Assembly (NCBI GenBank): GCA_016207825.1
Contig: JACQZI010000008.1
Location: 62,001 to 126,000 of the forward strand
Length of the DNA stretch: 64,000 bases
DNA from: Planctomycetota bacterium
GTDB lineage: Bacteria > Planctomycetota > MHYJ01 > JACQXL01 > JACQZI01
Direction of reading: 5' to 3'
Positions 1-64,000 of the stretch are shown piece by piece. Within the stretch, counting starts at the first letter, position 1. Every line of letters starts with the position of its first letter. The notes under the pieces were generated by a model. That model did no database searches, had not been told where the DNA came from, and worked only from the letters and a program-made list of their open reading frames with translations. Position numbers and translations under genes: made by a program.

Positions 1-237
1 CGCCTTGTTACGAGCCTCGGTCACTTTTTCAAAGACTTCTTTCTCGTGAGCAGCATAGCCCTTGACGGTTTCGACCAGGTTTGGGATAAGGTCGTAGCGC
101 CGCTTCATCTGGACATCGATATCCGCCCATGATTCCTTGATGTGGTTTTTGAGGGAGACCAGGCTGTTGTAGATGGCAATCAGGATAATTAGTAAAACCA
201 GGAAAACACCGCCTAGGGCAATGATAGGTATGGGCAT
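1..237 (-). CDS. lemA: LemA family protein, N-terminal part (runs off the window)
   Basis: Only the first 79 codons are inside the window; the C-terminus lies beyond base 1. The product starts [10 protein letters not shown] with one membrane segment at about residues 4-22, followed by the LemA hallmark region ([47 protein letters not shown]). LemA proteins are membrane-anchored helical-bundle proteins of poorly defined function. The start is well supported: AGGAG lies seven bases upstream of the ATG. The DUF3137-like gene upstream on the same strand is a frequent partner of lemA in other bacteria, so the two were probably one operon before the four-helix-bundle element came to lie between them. 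Confidence 0.9.
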
Positions 238-256
238 AATTCAGCTCCTTTTACAG

Positions 257-686
257 TTTTTAGTTGTTAGTGGTCAGTTGTTAGATTTTTGTAACGAGTT
301 AATAAGTCCTTGAAGCAATTTGCCTATTTCGTCGATTTCATGCTCAAGTATTTCGATTTCGTTATCATTAAAATAATCGAGTTTATGAGATAGTTTTATT
401 ATAGTAACAACCTCGTATTGCGAGCGCAGAGCGATATAGAGAAACTGGATAAATTCTTTCCTGGTTTTACATCCGGAGCCTTCCGCTATATTGAGCGGGA
501 TTGATGTTGCCGCGCGTCTTAACTGGGATGTAATTCCATAGATTTCCTCTTTCGGGAAGTTCTTGGTTTTATCATAAATCTTTACGCAAAATTCCATTGA
601 CTTTTGCCAGACTATTAATTTCTCGAATCTGTAACCCATTTTATTCTCCCTAAAACTAACAACTAATGTCTATATACTAACGACTA
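257..686. repeat. Inverted-repeat-bounded unit around the four-helix-bundle gene
   Basis: TTAGTTGTTAG at 260-270 has an exact inverted copy, CTAACAACTAA, at 656-666. A second, weaker pair lies beside it: TCAGTTGTTAG at 274-284 and CTAACGACTA at 677-686. The four words enclose a complete four-helix-bundle gene; the inner left word overlaps its stop codon and the outer right word overlaps the stop codon of the next gene upstream. A transcript through this unit could close into a stem with the gene in the loop, the layout of 23S rRNA intervening sequences. That reading is inference; the repeats themselves are seen directly. Confidence 0.7.
274..639 (-). CDS. Four helix bundle protein (23S rRNA intervening-sequence/S23 type)
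   Basis: A 121-residue, all-helical protein with the family signature: FEKLIVWQKSMEF near the start, then ITSQLRRAATSIPLNIAEGSG at about 36-56, then RKEFIQFLYIALRSQYEV. This family was first found encoded in intervening sequences of 23S rRNA genes and is related to the Avd proteins of diversity-generating retroelements; its molecular role is uncertain. Here it is not in an rRNA gene but between lemA and its usual DUF3137-type partner, with inverted repeats at both ends. Length is normal and the frame intact. The ATG is preceded by a weak Shine-Dalgarno (GGGAGAATAAA). Confidence 0.9.
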   Translation of the reverse strand: MGYRFEKLIVWQKSMEFCVKIYDKTKNFPKEEIYGITSQLRRAATSIPLNIAEGSGCKTRKEFIQFLYIALRSQYEVVTIIKLSHKLDYFNDNEIEILEHEIDEIGKLLQGLINSLQKSNN

Positions 687-1343
687 TTTCCCTTCTTCCA
701 ATACATAGTGCGGTGTTTTCTTGTAAAACTCCATGGCAAAATCGTAAAGCTTTCTGTATTCAGCTGGTTTTATGGTTTTGTGCATATAAAAAGCCAGGTG
801 GCTGTTCTTTATTTCTATGGCCGGGGTTTTGCCGTAGTTCATTAAGAATTCCATCATCTGCGGATGGATGATATCATAGGCGAATTTCTTATCGCTGGAT
901 TTGACGTAAAACCGGCTGCTGAATTCCCTACTCTCGAAATCTATATCGTCAAATCCGATAGCCCCGGCAAACTTATCCAGGAAGTTTTCCGTCCGGATAA
1001 AAAGATAATCAAACTTTTCCTTTATGGTAAGCACGCAGACGGAATTGCTGTGCGTGGTCCGGTTTTTCCCCGAACCGGTGATATATTTATAATAGAAGAT
1101 ATCCACATAGCAATTTTCCTTGTTACCGGAGATAATATGATTGGCTCTTCTGGAGTCTCCAATAGTGAATAGGCTGATATCTCCGTATGTCCCGTCTTTT
1201 CCGTATGTTGATTGCATGTAAGTCAGCCCGAGTTCTTCGGCTAACGACATCATTTCCTTGCGGCGTTTGGCTTCAAAGTAGAATACCAGGATAGTAATCC
1301 CGATAGCACCTACGATGAGAAAGATAATAAAAAATCCTTCCAT
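684..1343 (-). CDS. Membrane-anchored DUF3137-like protein
   Basis: A 219-residue protein with one N-terminal membrane segment (about residues 4-24) followed by a basic cytoplasmic-type stretch (EAKRRKEM) and a soluble alpha/beta domain. The late motif SRFYVKSSDKKFAYDIIHPQMMEFLM resembles the conserved core of DUF3137 proteins, which are often encoded next to lemA, as here. Function is unknown. The family match rests on motif memory and gene context. The start has no strong Shine-Dalgarno, but the membrane segment begins directly after it. Confidence 0.6.
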   Translation of the reverse strand: MEGFFIIFLIVGAIGITILVFYFEAKRRKEMMSLAEELGLTYMQSTYGKDGTYGDISLFTIGDSRRANHIISGNKENCYVDIFYYKYITGSGKNRTTHSNSVCVLTIKEKFDYLFIRTENFLDKFAGAIGFDDIDFESREFSSRFYVKSSDKKFAYDIIHPQMMEFLMNYGKTPAIEIKNSHLAFYMHKTIKPAEYRKLYDFAMEFYKKTPHYVLEEGK

Positions 1344-1402
1344 ATTGAGAGTGATTTTAAGCGATAAACAGAGCTAAGGCAAGAAAATCATTACATGATA
1401 TC

Positions 1403-1436
1403 TTTCCGCCATAGGCGGATCCGCCTTCGGCGGAAA
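1403..1436. repeat. Dispersed palindrome, GGCGGATCCGCC type
   Basis: A 34-base near-perfect palindrome made of two small hairpins (TCCGCC-n-GGCGGA) joined at GGATCC. Near-copies occur at 25075-25104 (double unit) and 30984-30998 (single unit). It lies downstream of dusB's neighbour and upstream of the dusB 3' end, in a 100-base spacer. Confidence 0.7.
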
Positions 1437-1445
1437 TCCTGTTGT

Positions 1446-2444
1446 TTAGGTATTGCAGAGGGCTGGGCGTTCGAATACTTTTCTGCCTGAGGAGCACAGT
1501 TCCTCTATGATATCAAGCACCTCTTTAGGGGTTTTGGCTTCGAATATTCTTACCCTTAACGGCTGGACATTGCGGATTGCCTTGGTATACCAGTGGAAGA
1601 ATTTACGGAAGACATAGACGCTGGATTCTTCACCGTGCTCTTTGATGCACAGCTCAAAGTGTTTTATCATTAGAGTAGTGATTTCTTCAAGGCAAGGGCG
1701 TTGCGGGACGGTGCCGTCACGGAGGTAGTCGTCGATTTCCTTGAATATCCAGGGATTGCCGAAAGAGCCGCGGGCAATCAGGAGACCGTCGCAACCGGTT
1801 TCATCCAGCATCTTTTTTGCGAGTGTCGCGGAAAGGACATCTCCGCTCGCAATGACTGGAATCTTAAGAGTTTGTTTTACTTTCCTGATGATATCGTAAT
1901 CCACCCTTCCGGCGTATTGCTGTTCCCTGGTGCGCCCGTGGATAAAGAGCGCCTTGATTCCGGAATCCTCTGCCTGGCGCGCGATATCAAGGGCGTTTAT
2001 CGAGTCGCTGAATCCGGTGCGTATCTTTACGGTGACCGGTTTCTTGGTGCTTTCTACGATAATTTTCAATATGCTTTTTAGCTTTTTAGGGTCGTTAAGG
2101 AGCGTGGCGCCTTCTCCGCGCCGGACGGCTTTCCGGGCGGGGCAGGCGGCGTTTAGGTCTATGATATCAAACGGGTATTTTAATATCTTTTCGAGGGCTA
2201 TTTTTATGTATTCCGGCTCGAAGCCCAGTATCTGGACACCCAGGGGAGAATCTTCCGGCAGGCTGGAAAGCATTTTGTGGGTGGTGCGGTTATTATAAGC
2301 CAAGGCGCGTGCGCTGACCATTCCCAGAAAGGCGAATTTGCATCCGAAGGAGCGGCAAATCAGTCGGAAAGACGTATCGCTTACGCCTGATATCGGTGCA
2401 AGGATGTGTTTTGAAGGGATGGTTACAGAGCCTATTTTTAACAT
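1446..2444 (-). CDS. dusB: tRNA-dihydrouridine synthase B
   Basis: A 332-residue FMN-dependent enzyme that reduces uridine to dihydrouridine in the D-loop of tRNAs. The TIM-barrel N-terminus (VTIPSKHILAPISGVSDTSFR) and the catalytic loop DLNAACPARKAVRRGEGATLL with Cys101 are clear; the usual family form is NxGCP, so the alanine before the cysteine is a mild variation. The phosphate-binding segment (IPVIASGDV, then GLLIARGSFGNPWIF) is present. Length is normal. It is the first gene downstream of tRNA-Pro on the same strand, after a repeat-rich spacer of about 240 bases. Confidence 0.93.
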   Translation of the reverse strand: MLKIGSVTIPSKHILAPISGVSDTSFRLICRSFGCKFAFLGMVSARALAYNNRTTHKMLSSLPEDSPLGVQILGFEPEYIKIALEKILKYPFDIIDLNAACPARKAVRRGEGATLLNDPKKLKSILKIIVESTKKPVTVKIRTGFSDSINALDIARQAEDSGIKALFIHGRTREQQYAGRVDYDIIRKVKQTLKIPVIASGDVLSATLAKKMLDETGCDGLLIARGSFGNPWIFKEIDDYLRDGTVPQRPCLEEITTLMIKHFELCIKEHGEESSVYVFRKFFHWYTKAIRNVQPLRVRIFEAKTPKEVLDIIEELCSSGRKVFERPALCNT

Positions 2445-2534
2445 GGGAGGATTATAGCTTAAGATTGCAGAAAAGACAAGGTTTTATTTCACCGCTGAGG
2501 TATCCCAAACCTGCCGGTGGGGACTCCCTATTAA

Positions 2535-2644
2535 TCCCGATTGCATCGGGAAATAAAGCGGAGCAGGGCAGAGAACACAGAAGGGAAAATGGTCGGGGCG
2601 GTCCCGATTGGAATCGGGATGACCTTCCCGAAGTCACATCGGGA
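2535..2644. repeat. Three dispersed CCCGA-n-TCGGG palindromes
   Basis: Three short perfect hairpins stand in a row: TCCCGATTGCATCGGGA at 2535-2551, TCCCGATTGGAATCGGGA at 2602-2619 and TCCCGAAGTCACATCGGGA at 2626-2644. The same core recurs at 8969-8988, 42942-42965, 43855-43873, 50592-50611 and 59652-59671, and inside murB. They lie between dusB and tRNA-Pro, where they may also act as transcription or processing signals. Confidence 0.75.
2587..2601 (-). repeat. 15-bp direct copy of the tRNA-Pro 3' end
   Basis: AAATGGTCGGGGCGG at 2587-2601 is an exact copy of 2683-2697, which holds the last bases of tRNA-Pro including the encoded CCA. A copy of a tRNA 3' end on the downstream side resembles the remnant of an integration or a partial tandem duplication. 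No integrase is nearby, so the origin is open. Confidence 0.6.
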
Positions 2645-2685
2645 CGCTCTCGTCAAACTGCAAGTTAAATAATTTTTTAGATAAA

Positions 2686-2763
2686 TGGTCGGGGCGGCTG
2701 GATTCGAACCAGTGACCTCTTGGTCCCAAACCAAGCGCTCTAGCCAAACTGAGCTACGCCCCG
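2686..2763 (-). tRNA. tRNA-Pro (anticodon TGG)
   Basis: Read on the minus strand the gene starts CGGGGCGTAGCTCAG and ends CGCCCCG-A-CCA. The acceptor stem pairs CGGGGCG with CGCCCCG, the D stem is GCTC/GAGC, the anticodon stem CTTGG/CCAAG holds the loop TTTGGGA (anticodon TGG), and the T arm is CTGG-TTCGAAT-CCAG. The CCA tail is encoded. Both flanks carry partial copies of its ends (2587-2601 direct, 2848-2863 inverted). Confidence 0.95.
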
Positions 2764-2847
2764 TTAGAGATATTAAATTTAACTTAAAGAGACTATTATT
2801 CCCTATTAGAGATAATATCGTGAAACCAGATAGGAAAGTTGATGCTT

Positions 2848-2870
2848 ATATCTCTAACGGGGCAAGCCCC
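2848..2870. repeat. Inverted copy of the tRNA-Pro 5' end, fused to a small hairpin
   Basis: Bases 2848-2863 are the exact reverse complement of 2758-2773 (GCCCCGTTAGAGATAT), which covers the first six bases of tRNA-Pro and ten bases of its 5' leader. A read-through transcript from mutM could therefore form a 16-bp stem that ties up the 5' acceptor strand. The copy continues into GGGGCAAGCCCC (2859-2870), a tight hairpin directly after the mutM stop codon. Confidence 0.6.
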
Positions 2871-2874
2871 TAAT

Positions 2875-3699
2875 CTATCTTTGGCATTTTGGGCAGAAGT
2901 AAGCGCTGCGCTGGCCTATTTTTATCCTGATTATTTTCGCCCGGCACCTTGAACATGGCGCGCCTTCCCGGGAATAGGCTTTCAGGTATTTATGGTATTC
3001 GCCCGGTTTCCCGTCCGCCCCGACATATAATTCCACCGAAGAACCGCGCTTGCGGATTGCTTCGGGGAGAATCTTTTTTATCTCCCGGAATATACCTTTT
3101 ATTTCCGGCTCTTTCAAGGAATTTACGCGCCTTAAAGGATGGACCCGGGCGCAATAAAGTATTTCATCTGCGTAAAGATTGCCGATTCCGGCGATGAATC
3201 CCTGGTCCATGAGGAGCGGCTTGATTCTGGTGTGAGGACGTGTCTTTAATAGTTCCGTGAACTTATTAATTGTAAACGATTTTTCCAGCGGTTCCGGGCC
3301 AAGTAGGTCAAGCTTTAAGCCTTCGCTTATTTTACCCGTAGGAAATAGCCGCACATATCCGAATTGCCTTAAATCCCAGTATCTTAAGTCAAATCCGTTG
3401 TCAAGATTCATAATCACGTGTGTATGCTTTTCGATGGTGGAGTTGCCTTTGGTGTAAACCAGACGACCGGACATTTTAAGGTGGACGCCGAGCGAATATC
3501 CGTTCGAAAGATGAATCATTATTATCTTGGCGCGGCGTTCGGTGCAGAGAATGCGGGAGTTTAAGAGCCGCTTCCTGAAAAGAGCCGGATTTAAGTTTAT
3601 TATTTTAGGAAGAGATACTTTAACGCCGGTAATGCGCCTGCCGCGGGCGAATTTATTCAATCCGCGGACAACAGTTTCTACCTCTGGTAATTCGGGCAT
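2875..3699 (-). CDS. mutM: Formamidopyrimidine-DNA glycosylase
   Basis: A 274-residue base-excision repair enzyme that removes 8-oxoguanine and formamidopyrimidines. The mature N-terminus P2-E3 (MPELPEVETVV), the catalytic lysine K58 (TERRAKII), the H2TH region around GFIAGIGNLYADEILY, and the C-terminal zinc finger with CSRC and CPKC are all intact; the retained zinc finger and GNLYADE motif identify Fpg rather than a Nei homologue. It lies 20 bases downstream of pgk and probably belongs to the gap-pgk transcript. Confidence 0.97.
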   Translation of the reverse strand: MPELPEVETVVRGLNKFARGRRITGVKVSLPKIINLNPALFRKRLLNSRILCTERRAKIIMIHLSNGYSLGVHLKMSGRLVYTKGNSTIEKHTHVIMNLDNGFDLRYWDLRQFGYVRLFPTGKISEGLKLDLLGPEPLEKSFTINKFTELLKTRPHTRIKPLLMDQGFIAGIGNLYADEILYCARVHPLRRVNSLKEPEIKGIFREIKKILPEAIRKRGSSVELYVGADGKPGEYHKYLKAYSREGAPCSRCRAKIIRIKIGQRSAYFCPKCQR

Positions 3700-3719
3700 A
3701 ATTAGTAAGTAATCAAGGC

Positions 3720-4901
3720 CTATTTATTGGTTAATGATGTAATCCCCGGTAGATCCTTGCCTTCCAGGAATTCCAGTGACGCTCCGCCTCCTGTGGAAAT
3801 ATGGGACATCTTGGAGGCAAGGCCGAATTTTTCCACTGCCGCGGACGTATCGCCTCCGCCGACCACGGTGGTGGCTTTGAGGTTTGTCATTGCTACGGCA
3901 ATTGAACGGGAGCCTTCGGCGAATTTATCTATCTCAAAAACCCCGAGCGGCCCGTTCCAGCATACGGTTTTTGCCGTGCTTAAAGCATCGGTGAAAAGCT
4001 TGATTGTTTTAGGGCCGATATCCACCCCGATCCATCCATCCGGGATTTCTCCGGAAGTCAGTTTGATGTGGGCATGCTGGTCGACTTTATCCACAATCAA
4101 GTGGTCAACCGGCAGGAGTATATTGATTTTCCTGTCGCGCGCTTTCTTGAGTATATCCGTTGCGACGCTTATTTTATCTTTTTCCAGCTTGGATGAACCT
4201 ATTTTCTTGCCTTCGGCGGCAAGGAAAGTATAAGCCATTCCGCCGCCGATGATAATCGTATCTACCAGCTCCATCAGATTATTGATTACCCCTATTTTAT
4301 CGGAGACTTTGGCTCCGCCCAAAATAAGGACAAACGGCTTTTCGGCGGAAGAGACTACCTTGGTCAGGTATTCTATTTCCTTGGCAAGCAGGTATCCGGC
4401 GCCTGATTTCAGGTATTTGGTCACGCCGGCGATTGAAGCATGGGCGCGGTGCGAGCAGGCAAAGGCGTCGTTTATGTAAAGATCGCCCAGGAATGCCAGC
4501 TTCTTGGAGAAATTATCGTCATTCGCTTCTTCTTCCGGGTAAAACCTCAGGTTTTCCAAAAGAACCACATCGCCTTCGGCCATTTTTGAGACCGTCTTTT
4601 CTATATTCGCGCCGATAGTATCATCAAGCTTTTTAACGGGCCGGTTAATCAGTTGCGATAAGCGTTGGGCAACCGAATCCAGCTTGAATTTAGCTTCTTT
4701 ATCTTTTGGCCTGCCCAGGTGGCTCATCAGGACCAGTTTCCCTTTATTACTAAGAATATGGTTTATAGTAGGGAGCACCGCTTTAATCCTGGTGTCATCC
4801 GTGATGTTTCCTTTTGCATCTTGGGGGACATTAAAATCAGCCCGGAGCAATATTCTCTTTCCGGTGATTTTCATATCATTTATGGTAAGCTTGTTTAACA
4901 T
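3720..4901 (-). CDS. pgk: Phosphoglycerate kinase
   Basis: A 393-residue glycolytic enzyme that transfers phosphate between 1,3-bisphosphoglycerate and ADP. Diagnostic motifs are RADFNVPQD near residue 20, SHLGRPKDK near 60, LENLRFYPEEEAND near 115, LGGAKVSDKIGV near 196, and the nucleotide-binding VVGGGDTSAAVEKFG near 345. Length is normal. It follows gap by 29 bases on the same strand, the usual gap-pgk pair. Confidence 0.98.
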   Translation of the reverse strand: MLNKLTINDMKITGKRILLRADFNVPQDAKGNITDDTRIKAVLPTINHILSNKGKLVLMSHLGRPKDKEAKFKLDSVAQRLSQLINRPVKKLDDTIGANIEKTVSKMAEGDVVLLENLRFYPEEEANDDNFSKKLAFLGDLYINDAFACSHRAHASIAGVTKYLKSGAGYLLAKEIEYLTKVVSSAEKPFVLILGGAKVSDKIGVINNLMELVDTIIIGGGMAYTFLAAEGKKIGSSKLEKDKISVATDILKKARDRKINILLPVDHLIVDKVDQHAHIKLTSGEIPDGWIGVDIGPKTIKLFTDALSTAKTVCWNGPLGVFEIDKFAEGSRSIAVAMTNLKATTVVGGGDTSAAVEKFGLASKMSHISTGGGASLEFLEGKDLPGITSLTNK

Positions 4902-4930
4902 AAATGTAAATCTCCTGTTAATAAGAACTA

Positions 4931-5935
4931 TCAGGCATTTTTATGGGCATAAGCAATAATATCCGCCACCCGGTTGGAATAACCCCATTCATTATCGTAC
5001 CAGCCGAATACCTTTACCTGGGTTTTATCAATGACCATGGTGGAAAGCGCGTCAAAGATGCAGGAATGGGTGTTTTCAATAATATCGCTGGAGACAATCG
5101 GGTCCTCGGTATATTCCAGGTAATCTTTCATCTTGCCGTTGGCGGCTTCCTTGAACGCCGCGTTGATATCGGCGACATTGGCTTCTTTTTTGAGGTCCAC
5201 CACCAAATCGACAAGCGAGCCGGTCGGAACCGGAACACGGACGGCAACCCCATTTAGTTTTCCGGCGATTTCCGGGATAACTTCCCCGATGGCTTTGGCT
5301 GCGCCGGTAGAGGTGGGAATAATATTCATGGCGGCGGCGCGTGAACGGCGTAAATCTTTATGGATGAAATCCAGTACGGTTTGGTCGTTTGTATAAGCAT
5401 GGATGGTGGTCATAAAACCCCTGAGAATGCCGTATTTATCGTTTAATATTTTAGCCAGCGGCGCCAAGGCGTTGGTGGTGCAGGAGGCGTTGGAAATAAG
5501 TTTGTGTGCCGGTTTAAGGGAGCTTTCATTTACCCCCATGACGATTACCGCATCGACCGGGTCTTTTGCCGGGGCTGTTAACAATACCCTTTTGGCGCCG
5601 GCTTTAAGGTGGCTTTCCATCTGGGCGCGTTTGGTGAATACGCCGGTGGATTCCACGACAAAATCTATTCCATAATCCTTCCAAGGTAATTTTGTTGGGT
5701 CTTTTTCCGCGATAATGGCTATCTTTTTCCCGTTAATGATAAAGGCGTTTTCTTTTACTTCAACCGTTCCGGGAAATTTCCTGTAAACGGTATCGTATTT
5801 AATCAGGTGCGCCAGAGTTTTGGCGTCTGAAAGGTCATTGACGATGGCAACCTCAAATTCAGGCCGTTTCATCATTATTTTGCAGACGTGCCTCCCGATT
5901 CTTCCAAAGCCGTTGATTGCTATCTTTATCGCCAT
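4931..5935 (-). CDS. gap: Glyceraldehyde-3-phosphate dehydrogenase, type I
   Basis: A 334-residue NAD-dependent dehydrogenase of glycolysis. The Rossmann start [15 protein letters not shown], the active-site [13 protein letters not shown] with Cys152 and the general base His178 ([10 protein letters not shown]) are intact. The start is set by GGAG nine bases before ATG 5935; the frame stays open further upstream, but an earlier start would overlap the likely -35 box. A promoter lies at 5982-6010. Confidence 0.97.
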
Positions 5936-5981
5936 ACAATTGCTCCTTTCTATTAAATAAAATGCAACATATATAATAGGT

Positions 5982-6010
5982 ATTAAATTAGTAACAAAGG
6001 ATAATGTCAA
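5982..6010 (-). promoter_or_regulatory. Probable promoter of gap-pgk
   Basis: On the minus strand TTGACA (6010-6005) is followed after 17 bases by TTTAAT (5987-5982), five of six matches to the -10 consensus. The predicted start near 5975 leaves a leader of about 40 bases. The -35 box overlaps the last codons of cutA. Confidence 0.6.
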
Positions 6011-6339
6011 GTTTTAGATGTAATTCTAATTCCGTTCTTAAGCCAGTCAAGATATGGTTTATTGCCGGCGGTGATTGGGAGCGCGATTATTTCTGGGGTT
6101 TCGTAAGGATGGAGCGATGTGATGTGTTTTACCAGCCTGTCAAATGATTTTTTATTTGTTTTTATTATTAACAATACTTCGTTATCGTCACATAACTTAT
6201 TTTTCCATGTATAAAAAGAGCGTATTTTGGGGATTATATTGACGCAGGCAGCGAGTTTTTCTTGGATAAGGCTATGGCTGATTTTAACGGCGGTTTTTTC
6301 CGATGGGGCGGTTACGAAAACGACGATATACTGGGTCAT
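6007..6339 (-). CDS. cutA: CutA1-like divalent-cation tolerance protein
   Basis: A 110-residue protein of the CutA1 family, a small ferredoxin-like trimer linked to divalent cation tolerance; its biochemical role is not settled. Family features are the N-terminal strand [33 protein letters not shown] and the C-terminal [24 protein letters not shown]. The first ATG is at 6339; a TTG directly before it is less likely. No clear Shine-Dalgarno is visible. It sits between the pseudopilin genes and gap, all on the minus strand. Confidence 0.93.
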
Positions 6340-6355
6340 CAATAAAATAATTAAG

Positions 6356-7084
6356 CTATTGGCCTAAAGGCAGCCATATGACCTTGGGGATTACCCTTTC
6401 CTGGTGTTCTCCTCCGCTGGCTACGACGATGATGGTTACGCGCAAACCGCTGTGTAATACCTCGCCTTCGGGGTCTTTATCACCGATGGGCCATTTGAAT
6501 TTATCCTTAGGCTCGCTTGAGTCGCTGATCTGGCGGAATTTTTTGGACGCCGTATCATAATATTCTATATTTAAGGAAAGGACATAGTGGCAAAGGTCTA
6601 ATTTAGATAATAGCGTATCTGTGCCCAATTCATAAACCTCGCGCCGCAATACATACAAAGGCCTTTTTGTTCGGACGGTTTCATTGACCGGTTTGCCGTC
6701 CTGTGATAGGAGGCTTAAGTCCGTATCCGGTTCAAGGCGGTAGGCGACGGAGCCGGTTCGGCTTTCTCCGTTAAGAGGAACGGTTGCAACAAAAGAGATT
6801 TTATCCTTGGCTTCTTCAGTGTCGGCGCCGCTTTTATCTTCGGATAGGCTGAAAACCTGCTTTCCTTCTTCTATGGGTAGGCATCCTTTCAGGTCGGTAT
6901 CCAATGTGTTTAAGGCAAAAGATGCCGAATCGTAAATCAACAGCCGTTCCTGGGTATCCCGGTATGTGGACGAGCCCTGGCTGAAAATCATGGCGACAAT
7001 ACCCATGATTAACATCATTAAGCCGACCGCAACCAATAGTTCTATTAAGGTGAATCCGTTTGAAGCGCTCAATTCGTTTCTCAT
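6356..7084 (-). CDS. Prepilin-type protein, PilW/GspJ-like
   Basis: A 242-residue minor-pilin-like protein. After a short leader (MRNELSASNG) comes the prepilin motif G-FTLIELLVAVGLMMLIM with Glu at +5, the site cut and methylated by prepilin peptidase, followed by the hydrophobic assembly helix and a large beta-rich C-terminal region. It is last in a run of four pseudopilin genes with minimal spacing, so it should act in the same type II secretion or type IV pilus-like machine. The PilW/GspJ label rests on gene order and size, not on distinctive motifs. Confidence 0.85.
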   Translation of the reverse strand: MRNELSASNGFTLIELLVAVGLMMLIMGIVAMIFSQGSSTYRDTQERLLIYDSASFALNTLDTDLKGCLPIEEGKQVFSLSEDKSGADTEEAKDKISFVATVPLNGESRTGSVAYRLEPDTDLSLLSQDGKPVNETVRTKRPLYVLRREVYELGTDTLLSKLDLCHYVLSLNIEYYDTASKKFRQISDSSEPKDKFKWPIGDKDPEGEVLHSGLRVTIIVVASGGEHQERVIPKVIWLPLGQ

Positions 7085-7087
7085 AAT

Positions 7088-7780
7088 TTATCGTCCAGCT
7101 AACCTGAAAACAAATGCTTTTACCAGGCGAGGTTCGGCTTCATCCGATAAATACTCGCTTTTGGACAAGACCGGGACGCGGTAGACATTTATTTTAATAT
7201 CATAAAGGCTGCGGGGCTTGAATTTTGGGCCCGTTTCGCTTGCCGGCCTGATATCATCAACCCGGTTAACGGTAAAAATATATCCCCATTGCTGGTAAGG
7301 GTCTGTCGGGTCATTGCCTTTTACGACACTGTCATACAGGGATTTTATGAACGTATCGCTTGCCAGCTTGAAAATCTTTTTCGGTTTATATGTTCGTTCT
7401 GCGTCCGGAGTGAGTTCTTTCGTGCCTTCGGGCGTGTAAACAAAGTATCTTAAAACCGCGGGGTCGGATGGCAGCGGCAAAGTAAATTCAAATGGTGACG
7501 ATTTTTCTTCCAATCCGTCATGAGTGAATTTAAGCTTTGCCGGTTTGTTGTTTACCGTGTCTTCAGGATTTGAAGAACGCGCCGCGATGTTCAGCGCTTC
7601 TTTGACGGAATCGGCAACAAATGCGGCCATTCTTTCTTCGACAGATTCGTTGGTGCTGCGAATGCCTGCCGGGAACAATGAAAGTATGCCGACCAACCCG
7701 AGCAAGAGTATAACAACGGCCATCAATATTTCAAGGAGTGTCAAACCTTTATTGCCAGTTAAAATACACATTTTTCTCAT
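7088..7780 (-). CDS. Prepilin-type protein, PilV/GspI-like
   Basis: A 230-residue minor pseudopilin. The prepilin site is G-LTLLEILMAVVILLLGLVGILSLFPAGI; the ILLLGLVGIL helix is typical of PilV/GspI proteins. The remainder is soluble and not recognisable. Its start overlaps the stop codon of the GspH-like gene (ATGA), which suggests translational coupling. No sign of truncation. Confidence 0.85.
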   Translation of the reverse strand: MRKMCILTGNKGLTLLEILMAVVILLLGLVGILSLFPAGIRSTNESVEERMAAFVADSVKEALNIAARSSNPEDTVNNKPAKLKFTHDGLEEKSSPFEFTLPLPSDPAVLRYFVYTPEGTKELTPDAERTYKPKKIFKLASDTFIKSLYDSVVKGNDPTDPYQQWGYIFTVNRVDDIRPASETGPKFKPRSLYDIKINVYRVPVLSKSEYLSDEAEPRLVKAFVFRLAGR

Positions 7781-8328
7781 TCCGGTTTATATATAATTTT
7801 TCGAATAATCCCGCTTGCTTCGATATCTAAAAAAACCTTACCCGGCCTTTTTTTGCTGTCAACCAGTATGATATCCGTATTGGTGTCGTTTGGATTTGGG
7901 TCAAGGGGTAAATCTTCGACCCCATTTGGGAATATGATTGACCCATCGTTTCTGAATGCCACGTAAGGGTCTTTTATTTTGAATAGCGGTGGACATTCAT
8001 TCTCTGATAGAAAAATTACATCCTTGCTTAATTTAATCGGCGGAGCGACCTGGGTATCCGTATCACGATTGAATTTTTTATCATCATCGGTATCTTCGTA
8101 AAGCAGCATGGTTCCTTTATCGGGCATAAAATAAATAAAATGCATCAGTCTTTCGCTGGCCGCTAACTGGCGTGCCTGCGAAAATGCGTTTTTGATCAGG
8201 TATCCGCTTTGTTTTAATCCCTGTCCTTTTAACATGGTTGGCAGCATTATTACGGTCATTGACGTAATCATTATGATGATGGAAATAACCATCAAGAGTT
8301 CGATTAACGTAAATCCGTTTCTTTTCAT
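7777..8328 (-). CDS. Prepilin-type protein, GspH-like
   Basis: A minor pseudopilin of about 183 residues. ATG 8328 gives a short leader MKRNG followed by FTLIELLMVISIIIMITSMTVIMLP; a TTG at 8370 would give a 17-residue leader overlapping the preceding gene. Neither start has a good Shine-Dalgarno, so ATG was chosen by leader length. The C-terminal part (SGYLIKNAFSQARQLAASERLMHFIYF) resembles the GspH region where arrays of pseudopilins contact each other. Confidence 0.8.
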   Translation of the reverse strand: MKRNGFTLIELLMVISIIIMITSMTVIMLPTMLKGQGLKQSGYLIKNAFSQARQLAASERLMHFIYFMPDKGTMLLYEDTDDDKKFNRDTDTQVAPPIKLSKDVIFLSENECPPLFKIKDPYVAFRNDGSIIFPNGVEDLPLDPNPNDTNTDIILVDSKKRPGKVFLDIEASGIIRKIIYKPE

Positions 8329-8351
8329 ACGATTACGGTCGTTTGGGTAAA

Positions 8352-8885
8352 TTAATCTTTCATGTCCCAATTGGTGATATCGTCATATTTCTCCGATTCA
8401 GGGTCTTTGTCTTCTTCGCCGTTCGGCCCCCAGGAAGCAATATCAAAAGAAGTTTTATTGTTGAGCCCGTTCGGCAAATGGTCATCACCGGGGCATTTAT
8501 AATACAAGCGGTTTCCCCATGAGTCCAGTATGTATTTTTCGCTGTCCAATTCCTGCTTTTTATAATATTCAATCGGGCCGTAAGGCTCGATTTGTTCTTC
8601 TCCGGTTTCCTGGTTCTTGTAGACAACGACTTCTATCTTTTCCCCGAGGAAATAATAAAGGTTTTGGGAACCTTCCCATGTGCCGGTGGTTTTGGGATAT
8701 TCCTGGAATTTTTCGTAATATCTTTGCAGGGATGATTTAAGCCGTTCTATTAATGCTTTGGTGTTATCTAGCATGGCGCGTTCTTTATAGTTGGAAAACC
8801 CTGTGGCGACGATTGTGCCTAAAATCATGATTATCGCGCAGACCACGAGCATTTCCAGCAATGTAAAACCTTTAATCTTATTCAT
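8352..8885 (-). CDS. gspG: Major-pseudopilin-type protein, GspG-like
   Basis: A 177-residue prepilin with leader MNKIKG and FTLLEMLVVCAIIMILGTIVATGFSNYKERA, then the GspG-like pattern ALIERLKSSLQRYYEKFQEYPKT and LDSWGNRLYYKCPG near the C-terminus. In GspG this aspartate-rich end binds calcium; here WGPNGEEDKDPESEKYDDITNW fits that position. GAGG lies six bases before ATG 8885, which is preferred over longer readings. It is first of the four pseudopilin genes. Confidence 0.85.
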   Translation of the reverse strand: MNKIKGFTLLEMLVVCAIIMILGTIVATGFSNYKERAMLDNTKALIERLKSSLQRYYEKFQEYPKTTGTWEGSQNLYYFLGEKIEVVVYKNQETGEEQIEPYGPIEYYKKQELDSEKYILDSWGNRLYYKCPGDDHLPNGLNNKTSFDIASWGPNGEEDKDPESEKYDDITNWDMKD

Positions 8886-8960
8886 AACGCCTCTATAATA
8901 AAATATACATGATATTGCTTGCCGAGTCAACTTTTGTTGTTAATTTATAGGATATTTTAT

Positions 8961-8995
8961 GGAGGTAATCCCGGCGTATCGTCGGGATGGCCTCC
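8961..8995. repeat. Palindromic element between tRNA-Ala and gspG
   Basis: A 35-base hairpin with an inner CCCGGCG-n-CGTCGGG core and an outer GGAGG/CCTCC stem. It belongs to the dispersed CCCG-type family and lies just downstream of tRNA-Ala on the minus strand, where it could end tRNA transcription; it has no run of T after it. Confidence 0.55.
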
Positions 8996-9011
8996 CTAGT
9001 CTTAAAGCATA

Positions 9012-9084
9012 TGGAGGTGAGGGGATTCGAACCCCTGGCCTGCTGATTGCGAACCAGCCGCTCTCCCAGCTGAGCTACACCCCC
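9012..9084 (-). tRNA. tRNA-Ala (anticodon CGC)
   Basis: On the minus strand the gene begins GGGGGTGTAGCTCAGCTGGGAGAG and ends CACCTCC-A. The acceptor stem contains the G3:U70 pair that identifies alanine tRNA. The anticodon stem GCTGG/TCAGC holds TTCGCAA (anticodon CGC), and the T arm is AGGGG-TTCGAAT-CCCCT. No CCA is encoded, unlike tRNA-Pro in this window. Confidence 0.95.
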
Positions 9085-9103
9085 GTTTTAGTTTAATAGA
9101 TAC

Positions 9104-9201
9104 CCACGCCTTTACAGGCGTGGTTCTTATTGCTTCAGGCTTCGCCTGTCCAGCAACTTCGTTGCTGGAAACGGCTTTCACCCCCGCCTTCACAGGCGGG
9201 G
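9104..9201. repeat. Cluster of four tight hairpins (possible MITE or IS200/IS605-type end)
   Basis: Four perfect hairpins follow one another: CCACGCC/GGCGTGG (9104-9123), CAGGC-TTC-GCCTG (9136-9148), CCAGCAAC-TTC-GTTGCTGG (9150-9168) and CCCCGCCT/AGGCGGGG (9182-9201). No transposase frame is present. Closely spaced subterminal hairpins with flipped bases are typical of IS200/IS605 ends and of REP-type derivatives, so a non-autonomous remnant is possible. It lies upstream of the plus-strand radical SAM gene. Confidence 0.5.
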
Positions 9202-9300
9202 AACTCCCGCTGTTATTAGAAAATCAAATTAGCAGAATATCAGCAAATTGTCAAACCAAAATAGATTGATTTTCCTGAAGATAATAGTAAACTATGACTT

Positions 9301-10335
9301 ATGTTTGAAGCAAGTTATTATGAAGTTATAAAACCGGATGATAGTGTAGCGGCCAATAAAGTCCGCTGCCACATATGCCCGCATAATTGCCTTATCGCTC
9401 CGGATAAAACAGGTATCTGCCGGCAGAGGAAAAATATTAGCGGCAGGCTGTATCTCATTAATTACGGAAAAGTTACTTCGGTTAATCTCGACCCAATAGA
9501 GAAAAAACCGCTGTATCACTTTCATCCGGCTAGCCAGATTATTTCTTTCGGCACTAATGGATGCAATTTAAGCTGTATGTTCTGCCAGAACTGGTCTATT
9601 TCACAGGAAGATGCAGGGACAGAAGATATTTCACCTCGTGACGCGATTAAAATCGCCCAACAGCATAAATCAAATGGAATTGCTTATACATATAATGAGC
9701 CTTTGATGTGGTATGAATTCGTCCGCGACTGCGCCAAATTAGCGCGTGAAGCCAATCTCAAAAATGTCTTGGTAACCAACGGATTTATCAATCCGGAGCC
9801 TTTTGCCGAATTACTGCCTTATATTGACGCGCTGAATATTGATATCAAAAGCATCCACCCTGAATTCTACAAGAAATTATGCAAAGCGCGCCTTGAACCG
9901 GTATTGGAAACGGCTAAAACGGCAAAGAAGAAGGCTCATGTCGAAATTACCAACCTGATAATCCCCGAGGAAAATGATACGGAGGATGACTTCCGCAAGA
10001 TTTCCGAATGGGTTGCCGAAAACCTGGGCAAGGATACGCCGTTGCATTTTTCCGCTTATTATCCGACTTATAAATTAAATAATCCGCCCACTCCGCCAAG
10101 CACGCTTCAGAAGGCATACGAAATCGGCAGGAAATACTTGGATTATGTCTATTTGGGGAATGTTAGTGTGGAAAAAGGCAGGGATACGTTTTGTGTCAAA
10201 TGCCGGACAAAACTTATCCAGAGAATCGGGTATAACGTAAAGATTCTCAGGCTTGCTAAAGATAGTAGCAATGTATCTCCGAAAGGGGGCGGCAGATGCG
10301 GTAATTGCGGAGCGGAGAATAATATTATTCTGTAA
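9301..10335 (+). CDS. amrS: AmmeMemoRadiSam-type radical SAM enzyme
   Basis: A 344-residue radical SAM protein of the AmrS (PflA-like) family, which travels with AMMECR1 and Memo homologues in other genomes; neither partner is in this window. The [4Fe-4S]-binding CxxxCxxC is C88-C92-C95 in GTNGCNLSCMFCQNWSIS. An N-terminal cysteine set (C23, C26, C30, C40, in CHICPHNC) and two C-terminal CxxC pairs (FCVKC, CGNC) probably bind further metal. NEPLMWYEFV and LVTNGFINPEP are typical of the family. The substrate is unproven. It is flanked by minus-strand genes and so is a lone unit. Confidence 0.9.
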   Translation: MFEASYYEVIKPDDSVAANKVRCHICPHNCLIAPDKTGICRQRKNISGRLYLINYGKVTSVNLDPIEKKPLYHFHPASQIISFGTNGCNLSCMFCQNWSISQEDAGTEDISPRDAIKIAQQHKSNGIAYTYNEPLMWYEFVRDCAKLAREANLKNVLVTNGFINPEPFAELLPYIDALNIDIKSIHPEFYKKLCKARLEPVLETAKTAKKKAHVEITNLIIPEENDTEDDFRKISEWVAENLGKDTPLHFSAYYPTYKLNNPPTPPSTLQKAYEIGRKYLDYVYLGNVSVEKGRDTFCVKCRTKLIQRIGYNVKILRLAKDSSNVSPKGGGRCGNCGAENNIIL

Positions 10336-10350
10336 AGCAGGCTGATAGTA

Positions 10351-11286
10351 TTACCACATTTCGATTTCGGGTTCCAATGATATATTGAACTTGGTTTTGA
10401 CAACGTTTTGGATGTGGTTAATCAGGTTGGTGATATCTTCTGACTTTGCGTTGCCTGTATTTATGATATAATTGGCGTGTTTTTCGGAGACTTTGGCTCC
10501 GCCGATAGCATAGCCTTTCAATCCTGTTTGGTCAATAAGTTTTCCTGCCCCGACGCTTTCGGTCGGGACGTTCCCGAAATTATCGGGACTTCCGCTGGTC
10601 GCGCTTCGCGCCGGATTCTTGAATACGCATCCGGCGCTTTTATCCGCCAGCGGTTGTAATAGGTTCTTTTCCTCAAGTATTTTCTGGAAGCGGTTTTTTA
10701 ATTCATCAGGAGTTGCCCCATTCAACCGGAAATTGGCGGACAAGATGACATTCTTGCCTTTTAAGGAAGATGTGCGATAGCCGAATGTCAGCTTGGATTT
10801 ATCAATGAGCGATTCTTCACCGAAACGGTTTAATATGATGACCGAAGCCAGATAATCGCTGATATTACCGTATTTGCCTCCGGCATTCATTGCCACCGCG
10901 CCGCCGATAGAGCCCGGGATGCCGGCTAATACTTCAAATCCCTGCAATCCGGCGCTGATACATTTGTTTATCAGGTGCGATAGTCCATATCCTGCTTCCA
11001 CTTCAATATTTTTGCCGCTGATATTGAGCCCGGTAAGGTTTGTTTTTATAACGATTCCCTTAACGCCTTTATCAGAGACAAGCAGGTTAGTTCCATTGCC
11101 GAGTATGTGAACGGGTAATTTATTTTCCCGGCACAAAGCGTATATTTCTTTTAGCTGGTCTATATCGGTAGGGGAGATAAAAACTTCGGCAGGACCGCCG
11201 ATTCCAAACGAGGTATGCTTGGACAGCGGTTCATTAAACCGAGTGATTTTTCCGTAAGGCTTAAATAATTCTTTTAAATCGGTCAT
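10351..11286 (-). CDS. murB: UDP-N-acetylenolpyruvoylglucosamine reductase, with a palindromic-repeat insert
   Basis: A 311-residue FAD enzyme that makes UDP-MurNAc for peptidoglycan. Visible are the FAD-binding LGNGTNLLVSDKG (63-75), AGIPGSIGGAVAMNAGG (121-137), the active-site FGYRTSSLK (168-176), SAGCVFKNP (217-225), GAGKLIDQTGLKGYAIGGAKVSEKHANYI (246-274) and the catalytic glutamate in LEPEIEMW near the C-terminus. Relatives run almost directly from FKNP to AGKLI; here about 20 extra residues (226-246) are encoded by palindromic repeat DNA. The lack of a serine-rich C-terminal domain marks the type II form. The start overlaps the murC stop (ATGA). All catalytic motifs survive, so it is probably active. 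Confidence 0.95.
   Translation of the reverse strand: MTDLKELFKPYGKITRFNEPLSKHTSFGIGGPAEVFISPTDIDQLKEIYALCRENKLPVHILGNGTNLLVSDKGVKGIVIKTNLTGLNISGKNIEVEAGYGLSHLINKCISAGLQGFEVLAGIPGSIGGAVAMNAGGKYGNISDYLASVIILNRFGEESLIDKSKLTFGYRTSSLKGKNVILSANFRLNGATPDELKNRFQKILEEKNLLQPLADKSAGCVFKNPARSATSGSPDNFGNVPTESVGAGKLIDQTGLKGYAIGGAKVSEKHANYIINTGNAKSEDITNLINHIQNVVKTKFNISLEPEIEMW
10549..10611 (-). repeat. Palindromic element inserted in frame in murB
   Basis: This stretch encodes residues 226-246 of MurB and consists of three small hairpins: GCGAAGCGC-type, TCCCGATAATTTCGGGA and GTCCCGACCGAAAGCGTCGGG-like. The last two match the CCCGA-n-TCGGG family found in spacers elsewhere in the window. The reading frame is open through it. 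It resembles in principle the Rickettsia palindromic elements known to enter protein-coding genes. Confidence 0.8.
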
Positions 11287-12680
11287 TTTGTTAGTTCAAC
11301 CGCTATTTTCCAAACATCTCCTGCCCCCATAGTAATCACTGCATCGTGTTTAGTCAAGTGATTTCGGAGATGTTTTATTATTTCCGGAAACTTAGGGATA
11401 TAATAAGCATTGCCCCCTTTTTGGTTTATTTTCTCAGAGAGCAGTTTGGAAGAGACGCGTTTCTTTTCTGCTTCGCTGTCACGGGCGAAATAGATATCAG
11501 GTAAAATGACTTTATCAGCTTTGGAGAGAACATCAGTGAATTCATTAATTAAGCATCTTGTCCGGTGCGCCTGATGAGGTTGGAAAACCAGGCATATTTG
11601 CTTATCAGGATACAAGCCCCGCGCGGCATTTAATGTGGCCTTTATTTCGGTGGGGTGGTGCCCGTAGTCGTCTATGACCAGAGCGCCGTTAAAAGCTCCG
11701 TGGTATTGGAAACGCCTCCCAACCCCGCTGAATTTATCCAGCGCTTGCCTGACTCTGTTTTTATTTAGTTTGAGATGATGGGTAACTGCCAAGACGGCCA
11801 AGGCATTATAGATATTATGTATTCCCTGGATGTGGAGTGAGAAACGGCTGTAGGGTTTCTTATGATATAATGCCTTAAAATACCATTTCCCATTCTTTAG
11901 TTTGATATCAGTTGCGCGCCAGTCGCATTTTTCGCTTAAGCCGAAGCTGATGATTTTACGTTTGAGGCCGGCGATTGCCTTTCCGGTATTCTTGTCATCG
12001 CCGTTTGCGATGATTATTCCGTCATTCGGAACACGTCCGGCAAAAAACCTGAATGATTTAATGATGTTGGATAAATTCTTATAATAATCCAGGTGATCCG
12101 CTTCGATATTAGTGATAACGGCGATTTTATAAAATAAGCTGTGGAATGAACGGTCGTATTCGCAGGCTTCGCTGACAAAGAAATCGCCTTTATCCACATG
12201 CGCGCTTGCTTTTAAATCAGTCACATACCCTCCGATGACGAATGACGGTTTTTCACCGGCATGGCTTAAGGTATATGCCAATAAGGAACTGGTGGTGGTT
12301 TTTCCATGGCATCCGGCGACGGCAATTCCGTATTTTTCGCGCATGAGAAGCCCAACCATTTGTGCGTATTTCAGTATAGGTATGTTAAACTCTTTTGCCC
12401 TGATTATTTCCGGGTTGGTATTAGTTATGGCGGCTGATTTGACCACGAGGCAACAGCGCCGGTTAATATTTTTTGATGCATGTCCGATATGCACTTTTAT
12501 CCCTTTAGCTTTAAGCGCTTGAAGAGCAGGAGATGCTTGCATATCAGAGCCGGTAACTTTGTAGCCGCGCTGGATTAAACAGCCTGCCAGTCCACACATC
12601 CCGGTTCCGCCTATGCCGATAAGGTGGATAAGGCCGTTTCTTTCAAGATTTAAAGTCGACGAATCTTTTAACCGTTTCAT
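11283..12680 (-). CDS. murC: UDP-N-acetylmuramate--L-alanine ligase
   Basis: A 465-residue Mur ligase that adds the first amino acid of the peptidoglycan stem. Three domains are seen: the UDP-binding Rossmann domain (HLIGIGGTGMCGLAGCLIQRGYKVTGSD, 19-46), the ATPase domain with P-loop AGCHGKTTTSSLLAYTL near 117-133 and TNIEADHLDYY near 190, and the C-terminal domain with IDDYGHHPTEIKATL near 340. Length is standard. It shares one base with the HEAT/TPR gene before it and four with murB after it, so the three are likely co-translated. Confidence 0.97.
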   Translation of the reverse strand: MKRLKDSSTLNLERNGLIHLIGIGGTGMCGLAGCLIQRGYKVTGSDMQASPALQALKAKGIKVHIGHASKNINRRCCLVVKSAAITNTNPEIIRAKEFNIPILKYAQMVGLLMREKYGIAVAGCHGKTTTSSLLAYTLSHAGEKPSFVIGGYVTDLKASAHVDKGDFFVSEACEYDRSFHSLFYKIAVITNIEADHLDYYKNLSNIIKSFRFFAGRVPNDGIIIANGDDKNTGKAIAGLKRKIISFGLSEKCDWRATDIKLKNGKWYFKALYHKKPYSRFSLHIQGIHNIYNALAVLAVTHHLKLNKNRVRQALDKFSGVGRRFQYHGAFNGALVIDDYGHHPTEIKATLNAARGLYPDKQICLVFQPHQAHRTRCLINEFTDVLSKADKVILPDIYFARDSEAEKKRVSSKLLSEKINQKGGNAYYIPKFPEIIKHLRNHLTKHDAVITMGAGDVWKIAVELTK

Positions 12681-13897
12681 TAAACTTCTGCCAGATTCTT
12701 GAAATCCCTGTCGTTCCAGTAAGGCTTAAATATATTGTCATTGAGCGCTTCGTCTTTAAGCTCGCTGTCTATGACAAAGGCCTTTTTTAAATACTCAAGC
12801 ATATCGGATTTTTTGTGGAGCAGGGCATAGGCAGTTGCCAGATTATAAAGGATGATGGGGTTGTCCGGCGCAAGCTGGAGCGACTTTTTGTAAGATTCCA
12901 CCGCTTCATCATAACGTTCCAGGTTTCTTAACGCGGTTCCGTGGTTATTCCAAGCGTGGTAATAGCCCGGATTAAGGTCCAAAACTTTCTTAAAGTATTT
13001 AAGCGCATCCTTATTGCGTCCGTTCAGGAGATAAAAAGAGCCGCCGATGAATGTGGTGTAAGCCTCGGCTTCATTTGAAAACTTTTTCTTATTTTCCTCT
13101 AATTCCTTATCAAGCCGTTCACGCTGGTCGGAGAGGAGTTTTTTTATTTCCCTTTCCATGTCCTGTTTGGTTTGCGCGACGGTTGCCTTGAGTTCGTTTT
13201 CCGCTTTTTCCCTCAAGCTCATGCTGCCTTCGCGTATACGGTGTTCCAGGTTTTGCTGAAGGAGATCTGAAAACCTTTCTATTTCAACCGAATTTTCTTC
13301 TTTTAGCTTATGGAAAAATTCGGTGGATTCAGCGCGTCTTTTTTCTATTTCGTTCATGAGGTTATCAAACCGCTGGGTTACTCCGTCCGCCTCCGAGACA
13401 TAGCGTTCCACTTTCTTGATGATTTCCTTGGTTTCCTTTATCTTGGAGCCTCCGATAAAGCTGAAAACCATGATGAAAAGGAAAAGGATAAGCAGTGAAA
13501 TAATAATGACAATAAAGCTCACATTTAAGTAAGTGCGCGTTTCGGCGAGCTCTCGTTCGGTCAGGCTGGTTTCCCTGAATTCCTTGCTGCCGGCTTCATC
13601 CCACCATTTTATCCAGGCGTCGTATTCCGTGCCGAGTTGTTTTTGCCCGGTGATGGTTGCCAGCGCATTATGGAGTGCGTTTTTGACTTCTTCCTTGTCT
13701 TCGGATTCCAGGGCGTCAATCAGTGATTTCACCGCGGTTCGGGAATTCATGGTGGCCAGGATATTTGCGGCATCGCGCCGGGCAGTCCATTTTTTATCCC
13801 TCAGGTAGCTTATGATTTCCGCTTCATCAGCACGCAGGGATAAAGTTGCCATTAACATTAATAATGCAACCAGGCAGGGCTTTAATAATTGTTTCAT
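12680..13897 (-). CDS. HEAT and TPR repeat membrane protein
   Basis: A 405-residue protein with a signal-like N-terminus (MKQLLKPCLVALLMLMATLSLRA), a short HEAT-like region (about 25-85: IISYLRDKKWTARRDAANILATMNSRTAVKSLIDALES), a membrane helix near 125-150 (FIVIIISLLILFLFIMVFSFI), a long coiled coil (about 155-265) and a TPR pair near 275-380 (KYFKKVLDLNPGYYHAWNNHGTALRNL). The topology suggests a periplasmic HEAT part and a cytoplasmic coiled-coil/TPR part. ATG 13897 is chosen over a TTG two codons earlier because AAGGAG sits seven bases before it. No enzyme motif is seen. Tight linkage to murC-murB hints at a cell-envelope role, which is inference. Confidence 0.75.
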   Translation of the reverse strand: MKQLLKPCLVALLMLMATLSLRADEAEIISYLRDKKWTARRDAANILATMNSRTAVKSLIDALESEDKEEVKNALHNALATITGQKQLGTEYDAWIKWWDEAGSKEFRETSLTERELAETRTYLNVSFIVIIISLLILFLFIMVFSFIGGSKIKETKEIIKKVERYVSEADGVTQRFDNLMNEIEKRRAESTEFFHKLKEENSVEIERFSDLLQQNLEHRIREGSMSLREKAENELKATVAQTKQDMEREIKKLLSDQRERLDKELEENKKKFSNEAEAYTTFIGGSFYLLNGRNKDALKYFKKVLDLNPGYYHAWNNHGTALRNLERYDEAVESYKKSLQLAPDNPIILYNLATAYALLHKKSDMLEYLKKAFVIDSELKDEALNDNIFKPYWNDRDFKNLAEV

Positions 13898-13911
13898 AGT
13901 CAAACTCCTTG

Positions 13912-14844
13912 TTAATTATGTTCCGCAAATACAGGGATAGTTTTATGGATTACCTCTATATTAATCGGCAAATAGCCGCAGAAGTCTCCATCAACCTGGA
14001 CGGGAACCTTATCCGGGCTGGATATCCGTATTTTCCTGCCGTGATGGTAAGATGAATTCATATTTTTGGTCACATCCCCCCAAAAGGCATCCAAATAATA
14101 CCTGATTATTTCACGCCCGCTTTGGGCTTTGAACCATACGATATCCAGAAGTCCGTCATCTGTCTTAGCTTTTTGGGCGAATACCAGGGGACCGCCATAG
14201 CTCCTTGAATTTGCCACTTGTATAAACGCGGCTTTTTCCGTAATCAGCTTGCCGTCTATTTTCAGTGTTAGCTTGGGGAGTTTATAATACATCGCCGTTT
14301 TTAATGCTATCGGCACGTAACTGGTCGTATGGGGATGGAAATCCGCGCCTTTACGTCTTTTATGATGCTGGTCGGCGACTTCGGCGTCAAAGCCGACACC
14401 TGCCATTGAGATGAATAATCTCGGCTTTTCCTTATCGGAACCGAAATTAATTTTCCCTATATCAAGCATCATTGTTTTCCCGGAGTTTAATAGACAGACG
14501 AATTCTTTAACGTTTGATGTTATTTTTAGTTCCTTGGCGATTACGTTTCCAGAGCCTACCGGTATAATTCCTAAAGGAACGCTGAATTTTATATCGCTTA
14601 GCCCGTTGATAACTTCATTAATGGTGCCGTCTCCGCCGATGCAGACCAGAGCGTCAAATTCGTTTCCTCTTGAAGCGGTTTTACATCCGTCCCCGGCTTT
14701 GGATGTTTCCTTTACGAACGGTTCATAATCAGAGCGTTTTAACTCGGTAAGGAGCCGTTTCAAGAGGAGTTTACCGCGCCCGGCGCCGGCAATGGGATTT
14801 ACGATAATGCCCAGTTTTTTCATAGATGATTCGTAATCTATCAT
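13912..14844 (-). CDS. Diacylglycerol/lipid kinase family protein (YegS/DgkB-like)
   Basis: A 310-residue protein of the diacylglycerol kinase catalytic family. Motifs are GIIVNPIAGAGRGKLLL near the start, the nucleotide-binding VCIGGDGTINEVINGL near 75-90, LGIIPVGSGNVIAKEL near 100-115 and FISMAGVGFDAEVADQ near 160. The C-terminal beta domain ends with VQVDGDFCGYLPINIEV. The substrate (diacylglycerol, undecaprenol or another lipid) cannot be told from sequence. An alternative start, ATG 14823 (MKKLGIIV), would remove seven residues; neither start has a good Shine-Dalgarno. Confidence 0.9.
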   Translation of the reverse strand: MIDYESSMKKLGIIVNPIAGAGRGKLLLKRLLTELKRSDYEPFVKETSKAGDGCKTASRGNEFDALVCIGGDGTINEVINGLSDIKFSVPLGIIPVGSGNVIAKELKITSNVKEFVCLLNSGKTMMLDIGKINFGSDKEKPRLFISMAGVGFDAEVADQHHKRRKGADFHPHTTSYVPIALKTAMYYKLPKLTLKIDGKLITEKAAFIQVANSRSYGGPLVFAQKAKTDDGLLDIVWFKAQSGREIIRYYLDAFWGDVTKNMNSSYHHGRKIRISSPDKVPVQVDGDFCGYLPINIEVIHKTIPVFAEHN

Positions 14845-14872
14845 ATTTGGTAAGAGATTTCAACAAAAATCC

Positions 14873-14900
14873 TTGACACTCGGCGTGATTCGTGTAGAAT
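14873..14900 (+). promoter_or_regulatory. Promoter of tRNA-fMet
   Basis: TTGACA at 14873-14878 and TAGAAT at 14895-14900 are separated by 16 bases. Transcription should begin near 14907, about 16 bases before the mature tRNA. It is one of the cleanest vegetative-type promoters in the window. Confidence 0.85.
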
Positions 14901-14922
14901 TGATGCTTCACAGATATAAGAA

Positions 14923-14996
14923 CGCGGGGTGGAGCAGTCTGGCAGCTCGCAAGGCTCATAACCTTGAGGTCGCCGGTTCAAATCCGGCCCCCGCTA
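14923..14996 (+). tRNA. Initiator tRNA-Met (anticodon CAT)
   Basis: The sequence closely follows bacterial initiator tRNA: CGCGGGGTGGAGCAG, an anticodon loop CTCATAA and the T arm GCCGG-TTCAAAT-CCGGC. The first base pair is not Watson-Crick (C1 with U72), as required for formylation and exclusion from elongation; most bacteria have C1-A72. The anticodon stem is CAAGG/CCTTG, so the usual three G:C pairs at 29-31 are reduced to two, with A29:U41. No CCA is encoded. Confidence 0.93.
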
Positions 14997-15096
14997 TTTT
15001 ACCTTTCCTAGCTTTGTGATATCTCTTTAAAGGCTTTATTCGGAATATAGTAAACTTATATGAGGTTATATGCCGATAGAAATAAAAGAATTTGTC

Positions 15097-15124
15097 TTGA
15101 CAATTATCCAGGAGTTGATATTAT
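15097..15124 (+). promoter_or_regulatory. Promoter of the small lipoprotein gene
   Basis: TTGACA at 15097-15102 and TATTAT at 15119-15124 are separated by 16 bases, giving a predicted start near 15131. The strong AGGAGGT Shine-Dalgarno at 15141-15147 follows, leaving a leader of about 20 bases. Confidence 0.75.
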
Positions 15125-15151
15125 TCCTATAAGTATAGCAGGAGGTAAAGT

Positions 15152-15592
15152 ATGAAAAACAAATGGGTTTTAGTATTACTTGGTATCCTAATCGTATCAG
15201 CTGGTTGTTCATGGTTTAAAAGGGCTCCGTCTAAAATAACCAATGCCGTTACATACCAGGCCGAATCAGGTTCGCTGGACCAGCCGAGTGATATTCCTAT
15301 CCCGGCTAATTTTGCCTATCAGAAATTTGATTCTATTTATTTGGTGGATGGTAATATCCGGACCGGCACGCTTAAATATATAGCTACCGAATTTGTTTCG
15401 ACTTTGGATGTCCTGAAGTTTTACGAGGAAAGAATGCCCAAGTATAAATGGGAAGAAGTCGCCACCGCTACGGCTAACGGCAAGAAAATAAAGGTTTACA
15501 AGCAAGTCTCCGGGGAAGACACCTGCAAAATTTCTATTTATCGCAACGATTACGACAAGTTGGAACTCTTGGTGGAAGTCGGACGCAAATAG
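15152..15592 (+). CDS. Small predicted lipoprotein
   Basis: A 146-residue protein with a lipoprotein signal (MKNKWVLVLLGILIVSAGC; lipidated Cys at 19) and a compact alpha/beta domain. SDIPIPANFAYQKFDSIYL followed by RTGTLKYIATEFVSTLDVLKFYEERMPKYKWEE recalls small lipoproteins in which a strand-helix unit is repeated, but no named family is recognised. AGGAGGT precedes the ATG by four bases. It is transcribed toward the TPR/peptidase gene; the two stop codons are only seven bases apart with no terminator hairpin between them. Confidence 0.75.
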   Translation: MKNKWVLVLLGILIVSAGCSWFKRAPSKITNAVTYQAESGSLDQPSDIPIPANFAYQKFDSIYLVDGNIRTGTLKYIATEFVSTLDVLKFYEERMPKYKWEEVATATANGKKIKVYKQVSGEDTCKISIYRNDYDKLELLVEVGRK

Positions 15593-15599
15593 GGTTTGT

Positions 15600-18434
15600 T
15601 TATTCCTTAAGCTTTTTCTGCAAATTAGCGGCGCGTTCGTTATCCTGGTCTTTTCTTAAAGCAAGTGCGACATAAGTCCCGGCTTTTTCCTTATCACCGG
15701 ATTCAAAGTATATTTCCGCCATGTGCGCATAAAATACCGAGCATTTCTGGTTTACAGAATAATTTTCCTCCAGCTGTTTTATCAGGAATATTGCGACTTG
15801 GTATTCACGTAATGCTTTAGCATAATCTTTTTTCTCCCAATAAGCCAGACCGAGCCTGGCGTGGAGCGCGATGTCTTTCGGGTCCAGATAAACCGTATTT
15901 TCCAGGACCTTGATTAATTCGTCGAATTTGTTTTCTTTCCAGTAAATATCTGTCACTTTCATCTGGGTGGCGAAATCCTCATAGGCGATTTTTACATAAT
16001 CTTCCAGCTCTTTTGCCATCTTTGCCGCCTCACCTGCGTTTTCGTAAATCGTCGCCAGGTAATAATAAGGATTATCCTCGTATTTGATGTATGAGGGGAA
16101 GCACCGTTTGGCTTCGTTAAATTCCTTGATTGCTTTTTCCGCCTGGTCGGATTTCATGTAGGATATCCCAAGTTTAAAATGCGTGCCGAAATCATCCGCG
16201 CCGGAAGCTAGGGCTTTGTTGTAATATTCTATGGCAGTTGAATAGCGGCGTTTTGACTGATGGTAAAATATATCACCCATGGTAATCAGTGCTTCCGTAT
16301 TCTTGGGATTTATTGCCAATGCCTTATCCGCCAGTTCCTGTGCTTCAAGCAGGCTTTCCTTGACCAGGGCAATCCTTGCCAGGGCGGATAACGCTTCTTC
16401 GTCTCCCGTATTCTTTGCCAGGCGTTCATTCAATGTCTTTTCTTCTTTTAACCGGGGTTGTTTCCTTATCTTAATCCTTTTAATCCAGTCGTTTTCGAAA
16501 TACTGGAAGAATTCTTTGTCAAAATCGCTTAAACTTTTACCGAGGCATTCCTGGAAAACGACATCCTGTTTTTTACGTTCTCCGAACCCCTTGAGCATGG
16601 CAATTATTTTATCCATCCCGTATTTATTATAAATATATTCTATAACAATCGAGCTTAAAAGGTAAGTATGGAGGAGGTCGAATCCCTTTTTCTGTGTGAA
16701 GCTTTCCATGTGTTGAAGTTTGCCGGATTCATACGCCTGGTAAATTGGGGTTTCCAGCGTGCGCGCCCAGTTGGGGTTGATGAGTTTTTCAGACCAGACC
16801 GAACATCCCTCGGTAAACCAGCGGGGGACTCGGAACTTGCTTAATTGCAGGGTGATGATGTGCTTGAATTCGTGAACAGTTACCGTGCCCCAATGGAAAC
16901 GCTTGCGCAGTTTTTCCTGGACTTCCGGAGAATATACCAGGAATGTCTTGGCAAAGCACACGCCCAGCGCGAAATCGACTCCCGGCAACCCCGTCATCCT
17001 TACGGAGAAATCATTCATGCTTGGGAAGACCTCACAAAGAAGAGGCGGTTCCGGTTTGAATTTATATAAATCCGTGAATTTCTTATACGCTTTTTCCAGT
17101 AGTTCGGTCATATACGGGGCTAACATCTCCGCTTCGGACTTGTTCAATTTAATAGTAAAGTGTTCGGTTTTGATTTCAACGAACTCCGCTTTTATTGCGT
17201 CGAGCAGTTTCAATGTGTTTTTTACCGTCGGATGGAACGGGTCGCGGTTGTGAGCTTCTTCCAAAAGTTTTATCGCTTCTTCTTCTGCCTCTGGTCCGCA
17301 TTTCAATCCGTTAAGGCCCAGTGCAATATAACCCGCCCATAATTGCGGGTCAAGCTCAACCGCTTTCTTATAAAACGGCTGGGCATCCAGGTATAACATG
17401 CGGAACATGCTCGCGCAGTTGTTACCGAGAATGTAATAAAACAGCGCCGGTTTGGGGTTTATTTTAATGATTTCAGCACAGGCCTTGTCGAATTCCTTGA
17501 TGTCGTTATTAAGGTAATAAATGCTCGCCTTGGTGGCGTTAAAAGAAATAGAATTCGGATTGATTGCCAACGCTTTATCGATTGACTTTAATGCCTCATC
17601 GGGTTGCTCTTCCGCAAGGTTAGCGAGCGCCAAAAGCTCTAATGCCTCCGGGTAATTCGGGTTGATGGCTAACAGCTTTTCCAGGATGGCTTTGGTCGTT
17701 TCCGGGCTTTCCATGAACTGGCAGTAAGCCATGCCGAGGATTGCTTGCGGGTATTCGGGATTTATTTTCAGGGCGGATTGGAAACAATTAATCGCTTCCG
17801 GGATATCGTCTTTATCCAGGTAGCAGGTTCCCCAGAATGTGTAGAGGCGCGGATTTGCTTTATCAAGCTCTTCCACCGAAGGCAGGACAAAGTTATTGAC
17901 GAAATGGAAGGTGTTCAAATCACCATTGCGGGTCGCAAACATCCACAAGCCTTCTGCCAGCGTGATAAGGTCATCCGCCGAAGTGAGTTTCTGGATATCT
18001 TGTTCCGTAAGCTTGGTAAATACTTCCGCTTCCTTTTCCGTTTCGGCATATTTGCCGGTTTCCATGTAAAGCTTGCATCGCAACAAGCGCGCCTTTAGGT
18101 TATTCGGGTCAGTTTTCATAATCGCGTCCAGCAGGGTTTCTGCTCCTTTATAATCTCCGCGGATAAAAAGCACTTCTGCCTTGCCGCTTTGCGCTTTGAT
18201 ATTGGCGGGCTCTTTTACCAGGAGCTCGTCATAGAGTTTCAGGCATTCGTCATATTTGCCTTTAATAAGGAGTTCCGTTGCCGGGTCCGCGTTTGGGGCG
18301 GGGCTCTGCGGCTGCTCCGCTTTTTCTGGTTCCGGTAGGGGTGTTTCATTCACCGCATCCTGCGCGGTAACGGTTATGGAAACGAGTAAAACTAAAATAC
18401 AAGCTTTTAAGATTAATCCGGAAGCTTTAATCAT
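15600..18434 (-). CDS. TPR protein with peptidase-MA-like metallopeptidase domain
   Basis: A 944-residue secreted protein. A signal peptide ends near VTAQDA; TPRs fill about 50-390; an extended central domain carries the zinc-binding HEFKH (HExxH, first His near 521, in VTVHEFKHIITLQ), followed by PRWFTEGCSVWSEK, which supplies the downstream acidic residues of gluzincins; more TPRs follow from about 680 to the end. This layout matches planctomycete-type TPR proteins with a peptidase-MA domain. Substrate unknown. ATG 18434 is preferred over an upstream TTG because CAGGAG sits eight bases before it. Confidence 0.85.
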   Translation of the reverse strand: MIKASGLILKACILVLLVSITVTAQDAVNETPLPEPEKAEQPQSPAPNADPATELLIKGKYDECLKLYDELLVKEPANIKAQSGKAEVLFIRGDYKGAETLLDAIMKTDPNNLKARLLRCKLYMETGKYAETEKEAEVFTKLTEQDIQKLTSADDLITLAEGLWMFATRNGDLNTFHFVNNFVLPSVEELDKANPRLYTFWGTCYLDKDDIPEAINCFQSALKINPEYPQAILGMAYCQFMESPETTKAILEKLLAINPNYPEALELLALANLAEEQPDEALKSIDKALAINPNSISFNATKASIYYLNNDIKEFDKACAEIIKINPKPALFYYILGNNCASMFRMLYLDAQPFYKKAVELDPQLWAGYIALGLNGLKCGPEAEEEAIKLLEEAHNRDPFHPTVKNTLKLLDAIKAEFVEIKTEHFTIKLNKSEAEMLAPYMTELLEKAYKKFTDLYKFKPEPPLLCEVFPSMNDFSVRMTGLPGVDFALGVCFAKTFLVYSPEVQEKLRKRFHWGTVTVHEFKHIITLQLSKFRVPRWFTEGCSVWSEKLINPNWARTLETPIYQAYESGKLQHMESFTQKKGFDLLHTYLLSSIVIEYIYNKYGMDKIIAMLKGFGERKKQDVVFQECLGKSLSDFDKEFFQYFENDWIKRIKIRKQPRLKEEKTLNERLAKNTGDEEALSALARIALVKESLLEAQELADKALAINPKNTEALITMGDIFYHQSKRRYSTAIEYYNKALASGADDFGTHFKLGISYMKSDQAEKAIKEFNEAKRCFPSYIKYEDNPYYYLATIYENAGEAAKMAKELEDYVKIAYEDFATQMKVTDIYWKENKFDELIKVLENTVYLDPKDIALHARLGLAYWEKKDYAKALREYQVAIFLIKQLEENYSVNQKCSVFYAHMAEIYFESGDKEKAGTYVALALRKDQDNERAANLQKKLKE

Positions 18435-18512
18435 AATCAATTCTCCTGATAGTTAATGTTATATTATTAAACAATCAAGTGACAAATAAGTCTAATAAAA
18501 AATTACGTATTG

Positions 18513-20003
18513 TTACTTTGTATTGGGCTCGACGATAGATTTGATGGTTTCTTTCATGATAGGCAGGGTGATTTTGGCGGTGGTGCCCTGGTTGCGCTTG
18601 CTTTCCAGCGTGATTTTGCCTCCGTGGTTTTCGATGATATTAAAGGCAACCGATAATCCCAGCCCGGTTCCTTTACCTGGCTCTTTGCTGGTATAAAAAA
18701 GGTCGAATGCCTGCTTGATTTCATTTTCGGACATGCCTATGCCGTCATCCTTGACCGAGATGGTCAGGGCGCGGGCGTTTACCTCGTGGAAGATCTCTAT
18801 CTTGCCCCTGTTCGCATCGGGTTTCTGCTGCCTGACGGTAAGAATGGCGTCTATCGCGTTCATCATCAGGTTCAAAAATACCTGCTGTAGTTCATTACCT
18901 TCTCCGAAAATACTGGGCAGACTGAGCGGGACGGAATTTTCCACTGTGATATTATTGCTTTCAAGCCGGTGCTGGACCAGCAAGATGGCGCGGTCAATGA
19001 CCGGTTTCAAATCCACCGCCTGCGGAGCCAGTTTCCTCGGGAAGAACTGCAATATTTTCTTTACCGTTTCCGCAATCCGGTCAAGCCCGTCTATGATTAA
19101 ATCCAGGTATTCATCGGCTTTTTCCTTATCCAGTTTGCCGCCTTTCAGGGATTCCGCAGCGTTAATGATTCCTCCCAGAGGATTGTTTATTTCGTGGGCG
19201 ATTCCGGCGGCAAGAGTGCCCGTTGCCGATAGGCGCTGGGCGATAATAAGCTGTTCCTCAGTGGTTTTTATCTTTACCTGTGCTTCTTCAATCTTCGTTT
19301 CCATGTGCCCGCGGTGTTCCTTGATTTCATTGAGCATCAGGTTGAAAGTGTTGATGAGGTTGGTTACCTCGTCATTGCCGCTGACAGGCTTGATTTCAAC
19401 ATTATAATCTCCCTTGGCGATATGGCTGCTTGTCTTTGAAAGTGTTTCGATTGGCTTAATGACCAATCTTGTCAGCAAGAAATAAATGCTCAGGATAAGG
19501 AGAATCGTTCCTAAGGGCATTATGAGGAGGATGATTACAATGGAATCCCACGGGTCAAATTTGGAAAGGGTAAGGTATTGCATATCCATCTTAACGCCGA
19601 CCGATTTGCCGTCTTTGGGCATAATCAGCCAGGTGGAAACGTTGCTTCCATTGATAAAGACGTGAGAATCAATCCTCATCGCCATCATAAGGTCGTTATC
19701 CTGCTTATAGGCGGTGCGTTCTTGGCTTGATAGCGGTGCGCTTGATGAAAGCACTTCAAAATCGCTGTCTACAATCACCCATTTGGAAAAAAGACCGGTT
19801 GAATTGAGCCTTCCCTGGAGAATTTTCCAGTCGTTGATATTAGCCAGCCAGTCCTGGACGATTTTAAGGTTAAGCTGGGCGATTTCGTTCTGGGTGGCCT
19901 TGATACGCGTTTCGGTATCGACATAGAGGCTTAAAGTAAGAAGCCCCAGTATCAAGACCATTACACTGATAATGGCGATAAGTATTTTATAGCGCAGAGA
20001 CAT
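18513..20003 (-). CDS. Membrane sensor histidine kinase
   Basis: A 496-residue two-component sensor. It has a membrane helix at about 7-28, a sensor domain of roughly 125 residues, a second helix near 155-180, a HAMP linker (VIKPIETLSKTSSHIAKGDYNVEI), a coiled coil, a HisKA dimerisation domain with the phosphorylated His in LAAGIAHEINNPLGGI, and an HATPase domain with the N box (LMNAIDAI), G1 (DDGIGMSENEI) and G2 (GKGTGLGLSVAFNIIENHGG). The type is NtrB/ZraS-like, whose partners are usually sigma-54 activators. No response regulator gene lies next to it. It follows pilC by 49 bases on the same strand. Confidence 0.93.
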   Translation of the reverse strand: MSLRYKILIAIISVMVLILGLLTLSLYVDTETRIKATQNEIAQLNLKIVQDWLANINDWKILQGRLNSTGLFSKWVIVDSDFEVLSSSAPLSSQERTAYKQDNDLMMAMRIDSHVFINGSNVSTWLIMPKDGKSVGVKMDMQYLTLSKFDPWDSIVIILLIMPLGTILLILSIYFLLTRLVIKPIETLSKTSSHIAKGDYNVEIKPVSGNDEVTNLINTFNLMLNEIKEHRGHMETKIEEAQVKIKTTEEQLIIAQRLSATGTLAAGIAHEINNPLGGIINAAESLKGGKLDKEKADEYLDLIIDGLDRIAETVKKILQFFPRKLAPQAVDLKPVIDRAILLVQHRLESNNITVENSVPLSLPSIFGEGNELQQVFLNLMMNAIDAILTVRQQKPDANRGKIEIFHEVNARALTISVKDDGIGMSENEIKQAFDLFYTSKEPGKGTGLGLSVAFNIIENHGGKITLESKRNQGTTAKITLPIMKETIKSIVEPNTK

Positions 20004-20052
20004 GGCAGTATTCTAGCTAATTTATAGTTTCCGGATTAAGTAAATCCGGTAA

Positions 20053-21339
20053 TTACTTGCCGCCGCCGATATTCTGCATCAAGGAGACTAGCGGCATAAA
20101 TAGCGCCACGACGATAAAGCCGACCGCGCCTCCCAAAAAGATAATAATCATCGGTTCAAGGATACTGGTTAGCGAGCCGACCAGGATATCCACTTCTGAT
20201 TCATAAGTATCGGCTATTTTCATCAGCATCTTATCGAGTTCGCCGGTTTCCTCGCCGACTTCTATCATATCTATGACCATATCCTCAAAAACACCGCTTT
20301 GCCCTAGGGGACCAGCGATGCTTTCGCCTTCGCGGATACTGTCGTGTGTTTTCTGGATGGCCGCGGCAATGACTTCGTTGCCGATGGCGTTGCGGACGAT
20401 AGTTAAGGCTTCCAGGATAGGCACGCCGCTGGCCAGGAGTGTTCCGAACGTCCGGCAAAAACGGGCGATAGCAGCTTTGCGGACGATTATTCCCAAAAGG
20501 GGCATTCTTAACCGCATCATATCAAGCGTGAATCTTCCCTTTTCCGAACGGCTCATCGCGACGAAAATCAGGTAAAACCCCAAGGGAATTCCCGGGATGA
20601 GGTACCAGAAATTCTGCACGGTTGTCGCAACGTTAAGCACTATCTGGGTCATCATCGGCAAGCCTTCCTTGCCGGCCAGTTCCTTAAAGACTTTCTCGAA
20701 CTGCGGGATGACCTGTGTCATGATTACCGCCAGGATTATGACCGCCACGATAATGACTACCGCCGGATAAGCCATAGCGCCGATGACTTTTCTTTTTAAT
20801 GCCTGTGATTTTTCCATGAATGTAGCCAGCCTGTTTAAGATGGTATCCAAAACGCCGCCGATTTCTCCGGCTTTAACCATGTTGACATATAGTTTGTCAA
20901 ACGCCTTGGGATGTTTTGACATGGCGTCGGATAGGGTGCTGCCGCCTTCGACATCATCCGCGACATCCTGGACCATATATTTTAAAGGAGAAGGTTTTAT
21001 CTGGTTAGAGAGAATTTTAAGGCTTCTTAATAATGGAAGTCCGGCATTTTGTAAAACGGCCAGCTGAGTGGTGAATTGGCTCAATTGTTTGTTGCTTACC
21101 CCGCCGAAGCGGCTTAAGTTGAATCCGCCGGATTTCTTTCCCGGGACGACTCCGACCGGACCGCCTTTTTGGCCGGCAGAGGGCGAAGCGCTTTTGGCGC
21201 CGGCTTTTTCCTTGACCGCAGTCGGGAAATAGCCCATCTTGCGGATTTTATCCGCAGCTTCCTGTCCGTTAGCCGCATCGATTTCTGATTTAAATTTCTT
21301 GCCTGAACGGTCTACTGCTTCGTATGAAAATACTGCCAT
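20053..21339 (-). CDS. gspF: Type II secretion/type IV pilus inner-membrane platform protein
   Basis: A 428-residue polytopic protein of the PilC/GspF family, the inner-membrane platform of pilus and type II secretion machines. The N-terminal MAVFSYEAVDRSGKKFKSEIDAANGQEAADKIRKMGYFP, then two repeats of the cytoplasmic GspF domain (LSQFTTQLAVLQNAGLPLLRSLKIL near 85-110; IARFCRTFGTLLASGVPILEALTIV near 290-315) and three membrane segments are clear. A Gly/Lys-rich linker lies at about 45-75. AAAGGAG precedes the ATG. The pseudopilins at 6356-8885 are probable partners. Confidence 0.95.
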   Translation of the reverse strand: MAVFSYEAVDRSGKKFKSEIDAANGQEAADKIRKMGYFPTAVKEKAGAKSASPSAGQKGGPVGVVPGKKSGGFNLSRFGGVSNKQLSQFTTQLAVLQNAGLPLLRSLKILSNQIKPSPLKYMVQDVADDVEGGSTLSDAMSKHPKAFDKLYVNMVKAGEIGGVLDTILNRLATFMEKSQALKRKVIGAMAYPAVVIIVAVIILAVIMTQVIPQFEKVFKELAGKEGLPMMTQIVLNVATTVQNFWYLIPGIPLGFYLIFVAMSRSEKGRFTLDMMRLRMPLLGIIVRKAAIARFCRTFGTLLASGVPILEALTIVRNAIGNEVIAAAIQKTHDSIREGESIAGPLGQSGVFEDMVIDMIEVGEETGELDKMLMKIADTYESEVDILVGSLTSILEPMIIIFLGGAVGFIVVALFMPLVSLMQNIGGGK

Positions 21340-21374
21340 AAATCGCTCCTTTATATAAAGGTTACGTGCGAATT

Positions 21375-21403
21375 ATAATAGATTAAATCACTTTAATAGT
21401 CAA
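21375..21403 (-). promoter_or_regulatory. Probable promoter of gspF and the kinase gene
   Basis: On the minus strand TTGACT (21403-21398) and TATTAT (21380-21375) are 17 bases apart, with a predicted start near 21368 and a short leader carrying AAAGGAG. Confidence 0.6.
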
Positions 21404-21423
21404 GTGATTTTAGTGTTTTAGTG

Positions 21424-22719
21424 TTAATTTGCGGAAACCGGCTGTCCGGCGATAATCACCTGAACAGTTTTGCCTTTTACTTTCCACCCGGCAAACGGGC
21501 AGTTGCGGCTCTTGGATTTGAATTCTTCCGGATTAATCGTCCATTCCTTATTAAGGTTTATGATGGTAATATCCGCGTCCGCACCCGGTGATAGGGTGCC
21601 CTTGGGGATTCCAAGTATCCGCGCCGGATTGACGGTTACTTTGGCAATCGCTTCGGAAAGCGAGAGTATTTTCTTGTGGACCAGTTCGGTCAGCATAATC
21701 GGCAGGACGGTTTCCAGCCCTATTACTCCGAAGGGCGCTACGCTGAATTCGACATCCTTCTTTTCCGGAGAATGGGGCGCGTGGTCGGAGGCGATTACGT
21801 CTATCGTTCCGTTCTTTAATCCGTCTAATAATGCTTGCCGGTCTTCTTCTGTCCGTAACGGCGGATTCATCTTGAAGTTTGTATTAAATCCGTCGCCGCC
21901 GAAACGGGGTGTTTTAATGGCGTCATCGGTTAAAGTGAAGTGGTGGGGTGTAACCTCGGCAGTAACTTTCAGACCTTCCTTCTTGGCATTGGCGACCAGA
22001 TTGACCGCCTCAGCCGTTGAAATATGGGCGATATGCAGTTTGCCGCCGGTTAAGCGCGCCAGGGCGATATCGCGATAGACCATGATTTCTTCCGCCACCG
22101 CGGGGATCCCGGGCAGTCCTAAAAGTGTGGAAATATAGCCTTCGTTCATTACGCCTTCTTTGATAAGCGTTTTATTCTCGCAATGGGCGATGATGGCTTT
22201 ATTGAACATAGACGAATATTCCAGCCCGCGCCGCATTACCTCGGCGGAAGCGACCGGGTCGCCGTCATCGGAAAATGCCACGGCGCCGCCTCGGGCGAGC
22301 TGTCCGATTTCCGCCAGTTCCTCGCCTTTCCGTCCCTTAGTCACCGCGCCGATAGGGAAGACATTCGCCTTCCCGCTTCGCTTTGCCTGTATATAAACGA
22401 ATTCCGCGGACGCTTCGTTATCAACCGGAGGGTCGGTATTGGGCATGCAGGCAACAGAGGTAAACCCGCCGTTTATCGCCGCGGCAGAACCTGAAGCGAT
22501 GGTTTCTTCATCTTCTTTGCCCGGTTCGCGCAAATGGACGTGCATATCAATCAAGCCCGGCGTTACGACCAATCCCTTGGCGTTGATTGTCTTATCAGCT
22601 TTTGGAGCTTTGGTGCCGACTGAGACAATTTTACCGTCTTTGATAAATACATTGGCGGTTTTATTAATCTTATTCGCCGGGTCTATCACCAAGCCGTTTT
22701 TTATAAGTAAGGTTGTCAT
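21424..22719 (-). CDS. pyrC: Dihydroorotase
   Basis: A 431-residue class I dihydroorotase that closes carbamoyl aspartate to dihydroorotate in UMP synthesis. The metal site [20 protein letters not shown] (58-77), the substrate motif [13 protein letters not shown] near 92, HISTAEAV near 235 and the catalytic-base region [17 protein letters not shown] near 310 are present, and [14 protein letters not shown] is typical of active enzymes. It overlaps the TolB-like gene by four bases (ATGA), so it is likely translated by coupling to that odd gene. Confidence 0.97.
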
Positions 22720-23363
22720 TTCTTTTCCTCTTCCGCAAACAGGGCGGAAAGTTCTGGTAAGAATATCGGACTCCAGTCGGGAGAACTGTCGCTTTTAGGA
22801 TTATTTGTCAATCTTGTCTGGTTTTTGCCGTCGGCATCCATCACATAAATTTCACTATTACCATCCCGCTCTGATACAAAGGCAATCTTCTTGCCATCCG
22901 GGCTCCAACGAGGAGATATATCGTTTTTAGGGCTGTCCGTCAATCTGGTCTGATTCTTGCCATCTGCGTCCATCGTATAAATATCAGAATTGCCATCCCG
23001 ATTTGAGTCAAAGGCAATCTTTGGATGGCAGAGAGAATAAAGGGACTGGCGTATTCTATTAGCACGCATATTTAATTCCGGGTTTTTATCGGTTGAGGCT
23101 TCTTTAATAAGCTTGGAGAATTTTTCTATCTCTGATTTTATCTTGTCCCGGAGTTTAGAATCCGCTTTCCAATACTTTTCAATCATCTTATCACCGATTT
23201 GGGTCAATTCATTTTGCGCTTTATCCCGTGCCTCAAAATCATCATCGCCAAGCTGCTTAATCAACTCCTTGACACGGTCAGTAGGGGCTTTCCCCTCATC
23301 TGCTGAGTAAACAAAGTGGAAACATAAAACGCAAAGCAGACAAAGTATTAATAACCCTTTCAT
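22716..23363 (-). CDS. Secreted TolB-like protein with only two PD40 repeats
   Basis: A 215-residue protein with a signal peptide ([23 protein letters not shown]), a helical domain ([27 protein letters not shown], then [16 protein letters not shown]) and two PD40 beta-propeller repeats ([63 protein letters not shown]...). The same helical module starts the HEAT lipoprotein at 59786. A propeller needs about six or seven blades, so this is a fragment, an oligomer or a short-form protein. It sits inside the pyrimidine operon between pyrB and pyrC. Confidence 0.8.
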
Positions 23364-23399
23364 AATAGATTCATTTCTGCGTTTATCTGTGGTTAATAT

Positions 23400-24386
23400 T
23401 TATTCTTCCGTCGGGGTTTTTATCCCCATCATTTTATCCCTAAAAGATGAAACCAGATACAGGACCGCCATCCTGACCGCCAATCCGTTGGTTACCTGAC
23501 GGAGGATTACCGAATGCGCTCCATCCGCCACTTCCGGGGTTATTTCCACCCCGCGGTTAATCGGGCCCGGATGCATAATCAGGACATCCTTCTTGGCGTG
23601 TTTCATGCGCTCGGAATTTATCCCGAAAAGCCGGGAGTATTCGCGGATGGACGGGAAGAGGTTGGATTTCTGCCGTTCCATCTGGATTCTTAAAATATTT
23701 ATCACATCCAGTTCATCAATGATTTCATCGATATCATAGCATATCTTTACGCCCAGCTTGGTCAGTTCCTTGGGAATTAAGGTTGCTGGCCCGACCGCGA
23801 TAACCTCGGCGCCCAGTTTGGTCAGTCCCCAGATATTGGAGCGCGCCACCCGGCTGTGCTGGATATCGCCGACTACGGCGACCTTCAATCCTTTAATCTG
23901 TTTCTTTTTCTCACGCATCGTGAAGATGTCAAGCAAGCCTTGTGTCGGGTGTTCGTGCGCGCCGTCTCCGGCATTGACGATGCTGGCGTCTATGATGCGC
24001 GAAAGAAGATGCGGCGTTCCCGGCGCCGTATGGCGTATAATTACGATATCCACTCCCATGGCTTCTATGTTCTTGGCGGTGTCCTTGAGCGTCTCGCCTT
24101 TGGAAAGGCTGCTGGTGGATGGGGAGAAATCCACGATATCCGCGCTCAGGCGCTTGGCGGCAAGCGAGAAGGAGATTTTAGTCCGCGTGCTCGCCTCGAC
24201 AAACATATTGACCACGACCTTGCCGCGCAATGCCGGAACTTTCTTGATATTGCGGGTGGAAACTTCCTTGAAAGAGGCGGCGGTATCGAGTATGTAAGTA
24301 ATCTCTTCCGCGGTCAGGTGTTCTAAGCCCAGAAGATGCTTGTGCTTCCATTCAAAACCCTGCTTTTCTTTATGGGCTTTTGTCAT
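23400..24386 (-). CDS. pyrB: Aspartate carbamoyltransferase catalytic subunit
   Basis: A 328-residue transcarbamylase that makes carbamoyl aspartate. The carbamoyl-phosphate motif EASTRTKISFSLAAKRL near 60, HTAPGTP near 120, HEHPTQGLLDIFTM near 143, the aspartate loop ERQKSN near 240 and HPGPINRGVEI near 272 are intact. No pyrI regulatory chain is nearby, and the enzyme type paired with pyrR is usually unregulated or forms complexes with dihydroorotase. It overlaps pyrR by four bases. Confidence 0.97.
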   Translation of the reverse strand: MTKAHKEKQGFEWKHKHLLGLEHLTAEEITYILDTAASFKEVSTRNIKKVPALRGKVVVNMFVEASTRTKISFSLAAKRLSADIVDFSPSTSSLSKGETLKDTAKNIEAMGVDIVIIRHTAPGTPHLLSRIIDASIVNAGDGAHEHPTQGLLDIFTMREKKKQIKGLKVAVVGDIQHSRVARSNIWGLTKLGAEVIAVGPATLIPKELTKLGVKICYDIDEIIDELDVINILRIQMERQKSNLFPSIREYSRLFGINSERMKHAKKDVLIMHPGPINRGVEITPEVADGAHSVILRQVTNGLAVRMAVLYLVSSFRDKMMGIKTPTEE

Positions 24387-24934
24387 TTCAGCCTCACCTC
24401 GTCAAATCCGTCGGTTTCTTCGAATCTGACTTCTACGATTTCGTTGTCTTTGGTCGCTATTGTCTTGCCGGCATAATCCGCGGCAATCGGGAGTTCCCTG
24501 TGCCCGCGGTCAATCAAAACGGCTAATCGGATGCATTTCGGGCGTCCGAAATCCGAAAGCTCATTTAAAGCCGCGCGGACGGTCCGGCCGGTATATAAAA
24601 CGTCGTCAACCAGGATGACGACTTTATCGGTAAGGTTGAAATTGATATCGGTTGCCTTGACGATAGGGGCGGGGCCGACGGTTGCCAGGTCGTCGCGGTA
24701 AAGGGTGATATCCAAGGCGCCTAGCGGGGTTTTCTTTTTGGTGGATGATTCAAGCTCTTCCTGAAGGCGTTTGGCTAAGGTAAGCCCTCGCGTATAAATA
24801 CCGATAAGGGCGAGCGATTTCAAATCCGACTTGTTGGCGGCAATACTCTTGGCGAGTTCTTTAATGGCCTTGGTGACTTCATTGGCCGTGAAAACCAATT
24901 TAGCCTTTTTCATATTGAGTGTGTTTTTTACCAT
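24383..24934 (-). CDS. pyrR: Bifunctional pyr operon regulator / uracil phosphoribosyltransferase
   Basis: A 183-residue PyrR protein. The PRPP-binding motif is VVILVDDVLYTGRTVRAAL near 110-128; IGIYTRGLTLAKRL and DITLYRDDLATVG are family signatures. In other bacteria PyrR binds a stem-loop in the pyr leader and promotes termination when UMP is high, with some uracil phosphoribosyltransferase activity. As the first gene of pyrR-pyrB-(TolB-like)-pyrC it probably regulates this operon. A possible start at MKKAKLV (seven codons in) cannot be excluded. Confidence 0.95.
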   Translation of the reverse strand: MVKNTLNMKKAKLVFTANEVTKAIKELAKSIAANKSDLKSLALIGIYTRGLTLAKRLQEELESSTKKKTPLGALDITLYRDDLATVGPAPIVKATDINFNLTDKVVILVDDVLYTGRTVRAALNELSDFGRPKCIRLAVLIDRGHRELPIAADYAGKTIATKDNEIVEVRFEETDGFDEVRLK

Positions 24935-24978
24935 AAGAGGGGCAATAAGTCAAATAATTTAGAGTATCTAACAGTATA

Positions 24979-25022
24979 TGCCACTAAGGCAGTGCGAGTT
25001 TAACGAGCCTCCCTTTAGGGAC
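24979..25022 (-). promoter_or_regulatory. Possible PyrR-responsive leader RNA
   Basis: The pyrR leader transcript contains GUCCCUAAAGGGAGGCUC (25022-25005), which shares the UCC...GGGAGGCU order of known PyrR-binding loops although the spacing differs. It is followed by UGCCACUAAGGCAGUG on the plus-strand reading (24979-24994), where two short stems exclude each other. No classical terminator with a T run is visible before pyrR, so an attenuator is only a guess. Confidence 0.25.
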
Positions 25023-25074
25023 AAAGACACAAAGAATACAAGGGCTTTTAATCCTTTGAACTATTGAGCGGTTG

Positions 25075-25104
25075 TCCGCCAAAGGCGGATCCGCCTCAGG
25101 CGGA
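25075..25104. repeat. Dispersed palindrome, GGCGGATCCGCC type
   Basis: TCCGCCAAAGGCGGATCCGCC followed by TCAGGCGGA forms two hairpins joined at GGATCC, a near-copy of 1403-1436. Short TTGAAC-type words flank it in opposite orientations on the two sides. It lies between the divergent pyrR and membrane-protein genes. Confidence 0.7.
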
Positions 25105-25132
25105 AACAGTTGAACTCTCCGGTATAATTGGC

Positions 25133-25160
25133 TTGACTTAATAGGAAAGGATTATATAAT
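25133..25160 (+). promoter_or_regulatory. Promoter giving a near-leaderless mRNA
   Basis: TTGACT at 25133-25138 and a perfect TATAAT at 25155-25160 are 16 bases apart. The expected start near 25167 is only about five bases before ATG 25172, and no Shine-Dalgarno fits between them. Confidence 0.7.
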
Positions 25161-25171
25161 AACGAAATCAT

Positions 25172-25690
25172 ATGACATTATATACACATAAAAGACTTAT
25201 CCAGGTTTGTGGATTATTGCTGTTAATATGGGCGGGGATACTCGTTGTGGAGTTTATTGAACTGATTGGTGGGCTTAATGCGCTGAATAGGTGGATATCT
25301 GAAGCAAAATACGAAGAGCTTATCTCGAAATTGGAAAAAAAACGTCTTGAGCAATATATTTCTCTTATTTTTACCGTGCTTTTAATTGTCCCAAGCATAG
25401 TCACGGCATTAGGTCTTTGGTTTTATAAAAATTGGGCAAGGATATCAGCGGTTGTAATAAGCAGTATTTCTGCTTTGTTTGTTTTCTATGTGGGCATCAA
25501 GGCTTTTATAGCAGATTATAAGTTGCATAAATTGATTGAAGAGTCGGAGGGCAGTATTATGTGTATACTGCATGCTGATCCTCCTGTTATTTGGTATTTG
25601 ATGATAATAGCATGTGCTGTCTTTATTACAGTAGTTATGCTCAACAAAAACACCAAGCTCCTGTTCGAACGCAAAGGCAAGCTGGAATAA
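25172..25690 (+). CDS. Small polytopic membrane protein
   Basis: A 172-residue protein with about four hydrophobic segments: VCGLLLLIWAGILVVEFI near 11-28, LIFTVLLIVPSIVTALGLWF near 65-84, ISAVVISSISALFVFYVGI near 90-108 and VIWYLMIIACAVFITVVML near 138-156. A charged helix (SEAKYEELISKLEKKRLEQYI) joins the first two. No family is recognised. The promoter places the mRNA start almost at the ATG, so translation is probably leaderless. A gene-free island of about 1 kb follows. Confidence 0.7.
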   Translation: MTLYTHKRLIQVCGLLLLIWAGILVVEFIELIGGLNALNRWISEAKYEELISKLEKKRLEQYISLIFTVLLIVPSIVTALGLWFYKNWARISAVVISSISALFVFYVGIKAFIADYKLHKLIEESEGSIMCILHADPPVIWYLMIIACAVFITVVMLNKNTKLLFERKGKLE

Positions 25691-25728
25691 TAATTATCTT
25701 TTAGCTGTATTAACTCTGCGCTCTCCCG

Positions 25729-25848
25729 CCCCGACGTAATGTCGGGGACGAGGCTCCCGCCTATAATGGCGTCGCCCTTCGGGACGAACCTCGCCCGTAT
25801 GGGCGGGATGTCCGCCTGTGGGCGACGCCCCGATACATCGGGGCGGCT
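25729..25848. repeat. Composite palindromic element
   Basis: CCCCGACGTAATGTCGGGG (25729-25747) is followed by ACGAGGCTC, then CGCCCGTATGGGCG (25792-25805) and CCCCGATACATCGGGG. The 16-base junction GTCGGGG-A/C-CGAGGCTC (25741-25756) recurs at 43867-43882, and the CGCCC-n-GGGCG hairpin recurs at 43882-43895 and 26798-26811. The block therefore looks like a chain of mobile palindrome units. Confidence 0.75.
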
Positions 25849-26358
25849 GTGGCTAATCGTTCAGGGTAATAGGGGATAGGGCTGTTAACCCATCCTTTAT
25901 CCGAATAGGCGGTCAGGAGTATTCTTTAACCCATATCTCTTTAATCATACCATGGCTGGTCGTAATGATTAATAGGGGTGGGGTAGGTTAACCATCCGGC
26001 TATTCCGTATCATTCCGCTATCCTAATCCATTCATCCATCCGGCCAGTATATTTCCTTTAACCAGCCCGGACTATTCTTTAGAGTGGGGTAGAGTTATTG
26101 CCCCACTAGGTGGTCATGTAGATATAGTCAATAGGTCATAGTATTATTGTTCATTTTAGATAGTTATATCTCAGGCATGGGGTAGTTATATAGCTTATAG
26201 CGCATATAAATACAGACGGATGGATATATAGATAGTGCCGTAATGGCATAATTATACATTCTATAGGACAAATAATATATGCGGTTTTGGCAATATATAT
26301 AAGCATACATGGCATAAATATGGTGAGCAGGGGGCATAATGGCATAGAGGGGGGGAGA

Positions 26359-26375
26359 GGGGGGCCATGCCCCCC
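26359..26375. other. G/C-run hairpin in gene-free island A
   Basis: GGGGGG-CCATG-CCCCCC, continued outside by CATAG/CTATG (26343-26347 and 26376-26379), gives a strong stem. A very similar hairpin lies in the second island at 62675-62694. It is followed by TAGTATATATAG. Confidence 0.6.
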
Positions 26376-26769
26376 TATGGTAGTATATATAGTAGCCTGG
26401 TTTTAGGCGTTATACTACCTATTGTGGTCGTAAGAATGGATATCCGGCGGGAAATGGAGGCGGGAGAGGTGGAAGACAGAGGCGCATCTCGCGTCCCTAT
26501 GGGACCCCGGGTTGAGGGTAAGGAGAAGGTTAAGCAGGGATATTCTATAGGGGATTAATTATTATGGATAGAGTGAATAAGTGGCAGAGAAGGTGGCCGA
26601 TAAGGAAATAGGATGGGGTGGTAGATGGCAGGGGAGAGTGATTAAACGACTAAGGGTTTAATGGTTTAAGTGCTAATATCTTTATATGGTTAATTTATTA
26701 TCCGATAATAGTTGCAGGAGGTATTGGGAGAGATTAAAATACAGCCACAGATTCACTGATTAATAAAAC

Positions 26770-28185
26770 ATGAAACTAATTGTTCATTGCTCATTGCCGC
26801 CCATATGGGCGAACCTCGCCTTTGGCGGGTTCATTGCATCAATATTGGTGTTTGCCGGCTGTGAGGGGGCGAGCCGGGAAGAAGTTATTGCCGGGGGAAG
26901 CGGCACTCCCAAGCCGCCTTCCAACCTCAGAACCACTGCCATTCTTCCCACCCAGATAAGCCTTGCCTGGGATGATAATTCCACCAATGAAACCGGATTC
27001 AAATTAGAGCGTAAAAAGTCGACAGAAGAAGCGTATTCCCTGATTAAAACCCTTCCGGAAAATACGCTTGCCGGTTCTGATACAGGGCTTTTACCTGCGG
27101 CTTTGTATTCTTACCGCGTTAAAGCGTATAATAGCGCTGGAGACAGTGCTGCTTCCGCTGAAATACCGGTGCTTACACCGTGGCAGATTGATTCGATTGA
27201 TACGGTTAATTCCACAGGCAGATACAGTTCTATCGCGCTTGATTCTGTTAATGACATACATATTAGTTATTTTAACGAGACGTTAGGCGACTTGAAATAC
27301 GCCACTAATTCAAGCGGTGTCTGGAGTGCTATTACGCTTGAAGGGATTAATACGGTCGGTTCATTTACCTCCATCGCGGTCGATGAGAATAATAAGACGC
27401 ATATCAGCTACCGCAATGCCGATGCCGGAACCCTTAAATACGCCACCAATGCCACTAACGCATGGATTACTTCGGTAATTGATAACAGCGCGGATGTGGG
27501 TGAATATACCTCTATCGCTACGGATGCCAACAGCAAGGTGTATATAAGTTATTACGATATTACCCATACCTCGCTTATGTATGCGACCAACGTTTCCGGC
27601 ACATGGGTAACCGCCACCATTGATAATAGCGGCGATGTCGGCAAATACACTTCTATCGCGGTTGATTCGGTTTTCGGAGTTCACATCAGCTATTTTGATG
27701 AGACCAATACCGCGCTCAAGTATGCCTATAACGTAACAGGCACATGGAATACGGTTTTTGTAACGGACGCCGCTGAACCGGTTAACGAGGGCAGCTATAC
27801 TTCCATAGGCGTAACTTCTGCCGGTAAGATTTTTATCAGTTATTTTGATGATACCAATAATTCACTCAAGTGCGCCACCAATAAGTTAGGCAATTGGGAT
27901 GTTTTTACCATCGATTCAAACGTTGATGCGGGTGGATATAATTCGCTAAAGTTAAGTGAAGATGGTATTGCTTATATTGCCTATTATGATATGACAAATC
28001 TTGATTTGCGCTATGCTACTTTTTATATCACTTCAGAATTTGTCAACATCACCACGTATCCTGCGGTGGATAGCTCCGGGGATGTCGGGCAGTATTGTTC
28101 CATAGCGATAGACTCGGATAAAGGGATTTATATCAGCTATTACGACCTGACCAATGGCGACCTCAAATGCGCCATCGGGAGATAA
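26770..28185 (+). CDS. Predicted lipoprotein: fibronectin type III domain plus repeat propeller
   Basis: A 471-residue secreted protein. The N-terminal hydrophobic stretch ends in LVFAGC (Cys near 31), a plausible lipidation site. A fibronectin type III domain covers about 48-132 (PSNLRTTAILPTQISLAWDDNSTNETGFKLER). Six or seven repeats of about 47 residues follow, each with TSIAVD...HISYFDxTxxxLKYATNxSGTW and IDNSGDVG, probably a beta-propeller. No enzyme motif is seen; adhesion or surface display is a guess. The first codons contain a palindromic repeat (26798-26830), so the true start is less certain, and no strong Shine-Dalgarno precedes ATG 26770. Confidence 0.75.
   Translation: MKLIVHCSLPPIWANLAFGGFIASILVFAGCEGASREEVIAGGSGTPKPPSNLRTTAILPTQISLAWDDNSTNETGFKLERKKSTEEAYSLIKTLPENTLAGSDTGLLPAALYSYRVKAYNSAGDSAASAEIPVLTPWQIDSIDTVNSTGRYSSIALDSVNDIHISYFNETLGDLKYATNSSGVWSAITLEGINTVGSFTSIAVDENNKTHISYRNADAGTLKYATNATNAWITSVIDNSADVGEYTSIATDANSKVYISYYDITHTSLMYATNVSGTWVTATIDNSGDVGKYTSIAVDSVFGVHISYFDETNTALKYAYNVTGTWNTVFVTDAAEPVNEGSYTSIGVTSAGKIFISYFDDTNNSLKCATNKLGNWDVFTIDSNVDAGGYNSLKLSEDGIAYIAYYDMTNLDLRYATFYITSEFVNITTYPAVDSSGDVGQYCSIAIDSDKGIYISYYDLTNGDLKCAIGR
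26798..26830. repeat. Palindromic element inside a signal peptide
   Basis: CGCCCATATGGGCG (26798-26811) plus CGCC-TTT-GGCG encode the residues PPIWANLAFGG within the signal peptide of the FN3 lipoprotein. The element is bordered by TCATTGC on both sides (26791-26797 and 26831-26837), within the longer direct repeat GTTCATTGC (26782-26790 and 26829-26837), as if it had been inserted with target duplication. Confidence 0.65.
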
Positions 28186-28198
28186 CCTCAAAGGCGAA

Positions 28199-28280
28199 TG
28201 CTAACACGAATCCCACGAATGGAACGAATCTCACAAATAATTCGTTTTATTCGCCATATTCGTGTTATTCGTGTTCTCTT
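28199..28280. repeat. CACGAAT word array in two inverted halves (possible bidirectional terminator)
   Basis: Between two convergent genes, about three ACGAAT-type words read one way (28206-28232) and about four ATTCGT-type words read the other (28240-28275). The halves can pair into a long imperfect stem. The position between converging genes suits a bidirectional terminator; the word texture matches 44220-44300. Confidence 0.5.
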
Positions 28281-28308
28281 CTTTGCGACTCTGTGGCAAA
28301 TTAAGGTG

Positions 28309-29943
28309 TCAATCCTTCAGCAATAGTTTCACCACTTCATCCTGGAACTTCCGCGCATTGGAGAGGTCGGAGAAGTTGTTTATTATTATGGAGAAGGCAT
28401 AGTTTTTGTGGTTAGTGATATAACCTGAAAGGGCGGAGACTCCGCTGATATAACCGGTTTTTGCCCAGACGGTTTTGGCCAGCCCTTTGCCGTTAATGCG
28501 GTTTTTCAGGCTTCCGTCATCCCCGTTGGCGGGGAGTGTTTCTATGAAATCTTTACCGTATTTCTGGCTGGCAATATAGCGCAGGAGTTTTACCATCGCG
28601 TCCGGCGTGATTTTATTGCCTCTTGATAATCCGGAACCGTCCACCTGTTCGTAGGTTTTCGTGCTTGTTACGATTTTCTGCCCCAGAAGGAATTTTTCTA
28701 TCTGTGCCGCGCCGCCTTTAAATGAGCCGGAGCTTCTGAAATAAGAGCCGAGTGTTTTCAGTATCTGTTCGGCGTAAAAATTTTGGCTGTTTTTATTGGT
28801 GACCGTTATGGTGGTTAATAAATCCGTCTTGGATGATGCCAACTCTGTCAGGTGATCTGATTTCCGGTTATAGGTTTTATCCGTTAACTTGATTTCGCCA
28901 AGGACAGGGATGGATTTTTTACGGGAAAAAGTTTCCTTTAAGACCGTCCCGAAATAAAGCGGCGGGTTTTCTATGGTGATTGATTCCTTATACGGCTCGG
29001 CATGGATATAAAATCTACCGCTGATAACGATGGTGTTTGTACTTTCTTTCCGGCGCAGACTGACTGCGTGGTTGGAACTGCGCGTCGTTGAACTACAGTC
29101 ATTAATTATTGTTACATAATCGGTATTTGGCTCAAGGCGGTAGGATACCTCATCTTTTTTATCATTATAATAAACCGTGATATCGATGCAGTTGTCGTTA
29201 AAGGAAACCCCGCCAACCGGTGCGCAATACCAGGCGGAAAGCTGGTTTTCCGGCCAGGAGCATACCAGGTATTCGCGGTCAAAGGCAGTGTCGTCAATGA
29301 TGATATTTCCTTCTACCCGGTTGATTCCCAGTTTTTTCAGTATCTTTACCCATTCCTCAAAGACCGCCGTGGAATTGCCGTTATAGAACCTGCCGGAAAT
29401 ATTCGGGTTGCCGTTGCTTTTGACTATCAAGTTCCCTTTGAGCGCACCGTCTATAACCGGCCCCTGGCGGTAAAGGGTGGTTTCGTATTTAAAATCAGGA
29501 CCTAAAAGGCATAAAGCCGCGCCGGTGGTAAACACCTTAAGGTTAGAGGCCGGCATGAGTGGGGTGCCGGAGTTTTTATCACAGATTACCTTATTATCAT
29601 TAAGCGAAACCGCCTTGATTCCTATTTTTGCCTTGGAGAGGTGGTATTTACTTACAAGGCGTGAAATCTTTTCCCCCATTTCGCGGCAGGCGGCGGCATC
29701 GATTGTTTCTTCAGGGTACGGAACGGGTTTTAATTCAGGAGGGAGGTAATTATGGCTGTTTTGTATGCTGATGGGGTTAGCGGCAGAACTAGTATTGTTA
29801 TCCCTTGCGGAAACCGTGATGAATACCAAAAGAGTGCATAGTAAGACCAGGAGAGGAATTATTTTTAGGATTGATGCCTGTCTGCCAAAGAGACTGGGTA
29901 AGGCCTTTTTTATTTCAGGAGCTTGGGTGATTTGGTTATACAT
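28309..29943 (-). CDS. dacB: D-alanyl-D-alanine carboxypeptidase/endopeptidase (PBP4, family S13)
   Basis: A 544-residue class C penicillin-binding protein that trims or cleaves peptidoglycan cross-links. A membrane/signal helix lies at about 27-47 (KIIPLLVLLCTLLVFITVSA). The active-site SxxK is S-N-L-K in PLMPASNLKVFTTGAALCLLG near 128-135; a second motif of the SxN type is expected around SGLSRGN near 440, and KTG is in VWAKTGYISGVSALSGYI near 495. The large insert domain between SxxK and SxN is typical of PBP4. The start overlaps the gpsA end by 34 bases. Confidence 0.93.
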   Translation of the reverse strand: MYNQITQAPEIKKALPSLFGRQASILKIIPLLVLLCTLLVFITVSARDNNTSSAANPISIQNSHNYLPPELKPVPYPEETIDAAACREMGEKISRLVSKYHLSKAKIGIKAVSLNDNKVICDKNSGTPLMPASNLKVFTTGAALCLLGPDFKYETTLYRQGPVIDGALKGNLIVKSNGNPNISGRFYNGNSTAVFEEWVKILKKLGINRVEGNIIIDDTAFDREYLVCSWPENQLSAWYCAPVGGVSFNDNCIDITVYYNDKKDEVSYRLEPNTDYVTIINDCSSTTRSSNHAVSLRRKESTNTIVISGRFYIHAEPYKESITIENPPLYFGTVLKETFSRKKSIPVLGEIKLTDKTYNRKSDHLTELASSKTDLLTTITVTNKNSQNFYAEQILKTLGSYFRSSGSFKGGAAQIEKFLLGQKIVTSTKTYEQVDGSGLSRGNKITPDAMVKLLRYIASQKYGKDFIETLPANGDDGSLKNRINGKGLAKTVWAKTGYISGVSALSGYITNHKNYAFSIIINNFSDLSNARKFQDEVVKLLLKD

Positions 29944-30941
29944 AAGTCCTCGGTCTCGCTTTTCGCACGGCGTCCCATTAAATCGCGAACGGCCTGTTTC
30001 GGGTCTTTACGGCGGAACAGGATATTATAGACTTCCTTTGTTATCGGCATTTCTATTTTGTATTGATTAGACAATTTTATCGCGGCCTTTGTCGTCCAGA
30101 CGCCTTCCGCAACCATCTCCATGGAAGCCATGATTTGCCTGAGTGTTTTGCCCTGCCCGAGTTGCATTCCGACCGCGCGGTTCCTGCCGTGGGGTGAGAC
30201 ACAGGTGGTGATGAGGTCGCCCAGCCCGGAAAGGCCGAAGAATGTGTTTTGATGCGCGCCCATGGCTTTGCCAAGCCGTGCGATTTCAGCCAGCCCGCGG
30301 GTTAAAAGAGCTGATTTGGTGTTGTCGCCCAGCTTCAGCCCGTCGCAGATGCCGGCGGCAATGGCGATGATATTCTTTATAGCGCCGCCCAGTTCCACTC
30401 CCGTAATATCCGAATGGGTATAAGGGCGGAAATGGCTGTTCATAAATGCGGATTGCGCCATTTTTGCCAGTTCCATATTCTTAGAGGCAATGACCACGCT
30501 TGCCGGGAGGCCGCGGCTGACTTCTTCCGCGTGGCTGGGGCCGGAAAGGACAGCAATTTTATCCGTTCCCAATACTTCCGTTATTATCTCACTTGGGCGT
30601 TTAAGCGTTCCCATTTCCAACCCTTTGGCTACGGAGACGATGGGGATGGTAGATTTTAGATTGTAGATTTTAGTTTTTAGTTTGGATAAAACCGAGCGCG
30701 AGTATTGGGTGGGAATAGCCATGACCACCAGGTTACAGGTTATAAGTTGTAAGTTAGAGGTTATTTTGATAGAAGAGGGGAGTTTGATGCCGGGGAGGAA
30801 TTTCGTGTTTTCCCGTTTCTTTGCCATAAGGCGGGCGTAATCAGGGAAATTGCTCCAGAGCGTTACGTTATGCCCGTTCTTATCCAGGAGCAGAGCTATC
30901 GCCGTTCCCCAGCCGCCGTCGCCTAAAACTAATATGTTCAT
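29910..30941 (-). CDS. gpsA: Glycerol-3-phosphate dehydrogenase [NAD(P)+], with word-repeat coding segments
   Basis: A 343-residue enzyme that makes sn-glycerol 3-phosphate for phospholipids. The Rossmann motif VLGDGGWGTAIALLL (5-19), the substrate region SVAKGLEMGTLKRPSEII near 103, VLSGPSHAEEVSRGLPASVVIAS near 135, GAIKNIIAIAAGICDGL near 190 and TRGLAEIARLG/GLSGLGDLITTCVSPHGRNRAVG are intact. Two loops, residues 61-70 (TSNLQLITCN) and 88-99 (LKTKIYNLKSTI), are encoded by repetitive word arrays like those seen in spacers. It precedes dacB and follows plsY, as part of a lipid/envelope cluster. Confidence 0.96.
   Translation of the reverse strand: MNILVLGDGGWGTAIALLLDKNGHNVTLWSNFPDYARLMAKKRENTKFLPGIKLPSSIKITSNLQLITCNLVVMAIPTQYSRSVLSKLKTKIYNLKSTIPIVSVAKGLEMGTLKRPSEIITEVLGTDKIAVLSGPSHAEEVSRGLPASVVIASKNMELAKMAQSAFMNSHFRPYTHSDITGVELGGAIKNIIAIAAGICDGLKLGDNTKSALLTRGLAEIARLGKAMGAHQNTFFGLSGLGDLITTCVSPHGRNRAVGMQLGQGKTLRQIMASMEMVAEGVWTTKAAIKLSNQYKIEMPITKEVYNILFRRKDPKQAVRDLMGRRAKSETEDLCITKSPKLLK
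30648..30762. repeat. Two word arrays inside the gpsA coding sequence
   Basis: At 30649-30684 the plus strand reads variants of TAGATTTTAGATTG and TAGTTTTTAGTTT; at 30731-30762 it reads variants of GGTTACAGGTTATAAGTTG. Both are runs of degenerate 7-9 base words starting with a G/A-TT-rich core. They encode short surface loops of GpsA and leave the frame open. Confidence 0.65.
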
Positions 30942-30946
30942 AACAA

Positions 30947-30998
30947 TAGTTCAATGGTTCAAATGTTCAACAGTTCAATAGTTTCCGCCTTTGGCGGA
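30947..30998. repeat. GTTCAA word array with a GGCGGA palindrome
   Basis: Four GTTCAA words spaced by 8-10 bases (30954-30979) are followed by TCCGCCTTTGGCGGA (30984-30998). The block fills the spacer between plsY and gpsA. Confidence 0.6.
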
Positions 30999-31005
30999 CA
31001 ATAGG

Positions 31006-31728
31006 TTAAGGGTTTAATGTTTTATCGTCTTTTCGCCGTCTAAAGTTGACCTTAGGTTCTGTTCCAGCCATTAATCGTTTTATGTTAGGGATATGTTTGA
31101 TAATAATCAATGCGACAATAAAACTTGTCGCATATAAAATCGGAATATAATTATATCGGACTAAAGGAAGTCCGAGTATCGGTTGTTGAATTATTGTTTC
31201 TCCGAAAGTAAATAATAACCATAAATTAATAAGCAGAAGAAAAGATGATAATATTGATGCCAAGGAAATATATCTAAAAATGATAACCAATAATAGCCAA
31301 ATACATAATGAAATTATTGTTAGAAATGGCATAATAATGATGAAAAAGCCAAATGACGTTGCGATGCCTTTTCCTCCTTTGAATTTAAACCAGACAGGAA
31401 AGATATGCCCAAAAACAGATAAGAATCCGCACTGTATGGAGACTTCAAATGATATTACGCCTTCAAAAAGAGAATACCTATCTCCGGCTAAGTGAAACAT
31501 AATGAGAAATGCTAAAACAAAAGCACCTACTCCCTTAAAAGCATCTAATAGGAATGCTAAAATTCCGATTGGCCATCCCATAACACGAGCCACATTCGTT
31601 GCACCGATATTGCCGCTGCCGATGGTGCGGATATCAATTCCCTTAGCAAGCTTTACGATAATATAGCCGAACGGAATAGAGCCAATAAGATATCCGGCAA
31701 GAGCGCAAATTATGTGGTAGGTTTCCAT
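31006..31728 (-). CDS. plsY: Glycerol-3-phosphate acyltransferase
   Basis: A 240-residue polytopic membrane enzyme that moves an acyl group from acyl phosphate to glycerol 3-phosphate. Three conserved cytoplasmic motifs are present: GSIPFGYIIVKLAKGIDIRTIGSGNIGATNVARVMG near 16-51, FGHIFPVWFKFKGGKGIATSFGFF near 106-130 and a C-terminal IKHIPNIKRLMAGTEPKV. A mild insert after the second membrane segment (LFEGVISFEVSIQ) makes it longer than the usual 200 residues. Paired with gpsA, it supplies lysophosphatidate. The start overlaps the gmhA stop (TAATG). Confidence 0.95.
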   Translation of the reverse strand: METYHIICALAGYLIGSIPFGYIIVKLAKGIDIRTIGSGNIGATNVARVMGWPIGILAFLLDAFKGVGAFVLAFLIMFHLAGDRYSLFEGVISFEVSIQCGFLSVFGHIFPVWFKFKGGKGIATSFGFFIIIMPFLTIISLCIWLLLVIIFRYISLASILSSFLLLINLWLLFTFGETIIQQPILGLPLVRYNYIPILYATSFIVALIIIKHIPNIKRLMAGTEPKVNFRRRKDDKTLNP

Positions 31729-32306
31729 TAGAATGATGCTTCAATTAACCCGCAAATCACGTGCCCGACTGTGATATGGCATTCCTGTATGCGGGCAGTG
31801 GTGTTTGACGGTGCGCAGAAGGCGAAGTCAACTATGTCTTTTAGTTTTCCCCCGTCTTGGCCGGTAAGCCCGATTGTTTTTACATGGAGCTTTTTGCATA
31901 ATTTGACCGCTTCCAGCACGTTGGGGGAGTTCCCGCTGGTCGAGATGGCAATCGCGACGTCGCCTTTTTTTGCCAGCGCCTGTATCTGCCAGCTGAAAAC
32001 AGAATCAAACCCGTAATCGTTGGCGATAGCGGTAATCAAGGAGGTGTTGGTGGTCAAGGCGATAGCCGGCAGGGGATGCCGCTTATCCTTAGTGAAGCGC
32101 CCGATTAATTCCGCGGCAATATGCTGTGAATCGGCGGCGCTACCGCCGTTACCGAATAGTATTATTTTATTCCCCCTTTTTAAGGCAGTAATTGTCAGTT
32201 CGGCAAGGCGAGTGATAAACGGCGCGCAATCTACCAGCATGTAATTTGACTGGCAAGCTTCCAGCAGACTTTCCTTGGTAAGAGAGAGCAGATTATTTTT
32301 TCTCAT
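31728..32306 (-). CDS. gmhA: Sedoheptulose-7-phosphate isomerase (SIS domain)
   Basis: A 192-residue isomerase that converts sedoheptulose 7-phosphate to D-glycero-D-manno-heptose 7-phosphate, the first step to ADP-heptose for LPS core. SIS-domain motifs are [25 protein letters not shown] near 46-70 and [18 protein letters not shown] near 115-132; the catalytic residues in [20 protein letters not shown] near 168-187 (Glu and His) are intact. HldE, which acts later in the pathway, is two genes upstream; the phosphatase gmhB is not in this window. Confidence 0.95.
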
Positions 32307-32757
32307 CTTTTAACGCTTTCTCTAAATCGTCTTTTAGTTTTTTGGCTTTAATCATTGCCTGGATAAGCTGTTTTTCCTCTTCTTCAGGCAGGTTTTTGGG
32401 CCGGGTTTGGTAGGCCTTAATCAGGTTGTCTATGATTTTCTGGGCATTTTGCTGGATAATGCGGGCAATATCCTCTTTTGAAGGCACACGGCTTTTAAGG
32501 CGGACGCGCGGGCCCGAATAGTAATCTAATGATTCCATTTCCTCTGTTTCTTCCGGGTCGTTTTCCCACGGGGCTTCCTTGAATTGCTGCACGACCAGCC
32601 GCCCATCGTTTTTTACTAATTCAGTAAATTCTTCAAGAGTTGGCATATTCGGAGTGTTTTCGTCCCGCAGTGTTTCCCAGAGCTTCTTTACCGGGACAAA
32701 GAAATCCACGGCGGTTTCCAAATCAGCAATAATCATATCAACGATAGTATGTTTCAT
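32293..32757 (-). CDS. Hypothetical protein in the heptose operon
   Basis: A 154-residue, highly charged, probably helical and cytosolic protein without a signal peptide. The acidic centre ([27 protein letters not shown]) separates two helical parts; the end is a Lys/Glu-rich helix (ALKDEKK). No family is recognised. It overlaps hldE by four bases upstream and gmhA by 14 bases downstream, so it must be translated with them; a role connected with heptose synthesis is possible but unproven. Confidence 0.75.
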
Positions 32758-34205
32758 GATAATTTTTGTATTATTTTTGTCGTAGAAATGCCCTTTTCCA
32801 GTGGAGCAAAGACGATTTTGCCGCCGGTTGATTTTATTATGTCTTCTCCGACTACCTTTTTCCCTTTCCAGTCAATCCCTTTGACCAGGATATTCGGCTT
32901 GATGTTGCTTATAAGCTTGTATGGGGTGGGTTCGTCAAAGATTACGATATAATCAACCGATTCTAGGGAGGCGATTGAATGGCTCCTGAGTTCCTGGTTA
33001 AAAATAGGTCTGCCTTTGCCTTTAATCAAACGGACGGATTTATCGGAATTCAGCCCGACGACAAGAATATCACCCTGCGCGCGTGCGAAATTGAGCGATT
33101 TTATATGTCCTGGATGCAGAATATCGAAACATCCATTGGTGAAAACAATGTGTTTATCTGGAAAAGCTTTGCGCATATTTATTATTTCATCCAAGGTTTT
33201 TATCTTTATTGCCGGCGGGGTGAATGTATGTTTTGAATAGTGTTCGATTATTTCATCCTTGGAAACGGTTGCCGTGCCCAATTTGCCGACAACCACTCCG
33301 GCCGCCAGGTTAGCCAAATGGATGGATTGGGCATAATTTAATCCTGAAACGAGGCTGATACACAGTGTTGCCAGCACCGTATCGCCTGCGCCGGTAACGT
33401 CGTAAACGGATAATGATTTTGTACGGCCTTCAATTTCCTGCCCTTTCCTCGAAAGCAAATAGATGCCGTGTTCACCGCGGGTGATTACCACGAATTCCAG
33501 ATTCAGTGTGGTGATTAACTTTTTAGCCGCTTCTTTTAATGATTTAGCATCCTTTATTTCTATCCCGCTTGCCATTTCCGCTTCCAAGCGGTTGGGTGTA
33601 ATCGCAGTGGAGCCTTTATATTTACTATAGTCTTTTCCCTTCGGTCCGATAAGCAGTTTTTTGTGGTGTTGTCTGCATAGCCTGCAGAGGAATTTCATCA
33701 GGGAATCGGTCAAAACTCCCTTACAGTAATCAGATGCAACGACCAAATCGGCGTTTTTAATATTAGCGCGGAGATGTTTAATAATTATTTGCTCGGTAGT
33801 TTTGGAAATAGGCTCGGCTTTTTCCGTATCGACCCTTAGCACCTGCCTTTTATGGGTTGAATCGACAAAACGGTTTTTAACCGTGGTGACGCGGTGTTTT
33901 TCGGTAATGACGAGCCTCGTATTAATACCAATTGCTTTCAGCTTATTTTTAAAAAGTTTCCCATTTTCATCATCGCCTACCGCTCCGAGGCAGATGACTT
34001 TTGCGCCAAGTGTGATGAGGTTATGGGCAACATTGGCCGCTCCGCCGACATGCAGCTTTTCTGCTTGGAAATCCAGTATTTGAAAAGGGGCTTCGGGCGA
34101 TATACGGCCGGCTTTGCCCCATGTATAGCGGTCAAGGATAAGGTCTCCGACCACTAAAACATAAGGACGCTTAAACCTGTTGATGACATCAATTAAAGTG
34201 TCCAC
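32754..34205 (-). CDS. hldE: Bifunctional heptose 7-phosphate kinase / heptose 1-phosphate adenylyltransferase
   Basis: A 483-residue fusion. The N-terminal ribokinase-like domain (about 1-320) has VVGDLILDRYTWGKAGRISPEAP, HVGGAANVAHNLITLGA and the catalytic YDVTGAGDTVLATL near 270. The C-terminal nucleotidyltransferase domain (about 345-483) has VFTNGCFDILHPGHIKSLNFA with the HxGH motif, and a late VGLNSDKSVRLIKGKGRPI. Together they make ADP-heptose for LPS, so the cell has an LPS-type outer membrane. The start is GTG with AAGGTGA upstream. Confidence 0.97.
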   Translation of the reverse strand: MDTLIDVINRFKRPYVLVVGDLILDRYTWGKAGRISPEAPFQILDFQAEKLHVGGAANVAHNLITLGAKVICLGAVGDDENGKLFKNKLKAIGINTRLVITEKHRVTTVKNRFVDSTHKRQVLRVDTEKAEPISKTTEQIIIKHLRANIKNADLVVASDYCKGVLTDSLMKFLCRLCRQHHKKLLIGPKGKDYSKYKGSTAITPNRLEAEMASGIEIKDAKSLKEAAKKLITTLNLEFVVITRGEHGIYLLSRKGQEIEGRTKSLSVYDVTGAGDTVLATLCISLVSGLNYAQSIHLANLAAGVVVGKLGTATVSKDEIIEHYSKHTFTPPAIKIKTLDEIINMRKAFPDKHIVFTNGCFDILHPGHIKSLNFARAQGDILVVGLNSDKSVRLIKGKGRPIFNQELRSHSIASLESVDYIVIFDEPTPYKLISNIKPNILVKGIDWKGKKVVGEDIIKSTGGKIVFAPLEKGISTTKIIQKLS

Positions 34206-34216
34206 AGGAAATCACC

Positions 34217-37200
34217 TTAAACTGCTTTTTTATCAGAATCAATGTTTAAGATGGATTCTGAATCGGATTTCTGTAGTTCAATATCCAGATTTTTCCTGAA
34301 TCCGGTTCCGCAGGGAACAATATGTCCCAGTATGACGTTTTCCTTCAAACCGCGCAATAAATCTTTCCTGCCGCCCAAAGCCGCTTCGGTCAGGACACGC
34401 GTCGTTTCCTGGAACGATGCGGCCGCGATGAAGCTGTCTGATTGCAAACTGGCTTTGGTTATGCCCAAAAGCAGCGGCTTGGCTGACGCCGGTTTTTTGC
34501 TCTTCTTGATTCCCGCCTGGTTTTCTTCCGCAAACTTGAATTTATCCACTATCTCTCCGGTGATAAATTCAGTATCTCCTCCGGTTGAAATGCGGACTTT
34601 GCGGAGCATCTGGGCGACAATCAGTTCAATGTGCTTGTCGTTTATTGTAACGTTCTGTGAACGGTATACGTTCTGGACTTCCCGGAGCATATATTCCTGC
34701 AAAGCTTCAAGCCCGTTAATTCTTAAGATGTCCTGCAAGACTCTCGGCCCTTCAACCAGCGGGTCTCCTGCGCGGACGCGGTCGCCGCTGTGGACTATCA
34801 GGTGTTTGCCGGGCGGAACAAGGTGTTCTTTTTCCATTGCGGTTTCCGGGTCCTTGACGACGATTGTCCTTTTTCCGCCTTTCCTCTGTCCGAGTTCGAT
34901 CAGCCCGTCTATTTCAGCCACAATGGCCGGTTCTTTGGGGCGGCGTGCTTCAAAGAGTTCTGTAATGCGAGGAAGGCCTCCTGTGATATCCTGTGTGCCG
35001 CCCAATCCTCTGGGTGTTTTTGCCAGCAAAGTGCCGGTTTCTATTTTCTCGCCTTCATCCACTTCCAGATGGGCTTTTTCCGGGATGGCGTAAACTCCCA
35101 GAATGTTTCCTTTTTCGTCCTCAATGATTATCTGCGGGTGTAATTCCCCTTTGTGCTCGATAATAACCTTGCTTTTGACATTACTTTTTACGTCAACTTC
35201 CTCTTTCATAGTGACGTTTTTGACGACATCTTCATACCGCACCGAGCCGCCTTTTTCCGCGATAATCGGGACATTGTGCGGGTCCCAGTTTGCGAGCACC
35301 ATCTGTGCTTTTATTTTCTGGTTTTCTTTTACATTCAAAACCGCACCGGGCGGGATAATATATCTTTCAAGCTCGCGCTCTTTGTTATCCACAAGGATTA
35401 TTTCTCCGTTCCTGTTTACGACGACCATTTCGTTTTTCAGGTTAGTCGCTATTTTGACGTTGTTGAATCTTACGTTCCCTTCATTTTTGGAAATAATCTG
35501 GGATTCTTCAATCGTTCGCGAAGCCGTTCCGCCGATATGGAAGGTTCTCATGGTTAATTGCGTACCCGGTTCACCGATCGATTGCGCCGCTACGATTCCG
35601 ACGGCCAGCCCTTCTTCCACTAATTTGCCAGTGGAAAGGTCCATTCCGTAACACTTGGCGCACATGCCAAGCGGAGCTTCGCAGACAAGCGGGGAGCGGA
35701 CTTGTATTTTAGGCAGCCCCAATTCTTCAATACGCGCCACAATGTGCTCGGTGATAAGTTCATTTTCCTCCACAACCACTTCGTCCGTGATAACATCAAC
35801 AATGTTATGCCTTGAGACTCGTCCCATGATGCTTTGGCTTAAGGGCACCTCTATTTTTTCGCCTTTATAAATGACGCTTTTGGGAACCCCTTTAAGCGTT
35901 CCGCAGTCTTTCATTGTGACGACTACATTTTGAGACACATCAACGAGTTTCCTGGTGAGGTATCCCGCATTAGCCGTTTTAAGGGCTGTATCAGCCAAAC
36001 CTTTTCGTGCGCCGTGGGTAGAGCTGAAATATTCAAGAACGCTTAATCCTTCACGAAAGTTTGATTTAATAGGGGTTTCTATGATTTCACCTGATGGTTT
36101 TGCCATCAAACCGCGCATACCGGCCAATTGACGCACCTGGTCAATGCTTCCCCTTGCCCCGGAGAACACCATGAGATAAAGCGGGTTGAAGTATTTCTTG
36201 CCGAAACGCGTGTCATCTTTTAAGCCCTTTATCATGGCATCCGCAACTCTTTCCCTGGCGAATGTCCAACAGTCGATTATCTGGTTATAACGTTCGCCGG
36301 TTGTGATAATACCGTTGCGGTAGTTCTGCTCGATTTTATCGATGGTTTTTTCCGCGTCCTGGATAATCTTTCCTTTTTCCTCCGGTACTTTCAGGTCATC
36401 TTTGCATATGGATAATCCGCCGATAGTGGCATAATGGAAACCTAATTCCTTTATGCCGTCCAGTATTTTGAGCGTTTCCATCTTGCCTAGTTTTTTGTGG
36501 CATCTGTTAACAATCTGGCTGACGCCTTTTTTATCAAGCGAATAATTATAGAAAGGCATTTCTTTCGGCAGCACGCTATTGAAAATAATTCTGCCAAGGG
36601 TTGTTCGGTACCTGCCGAATTTTGACTGGGTCGTTCCTGATTTTGTTACCACTTCTTTATTCCCCGGAAGCTTGACTTCGATCAATGCGTGCAAGCTTAT
36701 AATATTCCTGTCATAAGCCAGCGAGACTTCGTCCGGCGAGCCGAAAACTTTTCCTTCCCCCGGTTCTTCATGGCGTTCCGTGGTCAAGTAGTGAACGCCC
36801 ATGATTATATCCTGTGTCGGGGTAATGATGGGGTTGCCGTGGGCAGGGGAGAAAATATTCTGTGTTGAATGAATCAACAGTTGCGTTTCTAAAATCGCCT
36901 CAACAGAAAGCGGAAGATGCACGGCCATTTGGTCGCCGTCAAAGTCAGCGTTAAATCCGCCGCAAACGAGCGGATGGAGCCTGATGGAATTTCCTTCAAC
37001 CAGGACCGGATCAAACGCCTGGATTCCCATCCTGTGGAGGGTTGGTGCGCGGTTGAGCATTACAGGATGGTTTTTTATGACCTGTTCCAAAACATCCCAT
37101 ATTTCATCGGCGCGCTGTTCAACCATCTTTTTAGCGCTCTTGATTGTATCGGCTACGCCCAGTTCTTTTAAGCGCCTGATGATAAACGGTTGGTATAATT

Positions 37201-38311
37201 CCAAGGCGATTCTTTTGGGAAGACCGCATTGGTTCAGCTTTAATTCCGGCCCGACCACGATGACAGAGCGTGCGGAATAATCCACGCGTTTGCCGAGCAG
37301 ATTTCCGCGGAAACGGCCCTGTTTGCCTTTAATCATATCGGTAAGTGATTTTAAGGGGCGTCCGTTGCTGTCTAGGACCTGTCGGCGGCTGCGCTCATTG
37401 TCAAAAAGCGCGTCAACCGATTGCTGGAGCATTCTTTTTTCGTTGCGGATAATAACTTCCGGGGCATTCAGTTCCATAAGCCTTTTCAGGCGGTTGTTTC
37501 GGTTAATCAGCCTGCGGTAAAGGTCGTTCAGGTCTGAAGTGGCAAAGTTACCGCTTTCCAGCTGGACTAAAGGCCGTAAATCCGGAGGAATTACCGGAAT
37601 TACTTCCAGAACCATCCAATCCGGTTTATTATTGGAAGATAAAAACATTTCAACCAATTTGAGGCGCTTCGTAATTTCATTGGATTTCTGCCAGGAAGAT
37701 GTTTTCTTAAGCTGTTTTTCCAACTCATTTTTGACTTCATTTAGATCCATATTATGCAATAATGCTTTTATGGCTTTGGCTCCTATATCAACCGTAAAGC
37801 CGTCCGGGAACCGTTCTTTATATTCATTAACCTGGTCTTCAGTCAGCAATTGCCCCACTTTTAAGGGGCAGTTTTTGGTTTTAATGGTTGTTACCACGAA
37901 ATCCTGGTAATAAATCACTCTTTCCAATTCGGATGTTTTCATATCCAGAAGGGTTCCCATGGGGGAGGGCATAATTTTGAAAAACCAGATATGGGCAACC
38001 GGCGTGGCTAATTTAATATGCCCCATCCTTTTGCGGCGCACGCGAGATTCGGTTATTTCGACTCCGCAACGGTCGCAGATGACGCCTTTGTATTTGATGC
38101 CTTTATATTTGCCGCAAAAGCATTCCCAATCCTTTTCCGGCCCGAAAATACGTTCGCAGAAAAGCCCATCACGTTCCGGACGATAAGTCCGATAGTTAAT
38201 GGTTTCAGGCTTTTTTATTTCCCCATAAGACCATGTTTTTATTTCTTCAGGGGAAGCCAGCCTGATTGTTGCCGTGGTAAACTCGTTGATTTTATCATAA
38301 TTAACGTCCAT
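34217..38311 (-). CDS. rpoC: DNA-directed RNA polymerase subunit beta'
   Basis: A 1364-residue catalytic subunit. The N-terminal zinc site ([23 protein letters not shown] near 60-82), the active-site [16 protein letters not shown] near 455 with three catalytic aspartates, the bridge-helix area ([41 protein letters not shown]) and the second zinc site ([13 protein letters not shown]) are intact. The C-terminal part ([29 protein letters not shown]) is typical. GGAGCAACC precedes the ATG. It follows rpoB by 23 bases. Confidence 0.99.
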
Positions 38312-38334
38312 TTTGGTTGCTCCTTAAGAATTAA

Positions 38335-41300
38335 TTATAAAATACTTTTCTTTTTATCTTTTTCCAGTTTCAAACTCAGGCATAACCCTCTTATTTCATT
38401 CGTCAACACTTCAAATGATGTTGGTACGTTAGGTTCCAGGGTGTTTTCTCCCTTGATAATAGATTCGTATATTTTTGTTCTGCCATCGACATCATCACTT
38501 TTTACCGTAAGCATTTCTTGGAGTGTATGTGCGGCTCCGTATGCTTCCAGCGCCCACACTTCCATTTCGCCGAATCGCTGGCCGCCGTAACGGGCTTTGC
38601 CGCCGAGCGGTTGCTGGGTGATAAGCGAATAAGGTCCGATTGCCCTGGCATGAATCTTATCATCAACAAGGTGGTTCAGTTTCATGATATAAGCATAACC
38701 GATCATGACTTTTTCCTTGAAAGGCAGTCCTGTCCTGCCGTCATACAAGGATATTTTTCCGTCAGTCGGCAACTTCATTTCATTCAAGGAGTCATTAATT
38801 TTTTGTTCGGTTGGCCCGTCAAACACCGGTGTTTGAATCCGGATATTCATGTTTTTCGCGTATAAACCGAGGTGCGTTTCCAGTATTTGCCCGACGTTCA
38901 TTCTTGACGGGACGCCCAGTGGGTTAAGTATAATATCCACGGGAGTGCCATCTTCCATGTAAGGCATGTCTTCTTCGGGCACTATTTTAGATACGACACC
39001 TTTATTCCCGTGCCTTCCGGCAAGTTTATCTCCCACGGAAAGGTTACGCTTAATTGAGATTTTTACCCTGACCATTTCTTGGACTCCGGTGGGTAAATCA
39101 TCACCGCGCATCAGGGTGTTTACTTTGTTGTCTTTGTCGTTTTCTATTTTCTCGCATTTGTTAATCAGTCTTTGAATTCTTGATTCAACCTGGTCTTTTT
39201 CGCTGCGGTTGGAAAATTCAATACCTTTTTCATTCAAGTTAAGTTTTACTTTAAGGTCACTGATATCTTTTATTGTTCCGCGCGAACCGTAAGTAACCGG
39301 CCTGGGCAATAATCGTTTGCCTGTAATTTTTTCTATCGGTTTGATATTTTCAGCTAATTCAAGCTCTATTTTATTGTAAAAATCACGTTCGATTCTTTTG
39401 ACTTTTCTTTCCACTTCCGTTTTTTCTTTTTCGCTAACATATAAACGTCGTGCGAAGTGCTTGGTATCTATGACCACTCCTTCTACTCCAGGCGGCACTT
39501 CCAGTGACTCGTTTTTCACGTCTTCACCGGCCTTGCCGAAGATGGCATGCAAAAGTTTTTCTTCCGGAGTCAACTCACTTTTACTTTTTGGTGCGATTTT
39601 GCCTACCAGGATGTCGCCCGGCTTAACTTTTGTCCCTACGCGGATAATCCCTTTTTCATCCAGGTTTTTCAAGGCTTTTTCGGAAATATTCGGAATATCG
39701 CGTGTGAATTCTTCGCGTCCAAGCTTGGTTTCCCTAAGCTCGGCTTCGAACTCTTCTATGTGAATTGACGTTAAAGTGTTTTCCTTAACCAGGTGTTCAC
39801 TGACAACAATCGCGTCTTCAAAGTTGTAACCTTCCCATGGCATAAAAGCGATCAGTATGTTTTTCCCGAGTGATAATTCGGCGTTGCATATTCCCGGTCC
39901 ATCGGCGATTACTTGCCCTTTCTTGATTTCATCGCCTTCGCGCACGATTGCTTTTTGGTTGATGCAGGTCCTTTCTGTCGAACCGGCGTATTTGCGAAGC
40001 TTGTATATTTCCACATCCGTATTGCCTTCTTCTTCGCTGCGGATGGCAATTTCATCTCCGGTTACTTTGATTACGGTTCCTTCCCTGGTAGCACGGACGA
40101 CCATCGCCGAGTTTTTAGCGGCATATTTTTCTATTCCGGTTGAAACTAAAGGTTGTTCAAGGTTCATGAGAGGAACGGCCTGGCGCTGCATATTCGCGCC
40201 CATCAACGCACGGTTTGCGTCGTCATGTTCCAAAAACGGAATCAAACTGGCGGTAAGCCCGATAATTTGCTGAGGGGAAACATCAATATACTCGATTTTA
40301 TCAACCGGAGTAGAATGGAATTCCCCGTTAATACGCGCAATTATTTTAGTTCCGATAAGCCTGTTATACTGGTCAATCGGAGTATCAGCCGATGCGATGG
40401 CTTTGTCTTTTTCTTCATCAGCGCGTAAATAATGGATATCATCAGATATTTTACCTTTTTCCACTTTGCGGTAAGGGGTGACTAAAAATCCGTATTTGTC
40501 AACCGAGGCGTATATTCCAAGCGAAGTGATTAATCCGATGTTTGCGCCTTCCGGTGTTTCGATAGGGCAGATGCGCCCGTAATGTGAAATATGGACGTCA
40601 CGCACTTCAAATCCGGCGCGCTTGCGGTTCAATCCTCCCGGGCCCAATGCGCTCAATCGTCTTTCATGCGTCAGTTGGGCAATCGGGTTAGTCTGGTCGA
40701 CGACCTGGGAAAGTTCGCTTCTTTCGAAGAAATATTCAAGGAATGAAGAAACCATTTTAGAGTTAATTAAGCCTCTTGGCGTAATTTCCGGATCTAACTG
40801 ATGGCTTAATCTTTCCGTAATGGCACGTTTCATGCGTAAAAATCCCTTGCGCATTTCATCCGTAGCAAGTTCATCAATGGTACGGACACGCCTATTGCCT
40901 AAATCATCAATATCATCCGGGGTTCCTTCGCCACGTAACACTTTAATTAAATATTTAGTGGATTCGATAATATCGTCTTTCTGCACGGTATTTTGGGTTT
41001 CCGGTATGTTCAATCCGAATTTGCGGTTTATCCTGAAACGCCCGACCTTGCCGAGTTGATAACGGTTTTCATCAAAGAACCGTTCGTGGAATACGGTTTT
41101 TGCCCTATCTAATTGGATTGGCATTCCCGGACGCAAACGCTGGTAAATTTTTTGTAAGGCTTCTTCATGAGATTTGGTTGCGTCTTCGGCCAGAGTGTTA
41201 ATAATCATCAGATTATGCTCGGAGTCGGCTATTATTTTAAGGGATTTTATCTTTGATTCGGAAAGGAAACGGACTGTGCTTTCCGTGATTTTTTCACCTG

Positions 41301-42030
41301 CTTTTAAGACGGTTTTGTTGTTTTCCGAATCAATGACATCCTCGGCCGCATACTTATCCTGAGCAGCTAAGACGTCTTTTTCCAGATTGATTTTTTCCAC
41401 TTTGTAGAAAGCGTTGATAATCTGTGCATTGGTGGATAAAGATTCATCCATTGCCCTTAAGAATGTGGTCACAGGTAATTTACCACCCTGGTCAATCCTG
41501 AGGAAAACAATTTCTTTCTTGCCGATAGTTATTTCAATCCAGCTGCCGCGTTGTGGGATAATCCAGGCGGAGTAGTCTTTCTTTTCCCCTGTTTTTTCCA
41601 CCCGGAAATCAACTCCCGGTGAACGGTGTAACTGGCTTACGACGATTCTTTCCACGCCGTTAATGACGAATTCCCCTCCGCCTATCATAAGCGGGATTTC
41701 TCCAAGATAGACAGTTTCCTCGATAGGTTCCGGTTTATTTAAACGTAACCTGGCTTTTAACGGTGCGCCGTAAGTCCTTTTTAAATCGCGGCATTCATCG
41801 GGTGTGTAACGCGGGGGAGTTATTTCATAATAAAGGTATTCCAGTGATACGCTGCCGTCATAAGATTTAATGGGGAATGTTTCGCTGAAAAGCAATTCCA
41901 GGCCGATTCTTTTCCTGCGTCCAGGTAATAATTCTTTCTGGACGAAGCGTTCATAGGCTTCTAATTGAAGTGAATCCGAGGAAGGTGCCATATATTTTGT
42001 TTGGGATCTCTGGTAGCTTACTTGTTGCAT
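38335..42030 (-). CDS. rpoB: DNA-directed RNA polymerase subunit beta
   Basis: A 1231-residue subunit. The rifampicin-binding cluster (SQVVDQTNPIAQLTHERRLSALGPGGLNRKRAGFEVRDVHISHYGRICPIETPEGANIGLI), GYNFEDAIVVSE near 745, KSELTPEEKLLHAIFGKAGEDVKN and the GRHGNKGVVSKIVPEEDMPYMEDGTPVDIILNPLGVPSRMNVGQI segment near 1010-1060 are present. The lineage inserts of proteobacteria are absent. GGAGAAAACT precedes the ATG. The 260-base spacer to rplL contains no open frame. Confidence 0.99.
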   Translation of the reverse strand: MQQVSYQRSQTKYMAPSSDSLQLEAYERFVQKELLPGRRKRIGLELLFSETFPIKSYDGSVSLEYLYYEITPPRYTPDECRDLKRTYGAPLKARLRLNKPEPIEETVYLGEIPLMIGGGEFVINGVERIVVSQLHRSPGVDFRVEKTGEKKDYSAWIIPQRGSWIEITIGKKEIVFLRIDQGGKLPVTTFLRAMDESLSTNAQIINAFYKVEKINLEKDVLAAQDKYAAEDVIDSENNKTVLKAGEKITESTVRFLSESKIKSLKIIADSEHNLMIINTLAEDATKSHEEALQKIYQRLRPGMPIQLDRAKTVFHERFFDENRYQLGKVGRFRINRKFGLNIPETQNTVQKDDIIESTKYLIKVLRGEGTPDDIDDLGNRRVRTIDELATDEMRKGFLRMKRAITERLSHQLDPEITPRGLINSKMVSSFLEYFFERSELSQVVDQTNPIAQLTHERRLSALGPGGLNRKRAGFEVRDVHISHYGRICPIETPEGANIGLITSLGIYASVDKYGFLVTPYRKVEKGKISDDIHYLRADEEKDKAIASADTPIDQYNRLIGTKIIARINGEFHSTPVDKIEYIDVSPQQIIGLTASLIPFLEHDDANRALMGANMQRQAVPLMNLEQPLVSTGIEKYAAKNSAMVVRATREGTVIKVTGDEIAIRSEEEGNTDVEIYKLRKYAGSTERTCINQKAIVREGDEIKKGQVIADGPGICNAELSLGKNILIAFMPWEGYNFEDAIVVSEHLVKENTLTSIHIEEFEAELRETKLGREEFTRDIPNISEKALKNLDEKGIIRVGTKVKPGDILVGKIAPKSKSELTPEEKLLHAIFGKAGEDVKNESLEVPPGVEGVVIDTKHFARRLYVSEKEKTEVERKVKRIERDFYNKIELELAENIKPIEKITGKRLLPRPVTYGSRGTIKDISDLKVKLNLNEKGIEFSNRSEKDQVESRIQRLINKCEKIENDKDNKVNTLMRGDDLPTGVQEMVRVKISIKRNLSVGDKLAGRHGNKGVVSKIVPEEDMPYMEDGTPVDIILNPLGVPSRMNVGQILETHLGLYAKNMNIRIQTPVFDGPTEQKINDSLNEMKLPTDGKISLYDGRTGLPFKEKVMIGYAYIMKLNHLVDDKIHARAIGPYSLITQQPLGGKARYGGQRFGEMEVWALEAYGAAHTLQEMLTVKSDDVDGRTKIYESIIKGENTLEPNVPTSFEVLTNEIRGLCLSLKLEKDKKKSIL

Positions 42031-42291
42031 AGTTTTCTCCGTTTATTTATATATATCGCGCTGCCGATGTATGGCAGATTAGATTTAAGGCATTAAAGCC
42101 GCCTGGTAGTTAGGGTTTTTTCGCTTTAGTTAAAGAAACCGCGAATTGAACTATCAGAATTTTGTTTCGGTTCACGATAACTTCTTCAATTTGTTACAAC
42201 TAAACCCGTTTGTTGAACCAATTTAAAAGTTTCCACGGAAAGCAGTACAACGCCTTTGCTGACTGCTGGATGTGAGTATTCGAAAAAGGCG

Positions 42292-42723
42292 CTATTTAAT
42301 TTCTACTTTTGCACCGGCCGCTTCGAATTCTTTCTTTATCTTTTCTGCTTCTTCTTTAGGTATGCCTGTTTTAACCGGCTTCGGCGCGCCGTCGACTAAA
42401 TCTTTTGATTCCTTTAATCCGAGGCTGGTTACGGTCCGGACTACTTTGATGACCTGGATTTTATTGGCGCCGGCTTCCTTGAGAATCAGGTCGAAGGTCG
42501 TTTTTTCTTCGGCTTTTTCGGCGGCTGGGGCTGCTCCGGCGGCTGCGCCGCCCATTGCCATTGCGGGCATTGCGGCCGTCACGCCGAATTTCTCTTCGAA
42601 TGTCTTAACAAAATTATTCAGCCATAATACGCTGGAATTGCTTATTACTTCCAATAACAGCTGGCTTTTTTCCTCGTCTTTTAACCCTTTTGTGGATTCG
42701 ATTATCTCATTAACTCCTGGCAT
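42292..42723 (-). CDS. rplL: Ribosomal protein bL12 (L7/L12)
   Basis: A 143-residue stalk protein that recruits translation GTPases. The N-terminal dimerisation helices ([22 protein letters not shown]...[17 protein letters not shown]), an Ala/Gly-rich hinge ([23 protein letters not shown]) and the globular C-terminal domain ([70 protein letters not shown]) are complete. It is slightly longer than typical because of the N-terminal part. GGAGGAG precedes the ATG. Unusually, rplJ is not directly upstream. Confidence 0.98.
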
Positions 42724-42761
42724 ACACTCCTCCTTTTATAAATAGATGATTAAAACGATAT

Positions 42762-42790
42762 AGTTTAAACAAATATAAAAACAAAGTCAA
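42762..42790 (-). promoter_or_regulatory. Promoter of rplL-rpoB-rpoC
   Basis: On the minus strand TTGACT (42790-42785) and TAAACT (42767-42762) are 17 bases apart in an A/T-rich region. The predicted start near 42755 gives a leader of about 30 bases with GGAGGAG, too short for a classical L10-binding structure. Confidence 0.6.
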
Positions 42791-42854
42791 GAAAAAATAT
42801 ATTATTTATAAAAATAAATTTTACGGTGAAGCGGGGCGGGGCGATAGTTTGCTC

Positions 42855-42965
42855 GAGGTTACAAGAAGTTACGGAGCAACCATTGCAACTTTCCGTAACT
42901 TTAATGTAACCTCATTAAGTAACCTTCTGTGTAACCTCCCAGCCCGAACGACCGAATGGTCGGGC
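42855..42965. repeat. GTTAC word array in inverted halves, ending in a CCCGA palindrome
   Basis: GAGGTTACAAGAAGTTACGGA (42855-42875) can pair with a later TCCGTAAC...GTAACCTC region (42891-42914), and further GTAACC words follow to 42938. The array ends in GCCCGAACGACCG-AATGGTCGGGC (42942-42965). It occupies the spacer between the hypothetical gene at 42970-43662 and the rplL promoter and may terminate transcription of that gene. Confidence 0.6.
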
Positions 42966-42969
42966 AGGT

Positions 42970-43662
42970 TTATTCAATCACTATCTGCAAGCCTTTGCTC
43001 CAGGAACCGGAATTTTCCGGGTTGGTCAGGTTGACCCATCTGAAGAATCCCCAGAAAGTCTCCCCGGTATTGCCCGGCCCGCAATAGATGATAACGCTCG
43101 CCTTTTTGGAGTTCAGGGTGTTTTTGCAATCAGCCGGCTCTCCCGGAGGCATCTCGCCTTTGGGCACGATGGTGTACCGGCATTCAATCCCGTCGGCGAT
43201 TGCGAGCATGCTCACCCGGGTGGCGTCTTTTTCGGTTTGTGACCGGACTTCAATGACGCCGCTGGCGGCGGGCTTGAGGTTGACATAGGGGGTGAGCTCA
43301 ATCTTACAGCTTGGAGTCGGCTCAGTATCCAGCAGGTCACCGCCTAAAAGCAGTTTTTCCTGGGCCGGCATATCGCCGTCTTCAATCCATTTATTCCAAA
43401 ACAGGCGTAACTTTTTCAGATATTGCTCCGCGGCAAGTTTGTGCGCGGCAACATCGGCCCTGGTTCTGGAATTCATATTCTGGCATTTATGGTAGAGCGG
43501 CTCGTATATGGCGCGTTCCGCGACCAGCGCGGCCACATCCGCAGGTGGGATGCCCCAGGCCACGGCATTAGCCACCACGACATTGACAAAATTACCCTGG
43601 ATGTTAAAAAGGTTATCGTGGGTTACCTTCCCCTTGCCCAACGGACTTGTTGTGTCTTTCAT
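42970..43662 (-). CDS. Hypothetical two-domain protein
   Basis: A 230-residue protein without a signal peptide. The first half is helical (NLFNIQGNFVNVVVANAVAWGIPPADVAALVAERAIYEPLYHKCQ, then R-rich helices and LRLFWNKWIEDGDM); the second half is beta-rich (IEVRSQTEKDATRVSMLAIADGIECRYTIV..., ending GETFWGFFRWVNLTNPENSGSWSKGLQIVIE). Proteins of this helix-plus-beta-sandwich shape occur in other environmental bacteria as unnamed families; no function is known to me. GGAAG precedes the ATG. A 21-bp tandem array lies 40-145 bases upstream. Confidence 0.75.
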   Translation of the reverse strand: MKDTTSPLGKGKVTHDNLFNIQGNFVNVVVANAVAWGIPPADVAALVAERAIYEPLYHKCQNMNSRTRADVAAHKLAAEQYLKKLRLFWNKWIEDGDMPAQEKLLLGGDLLDTEPTPSCKIELTPYVNLKPAASGVIEVRSQTEKDATRVSMLAIADGIECRYTIVPKGEMPPGEPADCKNTLNSKKASVIIYCGPGNTGETFWGFFRWVNLTNPENSGSWSKGLQIVIE

Positions 43663-43702
43663 AATACATCTTCCTTTCTTATTGAGCCGGACACGGCTCG
43701 TT

Positions 43703-43807
43703 TTGAGCAGAACACTGCGCGCCTTGAGCAGAGCACTGCGCGTCTTGAGCAGAATACTGCGCGGTTTGAGCAGAACACTGCCCGGTTAAAGAGAAACATT
43801 CCTGGTT
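43703..43807. repeat. 21-bp tandem repeat array
   Basis: Four near-identical 21-base units begin TTGAGCAGA and continue A-CACTGCGCG or a close variant (43703-43723, 43724-43744, 43745-43765, 43766-43786); a fifth degenerate unit follows to 43807. The period equals two helical turns, so proteins binding each unit would line up on one face of the DNA. It lies in the promoter region of the minus-strand hypothetical gene. Confidence 0.8.
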
Positions 43808-43854
43808 TTAAGACCTTGGGTTATGATTTTGAGAGGTGATTTTCGATATGCCCT

Positions 43855-43895
43855 CCCCGACATTATGTCGGGGCCGAGGCTCGCCCATGCGGGCG
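43855..43895. repeat. Composite palindromic element
   Basis: CCCCGACATTATGTCGGGG (43855-43873), the junction CCGAGGCTC and CGCCCATGCGGGCG (43882-43895) repeat the order of units seen at 25729-25805. Confidence 0.75.
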
Positions 43896-44181
43896 GCCGA
43901 AACATCGCCTAAGATGTCCCTGCCGACGGCGGGAACAAACAACCTGTATTTAGCCGGTTTTTTTATTGCCTGCCCCCCAGCCCGACAGAGTCGTTCTGGC
44001 GGGGTTCCGCAGGCGGGTTAGCGCAGGCACGGGGTTTTCGGGGGCACCTTACTCATCTCGATTATCAATAGCACTTCTTACATCAGTGTAAACAGGGTTA
44101 TAGAAAAATTGGCATATTCCTGTCAAGCAAAAATTAAGCCACAGGCTAAGCCGCAAGCTTTACCTTTTCATTCTAATTATA

Positions 44182-44211
44182 TTGACAGTTCCCTTTTCTT
44201 CATGGTATAGG
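44182..44211 (+). promoter_or_regulatory. Promoter of hutU
   Basis: TTGACA at 44182-44187 and TATAGG at 44206-44211 are 18 bases apart. The predicted start near 44217 leaves a leader of about 100 bases that contains alternative hairpins. Confidence 0.6.
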
Positions 44212-44219
44212 AAATTGCA

Positions 44220-44300
44220 AACACGAAATCACGAGACTAAAACACGGAAACGCGAAAGATTACCATTTCGTGATTTCGTAGCATTCAGCGCTTTCGTGTT
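44220..44300 (+). promoter_or_regulatory. hutU leader with two mutually exclusive hairpins
   Basis: ACGAAATCACGA (44223-44234) pairs perfectly with TCGTGATTTCGT (44268-44279). AACGCGAAAG (44249-44258) pairs with CTTTCGTGTT (44291-44300), which ends just before the AAGGAG Shine-Dalgarno near 44303. The two stems cross, so they exclude each other or form a pseudoknot. The region is also a CACGAAA word array like 28199-28280, so the pairing may be a by-product of repeat structure. Confidence 0.4.
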
Positions 44301-44318
44301 AAAAGGAGATTAAAATAT

Positions 44319-45980
44319 ATGACATCATATGAATATAAGCCGGTCAAAGCCCCGCGCGGAACAAAACTCACCTGTAAATCATGGCAGACCGAAGCGCCCA
44401 TGCGCATGCTGATGAATAATCTCGACCCCGATGTTGCCGAAGACCCGAAAAACCTGGTCGTCTACGGCGGTTCGGGCCGCGCCGCCCGCAGTTGGGAAGC
44501 TTTTCACAATATTGTCAGCACCCTTAAGAAGCTGGAAATGGATGAGACTCTGCTGATTCAATCCGGAAAGCCGGTGGCGGTTTTTCCGACCCATGAATTC
44601 GCTCCCAGGGTGATTATTGCCAACAGCCTTCTTGTGCCTGCCTGGGCGAATTGGGATTATTTCCGTAAACTCGAAGCGATGGGATTAATAATGTATGGGC
44701 AGATGACCGCCGGCAGTTGGATTTATATTGGCACACAGGGAATCCTTCAGGGAACTTACGAAACCTTTGCCGCGGCCGCACAGAAGCATTTTAAGAGTGA
44801 TTTAACCGGCAGGCTTGTGGTTTCAGCCGGATTAGGCGGAATGGGCGGCGCTCAGCCATTGTCCGTAACCATGAATAACGGTGTTTTTATCGGAGTGGAA
44901 GTTGACCGAAGCAGGATTGAGCGCCGCATTAAAACAGGGTATTGCGATGTCATGCTGGAAAACCTTGACAGCGCTTTGAAGATGGCTGCCGAAGCGCAAA
45001 AAGCCAAAAAGCCGCTTTCCATAGGATTGGTCGGGAATGCCGCCGATATTATTCCAGAACTCGCCCGTCGCAATATCGTTCCGGATATCCTGACAGACCA
45101 GACCAGCGCGCATGATACGCTTAACGGGTATGTTCCGAATAAGATGTCGTTGGAAGAAGCAAAGCGATTAAGGAAATCAAACCCAAAAGAATATGTAAAG
45201 CGTTCTGTCGCGGCGATAGTCGAGCATGTCAAAGGGATGCTGGCATTGCAGAAAAAAGGAAGCGTAACATTTGATTACGGCAATAACCTGCGCCAGGAGG
45301 CAAAGATGGGCGGAGTGGAAAACGCCTTTGATTATCCCGGATTTGTTCCGGCATATATCAGGGATTTATTCTGCCAGGGAAAAGGCCCTTTCAGGTGGGT
45401 GGCGCTTTCCGGTGACCCGAAAGATATTCATACCACGGACGAAGTGATCAAGAAAGAATTTAAGGATAACCATGCCCTTGTTCATTGGATAAATATGGCG
45501 CAGCAAAAAGTCAAGTTCCAGGGGTTGCCTGCCCGCATATGCTGGCTTGGGCAGGGTGACCGGGCCAAATTCGGCGCCGTTATTAACAAGCTGGTTGCCA
45601 GCGGTAAAATATCCGCCCCGATAGCCATCGGACGCGACCATCTTGATACCGGTTCGGTTGCTTCGCCTAACCGCGAGACCGAAAGCATGAAAGATGGTAG
45701 CGATGCCATTGCCGATTGGCCGGTATTAAACGCGCTTCTTAACGCCTCAGGCGGGGCGACTTGGGTTTCCGTCCATCACGGCGGGGGAGTGGGCATCGGT
45801 TATTCTATCCATGCCGGCATGGTCATTGTAGCAGACGGGACTAAGCTGGCTGAAAAGAAACTATCATTGGTTTTGAACAACGACCCGGGAATCGGGGTTG
45901 CCCGCCATGCTGATGCCGGATATGAAATTGCAATTAATACCGCCAGGAAACACAAAATAAAACTCCCTTCGATAAAATAG
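44319..45980 (+). CDS. hutU: Urocanate hydratase
   Basis: A 553-residue NAD-dependent enzyme of histidine breakdown (urocanate to imidazolonepropionate). [32 protein letters not shown] near 28-60, [24 protein letters not shown] near 128, the NAD-binding [23 protein letters not shown] near 167-190, and [18 protein letters not shown] and the active-site region ([16 protein letters not shown]) are present. The C-terminal [23 protein letters not shown] is intact. AAGGAG precedes ATG 44319. Other hut genes are not in the window. Confidence 0.98.
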
Positions 45981-46110
45981 GAAGTGGGGTAAAGCAGCTT
46001 CGATATTTTGTCTAGAAGGGTGCAATCTCTGTGCGTTAATCCAAGTAAATATTTCAGTTGAAACATTCATCTTGACAACAATCCCATTTTAAATTACAAA
46101 TGAGGGTATT

Positions 46111-48081
46111 GTGAAACGCAAGAAGTTATCTGAATATCTCACCCAAATCAAAGTAGCTTTGGGTAAAAAAGATGATTTTAAAGTAAAACGATATGGTGAG
46201 ATTGCCCTAAAAAAAATATCCGGCCTTTCTTTTTCCCCTGTTGAGGAATATGAGTTTTATGATGTTTTGGGGTCTGTTTACTATAATCTGTCTGAATTTT
46301 CCAAGTCACTGGATATGTTTTACAAGGCGCATTTAGCGGCACTGAAGCATCGTTTTAAACCGGCTGAAATCTGTTATCCTTTACTTAGGATGGCCCATAA
46401 TTTCCTGGTTATCGGAAACATCAAAGAGGCTTTTGAGCAATTCCAAAAGGCGGAAAAATATTATCAAAAATATGGTGATGGTGTTTTCCCTATGACCAGA
46501 GTGAGATATTTTACCGTTCTTCTTGGGTTGGGATATTGCTATTTGCATAAGGGAGAGCTTGAAAAAGCGAATGAAATAGTGGATACAAAAATTCCGGAAA
46601 TTTTACAATCTTTAGACTACAAATTCGCGCCAATGGATTATAACCACCTTAAAGGCGAGTATTTAATGGCTGTAAAAGAATATCATAAAGCCAAAGATGC
46701 GTTTAATGAATGCGTTAAAGTCGGCGACCAATTTAATTTTCCACGCGGGTCTCTTGAAGCTAAAACCCACCTCGCCGCAATTGAAGTAATGGAAAATAAT
46801 ATCGATTCGGCATCCCGCATTCTGCAGAGGATTATTAATGAGTCGAAACGTTTGAAATTAAATGATCTTGTTTGTGAAGCATCACTTATGCTCAGTAAGA
46901 TTTACTTTATTAAAAATATCCCTGAAAAAGCCATGTTGGTGGAAAAAAGAATCAAGCCGGTTTTAGCCAAGCTTGATATGATTTGGCTTTACGAAAAAAC
47001 AAGAGAATTTGATAGGCTGTATCGCCAGTTAGATATTAAAAATGATAAAAATTATTCTATGGCAAAAACCCCGGAAGTTCTGATTGATGTCTTAAAACAG
47101 CGCCAGGGTTTATTGCCATATCGAAAGGTTGTTATAGGGAATTCGGTGGTTATGCAGGATGTTTATAATTTAATAGAAAAGATTGCGCCGACAGATTTAC
47201 CGGTTTTGATACAGGGTGAAACAGGGACAGGTAAAGAGCTTGTGGCTAATATTATTCATCAGAACAGCTTGCGCGCGAATGCGCATTGCCTGGCTTTTAA
47301 CAGTGGGGCTTTACCGGAAACCTTGATAGAAAGCCACCTTTTTGGTTATACTAAAGGTGCTTTTACCGGAGCTGCCGGTGATAGCAAAGGATATATAGAA
47401 CTCGCCTCAGGCGGAACGCTTTTTGTGGATGAGATTGCTAATATGCCGCCATCCATGCAGCAGAAACTATTGCGCATCTTGGAGGAAAAACTTTTGTGGC
47501 AGCTAGGAGCACAGAAGCCGATTCAGATAAATACACGTTTTATCTTTGCCAGCAATCAGAATATTGAACAAATGGTCCGGCAAAAACTATTCCGGGAAGA
47601 TTTGTTTTATAGAATAAATACTATAGTTATTAATCTTCCGCATTTACGCAACCGCAAGGAGGATATTCCTATTCTGGTCCAACACTTTCTCTCGAAACAT
47701 TCTTCTGCTAAAATCAGTAACCTGCCTGTAATTTCCCCTTCGGCAATGCAACTTTTGATTGCCTATCCCTGGCCAGGTAATGTTCGTGAATTGGAAAATG
47801 AAATAAAGAGGATATATGTTTTATATCCGGGGAATGGGGAAATCAATGAGTCTATGCTTTCCGAACCCATACGTCGTTACAAAAATGGTATTGGGTCATC
47901 TAATGCGAAAACCCTCAAGGAGTTGACAGAATTATACCAGAAGAATATCATTACCGAGGCTTTACAAAGTTTTGGAGGCAGTGTCAGCCAGGCAGCGCGG
48001 GCTCTTGGATATGATAGGGTTAATCTTTACCGGAAGATGAAGCAATTAAAAATGATTTCATCTAAAATGTTACCAAAATGA
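46111..48081 (+). CDS. Sigma-54-dependent transcriptional activator with N-terminal TPR sensor domain
   Basis: A 656-residue bacterial enhancer-binding protein. The N-terminal half (about 1-310) is a chain of TPR-like helical pairs instead of a receiver or PAS domain. The AAA+ domain has Walker A QGETGTGKELVA near 368-379, the sigma-54-contacting GAFTGA in YTKGAFTGAAGDSKG near 413-425, Walker B GGTLFVDEIANMP, and the arginine region FREDLFYRIN. A Fis-type helix-turn-helix ends the protein (GSVSQAARALGYDRVNLYRKMKQL, about 621-645). All residues needed for sigma-54 activation are seen. The start is GTG with GAGGG before it; a weaker TTGACA/TACAAA pair at 46072-46100 may be its promoter. Immediately downstream are an inverted repeat and a -24/-12 promoter. 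Confidence 0.93.
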   Translation: MKRKKLSEYLTQIKVALGKKDDFKVKRYGEIALKKISGLSFSPVEEYEFYDVLGSVYYNLSEFSKSLDMFYKAHLAALKHRFKPAEICYPLLRMAHNFLVIGNIKEAFEQFQKAEKYYQKYGDGVFPMTRVRYFTVLLGLGYCYLHKGELEKANEIVDTKIPEILQSLDYKFAPMDYNHLKGEYLMAVKEYHKAKDAFNECVKVGDQFNFPRGSLEAKTHLAAIEVMENNIDSASRILQRIINESKRLKLNDLVCEASLMLSKIYFIKNIPEKAMLVEKRIKPVLAKLDMIWLYEKTREFDRLYRQLDIKNDKNYSMAKTPEVLIDVLKQRQGLLPYRKVVIGNSVVMQDVYNLIEKIAPTDLPVLIQGETGTGKELVANIIHQNSLRANAHCLAFNSGALPETLIESHLFGYTKGAFTGAAGDSKGYIELASGGTLFVDEIANMPPSMQQKLLRILEEKLLWQLGAQKPIQINTRFIFASNQNIEQMVRQKLFREDLFYRINTIVINLPHLRNRKEDIPILVQHFLSKHSSAKISNLPVISPSAMQLLIAYPWPGNVRELENEIKRIYVLYPGNGEINESMLSEPIRRYKNGIGSSNAKTLKELTELYQKNIITEALQSFGGSVSQAARALGYDRVNLYRKMKQLKMISSKMLPK

Positions 48082-48086
48082 AACAA

Positions 48087-48107
48087 CTATAGTCGTTTTG
48101 ACTACAG
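48087..48107 (+). promoter_or_regulatory. Candidate upstream activating site for the sigma-54 activator
   Basis: CTATAGTC-GTTTT-GACTACAG is an 8-bp inverted repeat with one mismatch, six bases after the activator stop codon and about 100 bases upstream of the -24 element. Size and spacing suit a Fis-type dimer-binding enhancer. Binding is inferred only from position and symmetry. Confidence 0.4.
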
Positions 48108-48208
48108 ACTGCATATAAGTTGCATTTACCTTTATACCCCCTCGCATTCTAACGCCTTGTTTTTCAACACGTTATAATATCGTATTCAATGCTTGGTTTT
48201 GGCTTATA

Positions 48209-48225
48209 TTGGCACGAAATTTGCT
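48209..48225 (+). promoter_or_regulatory. Sigma-54 (-24/-12) promoter
   Basis: TTGGCACGAAATTTGCT matches the consensus TGGCAC-N5-TTGCT exactly. Transcription should start near 48237, about 40 bases before the small protein gene at 48276. The adjacent upstream gene encodes a sigma-54 activator. Confidence 0.88.
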
Positions 48226-48275
48226 ATAATGATTATATATTATGTAAATGGAAATTTATGTAAATAAGGAGATTT

Positions 48276-48533
48276 ATGAGTAAAAGTGTTGCAGGGACTC
48301 TTAATGTAGAAACCAAGAACCCCGTTTGCCCCCCGTTAACAACTGGGGATATTGTCACTCTTCGAGGTAAGCCAATGGTTAAAATAATAAAACCCGGTAA
48401 CAAGAACGCTGGGAGAGAATTACGCCTGACACAAAAGGAAGAATGGGTTTATTTGTCCATCCAGGATAATTCCAACGAACATTACTTCTTTGATGGGGAG
48501 CATCTTGTCGGTTGGAAGAAAACTAAAAGATGA
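48276..48533 (+). CDS. Small cytosolic protein, first gene of the sigma-54 operon
   Basis: An 85-residue protein with no signal peptide or membrane segment. The core TTGDIVTLRGKPMVKIIKPGNKNAGRELRLTQKEEWVYLSIQDNSNEHYFFDGEHLVGWKKTKR suggests a small beta-barrel; no family is recognised. AAGGAG precedes ATG 48276 by five bases, so translation is well supported. It lies directly after the sigma-54 promoter and ends 22 bases before the first large secreted protein of the operon. It could be a regulator or chaperone of the secreted products, which is a guess. Confidence 0.75.
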   Translation: MSKSVAGTLNVETKNPVCPPLTTGDIVTLRGKPMVKIIKPGNKNAGRELRLTQKEEWVYLSIQDNSNEHYFFDGEHLVGWKKTKR

Positions 48534-48555
48534 ACTTTTAAAAGGAGGAAAATAT

Positions 48556-50571
48556 ATGGGGGAAAGCATTTGTTTTATTGATCGTCGTAAATTGATTAAA
48601 TCCTTTAAAATTTTTAGTGTCAACCTTGCCATTCTTTTAATAGTGTACTCTTTATCTTTTGCAGATAACTGGTCAGAGACTACCTTTACAGAAGGCGTTT
48701 TTACCTCAACCATGGCGGCTAATGATAATAATAACCTTACGCTATACTCAAGCGGTATTCGAAAAGTTAATACGGGAAGGACAGGCGACGCTGACATTAT
48801 GCTGAATTCCGGCGGAACCAGGCATTTAACACGCGATTCTAACAATGTCCTTCATATTGTCTGGGAAACGGGCGGTTATGTTTATTATTCTTCCTCAAGT
48901 AATGAAGGCACGACCTGGGCGGCGGCGACCACCGTTTGGAATACCAATACTAATATTATATGTTCTGATATTATTGTGGACGGTAATAATAATATCCATT
49001 GTGTTTTTGCATATAATGCCAGTGATGATAACAGGATGTATCACAGGAGAAAAACTGCCGCAGGCGCATGGGATGCGACCCGTACAGTAAATGCCGGGCA
49101 TGCTTCTTCGGACGAGGCAATATATATGCCCCAGTCTGTTGTAGATTCCGCGAATACGCTTTATATAATTTATGACCGCGCCCACTATAGAGGTTACGGG
49201 ATGAAATCGTTTGATGGCGCTAACTGGAGCGCCGTAACGGCAATATATGACCAGGGTAGTAATGATGCTTATTACCAGGCGGCTCAAGCAATAGGCACCA
49301 ATTTGTATCATATCTCCCGTATGTCTAGCGATCAATATTATTATTTTATCAGGCGGACCGGCGGCGCTTGGGTTACTCCTCATGTGGCAATAACTAATTT
49401 TAAGGCGCTCTATCCTTCTATGATTGTGGATAAAGACGATAATATCTGGGTTTTTCTGAATGATATTACATCCAGTCCATATCCTTTAAAAGCCCGAAAA
49501 TATACGGTATCTACCAATACATGGGATGCTGCCTGGACAACCATAGATTCCGGGGCGTCTTCTTGCGCCTATCCTTCGGCTACGGTGAATTCAGCGGGTG
49601 ATATCTATGTTTTTTATAATATAGGAGCTAATATATATTATAAAGTGAGGAATTATTCCACAGGCGTTTGGGGAGCAAGGACTCAGTTGACAGACAGTGC
49701 TACAGACGGTGCTTGTTACTTTCCAAATGTAAAATACCAGCGATATAACCATCATCTGCCGGACAAAATTGAATTAACATGCCGTCAAGGGGCAGGAGCT
49801 CCTTATAACATATATTATATAGCTATTGACAATTCTTATGTCGCTACAGGCACCTATATTTCATCGGCGATTACTGCCGCGGATGTTTCTTACTGGGGAT
49901 TTTTGAATTATACCATTGTCTCTCCTGCCAATACGGCTTTAACCGTAGATGTATTAAATTCATCTGATAATTCGTTGTTGGTGGCGAGTGTTCCTTCCGG
50001 CACTAATTTACAAGAGGCATATCCCGCGACATTTAACGGAATTAGCGGTATAAAACTCAGGGCGAATTTATCAACATCTGACCAAGAGTGCACGCCGACC
50101 TTATCAGATTGGAGGATAGATTATTACTCCGGGACAGTGGTTACCACTACCAACTGGGTGGATTTAATTAACGGCGCTCCCATACGGATGGGGCAATCGG
50201 TTGCCATGGTGAAATTCGATATGAAAACCGTTTCCGGAGCGTCTTACTGGAAAAAGATAAGGATAGATAAAGGGTTAAAAACATATACCAATATTGCCTG
50301 CCCTGATAGCAAAATAGAAATTCAAATATGGTGTGAAAATAACGGTAACGGTTTTTGGGATATCGGCGATATGTTTATTGCAAAGGATTCATTCGGAAGC
50401 GGTGTTGCCTGGATTAATACGAAACGATGGCTGGTGACGACTACTTCCAAGACTTACTATATTGTTTACAAGCTGTCAAGCGATATCGGCGGGGGACAAA
50501 GGGCTGGAGTAAAAATATTAGATAGCAGTTATCTTGAATTTGAGAATGCGACATGCGTAGGCGTTCCTTAA
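48556..50571 (+). CDS. Secreted protein with repeat propeller and shared C-terminal domain
   Basis: A 671-residue protein with a signal peptide (RRKLIKSFKIFSVNLAILLIVYSLSFA) and mature start DNWSETTFTEGVF. The central part (about 60-430) has BNR/propeller-like repeats (DSNNVLHIVWETGGYVYYSSSSNEGTTWAAA; DKDDNIWVFLNDI; NSAGDIYVFYN). The last 230 residues (TGTYISSAITAADVSYWGFL to YLEFENATCVGVP) are closely shared with the next protein. The region KIEIQIWCENNGNGFWDIGDMFIAKDSF looks like a distinct small beta domain. Start ATG 48556 has AAAGGAGG seven bases before it. Probably displayed at or beyond the outer surface. Confidence 0.85.
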   Translation: MGESICFIDRRKLIKSFKIFSVNLAILLIVYSLSFADNWSETTFTEGVFTSTMAANDNNNLTLYSSGIRKVNTGRTGDADIMLNSGGTRHLTRDSNNVLHIVWETGGYVYYSSSSNEGTTWAAATTVWNTNTNIICSDIIVDGNNNIHCVFAYNASDDNRMYHRRKTAAGAWDATRTVNAGHASSDEAIYMPQSVVDSANTLYIIYDRAHYRGYGMKSFDGANWSAVTAIYDQGSNDAYYQAAQAIGTNLYHISRMSSDQYYYFIRRTGGAWVTPHVAITNFKALYPSMIVDKDDNIWVFLNDITSSPYPLKARKYTVSTNTWDAAWTTIDSGASSCAYPSATVNSAGDIYVFYNIGANIYYKVRNYSTGVWGARTQLTDSATDGACYFPNVKYQRYNHHLPDKIELTCRQGAGAPYNIYYIAIDNSYVATGTYISSAITAADVSYWGFLNYTIVSPANTALTVDVLNSSDNSLLVASVPSGTNLQEAYPATFNGISGIKLRANLSTSDQECTPTLSDWRIDYYSGTVVTTTNWVDLINGAPIRMGQSVAMVKFDMKTVSGASYWKKIRIDKGLKTYTNIACPDSKIEIQIWCENNGNGFWDIGDMFIAKDSFGSGVAWINTKRWLVTTTSKTYYIVYKLSSDIGGGQRAGVKILDSSYLEFENATCVGVP

Positions 50572-50591
50572 TATGAAAAATAATCGCCGGA

Positions 50592-50790
50592 ATCCCGACC
50601 GAAGCGTCGGGTTATCGGTGTGCCATAAATCAAGGAGCTTTATGAGAAACTGGAATTTAATAATTGTGAAGCGAAGCGCCCCCTACGGCCGAAGGTCCCT
50701 ATTATCTGGTGCCCTGTTCGGCCGAGCGCTCACGACGAAGACCGTAATGAAATGGAGCGGGGGAGTCCCGATTCTCATCGGGGGGATTTG
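50592..50790. repeat. Palindromic elements around and inside the 5' end of the Gly-rich gene
   Basis: TCCCGACCGAAGCGTCGGG (50593-50611) lies in the leader. Within the coding region, GCGAAGCGC-type (about 50669-50680), CGGCCGAAGG/TTCGGCCGA and TCCCGATTCTCATCGGGGG (about 50776-50795) hairpins encode the extra N-terminal residues before the hydrophobic signal segment. The units match the dispersed palindrome families. Confidence 0.6.
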
Positions 50791-52990
50791 TTTGGTAATT
50801 GTGTTTTGGTCATTGAAATTTGCGCCGCCTCTGGCGGCGGATTCCTGGTCACAGACGACCTTTACCGATGGAACATTTTCCGATACGGTGACATCTACCG
50901 GAGCGGCTGACGTTAAGTTGAAAAATGATATGGATATCAGCACCATCGGCAATGGTTCTGATGGTGCAATAACGATAGCCGCTTCCAAAAATATTAATAC
51001 AGATATTATTGCCTCTGAACGGACGGCCGCCGATGGCGTTAACTGGCAAATTTCAAATGATGTTGCTTCAGGGCAGGCTACGATTTCATCAGGAGTTGCA
51101 AGACCGAACGGATTTGCCATCGGAGATGAAATCATGATAATTAATCTTAAAGGCACATCGGGCAATTATGCCGGTGTGGGATTATATGAGTTTAAAAGAA
51201 TTACCGCGCTTCCTGATGGCACTTCTATTACGGTCAATTCTAATCTGACTAATTCCTATGACGGAACTACCCAGAAGATAATGGTCCAGCGCGTGCCGAA
51301 TTATACTGATGTAACTATTAATGGCGGTATTTCGCTTACCTGCAGTTCCTGGAATGGAATAACCGGAGGGGTTGTTGCATTTAGGTCTAATGGCATAGTC
51401 AGTATCAATGCTACCGGTTATATTGACGCGTCAGGAAAAGGATTTAGGGGCGGCACAGGGGTGGCATATAATGTAAACGCCCCGGCCGGGGAAACACATT
51501 TTGGGGGATTGTATAATTCAGGTGGGGTTCATGGCGCTAACGCTGTGGCTACTGCGAATCCGGGAGGCGGAGGAGGTGGCGGCGGTGCTTCAAGTTTTAC
51601 GGGTGCGTCAGGAACTTCCGGGTCTGCAGGGGGTGGCGGTGGTGGAGCATATTATATGGGTTGGTTTCCCAATGGCGGTGGTGGCGGTGGTGGTGGATAT
51701 GGTTCTATCGGCGTAAACGGCGCAGGGTTTACTATGGGAGCTTCGGCCTCAGGGGTTACTGGTGGAACTGGAGGTAATGGAGGTAGCGGTGCTTCGTATG
51801 CTTATGCAGGCGGTGGAGGCGGAGGCGGAACATATGGGGATTCTCAAACATTAAATAGCCATGCGTATTTAGGCGCAGGCGGCGGCGCAGGAGGAGGAGC
51901 TTTTAGTTGGGCTTCTGATGGCGGTCCCGGTGGTAATGGAGGAACCGGCGGCGGTATTGTTTTTATCGGAGCTAACCAGATTATTTGCGGTAATATTCTG
52001 GCAGACGGCGTCCCAGGAAGCGCAGGGTTAAAGGTTGACCGTGCGGCTCGTGGTGGTGGCGGTGGCGGAGCCGGCGGCTCAATAATAATCATGGCGTATG
52101 ACATACAAAATAATAATTTAATCAGGGCGAATGGTGGAGCAGGCGGAACTTCATCTACTTATGCAGGCGGCGCAGGCGGCGGCGGAAGGACCTATGCCAT
52201 ATATAATTATTTGAACGGTAACGCACCGACTCCAAATTATGCGGTTGGGGCATATTGCGTTGCTCCCGGCACATATATTTCACCCCCAATTACGAGCACC
52301 GTTTTCTATTGGGGCGTCTTGACCTATGCTAAGACCACTCCGGTTGGCACTAATTTGACCGTGGATATATTAAACGCCTCGGATAATTCACTCTTGGTTG
52401 CCAATGTTTTATCAGGGACTGCTTTGTGGGATACCTACCCCTCTACTTTTAACGGTATGACAAGCATTAAATTGAGATGTAATTTTTCTCCTTCAGGTGA
52501 TGGGCAAACACCGACCCTCTCCGATTGGGGAATACATTATACAGGCGGTAATACAACGGTTACCACGTCTAACTGGGCGGATTTGTTGAATGGCAATCCT
52601 GTTAAAATGGGACAATTAATTGCATACGTCAAATTTGATATGCAATCGGCAGGCGGAGCCGCTATCTGGAAACGTTTCCGCGTTGATAAAGGGGTGAAAA
52701 CATACGGCAACATTGCCTGCCCGGATAATAAAATAGAGGTGCAAGTCTGGTGCGAAAATACGGGTAACGGTTTATGGGATGCAGGTGATACATTTATCGC
52801 CAAAGGAAATTTCACCAATGGCGCCTGCTGGCTTAACATGAAGCGCTGGAAAGTAACGATGGCTTCCAGGACATATTATATTGTCTATGAGCTGTCAAAT
52901 GACATTGGCGGTGGCCAGAGGGCGGGAGTAAAAATATTAGATAGTAGTTATCTTGAATTTGAAAATGCTTCGTGTGTAGGGGTTCCTTAA
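50642..52990 (+). CDS. Secreted glycine-rich protein with shared C-terminal domain
   Basis: A 782-residue protein. AAGGAG five bases before ATG 50642 supports this start, although the frame is open for 23 more codons upstream. Residues about 10-45 are encoded by palindromic repeats, then the hydrophobic stretch VPILIGGICLVIVFWSLKFAPPLAADS serves as signal peptide. The mature start DSWSQTTFTDGTF matches the previous protein. A beta-rich part is followed by a Gly-rich region (about 310-560) with runs of six to eight glycines broken by aromatic residues; it does not keep a strict Gly-X-Y period. The last 230 residues match the neighbour's C-terminal domain and end YLEFENASCVGVP. Likely an extracellular adhesin or matrix protein. 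Confidence 0.85.
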   Translation: MRNWNLIIVKRSAPYGRRSLLSGALFGRALTTKTVMKWSGGVPILIGGICLVIVFWSLKFAPPLAADSWSQTTFTDGTFSDTVTSTGAADVKLKNDMDISTIGNGSDGAITIAASKNINTDIIASERTAADGVNWQISNDVASGQATISSGVARPNGFAIGDEIMIINLKGTSGNYAGVGLYEFKRITALPDGTSITVNSNLTNSYDGTTQKIMVQRVPNYTDVTINGGISLTCSSWNGITGGVVAFRSNGIVSINATGYIDASGKGFRGGTGVAYNVNAPAGETHFGGLYNSGGVHGANAVATANPGGGGGGGGASSFTGASGTSGSAGGGGGGAYYMGWFPNGGGGGGGGYGSIGVNGAGFTMGASASGVTGGTGGNGGSGASYAYAGGGGGGGTYGDSQTLNSHAYLGAGGGAGGGAFSWASDGGPGGNGGTGGGIVFIGANQIICGNILADGVPGSAGLKVDRAARGGGGGGAGGSIIIMAYDIQNNNLIRANGGAGGTSSTYAGGAGGGGRTYAIYNYLNGNAPTPNYAVGAYCVAPGTYISPPITSTVFYWGVLTYAKTTPVGTNLTVDILNASDNSLLVANVLSGTALWDTYPSTFNGMTSIKLRCNFSPSGDGQTPTLSDWGIHYTGGNTTVTTSNWADLLNGNPVKMGQLIAYVKFDMQSAGGAAIWKRFRVDKGVKTYGNIACPDNKIEVQVWCENTGNGLWDAGDTFIAKGNFTNGACWLNMKRWKVTMASRTYYIVYELSNDIGGGQRAGVKILDSSYLEFENASCVGVP

Positions 52991-53060
52991 GACGAATTGT
53001 ATCCCGAAAATATTTTAGGGCATATTCGCCCGGTATTTTTATGGTGAAAAAGAGAAATTT

Positions 53061-53609
53061 ATGATGAAAGTGAAAAAATGTATTATCATATGGTTAATTC
53101 TGGTAATAAGCACTATTACTATCTGCGCCGAAGGCAAAGGCTGTTGGGGGCAGGAGCTTAGCGAAAGGGTGGACACAGTAAGCGGAAGCAGTGGCGCAGG
53201 CGGCGGGAGCAGTGGAGGTGGCGGAGGAGGAAGCGGTTCAAGCGGAGGAGGTAATCCTGTTGTCCTGGTGCTTCCGGATAAACCGATGAATCCTCAACCG
53301 TTAAACGGTGCCTTGGGAATAAGCCGTCAGCTTGCCGCGACAAACGGCGCTTTGATATGCGAAGTTGCCGCTGACCCTTCTATAGAATATACGGTATATT
53401 TCGGAACTGATTATCCTTTGACCGAAAGTAACTTTCTGACATGGGCCTACGACGACAATGATGGCGCAACAGACGGTATTTTAACGATTGATTTATCCGG
53501 ATTATTGTTAAATATATTAGATCCCCAAACCACATATTATTGGCGTGTTGATGCGGCCGGTTATGATGGAACTACCATCGGAGATACCTGGTGGTTTGTT
53601 ACCCAGTAA
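53061..53609 (+). CDS. Secreted protein with Ser/Gly linker and a FN3-like C-terminal domain
   Basis: A 182-residue protein with a signal peptide (KKCIIIWLILVISTITICAEG), the motif GCWGQELSERVDTVSGSSG, a Ser/Gly-rich linker to about residue 68, and a C-terminal beta domain (PDKPMNPQPLNGALGISRQLAATNGALICEVAADPSIEYTVYFGTD... PQTTYYWRVDAAGYDGTTIGDTWWFVTQ). TYYWRVDA is typical of a fibronectin-like fold in bacterial surface proteins. Its leader and linker are nearly identical in DNA to those of the next gene, but the bodies differ. Shine-Dalgarno (AGAGAAA) is weak. Confidence 0.8.
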   Translation: MMKVKKCIIIWLILVISTITICAEGKGCWGQELSERVDTVSGSSGAGGGSSGGGGGGSGSSGGGNPVVLVLPDKPMNPQPLNGALGISRQLAATNGALICEVAADPSIEYTVYFGTDYPLTESNFLTWAYDDNDGATDGILTIDLSGLLLNILDPQTTYYWRVDAAGYDGTTIGDTWWFVTQ

Positions 53610-53809
53610 CCATCGATTTTTATGGGTAAAATAAATAAATTTTTGGTTATTGCTTGTTGCTTAATCATGATTGCTTCTCTTTCAATCGGAGGCGAAGCGC
53701 GCGGTTGCTGGGGTCAGGAGCTTAGCGAAAGGGTGGACACAGTAAGCGGAAGCAGTGGTTCAGGTGACGGTAGCCGTGGAGGTGGCGGAGGAGGAAGCGG
53801 TTCAAGCGG
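53151..53809 (+). repeat. Duplicated leader/linker DNA shared by two neighbouring genes
   Basis: The 44 bases at 53151-53194 are identical to 53715-53758 (encoding QELSERVDTVSGSSG). A second identical block of at least 32 bases covers 53214-53245 and 53778-53809 (the Gly-rich linker). Between and beyond them the genes diverge completely. This points to recent duplication or gene conversion of the N-terminal module only. Confidence 0.85.
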
Positions 53810-54779
53810 CGATGGAGGCGGAACAGTAACGCAAGCAACTGGAGGTTGGGCCAGACAAACCCCATCCGGAGCGGGCGGATTGCCTGTAGGCAGGCGCTCT
53901 CACGGAATGGTTTGGGACGGAATCAGGGTGATAATGTTCGGCGGGTATGACGGTGCCAATAATCGAAACGACCTCTGGTGGTACGGCCCTTCCGCCAATA
54001 CTTGGACGCAGATGCGCCTAAACGGGGCGGCTGGCTCACCATCAGCAAGGCAGGCTTTTACTATGGTGTGGGATGGGACAAGAGTAATCATGTTTGGAGG
54101 CTCAACCGGGGCCGCTTTCCCAAATGACCTTTGGTGGTATAATCCGAATACGAATACCTGGACACAACAGATTGCTGATGGTGTCGCCACTTCTCCTATC
54201 GGCAGGTTTAATGCCAGTATGGCCTGGGATGGAACCAGGGCGATTCTTTTCGGAGGGCAGGATATCTGGGAAACATTCCTTAATGATGTCTGGGCGTATA
54301 ATCCGAATACGAATTCCTGGACACAGCTTTCGGCGCAAGGCGCGGCAGGCTCTCCTTCCGCCAGGACAGGGCATACGCTTGTCTCAAACGGTTCGGGTAT
54401 TTTGCTCTTTGGCGGACTGGGTCCTCTGACGTCTTACCGGAATGATTTATGGCTTTATGATACGGTTGGCAACAGCTGGTCTGAATTGATTCCGAACGGC
54501 GCCGCGAATTCTCCCAATGCCAGATTATTCCATTCCATGTCATGGTGCGGTAGCCAGGGAATTATGTTTGGCGGAAGTCTTCCAGGTTTACGAAATGATT
54601 TGTGGATATGTTCATCCGGAGGAAGCTGGACACAGCGTATAAGTAACGGTGCGGCGACTTCACCGGCTGTGCGTGAGCGCGCCGGAATGGTCTGGGATGG
54701 CAGTAAAATTATCATGTTCGGCGGCGAAGGAGATAATTCCAATGAATTGAGCGATACCTGGTGGTTTATTACGCAGTAA
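53622..54779 (+). CDS. Secreted Kelch-repeat protein
   Basis: A 385-residue protein with a signal peptide (KINKFLVIACCLIMIASLSIGGEA), the shared motif GCWGQELSERVDTVSGSSG, a Ser/Gly linker to about residue 70, and six Kelch repeats of about 50 residues (for example SPSARQAFTMVWDGTRVIMFGGSTG...NDLWWYNPNTNTWTQ), which should close into a six-bladed propeller. It ends SDTWWFITQ, very like the end of its neighbour (GDTWWFVTQ). It begins 12 bases after the previous stop codon and is the last gene of the sigma-54 operon. Substrate or ligand unknown. Confidence 0.88.
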   Translation: MGKINKFLVIACCLIMIASLSIGGEARGCWGQELSERVDTVSGSSGSGDGSRGGGGGGSGSSGDGGGTVTQATGGWARQTPSGAGGLPVGRRSHGMVWDGIRVIMFGGYDGANNRNDLWWYGPSANTWTQMRLNGAAGSPSARQAFTMVWDGTRVIMFGGSTGAAFPNDLWWYNPNTNTWTQQIADGVATSPIGRFNASMAWDGTRAILFGGQDIWETFLNDVWAYNPNTNSWTQLSAQGAAGSPSARTGHTLVSNGSGILLFGGLGPLTSYRNDLWLYDTVGNSWSELIPNGAANSPNARLFHSMSWCGSQGIMFGGSLPGLRNDLWICSSGGSWTQRISNGAATSPAVRERAGMVWDGSKIIMFGGEGDNSNELSDTWWFITQ

Positions 54780-54819
54780 GTTTATTTGTGGATAGGATTA
54801 AATAATATGTTTCTTAATC

Positions 54820-56577
54820 TTAATCCGGCTTACTGGTAAAAACATGGTCTAAAATAGCCAATCTTATGTCATAGTTGGTGTCAGCTGTAATTTTATACAA
54901 CGGGTTTATTTTCTCAGTATCGAGTATGAATCCTATTGCGAACATTGCATACTGCCTCATGTCAGGGTTTTGTTCCCCATCGTAAAAGTCCATTACTTTT
55001 TCCAGCGATGATTTATCCCCGATATAGGCGATTCCATGAAGCGCATGTAAAACGAATTGAGGCATTAATTCTTTGTTATTAATTCTGTTGTGAAGCGTTT
55101 CCAATATTTCCTGTCTTTTCCCCAACATTGCCAAAGAAACGGTTAAATTGTTATATACATTTGCCGCAACCGCAAGTTCTTTTTGGGCTTTTTGGTATAT
55201 TTTCTCTACAGCGTTAATAGCTGATTCATCACCAATCATTCCCAGTGCTTGGCAGGCATAAAGCCAGCTTACAGGGTCGGTAAATTCTTCCTTCTCCAAA
55301 ATCTCAAGCAATAACGGCACGGATTTTTTATCCTTAAGAAGCCCGAGTGCAATTACCGTTGCAGATCTTGCGGGCGTGTTTTTTTTGGTTAAAAGCTCTC
55401 TTAAAGTGTCGCAAGCTTTTTCTTCCCCTAAAATGCCTAAGGCAATAATTGCGAATTCCTTTAAGCCTAAAACGATTTCCTTCCCCTTGACGACATCAAG
55501 GATAATATTATATGCTGATTTATCCCCTAACTGTGCCAAAGAGATTACCGCAAATTGCCGGACAGTAGGGATTTTATCTTTGGCCAAAAGTTCTATCAGG
55601 GTGTTTTTTGCCTCGGGCGATTTGATTAAGCCAAATGCAATGGTTATACTGGCGCGTAGTTTGGGTGTTTTATGGGCGTCTTTTAACGCCGTATTTAAAA
55701 GCGGTATTGCTTCTGCGTCACCCATCCTTCCCAACGCCAGAGCCGCATATGACCGTATATCTTCCTCAAGCTTAGAATTATTAAGTATTTTTTCTATCAG
55801 CGGGATTTGCGCCTTTTCCTGTAGATTCCCCAAAGAAAGCAGGGCGGAACAAACGATATCTTTTTCAATCTTTTCCCCATCCTTTAAAACAAGAAGTTCT
55901 TTAAGTGTTTCTACTGATTTATTATCTTTAATATATCCGAGTCCCAGAACCGCGTAAGCGCGCGTTACGCTTATGAGTTTTTTGGTGAAGATTATTTTTC
56001 TTAAGTCTTCTACAGCCGAAGGGTCGCCTGTCAGGCCGAGCGAAAGGCATACCACATTTTGAACGAAAAACTCCTTGTCATTTTCTAAAGATTCCTTGAG
56101 GTGCTTAACAACATTCCTGTTCTTTGTTTTACCCAGCGCCAGGGCGGCCATGGCTCTGGTTAAGGCGACTTTATCATTCTTTAAAACAGCAGCAATGCGG
56201 TCTATGAGCTTGTTCTTATTTTGTTGGACGGCAATGGTTTCGTCCTGGCCAATTGGTTTTTCTTCATCCCAGACAAGCGGTGTCTTGAAAGGCAGATAAT
56301 TAAGGCGGTTTTTTATCCACCATACTTCCCACATGCCGAAATTATTCGGGACAGGAGAAGGTGGGTTTAATACTAATGGTTCAAGTCCGGTGCTGGTGGG
56401 TGGCCGGGGTGGGACTTTTGGTGTTTCTTGGATTTTAGGTTTAGGGGGCAATACAGGCGGTGGCGGAGTTCCACCGGATGGGCAACAACTGTAAGCATGG
56501 TTAAAATCACTCAAAGATAAAACCGTTATCGCCAGGAATGAAATTACCGTTAGCCAGGCAATATTTTTAGGATTCAT
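54820..56577 (-). CDS. Secreted HEAT-repeat protein
   Basis: A 585-residue protein with a signal peptide (MNPKNIAWLTVISFLAITVLSLSDFNHAYS) followed by a cysteine pair and a proline-rich linker (PSGGTPPPPVLPPKPK...PPRPP). From about 115 to 570 there are roughly a dozen HEAT/PBS-like repeats (AVEDLRKIIFTKKLISVTRAYAVLGLGYIKDN; AIPLLNTALKDAHKTPKLRASITIAFGLIKS), an alpha-solenoid for protein binding. No catalytic motif is seen. It converges on the Kelch gene; GGATTAA/TTAATCC at 54795-54826 is a weak shared hairpin. Confidence 0.85.
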   Translation of the reverse strand: MNPKNIAWLTVISFLAITVLSLSDFNHAYSCCPSGGTPPPPVLPPKPKIQETPKVPPRPPTSTGLEPLVLNPPSPVPNNFGMWEVWWIKNRLNYLPFKTPLVWDEEKPIGQDETIAVQQNKNKLIDRIAAVLKNDKVALTRAMAALALGKTKNRNVVKHLKESLENDKEFFVQNVVCLSLGLTGDPSAVEDLRKIIFTKKLISVTRAYAVLGLGYIKDNKSVETLKELLVLKDGEKIEKDIVCSALLSLGNLQEKAQIPLIEKILNNSKLEEDIRSYAALALGRMGDAEAIPLLNTALKDAHKTPKLRASITIAFGLIKSPEAKNTLIELLAKDKIPTVRQFAVISLAQLGDKSAYNIILDVVKGKEIVLGLKEFAIIALGILGEEKACDTLRELLTKKNTPARSATVIALGLLKDKKSVPLLLEILEKEEFTDPVSWLYACQALGMIGDESAINAVEKIYQKAQKELAVAANVYNNLTVSLAMLGKRQEILETLHNRINNKELMPQFVLHALHGIAYIGDKSSLEKVMDFYDGEQNPDMRQYAMFAIGFILDTEKINPLYKITADTNYDIRLAILDHVFTSKPD

Positions 56578-56655
56578 ATCATTTCCTTTCTCGTTTGATA
56601 CAAGGTTCTCCTGTATAATACAATCTAAACAGGCGAAAGTTTTATAAAAATAGTT

Positions 56656-57489
56656 TTAATCCAAATTTATTGAGCAGCGAAACCCATTACCGTTGCAATA
56701 GCCATCCGGGCCCGGATTGTCACGGTCGGTTGAACGGCAATTTTTGATTTCATTAAACCACCCGCCGCCTCTGACCACATGATAAGAACCTGTTAACGGG
56801 CCAATCGGATTCTTCACGGGCATATCAAAATAATTAGTTAAATATTGGTAATAATCTTCGCCGTACCAATCATAACACCATTCCCAGACATTTCCGATCA
56901 TATCATATAATCCGAAACCGTTTGGTTTTTTCTTTCCTACAGGCTGGGTTGTTTCCATTGAATTTTTTTTATACCAAAGGAATTTTTCATCTTCATCGTC
57001 TCCCCAGTAAAACAGGGTAGTTGTTCCTGCCCGGCAGGCATATTCCCATTCTGCTTCTGTCGGCAACTTCAACCCTGTTTTTCTGCAAAAGATAATGCTG
57101 TCTTCCCATGAAACCATCTCTACAGGATACTCATTCCCTTTGTTAAACCCTGACGGATTGTTTTTCATAATCGTTTTCCATACGCCTTGGGTCACTTCAT
57201 ACTTTCCGATTAAAAAACTGTCTATTTTAACTTCGTGAACCGGTCGTTCGTCTCCATCGCCATTGGTGTTTCCCATTTGGAATATTCCTCCAGGTATAAG
57301 CACAAAAGCCATGCCGGTTTGAATGTGATTGTATTCTTTATACCCTTGTTGGTTGATGCCGATAAACTTCATTCCTTTAACAGTCGGTGTTATATCCGAT
57401 GGGGTAGCCGTGCATGAAAGGCATAATATACAAAATGTTATGGTGATAAATACGATAAGGTAAACAGGACGTTCGATATGTTTAATCAT
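56656..57489 (-). CDS. Formylglycine-generating-enzyme-like (SUMF1) lipoprotein
   Basis: A protein of about 277 residues with an N-terminal membrane/lipoprotein signal (YLIVFITITFCILCLSC) and a full FGE-sulfatase domain: FVLIPGGIFQMGNTNGDGDERPVHEVKIDSFLIGKYEVTQGVWKTIM, PVEMVSWEDSIIFCRKTGLKLPTEAEWEYACRAG, GLYDMIGNVWEWCYDWYG and the C-terminal VVRGGGWFNEIKNCRSTDR...GNGFRCS. True formylglycine enzymes use two cysteines near the C-terminal part; many secreted relatives, as probably here, lack activity and act as binding domains or modify unknown targets. ATG 57489 is chosen; an ATG four codons earlier is possible. Confidence 0.9.
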   Translation of the reverse strand: MIKHIERPVYLIVFITITFCILCLSCTATPSDITPTVKGMKFIGINQQGYKEYNHIQTGMAFVLIPGGIFQMGNTNGDGDERPVHEVKIDSFLIGKYEVTQGVWKTIMKNNPSGFNKGNEYPVEMVSWEDSIIFCRKTGLKLPTEAEWEYACRAGTTTLFYWGDDEDEKFLWYKKNSMETTQPVGKKKPNGFGLYDMIGNVWEWCYDWYGEDYYQYLTNYFDMPVKNPIGPLTGSYHVVRGGGWFNEIKNCRSTDRDNPGPDGYCNGNGFRCSINLD

Positions 57490-57616
57490 AATTGTATGCA
57501 CTTATTTATATATATGCCAAAAAAAGGCATTTGTCAATATATATGCTTGGTATTTATAGGGCATATTCTCGCAATCCACTATTACAAATAAAAGGGATAA
57601 CATCTTAAGGTTTTTC

Positions 57617-57644
57617 TTGACTTAGAATCGGAGTTAAATATAGT
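57617..57644 (+). promoter_or_regulatory. Promoter of the VWA-like gene
   Basis: TTGACT at 57617-57622 and TATAGT at 57639-57644 are 16 bases apart, with a predicted start near 57651 and a leader of about 65 bases. A separate TATAAT at 57678-57683 lacks a good -35 box. Confidence 0.5.
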
Positions 57645-57715
57645 ATAAAACTATTAGGTGTTTTTGCAATAGCATGGTATAATTTATTATGTAGTATGTT
57701 GGGAAATAGTGGATT

Positions 57716-59665
57716 ATGATTCAGCAATCAATGAGAGTGGTAGTTATCTGCATCATTATTTTAATAGCCTGTTTTAACGGGTTTATATTAACACAGAATG
57801 CTGAGGAAGAAGGGGTAGACGAGGATTTTATCGAAGATTTGGAGGGTTCGATAGAAGGATGGGAAGAAGAAGGGGAAGGGGCCGGTTTAGGTGAAGACCA
57901 GGGATTAAATGAGGATGACGGGATAGTAGAAGACGGGGAAGAAGAAATAGAAGAGCCGCTGCCAAAAGAACCTGTAAAACCTGAAGAGGTTATTCGCTCG
58001 TCGGATATTACGGTTTATAACCTGGATATCAACCAGATTGTGGCGCGTATTTGTTCGGAAAGGACGGGGAATGCTTCCAAAGGAGGCAAGGATGCCAATG
58101 GGATGCCTCTGATTATCTGGCTGGTTGATAATACTACTTATGTAAAGGATAAGAAATGCCACGAAGAGCTGTCCAAGGCTATTGATAAAACATTCCGTAA
58201 GGCTGGATCTTTTCAAATGGCGGTTGTCAAATTTTCCTCCAAGCCTGAAATAGTTGCCAAAGCCGATAAGGAACTTAAAAATGCCTGCAAGGCAATCAGT
58301 GAGATATGCCGGACGCCCGATGACAACCCGAAGGATTATTGCGAGGCAACCAGGTTTTGTGTCGAATCATTCAAAGATTATCCGCACAAAAAACACCTAG
58401 TCCTTTTTACGCTGCAAAACAATAACATAGAATATGATTTGGAAAAGACCCTGTCTATGCTCAAAGGGAATATGACGCTCGATGTCATAAGCGGCGGAGC
58501 GGGTTTCCAGGAGCATAATTTGTATGTATCAATACGCAAATCAGGCGGGCGTGTCTCGACTGATTCTGCGAATTCCGAGCTTCACAGGTATAGCCGCGCC
58601 GGTTCTTTTATCATCCCGCGTTATTTCCTTAATCAGTATGTCTCTTCCGGATATGGTTATTATGGCCTGGGCCGCCTGGCAGCCTATAGCGGCGGTAAAT
58701 ATTATATGTATTACCCGCCGGGCGGAGGGGATGCCAAATCTTTCTGCGAACTTCATAAGTGCATCTGGTGCGAGAAAAACCAGGCCCACGATTGCGGTAC
58801 TTCTTATACCAAGCTTTTCCCGGCTTTGGGGCCGGCGCTGGTTTCCCGTCTTTATTATGAAGAGCTTTATAAATCGGACCCGCTTTACCAGTTTATTAAG
58901 GACGAAGGCAAAGCGATTGGCGTAATGGGTAATATCCCGCGCGATTTAAAAACAATCTTCAGCGAAGGGAAAAAGGCCTCCGCGGCCGTGCTTAAGCAGG
59001 TGGAATCGGTAATCAAAAAATACGACGAGCGGATTGCCGAAACGGAAAAGGTGCTGGAAGAAAACCGGGGAAAAGGTGTTTTACGGTTCAGGGCGCACGC
59101 CATGGTTGCGCTGGCACAATATTATGTCGAGCGTTTTAACCTGGAACAATATAAGGCCTATTTAGAGCAGTTGAAAAAACCCAAGAACGCCAACTGGGAA
59201 AACGGTTATATCGTAGGAAATGCCGATTGCCTTTGCCACCTGGAGTTCGCTTTCAAGGATAAAGATGACTATATCAAAACCAATCTCCGGCAGGATTTGA
59301 AAAAATCAGTAAAGATGATGACCGGCCGTAAAGAATTCAGGTTTTATGTTAAGGACGAAGACGGTGAGGAAAAATTGGCTAAAGCACTTGAGGGGGTTGC
59401 TAAAATTATCGTCCAGTGGAAAAATACCCCCTGGGAATTAGTTGCAAGAAGGATTCCTTTGGTGATTGAATTTGACATCAGCTATTCGTTTGCCCAATCC
59501 AGGGCGCGCCGTTCAAAGCCGCCTCCGCCGCCCGTTACGCCCAAGCCTTCTCCGACCCCGACTCCTTCGCCCACGCCGACGCCAACCCCTGACCCGGCAC
59601 CTGCGCCGGCGCCTGCTCCCGGGCCTTCGCCCACGCCGACACCTACGCCTACCCCGACGAAATAG
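57716..59665 (+). CDS. Secreted VWA-like protein with acidic N-terminus and Pro/Thr tail
   Basis: A 649-residue protein. A signal peptide (MRVVVICIIILIACFNGFILT) is followed by a strongly acidic stretch (about 30-85), a von Willebrand A-like domain near 125-300 (PLIIWLVDNTTYVKDKKCHEELSKAIDKTF...FQMAVVKFSS...KHLVLFTLQ...MTLDVISGGA), a large helical region with a Cys-rich segment (CELHKCIWCEKNQAHDCG) and a C-terminal Pro/Thr/Ala-rich tail (about 600-649). The metal-binding DxSxS of VWA domains is replaced by DNTTY, so cation binding may be altered. The stop codon lies inside a CCCGAC-n-GTCGGG palindrome. Confidence 0.8.
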   Translation: MIQQSMRVVVICIIILIACFNGFILTQNAEEEGVDEDFIEDLEGSIEGWEEEGEGAGLGEDQGLNEDDGIVEDGEEEIEEPLPKEPVKPEEVIRSSDITVYNLDINQIVARICSERTGNASKGGKDANGMPLIIWLVDNTTYVKDKKCHEELSKAIDKTFRKAGSFQMAVVKFSSKPEIVAKADKELKNACKAISEICRTPDDNPKDYCEATRFCVESFKDYPHKKHLVLFTLQNNNIEYDLEKTLSMLKGNMTLDVISGGAGFQEHNLYVSIRKSGGRVSTDSANSELHRYSRAGSFIIPRYFLNQYVSSGYGYYGLGRLAAYSGGKYYMYYPPGGGDAKSFCELHKCIWCEKNQAHDCGTSYTKLFPALGPALVSRLYYEELYKSDPLYQFIKDEGKAIGVMGNIPRDLKTIFSEGKKASAAVLKQVESVIKKYDERIAETEKVLEENRGKGVLRFRAHAMVALAQYYVERFNLEQYKAYLEQLKKPKNANWENGYIVGNADCLCHLEFAFKDKDDYIKTNLRQDLKKSVKMMTGRKEFRFYVKDEDGEEKLAKALEGVAKIIVQWKNTPWELVARRIPLVIEFDISYSFAQSRARRSKPPPPPVTPKPSPTPTPSPTPTPTPDPAPAPAPAPGPSPTPTPTPTPTK

Positions 59666-59671
59666 TCGGGT
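59652..59671. repeat. Palindromic element over a stop codon
   Basis: CCCGAC-GAAATA-GTCGGG (59653-59670) contains the TAG stop codon of the VWA-like gene in its loop and right arm. It belongs to the dispersed CCCGA family and may have set the present 3' end of the gene. Confidence 0.6.
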
Positions 59672-59749
59672 AATAAGTAGATAAGGAACTAAGTTGATAG
59701 GGATTAATTTTATTATTCCTCACCTGGCGCGTGTATTACCATTTCACTC

Positions 59750-59778
59750 TTGACAAGCGGCTTGTTTAGAAGTATACT
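59750..59778 (+). promoter_or_regulatory. Promoter giving a leaderless mRNA
   Basis: TTGACA at 59750-59755 and TATACT at 59773-59778 are 17 bases apart. The expected start at about 59785 coincides with ATG 59786, and no Shine-Dalgarno precedes that ATG. An in-frame TTG at 59750 lies inside the -35 box and so cannot be the start. Confidence 0.8.
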
Positions 59779-59785
59779 CAATCCT

Positions 59786-61204
59786 ATGAAGTATGTTGTG
59801 CTGATATGCGGTATGGTGTTATTGATTGCATCTTGTCAGACGGAGAAACCAGTAGCCAGGGAAGATCAAAACCCCTCGATACCCGCTACTCAATACTCGC
59901 TACTAATTTCCCAGCTCGGTGGCGATGATTGGGAAACACGGGAATCCGCTCAAAAGAAACTGGAAGACTGGCCCGCAGACACAATAGGCGAAATAGAACC
60001 GGCCGTTAAAGAAGCCGCAGAAAGCAATGACCCGGAAACCCGTACCCGTGCCATCCGTATTTATGACATAATTAAAATCAGAAAGCGGGTAAAGTTCTCC
60101 GATAGTTTCTTGAAGGAATTCCCTGATATCTACCGCGATTTAACTAAACTTGACGCAAGCGGCAGGTTTGGATGCCTTCAAAAGATTACTGGCACAAATC
60201 AAAAAGACATGTTTGAACCCATTAAATTTATATATAAAGATAAAGTATTAAACACTGATATTGCCGGTTTGATTGGCGAGATTATCCAAGATAATATTAA
60301 AGGAGTATCCGACAAACAGAAACAAATTATTCTCTCTATAGTTAGCGGTGAACTGTATCATGACCCGCTGTCTTCCAGCACGGATATTGAAGGAGGATGG
60401 TGCGATATCATCCCGGAAGCTGCTCCATACGTCATAAAACTTCTAAAAGATGATAACTATGTTTGCGCAAAAGCTGCGGAAGCTCTTGGAAAACTTGGGG
60501 CGAAAGAAGCTATTCCTAGAATAAAGGAACTTATGAACCGTCAAAATGAATATGTCCATATGTGCGCTGTCGTGGCTCTTGGCCGCCTTGGCGCCAAAGA
60601 AATTATTCCCGATTTAATGAAATTCTTAAAGTCCGGATACGTTCGCGGTTCAGTCGCTCAAGCCCTTGGTTATTTAGGAGTAAAAGAAGCCATACCTGAT
60701 ATAATAAAGCTCCTAAAGGATGGTGCTTGGGATGTTCGGTGGTCTGCGGTTAGCGCTCTTGGATTACTTAACGCTAAAGAATCTGTTCCCGAGATAATAA
60801 AACTCTTGGAAGACGAGCATCATGATGTTCGCCAGTGCGCTGTGAAAACGCTTGAGCAACTCGGCGACAAAGAAATTATTCCTGCAATGAGAAAATTATT
60901 AAATGACAAAGACCTGTATATGATAGGCTATGCTGTTATGACTCTTGCTAAGCTGGGAGATAAAGAATCAATCACAAAAATAATAAGGCTAATGGGATTT
61001 AATTATCCTGGTTATGGCGGACTTAGAGGGCTTTTTGCTATTGCACTCGTCGAGCTTGGCGCAAAGGATAAGGTAACCCAGGATATAGTAGATGATATTA
61101 ATATCATCGCGGTAAATTGGCATGATGGTTACAAATCCCGCGCCCGCGCCGCGCTAAAGGAATTAGGCGTTTCCGATGAAGAAATAGAAAAGGCGAAGGA
61201 ATGA
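59786..61204 (+). CDS. HEAT-repeat lipoprotein
   Basis: A 472-residue predicted lipoprotein (MKYVVLICGMVLLIASC; lipobox IASC). A linker (REDQNPSIPATQYSLL) encoded by CTCGATACC/CGCTACTCAA words leads to a helical module (ISQLGGDDWETRESAQKKLEDWP...SNDPETRTRAIRIYDI) also found in the TolB-like protein at 22716-23363. About eight HEAT repeats of 31 residues follow (AAPYVIKLLKDDNYVCAKAAEALGKLGAKEAIPRIKELM). It is probably a scaffold; no enzyme motif is seen. A strong promoter sets ATG 59786 as start with almost no leader. Confidence 0.85.
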   Translation: MKYVVLICGMVLLIASCQTEKPVAREDQNPSIPATQYSLLISQLGGDDWETRESAQKKLEDWPADTIGEIEPAVKEAAESNDPETRTRAIRIYDIIKIRKRVKFSDSFLKEFPDIYRDLTKLDASGRFGCLQKITGTNQKDMFEPIKFIYKDKVLNTDIAGLIGEIIQDNIKGVSDKQKQIILSIVSGELYHDPLSSSTDIEGGWCDIIPEAAPYVIKLLKDDNYVCAKAAEALGKLGAKEAIPRIKELMNRQNEYVHMCAVVALGRLGAKEIIPDLMKFLKSGYVRGSVAQALGYLGVKEAIPDIIKLLKDGAWDVRWSAVSALGLLNAKESVPEIIKLLEDEHHDVRQCAVKTLEQLGDKEIIPAMRKLLNDKDLYMIGYAVMTLAKLGDKESITKIIRLMGFNYPGYGGLRGLFAIALVELGAKDKVTQDIVDDINIIAVNWHDGYKSRARAALKELGVSDEEIEKAKE

Positions 61205-61350
61205 AACTTCTATAGAGTATTCTCTGTGCACTCCGCGCCTCTGCGGGGATATCTACTTCCTCGCCACTTGTATATCCAATGGCTATCAAAAGTGGTAAAT
61301 AGCTCTGAAACGGAAAGGATATAGACACTCGTACGGGACACATCGCTAAT

Positions 61351-62151
61351 TCACTTTTGCGTTACTTTCATCTCCAGGTAAAAAAGCTTCACCGGGTCGT
61401 TGGCGAAATTGATAAACGACTTGCCGCCGGTTTCAAACGGGTATAAATTCAACGCCGGGTCAACAAACCCCTGCACCATCTCGTTGGTCTCGTCGTTCTG
61501 CACCTTGATTATATCCTGGCCGTAAGCGCTTTTGACAATAGCCGAGCCTGCCTGTATGATTCTCTGGTTAATCGCGGCTTTAAACGAGCCTTTCCTTCTT
61601 AGCTTGGTTAAACAGAACGGGTTGCCGGCAATCAGTTTGTCGGATGATTGCAAGATACCTTCCACAATCGAATCCGCGGTCAGCCATAAAGCGACTAATG
61701 GTGCAATCCCCAGCCCTTCCGCACGCGTGCCGGTAAACATAAGCGTCCGGGCGGCCATGCCTCGCGCGTAATTTTCCTTGCTGTGGTCAACCGCATCTTT
61801 GAACCGCTTGGCAGGAATCCCGTCAACCGTTTCGTATGCCGCGTCTATCTTGGACTGGTATTTTTTGTAGGAGCGGCTTAAGTTAGCCGAATGCTTGGTA
61901 ATAATGTCATTGGCGTCCAGCCCGGCCCGGCTGACAAAATCAGGATGGACCATATTCCGGTATTTCTTGGTCGCCACCCCGACCAGGCGCGATTGGTAAT
62001 CCTCCTCGTTCTTTATTTTCATCTTGCGTTTTTCGTTGATGCGTTCGGCATTGACGTGAAAACCGTCACGCCACTGTTCGGCAATCCTTTGCGGAGACCA
62101 ATCGCTTGGGCTTAAGTGCCTTATAAAATGGGTTAGTATCTTGTCCGGCAT
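61351..62151 (-). CDS. Hypothetical protein
   Basis: A 266-residue protein that I do not recognise. It starts MPDKILTHFIRHLSPSDWSPQRIAEQWRDGFHVNAERINEKRKMKIKNEEDYQSRLVGVATKKYRN and is mostly helical and basic, with a mixed C-terminal part (AYGQDIIKVQNDETNEMVQGFVDPALNLYPFETGGKSFINFANDPVKLFYLEMKVTQK). The excellent AGGAGGTG seven bases before ATG 62151 fixes the start, although the frame stays open for about 34 codons upstream. No signal peptide or membrane segment. It is isolated between a HEAT gene and a gene-free island. Confidence 0.75.
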   Translation of the reverse strand: MPDKILTHFIRHLSPSDWSPQRIAEQWRDGFHVNAERINEKRKMKIKNEEDYQSRLVGVATKKYRNMVHPDFVSRAGLDANDIITKHSANLSRSYKKYQSKIDAAYETVDGIPAKRFKDAVDHSKENYARGMAARTLMFTGTRAEGLGIAPLVALWLTADSIVEGILQSSDKLIAGNPFCLTKLRRKGSFKAAINQRIIQAGSAIVKSAYGQDIIKVQNDETNEMVQGFVDPALNLYPFETGGKSFINFANDPVKLFYLEMKVTQK

Positions 62152-62674
62152 ATTCACCTCCTCGTTAATACTCACCGCCAAGACCCAAAGGTCATGAGGG
62201 ATGAGCCTGTTATTCTTCACTCCCGCCGGGTAGGGGAGGGGGTTAAAATCCAAAGCAAGTTATAGCCCCGTGAGTAACCCGGCACAGGCTAATTATCAGG
62301 AATATCAATCCTGCGGCAATATTCCGTCCGCCAACAGATAAAGGCATTATAGAAATAAATTATGCATATGTCAAGAATAATTTATGCCAATCGTATCTCC
62401 CACCCAACAAGATATCCCAGCTATGATATGTGTATTAATCACATTAACTATGTGTAATACCAACAATATACCTATGTTGAGATAAGATAAACTATATTAT
62501 GGTGTTAGATTAATAATATATAGTTATTAGATATGGTATATATAACAATAACACAAATAATGTGTAATATTAACACATAGAATATCTAATGCCTAACTAT
62601 AGTATATATTATGGTTAGATAAGATTTAAGTAATAATAAGATATAATATAAGTAGATATAGCATTCGTATTATG

Positions 62675-62694
62675 TAGGGGGGACATACCCCCTA
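62675..62694. other. G/C-run hairpin in gene-free island B
   Basis: TAGGGGG-GACATA-CCCCCTA is a strong stem bordered by TATG and TGTA. Core and flanks resemble 26359-26375 in island A: both read GGGGGG, a short CAT-containing loop, a C run, then TATG and soon ATATAG. Confidence 0.6.
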
Positions 62695-62964
62695 TGTAGC
62701 ACCCACATATAGTATAAATGGAGCATATGGTAGGTATGGGGAACCACGCTTAGTGATTGCCTTATGTGGATTATATGCTTGGCTGGTTATAAGGGGCGCT
62801 GTTATTAGAGTGCAGTGATATGCGTTAGAGTGATTATCCATTATGGAGAGTTAGTATGCAGGCACGGCTTTATGCGATTTAGGGATAAAGGAAACTTGGG
62901 TGGGGATTTATTTCCTCTTTGCCAGATGGGAGTGGTAAGTCCTGCCCCACCGGTTTTAACCCGT

Positions 62965-62998
62965 CCTCCGTAGCAGTCAGCAGCTGCTATTGCGGGGG
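62965..62998 (-). terminator. Hairpin downstream of the nucleotidyltransferase pair
   Basis: CCTCCG pairs with CGGGGG (one G:U) and TAGCAG with CTGCTA, giving a stem of about 12 pairs with a small bulge. It begins 27 bases after the last stop codon of the minus-strand pair. No T run follows, so it may be rho-dependent or act in RNA stability. Confidence 0.35.
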
Positions 62999-63024
62999 GT
63001 TAGATATGGCGAATGCCGATGGTA

Positions 63025-63198
63025 TTATTTAACCATTCCTTTTCTAATCTTTTCCCTGAACTTCTTTTCTTTGTCGGTTAATGCCCGAAAAGTAAGTTTA
63101 TTAACCTCTTCCAGCCAATTAAGTTTCCATTCAGGCGAAGCATCGCGGAATTTACGTAATATTTCCTTCGGATATGTGTAAACAATACCTTTTTTCAT
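63025..63198 (-). CDS. Small basic partner of the nucleotidyltransferase
   Basis: A 57-residue protein starting MKKGIVYTYPKEILRKFRDASPEWKLNWLEEVNKLTFRAL and ending in a Lys/Arg-rich helix. WKLNWLEEVNKLT recalls short proteins often encoded next to nucleotidyltransferase-like genes (compare the antitoxin-type partners of such pairs), but I cannot name the family. ATG 63198 lies four bases after the stop codon of the nucleotidyltransferase, which suggests coupled translation; a TTG at 63225 would overlap that gene. Confidence 0.6.
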   Translation of the reverse strand: MKKGIVYTYPKEILRKFRDASPEWKLNWLEEVNKLTFRALTDKEKKFREKIRKGMVK

Positions 63199-63202
63199 AG
63201 GG

Positions 63203-63697
63203 TCATTTAGCCTTTTCCTTAGCAAGCGAATTCAACATTGCGATATCGGATAAATCAGTAGTTCGTCCTGCTTTCTTCTTCATCTTAATAAGGTCGGAAA
63301 TTGCCACGATCGGGATTAATAAATTACGGGCACGTTTGGTTATTTTTCTTTTTAATGCCTGTTCCGGCTTTACAGGAGCAGTCACCAGAATATCAATTTC
63401 CTGGACAGGAATACGGTGGTGATAAAAGCTAAAAACCTTCATATTTTTCTCGGTTATCCATTGATGGCGTGTAAAGGGGTCTGCAATAAGTTCGGGATTT
63501 AACGGTAATTTCGACCTGTATCCTAAAGATTTTAATACTTTTACTAATTTCTTTACATTATCTTGGGTTAGGACAACTAATAAATCAAGGTCTTGCGTCA
63601 TGCGTGGAATGCCATGTAAATTCACCGCAATCCCGCCAGCGACTACATATTTAACTTTTGCCTTATTAAGCGCCCTGAATACTTTTTCGTAGAACAT
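63203..63697 (-). CDS. Nucleotidyltransferase-fold protein (AbiEii/MNT-like)
   Basis: A 164-residue protein of the minimal nucleotidyltransferase superfamily. The motif KYVVAGGIAVNLHGIPRMTQDLDLLVVL (about 16-43) carries the GG and DxD residues; a later EIDILV supplies the third acidic position. Relatives include AbiEii-type toxins and proteins annotated as nucleotidyl transferase or DUF6036-like, several of which modify tRNA ends as toxins. With the coupled small gene this could be a toxin-antitoxin module, which is inference. The pair has no promoter signals I can identify. Confidence 0.8.
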   Translation of the reverse strand: MFYEKVFRALNKAKVKYVVAGGIAVNLHGIPRMTQDLDLLVVLTQDNVKKLVKVLKSLGYRSKLPLNPELIADPFTRHQWITEKNMKVFSFYHHRIPVQEIDILVTAPVKPEQALKRKITKRARNLLIPIVAISDLIKMKKKAGRTTDLSDIAMLNSLAKEKAK

Positions 63698-63740
63698 AAT
63701 AAGATATTTTAGTTAAAAGCGGGATAAAAGCAAGGAAATT

Positions 63741-63881
63741 ATGAAGCGCCACTCGTTTATACCCATTTTATCTTTCATTATCTTCGGCGGAATCAACCGA
63801 ACCATCCTCCTTTTCGGCGGGATGGCCTTCTGCGTAGGCGAGCGGCTTGCCAGAATATTTTTCCTGCTCCTAATCAAATGA
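63741..63881 (+). CDS. Possible very small membrane protein
   Basis: A 46-codon frame, MKRHSFIPILSFIIFGGINRTILLFGGMAFCVGERLARIFFLLLIK, with AAGGAAA before its ATG and two hydrophobic segments. Part of it is encoded by CGGCGGAAT/TTCGGCGGG palindromic repeat DNA, so it may be chance reading of repeats. The rest of 63698-64000 shows no other gene. Confidence 0.25.
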   Translation: MKRHSFIPILSFIIFGGINRTILLFGGMAFCVGERLARIFFLLLIK

Positions 63882-64000
63882 TTAACTGGCGAAACGATAG
63901 GGCTATAATGCCAGATAGGCGCATTAAACAGATAAACTGATAATCGGATGAGTTGTTATAATAGCGAAACATCAGGAATTCAATTTGCTAAGAGCCGTTT

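Follow-up and report, generated by a model that had tools for sequence, protein, structure and literature searches.

Short palindromic elements resembling REPs and Rickettsia palindromic elements (RPEs) very probably entered the cell-wall gene murB and other genes of a groundwater planctomycete and survived there in loops that tolerate changes in length. According to this explanation, CCCGA...TCGGG hairpin elements, a number of them headed by a GCGAAGCGGAGT-type sequence and sometimes chained, are scattered in the intergenic DNA of the order; a double unit would have entered murB just past the FKNP motif, adding ~17 codons in frame, and elements of this class would also have inserted into further genes of the genome, in loops of comparable tolerance. 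The window, a stretch of 64,000 nucleotides, comes from contig C8 of a genome (G000) assembled into 42 contigs with a total of 2.89 Mb, and it contains the single murB match found in a search of the whole genome.

The extra segment of MurB

The murB gene and the parts of its insert are as follows.

10351..11286, minus strand: murB, encoding UDP-N-acetylenolpyruvoylglucosamine reductase of 311 aa; Pfam FAD_binding_4 and MurB_C, both above cut-off
10552..10611, minus strand: extra segment, residues 226-245 (ARSATSGSPDNFGNVPTESV), from alignment with ~110 relatives
10601..10611, minus strand: mini-hairpin GCGC-GAA-GCGC at the upstream end of the insert, from sequence and fold
10572..10588, minus strand: hairpin TCCCGAAATTATCGGGA / TCCCGATAATTTCGGGA with GCGGAAG before it, coding for PDNFG, from pattern match and fold
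10549..10567, minus strand: hairpin CCCGACGCTTTCGGTCGGG / CCCGACCGAAAGCGTCGGG with ACGT before it on the minus strand, coding for (V)PTESVG, from pattern match and fold

The segment places 20 residues between FKNP (222-225) and GAGKLIDQ (246-253), compared to 3-4 residues between FKNP and GAGKLID in all six same-order MurBs, which is also the commonest spacer among the ~110 aligned relatives. Counted to AGxLID, the spacer is 21 residues here, 4-5 in the six same-order proteins, and 4 in 84 of the ~110 relatives. The alignment thus bears out the original prediction of extra residues after FKNP; its statement that the spacer is nearly absent in relatives is right for the close ones but not for a few distant lineages with loops of 17-31 residues at the same site (L079, L089, L091, L107, L019, and L029), nor for E. 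coli-type MurB, in which the loop at this place is longer still (~30 residues). Given these longer loops in a few distant planctomycetes and in the E. coli type, the site past FKNP is a naturally length-variable loop. Since the order relatives have a spacer of only 3-4 residues, ~17 of the 20 codons (51 nt) are extra, and most simply, the lineage of the window would have gained ~17 residues after its split from these relatives. The closest relatives of this MurB were found in metagenome assemblies of Planctomycetota (a Brocadiaceae-labelled Hainich groundwater bin and NC_groundwater_1514), and the nearest empty murB site available for comparison stands at ~52% protein identity, i.e., outside the genus or family. 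The Mur ligase gene adjoining murB (11283-12680) is probably murC.

On the coding strand, the insert reads GCGCGAAGCGCGACCAGCGGAAGTCCCGATAATTTCGGGAACGTCCCGACCGAAAGCGTCGGGG, in which a mini-hairpin with a GAA loop is joined by two CCCGA/TCGGG hairpins. The mini-hairpin can be compared to the GCGAAGCG head seen in other copies in the genome, the hairpin at 10572-10588 is close to GCGGAGTCCCGATTATTTCGGGG at C5:25294, and the hairpin at 10549-10567 has related copies such as GTCCCGACCGAAGTGTCGGGA; this resemblance of the two halves to different copies suggests two units lying side by side. The RNA fold of the insert has a z score of -2.7 when dinucleotide shuffles are the reference and of -2.8 when codon shuffles are. 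Long loops in the MurBs of other lineages, with codon-shuffle z scores from -1.6 to +0.9, show no unusual folding, and none was seen in the Phycisphaerae-like long loops that were checked.

The AlphaFold model of MurB has a mean pLDDT of 93.9 and matches the solved structures from Listeria, S. aureus, Brucella, and E. coli; the sole stretch below 50 is residues 229-237, inside the insert. The fold is therefore predicted to be intact, with these nine positions disordered. R171, C220, and E307, which we take to be the catalytic set equivalent to E. coli R159, S229, and E325, are retained and are invariant or nearly so among relatives, in agreement with the earlier reading that all catalytic motifs remain. 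The insert was also said to lie beside the active site, which is right in terms of sequence, as it starts six residues past C220, with the qualification that the model predicts disorder for this loop. Because only one murB was found in the genome, the insert-bearing MurB presumably works, with indirect support from the intact frame, the catalytic residues, and the confidently predicted fold. We propose that its product would stay functional because the element is GC-rich with mostly open frames and has a length that is a multiple of three, and because the loop is exposed and length-variable. The inserted peptide itself is probably without a function, and we infer a neutral change that arose when another element was copied into the gene.

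A hairpin class across the genome and the order

The pattern CCCGAN1-12TCGGG occurs 12 times in the window versus 1.05 expected, so the cores described originally as recurring in spacers across the window do recur. In the whole genome, it was found 221 times per strand versus 20 for the reversed control, with copies both between and inside genes. The following copies and clusters lie elsewhere in the window.

2535..2644: cluster of three CCCGA/TCGGG hairpins, intergenic, from pattern match
25730..25842: composite hairpin array including two CCCGA/TCGGG units, intergenic, from pattern match
42943..42964: copy CCCGAACGACCGAATGGTCGGG, intergenic, from pattern match
43856..43872: copy CCCGACATTATGTCGGG then GCCGAGGCTCGCC, intergenic, from pattern match
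50594..50611: copy CCCGACCGAAGCGTCGGG near the start of the open reading frame 50573-52990, intergenic if a downstream start is used
50767..50782: copy CCCGATTCTCATCGGG at a called coding sequence start, from pattern match; found again at the start of another called coding sequence, C8:176984
59653..59670: copy CCCGACGAAATAGTCGGG across the stop codon of the open reading frame 57716-59665, from pattern match; the TAG lies in its loop and follows a Pro-Thr repeat tail

The window also holds 21-bp tandem units TTGAGCAGAACACTGCGCG, repeated at least 4 times at 43682-43805.

Counts for genes and spacers cover 849 kb, or ~29% of the genome, read as stretches. Within this sample, spacers contain 67 hairpins versus 0.5 after shuffling and genes contain 21 versus 7.9 +/- 2.9, with a modest excess well within genes (12 versus 6.6 +/- 2.6), giving densities of 0.50 per kb in spacers and 0.03 per kb in genes. 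Hairpin pairs within 40 nt inside a gene were observed twice versus 0.05 expected. The eight order relatives (G001-G008) show ~5- to 20-fold enrichment of the same pattern. One subgroup of copies is preceded by the loose 5' head GCGAAGCGGAGT, and when 2 mismatches were permitted, the 17-mer GCGAAGCGGAGTCCCGA of this head matched 17 times in this genome and 36 times in G007, with 0 matches for the control in either. Units are ~20-65 nt long, sometimes chained, with the CCCGA/TCGGG stem common to all and the loop and inner stem variable, and k-mer enrichment of the spacers yielded no single dominant repeat. As the copies share mainly this stem and a loose head rather than a fixed sequence, common ancestry of all of them is not proven. 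The tested copies are open in 3 to 6 of the six frames, usually 5 or 6, versus ~3.6 for random DNA of equal length with the composition of this genome; since shuffled copies score almost the same, these open frames come largely from high G+C content.

How do such hairpins spread? Mobilization of classic GTAG-type REPs by a RAYT, that is, by a Y1 transposase, would be an obvious answer, as several copies start with GTAG followed by CGAAGCGGAGTCCCGA and the order relatives encode Y1_Tnp proteins. However, no GTAG consensus was found in the flanks of 188 stem ends; the tag is absent in many copies and, where present, lies ~12 nt from the stem instead of at its foot. The only Y1_Tnp gene of the genome is a truncated 94-aa fragment with no CCCGA hairpins around it, and no transposase able to move the hairpins was found in this assembly, which is 97.6% complete and hence may be missing a RAYT. 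Y1_Tnp numbers do not track hairpin numbers among the relatives either, with 387 hairpins and 1 partial gene in G007 compared to 186 and 5 in G002. On the grounds of the lacking intact gene and the discordant counts, we rejected this route, which we regard as unlikely.

A somewhat less likely explanation still is that the hairpins are functional regulatory sites for mRNA processing, attenuation, or protein binding, kept in murB by selection. The higher density in spacers of tandem genes (0.57 per kb, versus 0.24-0.34 in convergent or divergent spacers) and stems with variable inner pairs would fit such a role, but TTTT stands within 10 nt of only 4 of the 188 stem ends, the insertions in genes lie at differing depths, in unrelated genes and in different orientations, and murB of relatives shows no conservation at the same place. 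The scarcity of T runs also led us to reject intrinsic terminators.

The original prediction further held that the family is active or was recently active. A BLAST search with the whole murB insert returned no second full-length copy in the genome, so we rejected a fixed-length element or a recent duplication; the nearest other copies match it to 85% over 33 nt or to 95% over 22 nt. Recent activity is thus not supported, because the copies have diverged from each other. We consider it possible, though doubtful, that the family moves order-wide without a RAYT by some host process, repeatedly entering the same tolerant loops (e.g., before WPGNIREL in the expanded sigma-54 activators) and forming a continuing source of new protein segments.

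Filled and empty sites in other genes

Apart from murB, three or more genes appear to contain true insertions. The σ54 activator gene at C5:4129-6081 has a 33-nt in-frame copy, CGAAGCGAAGTCCCGACGAACGTCGGGGCTGAC, at a site where its paralogue at C8:300352 reads straight through from GAAATTCCCGAA to GTATCGCCC. In the activator at C11:35187, the same loop holds CCCGACGATAGTCGGGACTCCGCTTCGCTCCGC in the opposite orientation, and that at C12:10455 has a longer palindromic insert. This loop lies between HFLxK and ISPSAL, and the inserts at C5 and C11 consist of a head and a hairpin, in frame; further palindromes occupy it in another paralogue (L233) and in the relatives G003 (L239) and G007 (L242). 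The palindrome of L239 (G003 C21, same order) is a different one, CCCCCTTTTGCAAAGGGGG, which encodes part of SPHPPFAKGEKGG. A shortened activator copy with a deletion and a frame break, at C23:92226 (L225, C23:91000-94500), has the same 33-nt insert as C5:4357, and this sharing places the insertion before a duplication or conversion. In a second family, the ATPase gene at C5:168889 is longer by 21 nt, in frame, at the hairpin CCCGACAGTAATCGGG; its 80%-identical paralogue at C32:23966 lacks this excess. These paralogous empty sites are the strongest evidence for insertion. Together with the six same-order MurBs that lack the segment, such sites in two gene families agree with the original claim of a palindromic element placed in frame in murB.

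Not all matches inside genes can be read in this way, and that notion was rejected: most are ordinary coding sequences that fit the pattern by chance. Matches in SHMT-like, thiazole synthase, FAD oxidase, and RsmH genes, names that we assigned by reading the sequences, were rejected as insertions since the sequences look canonical.

Ordinary expansion of a loop by the usual indels, with the palindromes due to chance or codon bias, has the least to recommend it and is very improbable: other lineages do have 17- to 31-residue loops at this MurB site, but their loops lack the unusual folding of the segment in the window and its two perfect hairpins of the genome type, a hairpin pair is expected in a gene by chance only ~0.05 times per 849 kb, and other genes have the same insertions with empty sites in their paralogues.

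Several other features of this genome were observed. A 769-aa open frame (C8:218828-221137 in G000; 176828..179137 in the C8:42001 block) joins two proteins, presumably a Gfo/Idh-type oxidoreductase and a radical-SAM protein from their sequences, via ~60 residues for which TCATTGCGAG / CCCGA hairpin repeats code; the repeats may have created a fusion, or the frame may run on through a spacer that lacks stop codons. The sequence TGGCACGATATTTGCTATA, a fit to the σ54 -24/-12 promoter, is present in ten near-identical copies in the 849 kb (e.g., C5:12914, C5:19018, C23:91866, C8:128727 [+], and C8:170951 [+]), mostly 43-462 nt upstream of a called gene, and several of these genes encode large proteins that look secreted or surface located. 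With ~20 σ54 activator paralogues in the genome, these ten sites look like an expanded σ54 regulon. Identical leaders, GGCAAAACCTGTGCCCGCAAGGGCAGAACTCGTGCCCCGAAATTCTTCGGGGTAC, occur at C5:24547 and C5:47140; the former precedes a 230-aa protein (MAIIKGTNYLPQKDDDFF...), and a similar 230-aa protein is encoded elsewhere in the genome.

Relation to known palindromic repeats

GTAG and CGTC REPs, many of them inserted in open reading frames, are described for many species in a previous study (PMC3733652), with units or dimers coding for 20-30 residues within open reading frames of Opitutus, Thauera, and Rickettsia. In that study, RPE frames stay open and some RPE-bearing proteins are expressed, and REPs or GTAG repeats are reported in Planctomycetes, e.g., R. 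baltica (PMC3733652). The original prediction had set the murB insert beside the Rickettsia elements and knew of no such element described for this lineage; insertion of REPs in open reading frames was already on record in many species and GTAG repeats in the phylum (PMC3733652). The text consulted names the phylum Planctomycetes, not this lineage or the CCCGA hairpin, and our search of the literature on anammox or planctomycete palindromic repeats returned nothing beyond PMC3733652.

Like the hairpins described here, RPEs, including the CGTC-tagged RPE-4 and RPE-6, are short palindromes that lie both between genes and in frame inside them; they come from another phylum and, going by their description, probably differ in sequence, with no common consensus tag shown. 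The intragenic GTAG/CGTC REPs of Opitutus terrae, Thauera, and Rickettsia conorii are of the same size class, occur within open reading frames as dimers or groups that encode 20-30 residues, and are likewise mostly intergenic (PMC3733652); the GTAG or CGTC tag at the stem foot is not constant in the present elements, and there is no associated RAYT in this genome. The GTAG repeats of Planctomycetes are interspersed palindromes of the same phylum, compared here with the CCCGA hairpins by description. CGTC REPs are defined in the same text by a CGTC tag, an 8- to 9-bp stem starting from AT pairs, a 4- to 5-nt loop, and a CCA-like tail (PMC3733652). In this genome, stems start with CC/GG, loops measure 0-12 nt, and CGT precedes the stem in a minority only. 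RPE-like behavior is nevertheless seen, with in-frame insertions in murB, the σ54 activator, and the ATPase alongside many mostly intergenic copies. The same behavior without the GTAG/CGTC tags and stem features indicates that the CCCGA elements form a new sequence family within a phenomenon that is already known.

Palindromic insertions that keep the reading frame are familiar mainly from Rickettsia and a small number of other bacteria, and a groundwater planctomycete now shows them too, as a new lineage for this process. The ~20 σ54 activator paralogues in one genome, with empty and filled sites, allow insertion boundaries, orientation, and frame to be read directly. This genome is thus a test case for the spread of palindromes without an obvious dedicated transposase and a natural catalogue of protein sites that tolerate a new peptide.

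Follow-up and report, generated by a model that had tools for sequence, protein, structure and literature searches.

The window, i.e., the whole 64-kb stretch of DNA analysed here, belongs to G000, a planctomycete MAG of 2.9 Mb that is 97.6% complete. It carries gpsA, the gene for NAD-dependent glycerol-3-phosphate dehydrogenase, two sites of which are spelled in degenerate tandem 7-mers. Further arrays of short words lie directly upstream of gpsA, in the gene for a HEAT-repeat lipoprotein and on the flanks of a gene for an S23 (23S rRNA-intervening sequence) protein. The features of the window are as follows.

250-289, minus strand: downstream arm of the S23 element, 7-mers CTAACAACTGACCACTAACAACTAAAAACT (lag-7 score 15)
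274-639, minus strand: S23 / 23S rRNA-intervening sequence protein gene, 121 aa (ORF also given as 277-639; PF05635, 134.8 bits)
652-685, minus strand: upstream arm of the S23 element, GTCGTTAGTATATAGACATTAGTTGTTAGTTTTA, with TTAGTTGTTAGT in common with the reverse complement of the downstream arm
26640-26691, no strand: weak 8-mer run (score 11)
28205-28274, no strand: intergenic 9-mer word hairpin CACGAATCC ... ATTCGTGTT (lag-9 score 20)
29910-30941, minus strand: gpsA, NAD-dependent glycerol-3-phosphate dehydrogenase, 343 aa (ORF; Pfam PF01210, PF07479, PF20618)
30645-30683, minus strand: gpsA site 2, 7-mer array AAACTAAAAACTAAAATCTACAATCTAAAATCTACC in gene sense (lag-7 score 22)
30729-30763, minus strand: gpsA site 1, 7-mer array TAACCTC TAACTTA CAACTTA TAACCTG TAACCTG in gene sense (lag-7 score 16)
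30944-30983, minus strand: intergenic 8-mer array of the AACTATTG/AACATTTG type, ending just before the gpsA start codon (lag-8 score 20)
30984-30998, no strand: 15-bp palindrome TCCGCCTTTGGCGGA adjoining the 8-mer array (sequence reading; Tandem Repeats Finder rows)
59873-59906, plus strand: run of 7/14-mers coding for part of the HEAT-repeat lipoprotein, in its N-terminal linker (Tandem Repeats Finder rows)

The nearest named relatives of this gpsA are those of Planctomycetota bacterium Yes70-35 and Candidatus Brocadiia DeMMO4_16 (67-68%), and PDB 1z82 is the best structural-database relative of the protein. Tandem Repeats Finder assigns period 7 to 30650-30680 and 30739-30764 within gpsA, and period 8 to 30944-30983 upstream of it. 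The original prediction placed both coding stretches and the upstream array correctly, although the mixture of 7-9-nucleotide words that it proposed resolves into a unit of 7 in gpsA and of 8 upstream. None of 2000 synonymous recodings reaches the observed score at either gpsA site. Three lag-7 segments of the window score at least 14, two of them within gpsA and the third (250-289) flanking the S23 gene, against an average of 0.0 in ten dinucleotide shuffles; at a score of at least 12, the ten shuffles average 0.1 lag-7 and 0.1 lag-8 segments. Over-representation of the words was expected from the prediction, and it is found: the arrays are far above chance and exceed both the dinucleotide and the synonymous-codon shuffles.

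In the AlphaFold model of GpsA (mean pLDDT 91), site 1 (about aa 60-71) falls mainly in the loop that joins strands 59-61 and 71-74. Site 2 (about aa 87-99) takes in the last part of helix 78-91 together with a loop and a short helix, 95-98. The claim that the arrays encode surface loops is nearly right. Formation of RNA hairpins by the gpsA arrays was considered and ruled out, the fold z-score of the two sites being 0.12. No S23 gene is present among the ORF calls of the gpsA locus. The gpsA arrays are arm-like and are not S23 elements themselves.

The run in the HEAT lipoprotein, put forward earlier as a third coding case, is detected by Tandem Repeats Finder at 59875-59904 (periods 14/7); its score is attained in 14 of 2000 synonymous recodings, so that it is real but weaker than the gpsA arrays. 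The intergenic 9-mer hairpin at 28205-28274 (ATTCGTG type) folds strongly (z-score -7.07) and has no S23 gene inside. The 15-bp palindrome, TCCGCC(AAA/ATA)GGCGGA, is dispersed and occurs twice in tandem, with window copies at 1405-1434, 25075-25104 and 30984-30998, and with copies beyond the window in L139 (18375-18419), L191 (10804-10838) and L097 (19839-19869).

Arrays in gpsA orthologs and across genomes

Eight gpsA genes of the order were compared in a codon alignment. Lag-7 arrays are present at both sites in G000, G005, G006 and G007 and at site 1 only in G004, whereas G002, G003 and G008 have an array at neither site. Outside the two sites, none of the eight genes has a lag-7 segment above score 8. 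The five array-bearing orthologs thus use the same site or sites with different words; at site 2 these are ATCTAAA/ATCTACA in G000, ATTCCGC in G005, ATTCGCA in G006 and ATCTCGT in G007. Between G000 and G005, 29-31% of the site residues are identical, compared with 66% for the whole protein. Synonymous recodings reach the scores of G005 site 2, G007 site 2 and G006 site 1 in 7 to 13 of 2000 cases. As to the proposed check of whether words and loop lengths vary between strains, the words differ among these relatives, but site 2 has the same length in four genomes, and only G004, with five extra residues at site 1 and a shorter site 2, differs at both sites. The loop residues differ between orthologs instead of being identical. 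The arrays occur in families f1 and f3 and are missing from f2 and f4, and this distribution suggests that one old origin followed by word changes is more probable than independent origins.

Arrays of this kind are frequent far beyond gpsA. In about 1.16 Mb of G000, 63 lag-7 and 42 lag-8 segments score at least 12, against 2 and 1 in the shuffle; after masking of N runs, 61 lag-7 and 41 lag-8 arrays remain in G000, and 58 and 17 are found in 1.0 Mb of G005, which belongs to another family. Lags 7, 8 and their multiples are in excess in both genomes, and lag 9 also within coding sequence, while in G000 lags 5, 10, 11 and 13 stay at the background level. In a small control of 50 kb of E. coli K-12, no lag-7 or lag-8 array reaches score 12. 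With ORFs called by a simple longest-ORF rule, which makes coding fractions approximate, 34/61 lag-7 arrays of G000 and 33/58 of G005 lie within ORFs, as do 8/41 and 6/17 lag-8 arrays. In these samples, 7-mer arrays are mostly inside and 8-mer arrays mostly outside ORFs. ORFs make up 87-89% of the samples (89% in G000), so that arrays are depleted in genes yet common there; the view that repeats of this texture usually lie between genes is right in terms of density, but counting the lag-7 arrays of G000 does not bear it out. By Pfam, the array-bearing genes include those for leucyl-tRNA synthetase, RlmN, a tRNA methyltransferase-type (MnmA-like) protein, semialdehyde dehydrogenase and class-III aminotransferase, among others.

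Coding arrays are located at fast-changing, indel-prone places. At least 30% of the residues are missing from the ortholog in 11/28 coding arrays, compared with 76/1513 control windows, and residue identity to the ortholog is 0.23 at the arrays and 0.50 in the controls; the 28 are the usable cases, arrays without a spanning ortholog alignment having been left out. This result and the different words at orthologous gpsA sites support the idea that a process making or copying short words acts on genes as well as spacers, at places where the protein varies; the original interpretation as a whole is partly supported. Differences among units are spread evenly over the bases, with variant fractions of 0.194 for A, 0.200 for C, 0.199 for G and 0.177 for T. 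In rlmN, the arrays of G000 and of the same-genus G001 are equal in length and align without gaps between well-conserved flanks, with partly different words.

The words form genome-specific dialects. Two words were regarded as matching when their consensus agreed within one mismatch, in any rotation and on either strand. On this basis, 11.7% of 7-mer array pairs within G000 and 8.4% within G005 have a common word, against 2.0% between the two genomes, and the within-genome sharing is reached by 0/2000 label permutations for 7-mers and 3/2000 for 8-mers. Letter-shuffled words give 3.5% within G000, 2.3% within G005 and 1.8% between them; since sharing among real words is higher, composition does not explain the dialects. 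The gpsA words follow the dialect of their own genome: those of the two G000 sites match 12/60 and 8/60 other G000 arrays, compared with 0/58 and 1/58 in G005, and those of the G005 sites match 3/57 and 2/57 G005 arrays, compared with 0/61 and 0/61 in G000. In the aminotransferase, the third same-site pair, the G000 word matches 9/60 of its own and 3/58 of the other arrays, while the G005 word breaks the rule (0/57 own, 2/61 other). A unit of specifically 7 or 8, genome-specific words and the inverted S23/IVP arms described below go beyond the original prediction.

Inverted, complementary arms of S23 genes

The main discovery lies outside the gpsA coordinates: S23 genes of many bacteria stand between complementary 7/8-mer arrays. 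Inverted array pairs about 400-460 bp apart enclose an S23 gene in all five of the pairs first opened. The S23 gene of the window matches PF05635 with 134.8 bits against a cut-off of 33.8 (G000:C8:62307-62624) and bAvd with 33.1 bits, under the cut-off of 40; its protein has PDB 2gsc and 2rld as relatives, in both of which the number of chains indicates a pentamer. It lies between same-strand ORFs and not in rRNA. G000 has 14 PF05635 matches, none of them on contig C4, where the only 23S gene found in this genome is located. The 23S rRNA match (G000:C4:15377-18409) covers 3033 bases for 2925 model positions and may hold a small insert. Each of eight other genomes of the order has 2-15 PF05635 matches, and the 14 control genomes have none.

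The sampled sequence contains nine S23 genes. An array scoring at least 12 is found on at least one flank in 9/9, arrays scoring at least 10 on both flanks in 8/9, and complementarity above 100 shuffles in 8/9. The window gene is the exception on both of the latter counts: the motif TTAGTTGTTAGT occurs in its upstream arm and in the reverse complement of its downstream arm, but its arm score of 14 is exceeded by the best of 100 shuffles (15), and the fold z-score of the element, the weakest of the nine, is -0.29. With stricter ORF borders, arrays scoring at least 10 occupy both flanks in 7/9 S23 genes and in 6/1683 other ORFs; among other ORFs of 90-200 aa, the number is 0/460.

The same arrangement is found in other phyla. 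S23 matches occur in 33 plasmid records, and 12 of these, from Cyanobacteriota, Bacteroidota, Alphaproteobacteria and Gemmatimonadota, were examined; an array scoring at least 12 lies on at least one flank in 12/12, arrays scoring at least 10 lie on both in 10/12, and the flanks are complementary beyond 200 shuffles in 10/12. L232 (Pseudanabaena) and L236 (Oscillatoria) have long arrays on both sides of S23 that are not complementary. Viral contigs provided 31 S23 loci, 23 of which are distinct after dropping 8 near-copies; arrays scoring at least 10 are on both flanks in 15/23, against 0/373 control windows, and complementarity exceeds 100 shuffles in 19/23. Because real arrays close to the S23 gene may fall within these control windows, the control is conservative for 'either flank', and the 1683-ORF and 373-window controls differ slightly in the definition of flanks. 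Lags 6-10 were scanned for the nine sampled and the plasmid loci, and lags 7-8 for the ORF and viral-contig tests. In all, 37/44 S23 loci have flanks whose complementarity exceeds that of each shuffle. S23 genes in several phyla are thus shown to be flanked by inverted, complementary 7/8-mer arms.

Set against the fixed terminal inverted repeats of IS and MITE elements, the arms share the inversion, but the words vary among the elements. A setting of the unit length, 7 or 8, by the clade of the S23 protein is not supported (the tree has 4 changes, compared with a mean of 5.3 in shuffles; 64/500 shuffles as low). ORFs adjoining S23 are co-directional with it wherever both are called; the exception is one flank of L190, whose purE-like gene on the S23 strand escaped the simple ORF rule. 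The L190 element, which precedes this gene, corresponds to a 454-bp gap in the same-genus G001; at this empty site, the only one read, neither an array nor a target-site duplication is evident. L185, in G005, is the sister of L190 in the S23 phylogeny (100/100), and the two have the word AGCTTAG in common. From the translations, the gene that follows L190 is read as purE-like and the genes on either side of L185 as mraY-like and ftsW-like. The same word in different operons is as expected of an element that moves with its arms.

Of the 80 gpsA loci, 50 were typed by genome, and PF05635 was found in 13 of these 50 genomes. By eye, lag-7 arrays are seen in the loci of 5/13 PF05635-positive and 2/37 other genomes; the five include L003 and L004, which come from the same order and hold the gpsA arrays themselves, and the comparison is given no weight here. 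Identical sequences met twice (L003/L004 and L083/L084) were counted once for each pair. The genome of L048 (G054, Desulfatiglandales) matches PF05635 24 times, internal stops interrupting several of the matches, and lends itself to the study of decaying elements; L048 itself has a lag-7 array, intergenic or coding, of score 31.

Origin of the gpsA arrays

The gpsA arrays may be solo members of the 7-/8-mer class that entered via the activity of S23 elements and were then re-spelled, a reading to which we give about even chances. The best-defined members of the class are the paired inverted arms of S23/IVP elements, which consist of an arm, the S23 gene and the reverse-complement arm, about 450 bp in total and co-directional with the host operon. 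Such elements would spread at the DNA level, carrying or creating word arrays, and arms or arm fragments might persist as solo arrays. Paired arms in RNA may form a stem cleavable by RNase III, by analogy with the intervening sequences of 23S rRNA, so that an operon could tolerate the insertion; a coding array, having no partner arm, would act only as a tolerated filler peptide. For gpsA, S23-element activity in the ancestor shared by f1 and f3 may have brought array DNA into the two loop-coding sites, either through insertion of arm DNA or because an element was lost while one of its arms stayed. Selection would have kept the frame and nearly kept the length, only in-frame cases at tolerant loops surviving. 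Slipped-strand copying within the array, together with copying from arrays of the same genome, could account for the turnover by which each genome re-spelled its arrays in its own dialect.

An S23 origin of the gpsA arrays is what we infer, and it is weakest where solo arrays are derived from S23 arms, since such arms make up only 17 of the 175 merged array loci. Of the other 158, 80 are coding, and an inverted partner is nearby in 6/80 coding and 28/78 noncoding non-S23 loci. The gene for a trypsin-like protein (L143) contains two in-frame word hairpins, each an array with its reverse complement (14797-14863 and 15324-15389; z about -3 each). In G000, 26/54 solo words are similar to its own S23 arms, a number above the letter-shuffle mean (11.3) but below the maximum (32), and the solo words of G005 are nearer to the arms of G000 (14/55) than to its own (8/55).

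The arrays could instead be plain minisatellites, i.e., chance short repeats that grow and drift by slipped-strand copying with no element involved, the S23 arms being kept by selection on the stem and the dialects reflecting mutation or codon bias. That most arrays do not adjoin S23, that unit variation is even over the four bases as from ordinary mutation, and that the rlmN arrays align gaplessly with partly changed words all fit such repeats. Slippage alone, however, does not produce inverted arms; it also leaves the restriction to lags 7 and 8 (9 in coding sequence, and multiples) over a background at other lags, the excess of the dialects over letter-shuffled words and the frequent absence of coding arrays from the ortholog, as of insertions, to be accounted for. 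We therefore regard minisatellites as a possible explanation that is probably not the right one. If the repeats simply followed from chance or from the amino acids, the small numbers of recodings that match in G005, G006 and G007 would allow this a minor contribution, but the zero counts at both sites already refute it for G000, and five genomes use different residues and words at the same sites; the chance that this is the explanation seems close to negligible.

Two further readings concern the role of the arrays. Were they older landing pads into which S23 genes insert, non-complementary arrays on both sides would be expected after insertion into a direct array, and the Pseudanabaena and Oscillatoria loci (2/12 on plasmids) have this form. 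Insertion into one array predicts direct flanks, though, in contrast to the complementary flanks of 37/44 loci, and the sole empty site read has no array, so landing pads appear improbable. Regulatory or protein-binding sites under selection, as proposed for the TAACTGA repeats of Beggiatoaceae, would suit the 8-mer array directly preceding the gpsA start and the repeats of such kind near start codons that are reported in the accessible text on Beggiatoaceae (PMC4679880). A fixed binding site, by contrast, excludes words that vary among loci of one genome and among orthologs, and many arrays are deep in genes (leucyl-tRNA synthetase, rlmN and mnmA-like by Pfam names); we consider this reading very improbable. 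Entry via S23 elements with later re-spelling is the reading carried forward here.

Copying in the manner of diversity-generating retroelements (DGRs) or group II introns is also unlikely, because a reverse transcriptase is missing from G000 and variation favours none of the bases. PF00078 is matched in 1/9 genomes of the order (G001), but neither in G000 nor in any of the four that are at least 90% complete; mobility by reverse transcriptase was ruled out on these absences, and adenine mutagenesis as in DGRs on the even variation. The S23 family is related to DGRs through its resemblance to their Avd protein, as far as the available text describes it (PMC10053308), and variation within genes is a further likeness; absence of a reverse transcriptase and of adenine-biased variation sets G000 apart from them.

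Relation to known repeats

Cyanobacterial STRRs are short tandem heptanucleotide repeats scattered over the genome. The arrays of G000 are likewise tandem degenerate 7-mers found genome-wide, with 61 lag-7 arrays in 1.16 Mb against 2 in shuffles, but they include 8-mers and coding sites and their host belongs to Planctomycetota. Among the open-access records found on STRRs, no link to S23 is apparent. S23 genes on Nostocales plasmids carry 7-mer arms. In the stem of the P6b region of the Nostoc tRNA-Leu intron, degenerate 7-mers fall into the classes TDNGATT and NNTGAGT, one class having repeatedly been replaced by another between lineages, according to the part of the report available (PMC4476775). 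Word replacement at one site thus resembles that in gpsA, although it concerns a cyanobacterial intron stem-loop there and stemless protein-coding sites of Planctomycetota here.

The closest counterpart of the S23 elements in the accessible text is the 23S intervening sequence (IVS) of Coxiella burnetii, which contains an S23 gene within about 430-450 bp, has complementary borders and is excised by RNase III; tandem heptamers (GACAGAT) with strain-variable copy number precede the gene, and the authors call the role, origin and spread of S23 intervening sequences unclear (PMC4990558). As far as that text goes, the S23 gene, the size, the complementary borders and the heptamers are alike, whereas the present elements stand between protein genes, number up to 14-15 in a genome, each with its own word, are accompanied by solo arrays inside protein genes, and are known from DNA. 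Beyond this single 23S IVS, a link of S23 genes outside rRNA with word arrays was not found in the open-access literature searched. In Beggiatoaceae, the available text describes direct TAACTGA repeats as tandem heptamers, mostly intergenic, among them repeats upstream of start codons, with some in genes such as murG, and with no known mechanism; the terms 'S23' and 'four helix' are absent from it (PMC4679880). One fixed word per genome is used there, in contrast to the many related words per genome found here.

We tentatively extend the proposal, in a form that we think somewhat more apt to fail than to hold. S23/IVP genes may mark widespread, unrecognised small mobile elements that end in degenerate 7-/8-mer arrays in place of fixed sequences, and the same machinery might write solo arrays into spacers and also, with the frame kept, into genes like gpsA, re-spelling them in the dialect of the genome; a single process would then have left its traces in STRRs, in the Nostoc P6b and Coxiella IVS heptamers and in the repeats of Beggiatoaceae. 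Tandem heptamers have been described in several phyla with no mechanism given in the accessible text (PMC4679880). If the arms are a hallmark of S23 elements, the role and spread of S23 and the mechanism of the heptamers become testable in the same strains, as do the need of S23 for gain of arrays, the movement of elements whose ends vary between copies, and the uptake of new peptide segments by basic genes (gpsA, rlmN). For annotation, complementary 7/8-mer arrays adjoining a 'four helix bundle protein' could then serve as a practical rule. S23 with word arms also occurs inside plasmid CRISPR operons three times (L226, L232, L234), in the order cas6-S23-cas4 in Anabaena sp. 90 and Pseudanabaena galeata and cas10-S23-cmr3 in Picosynechococcus.
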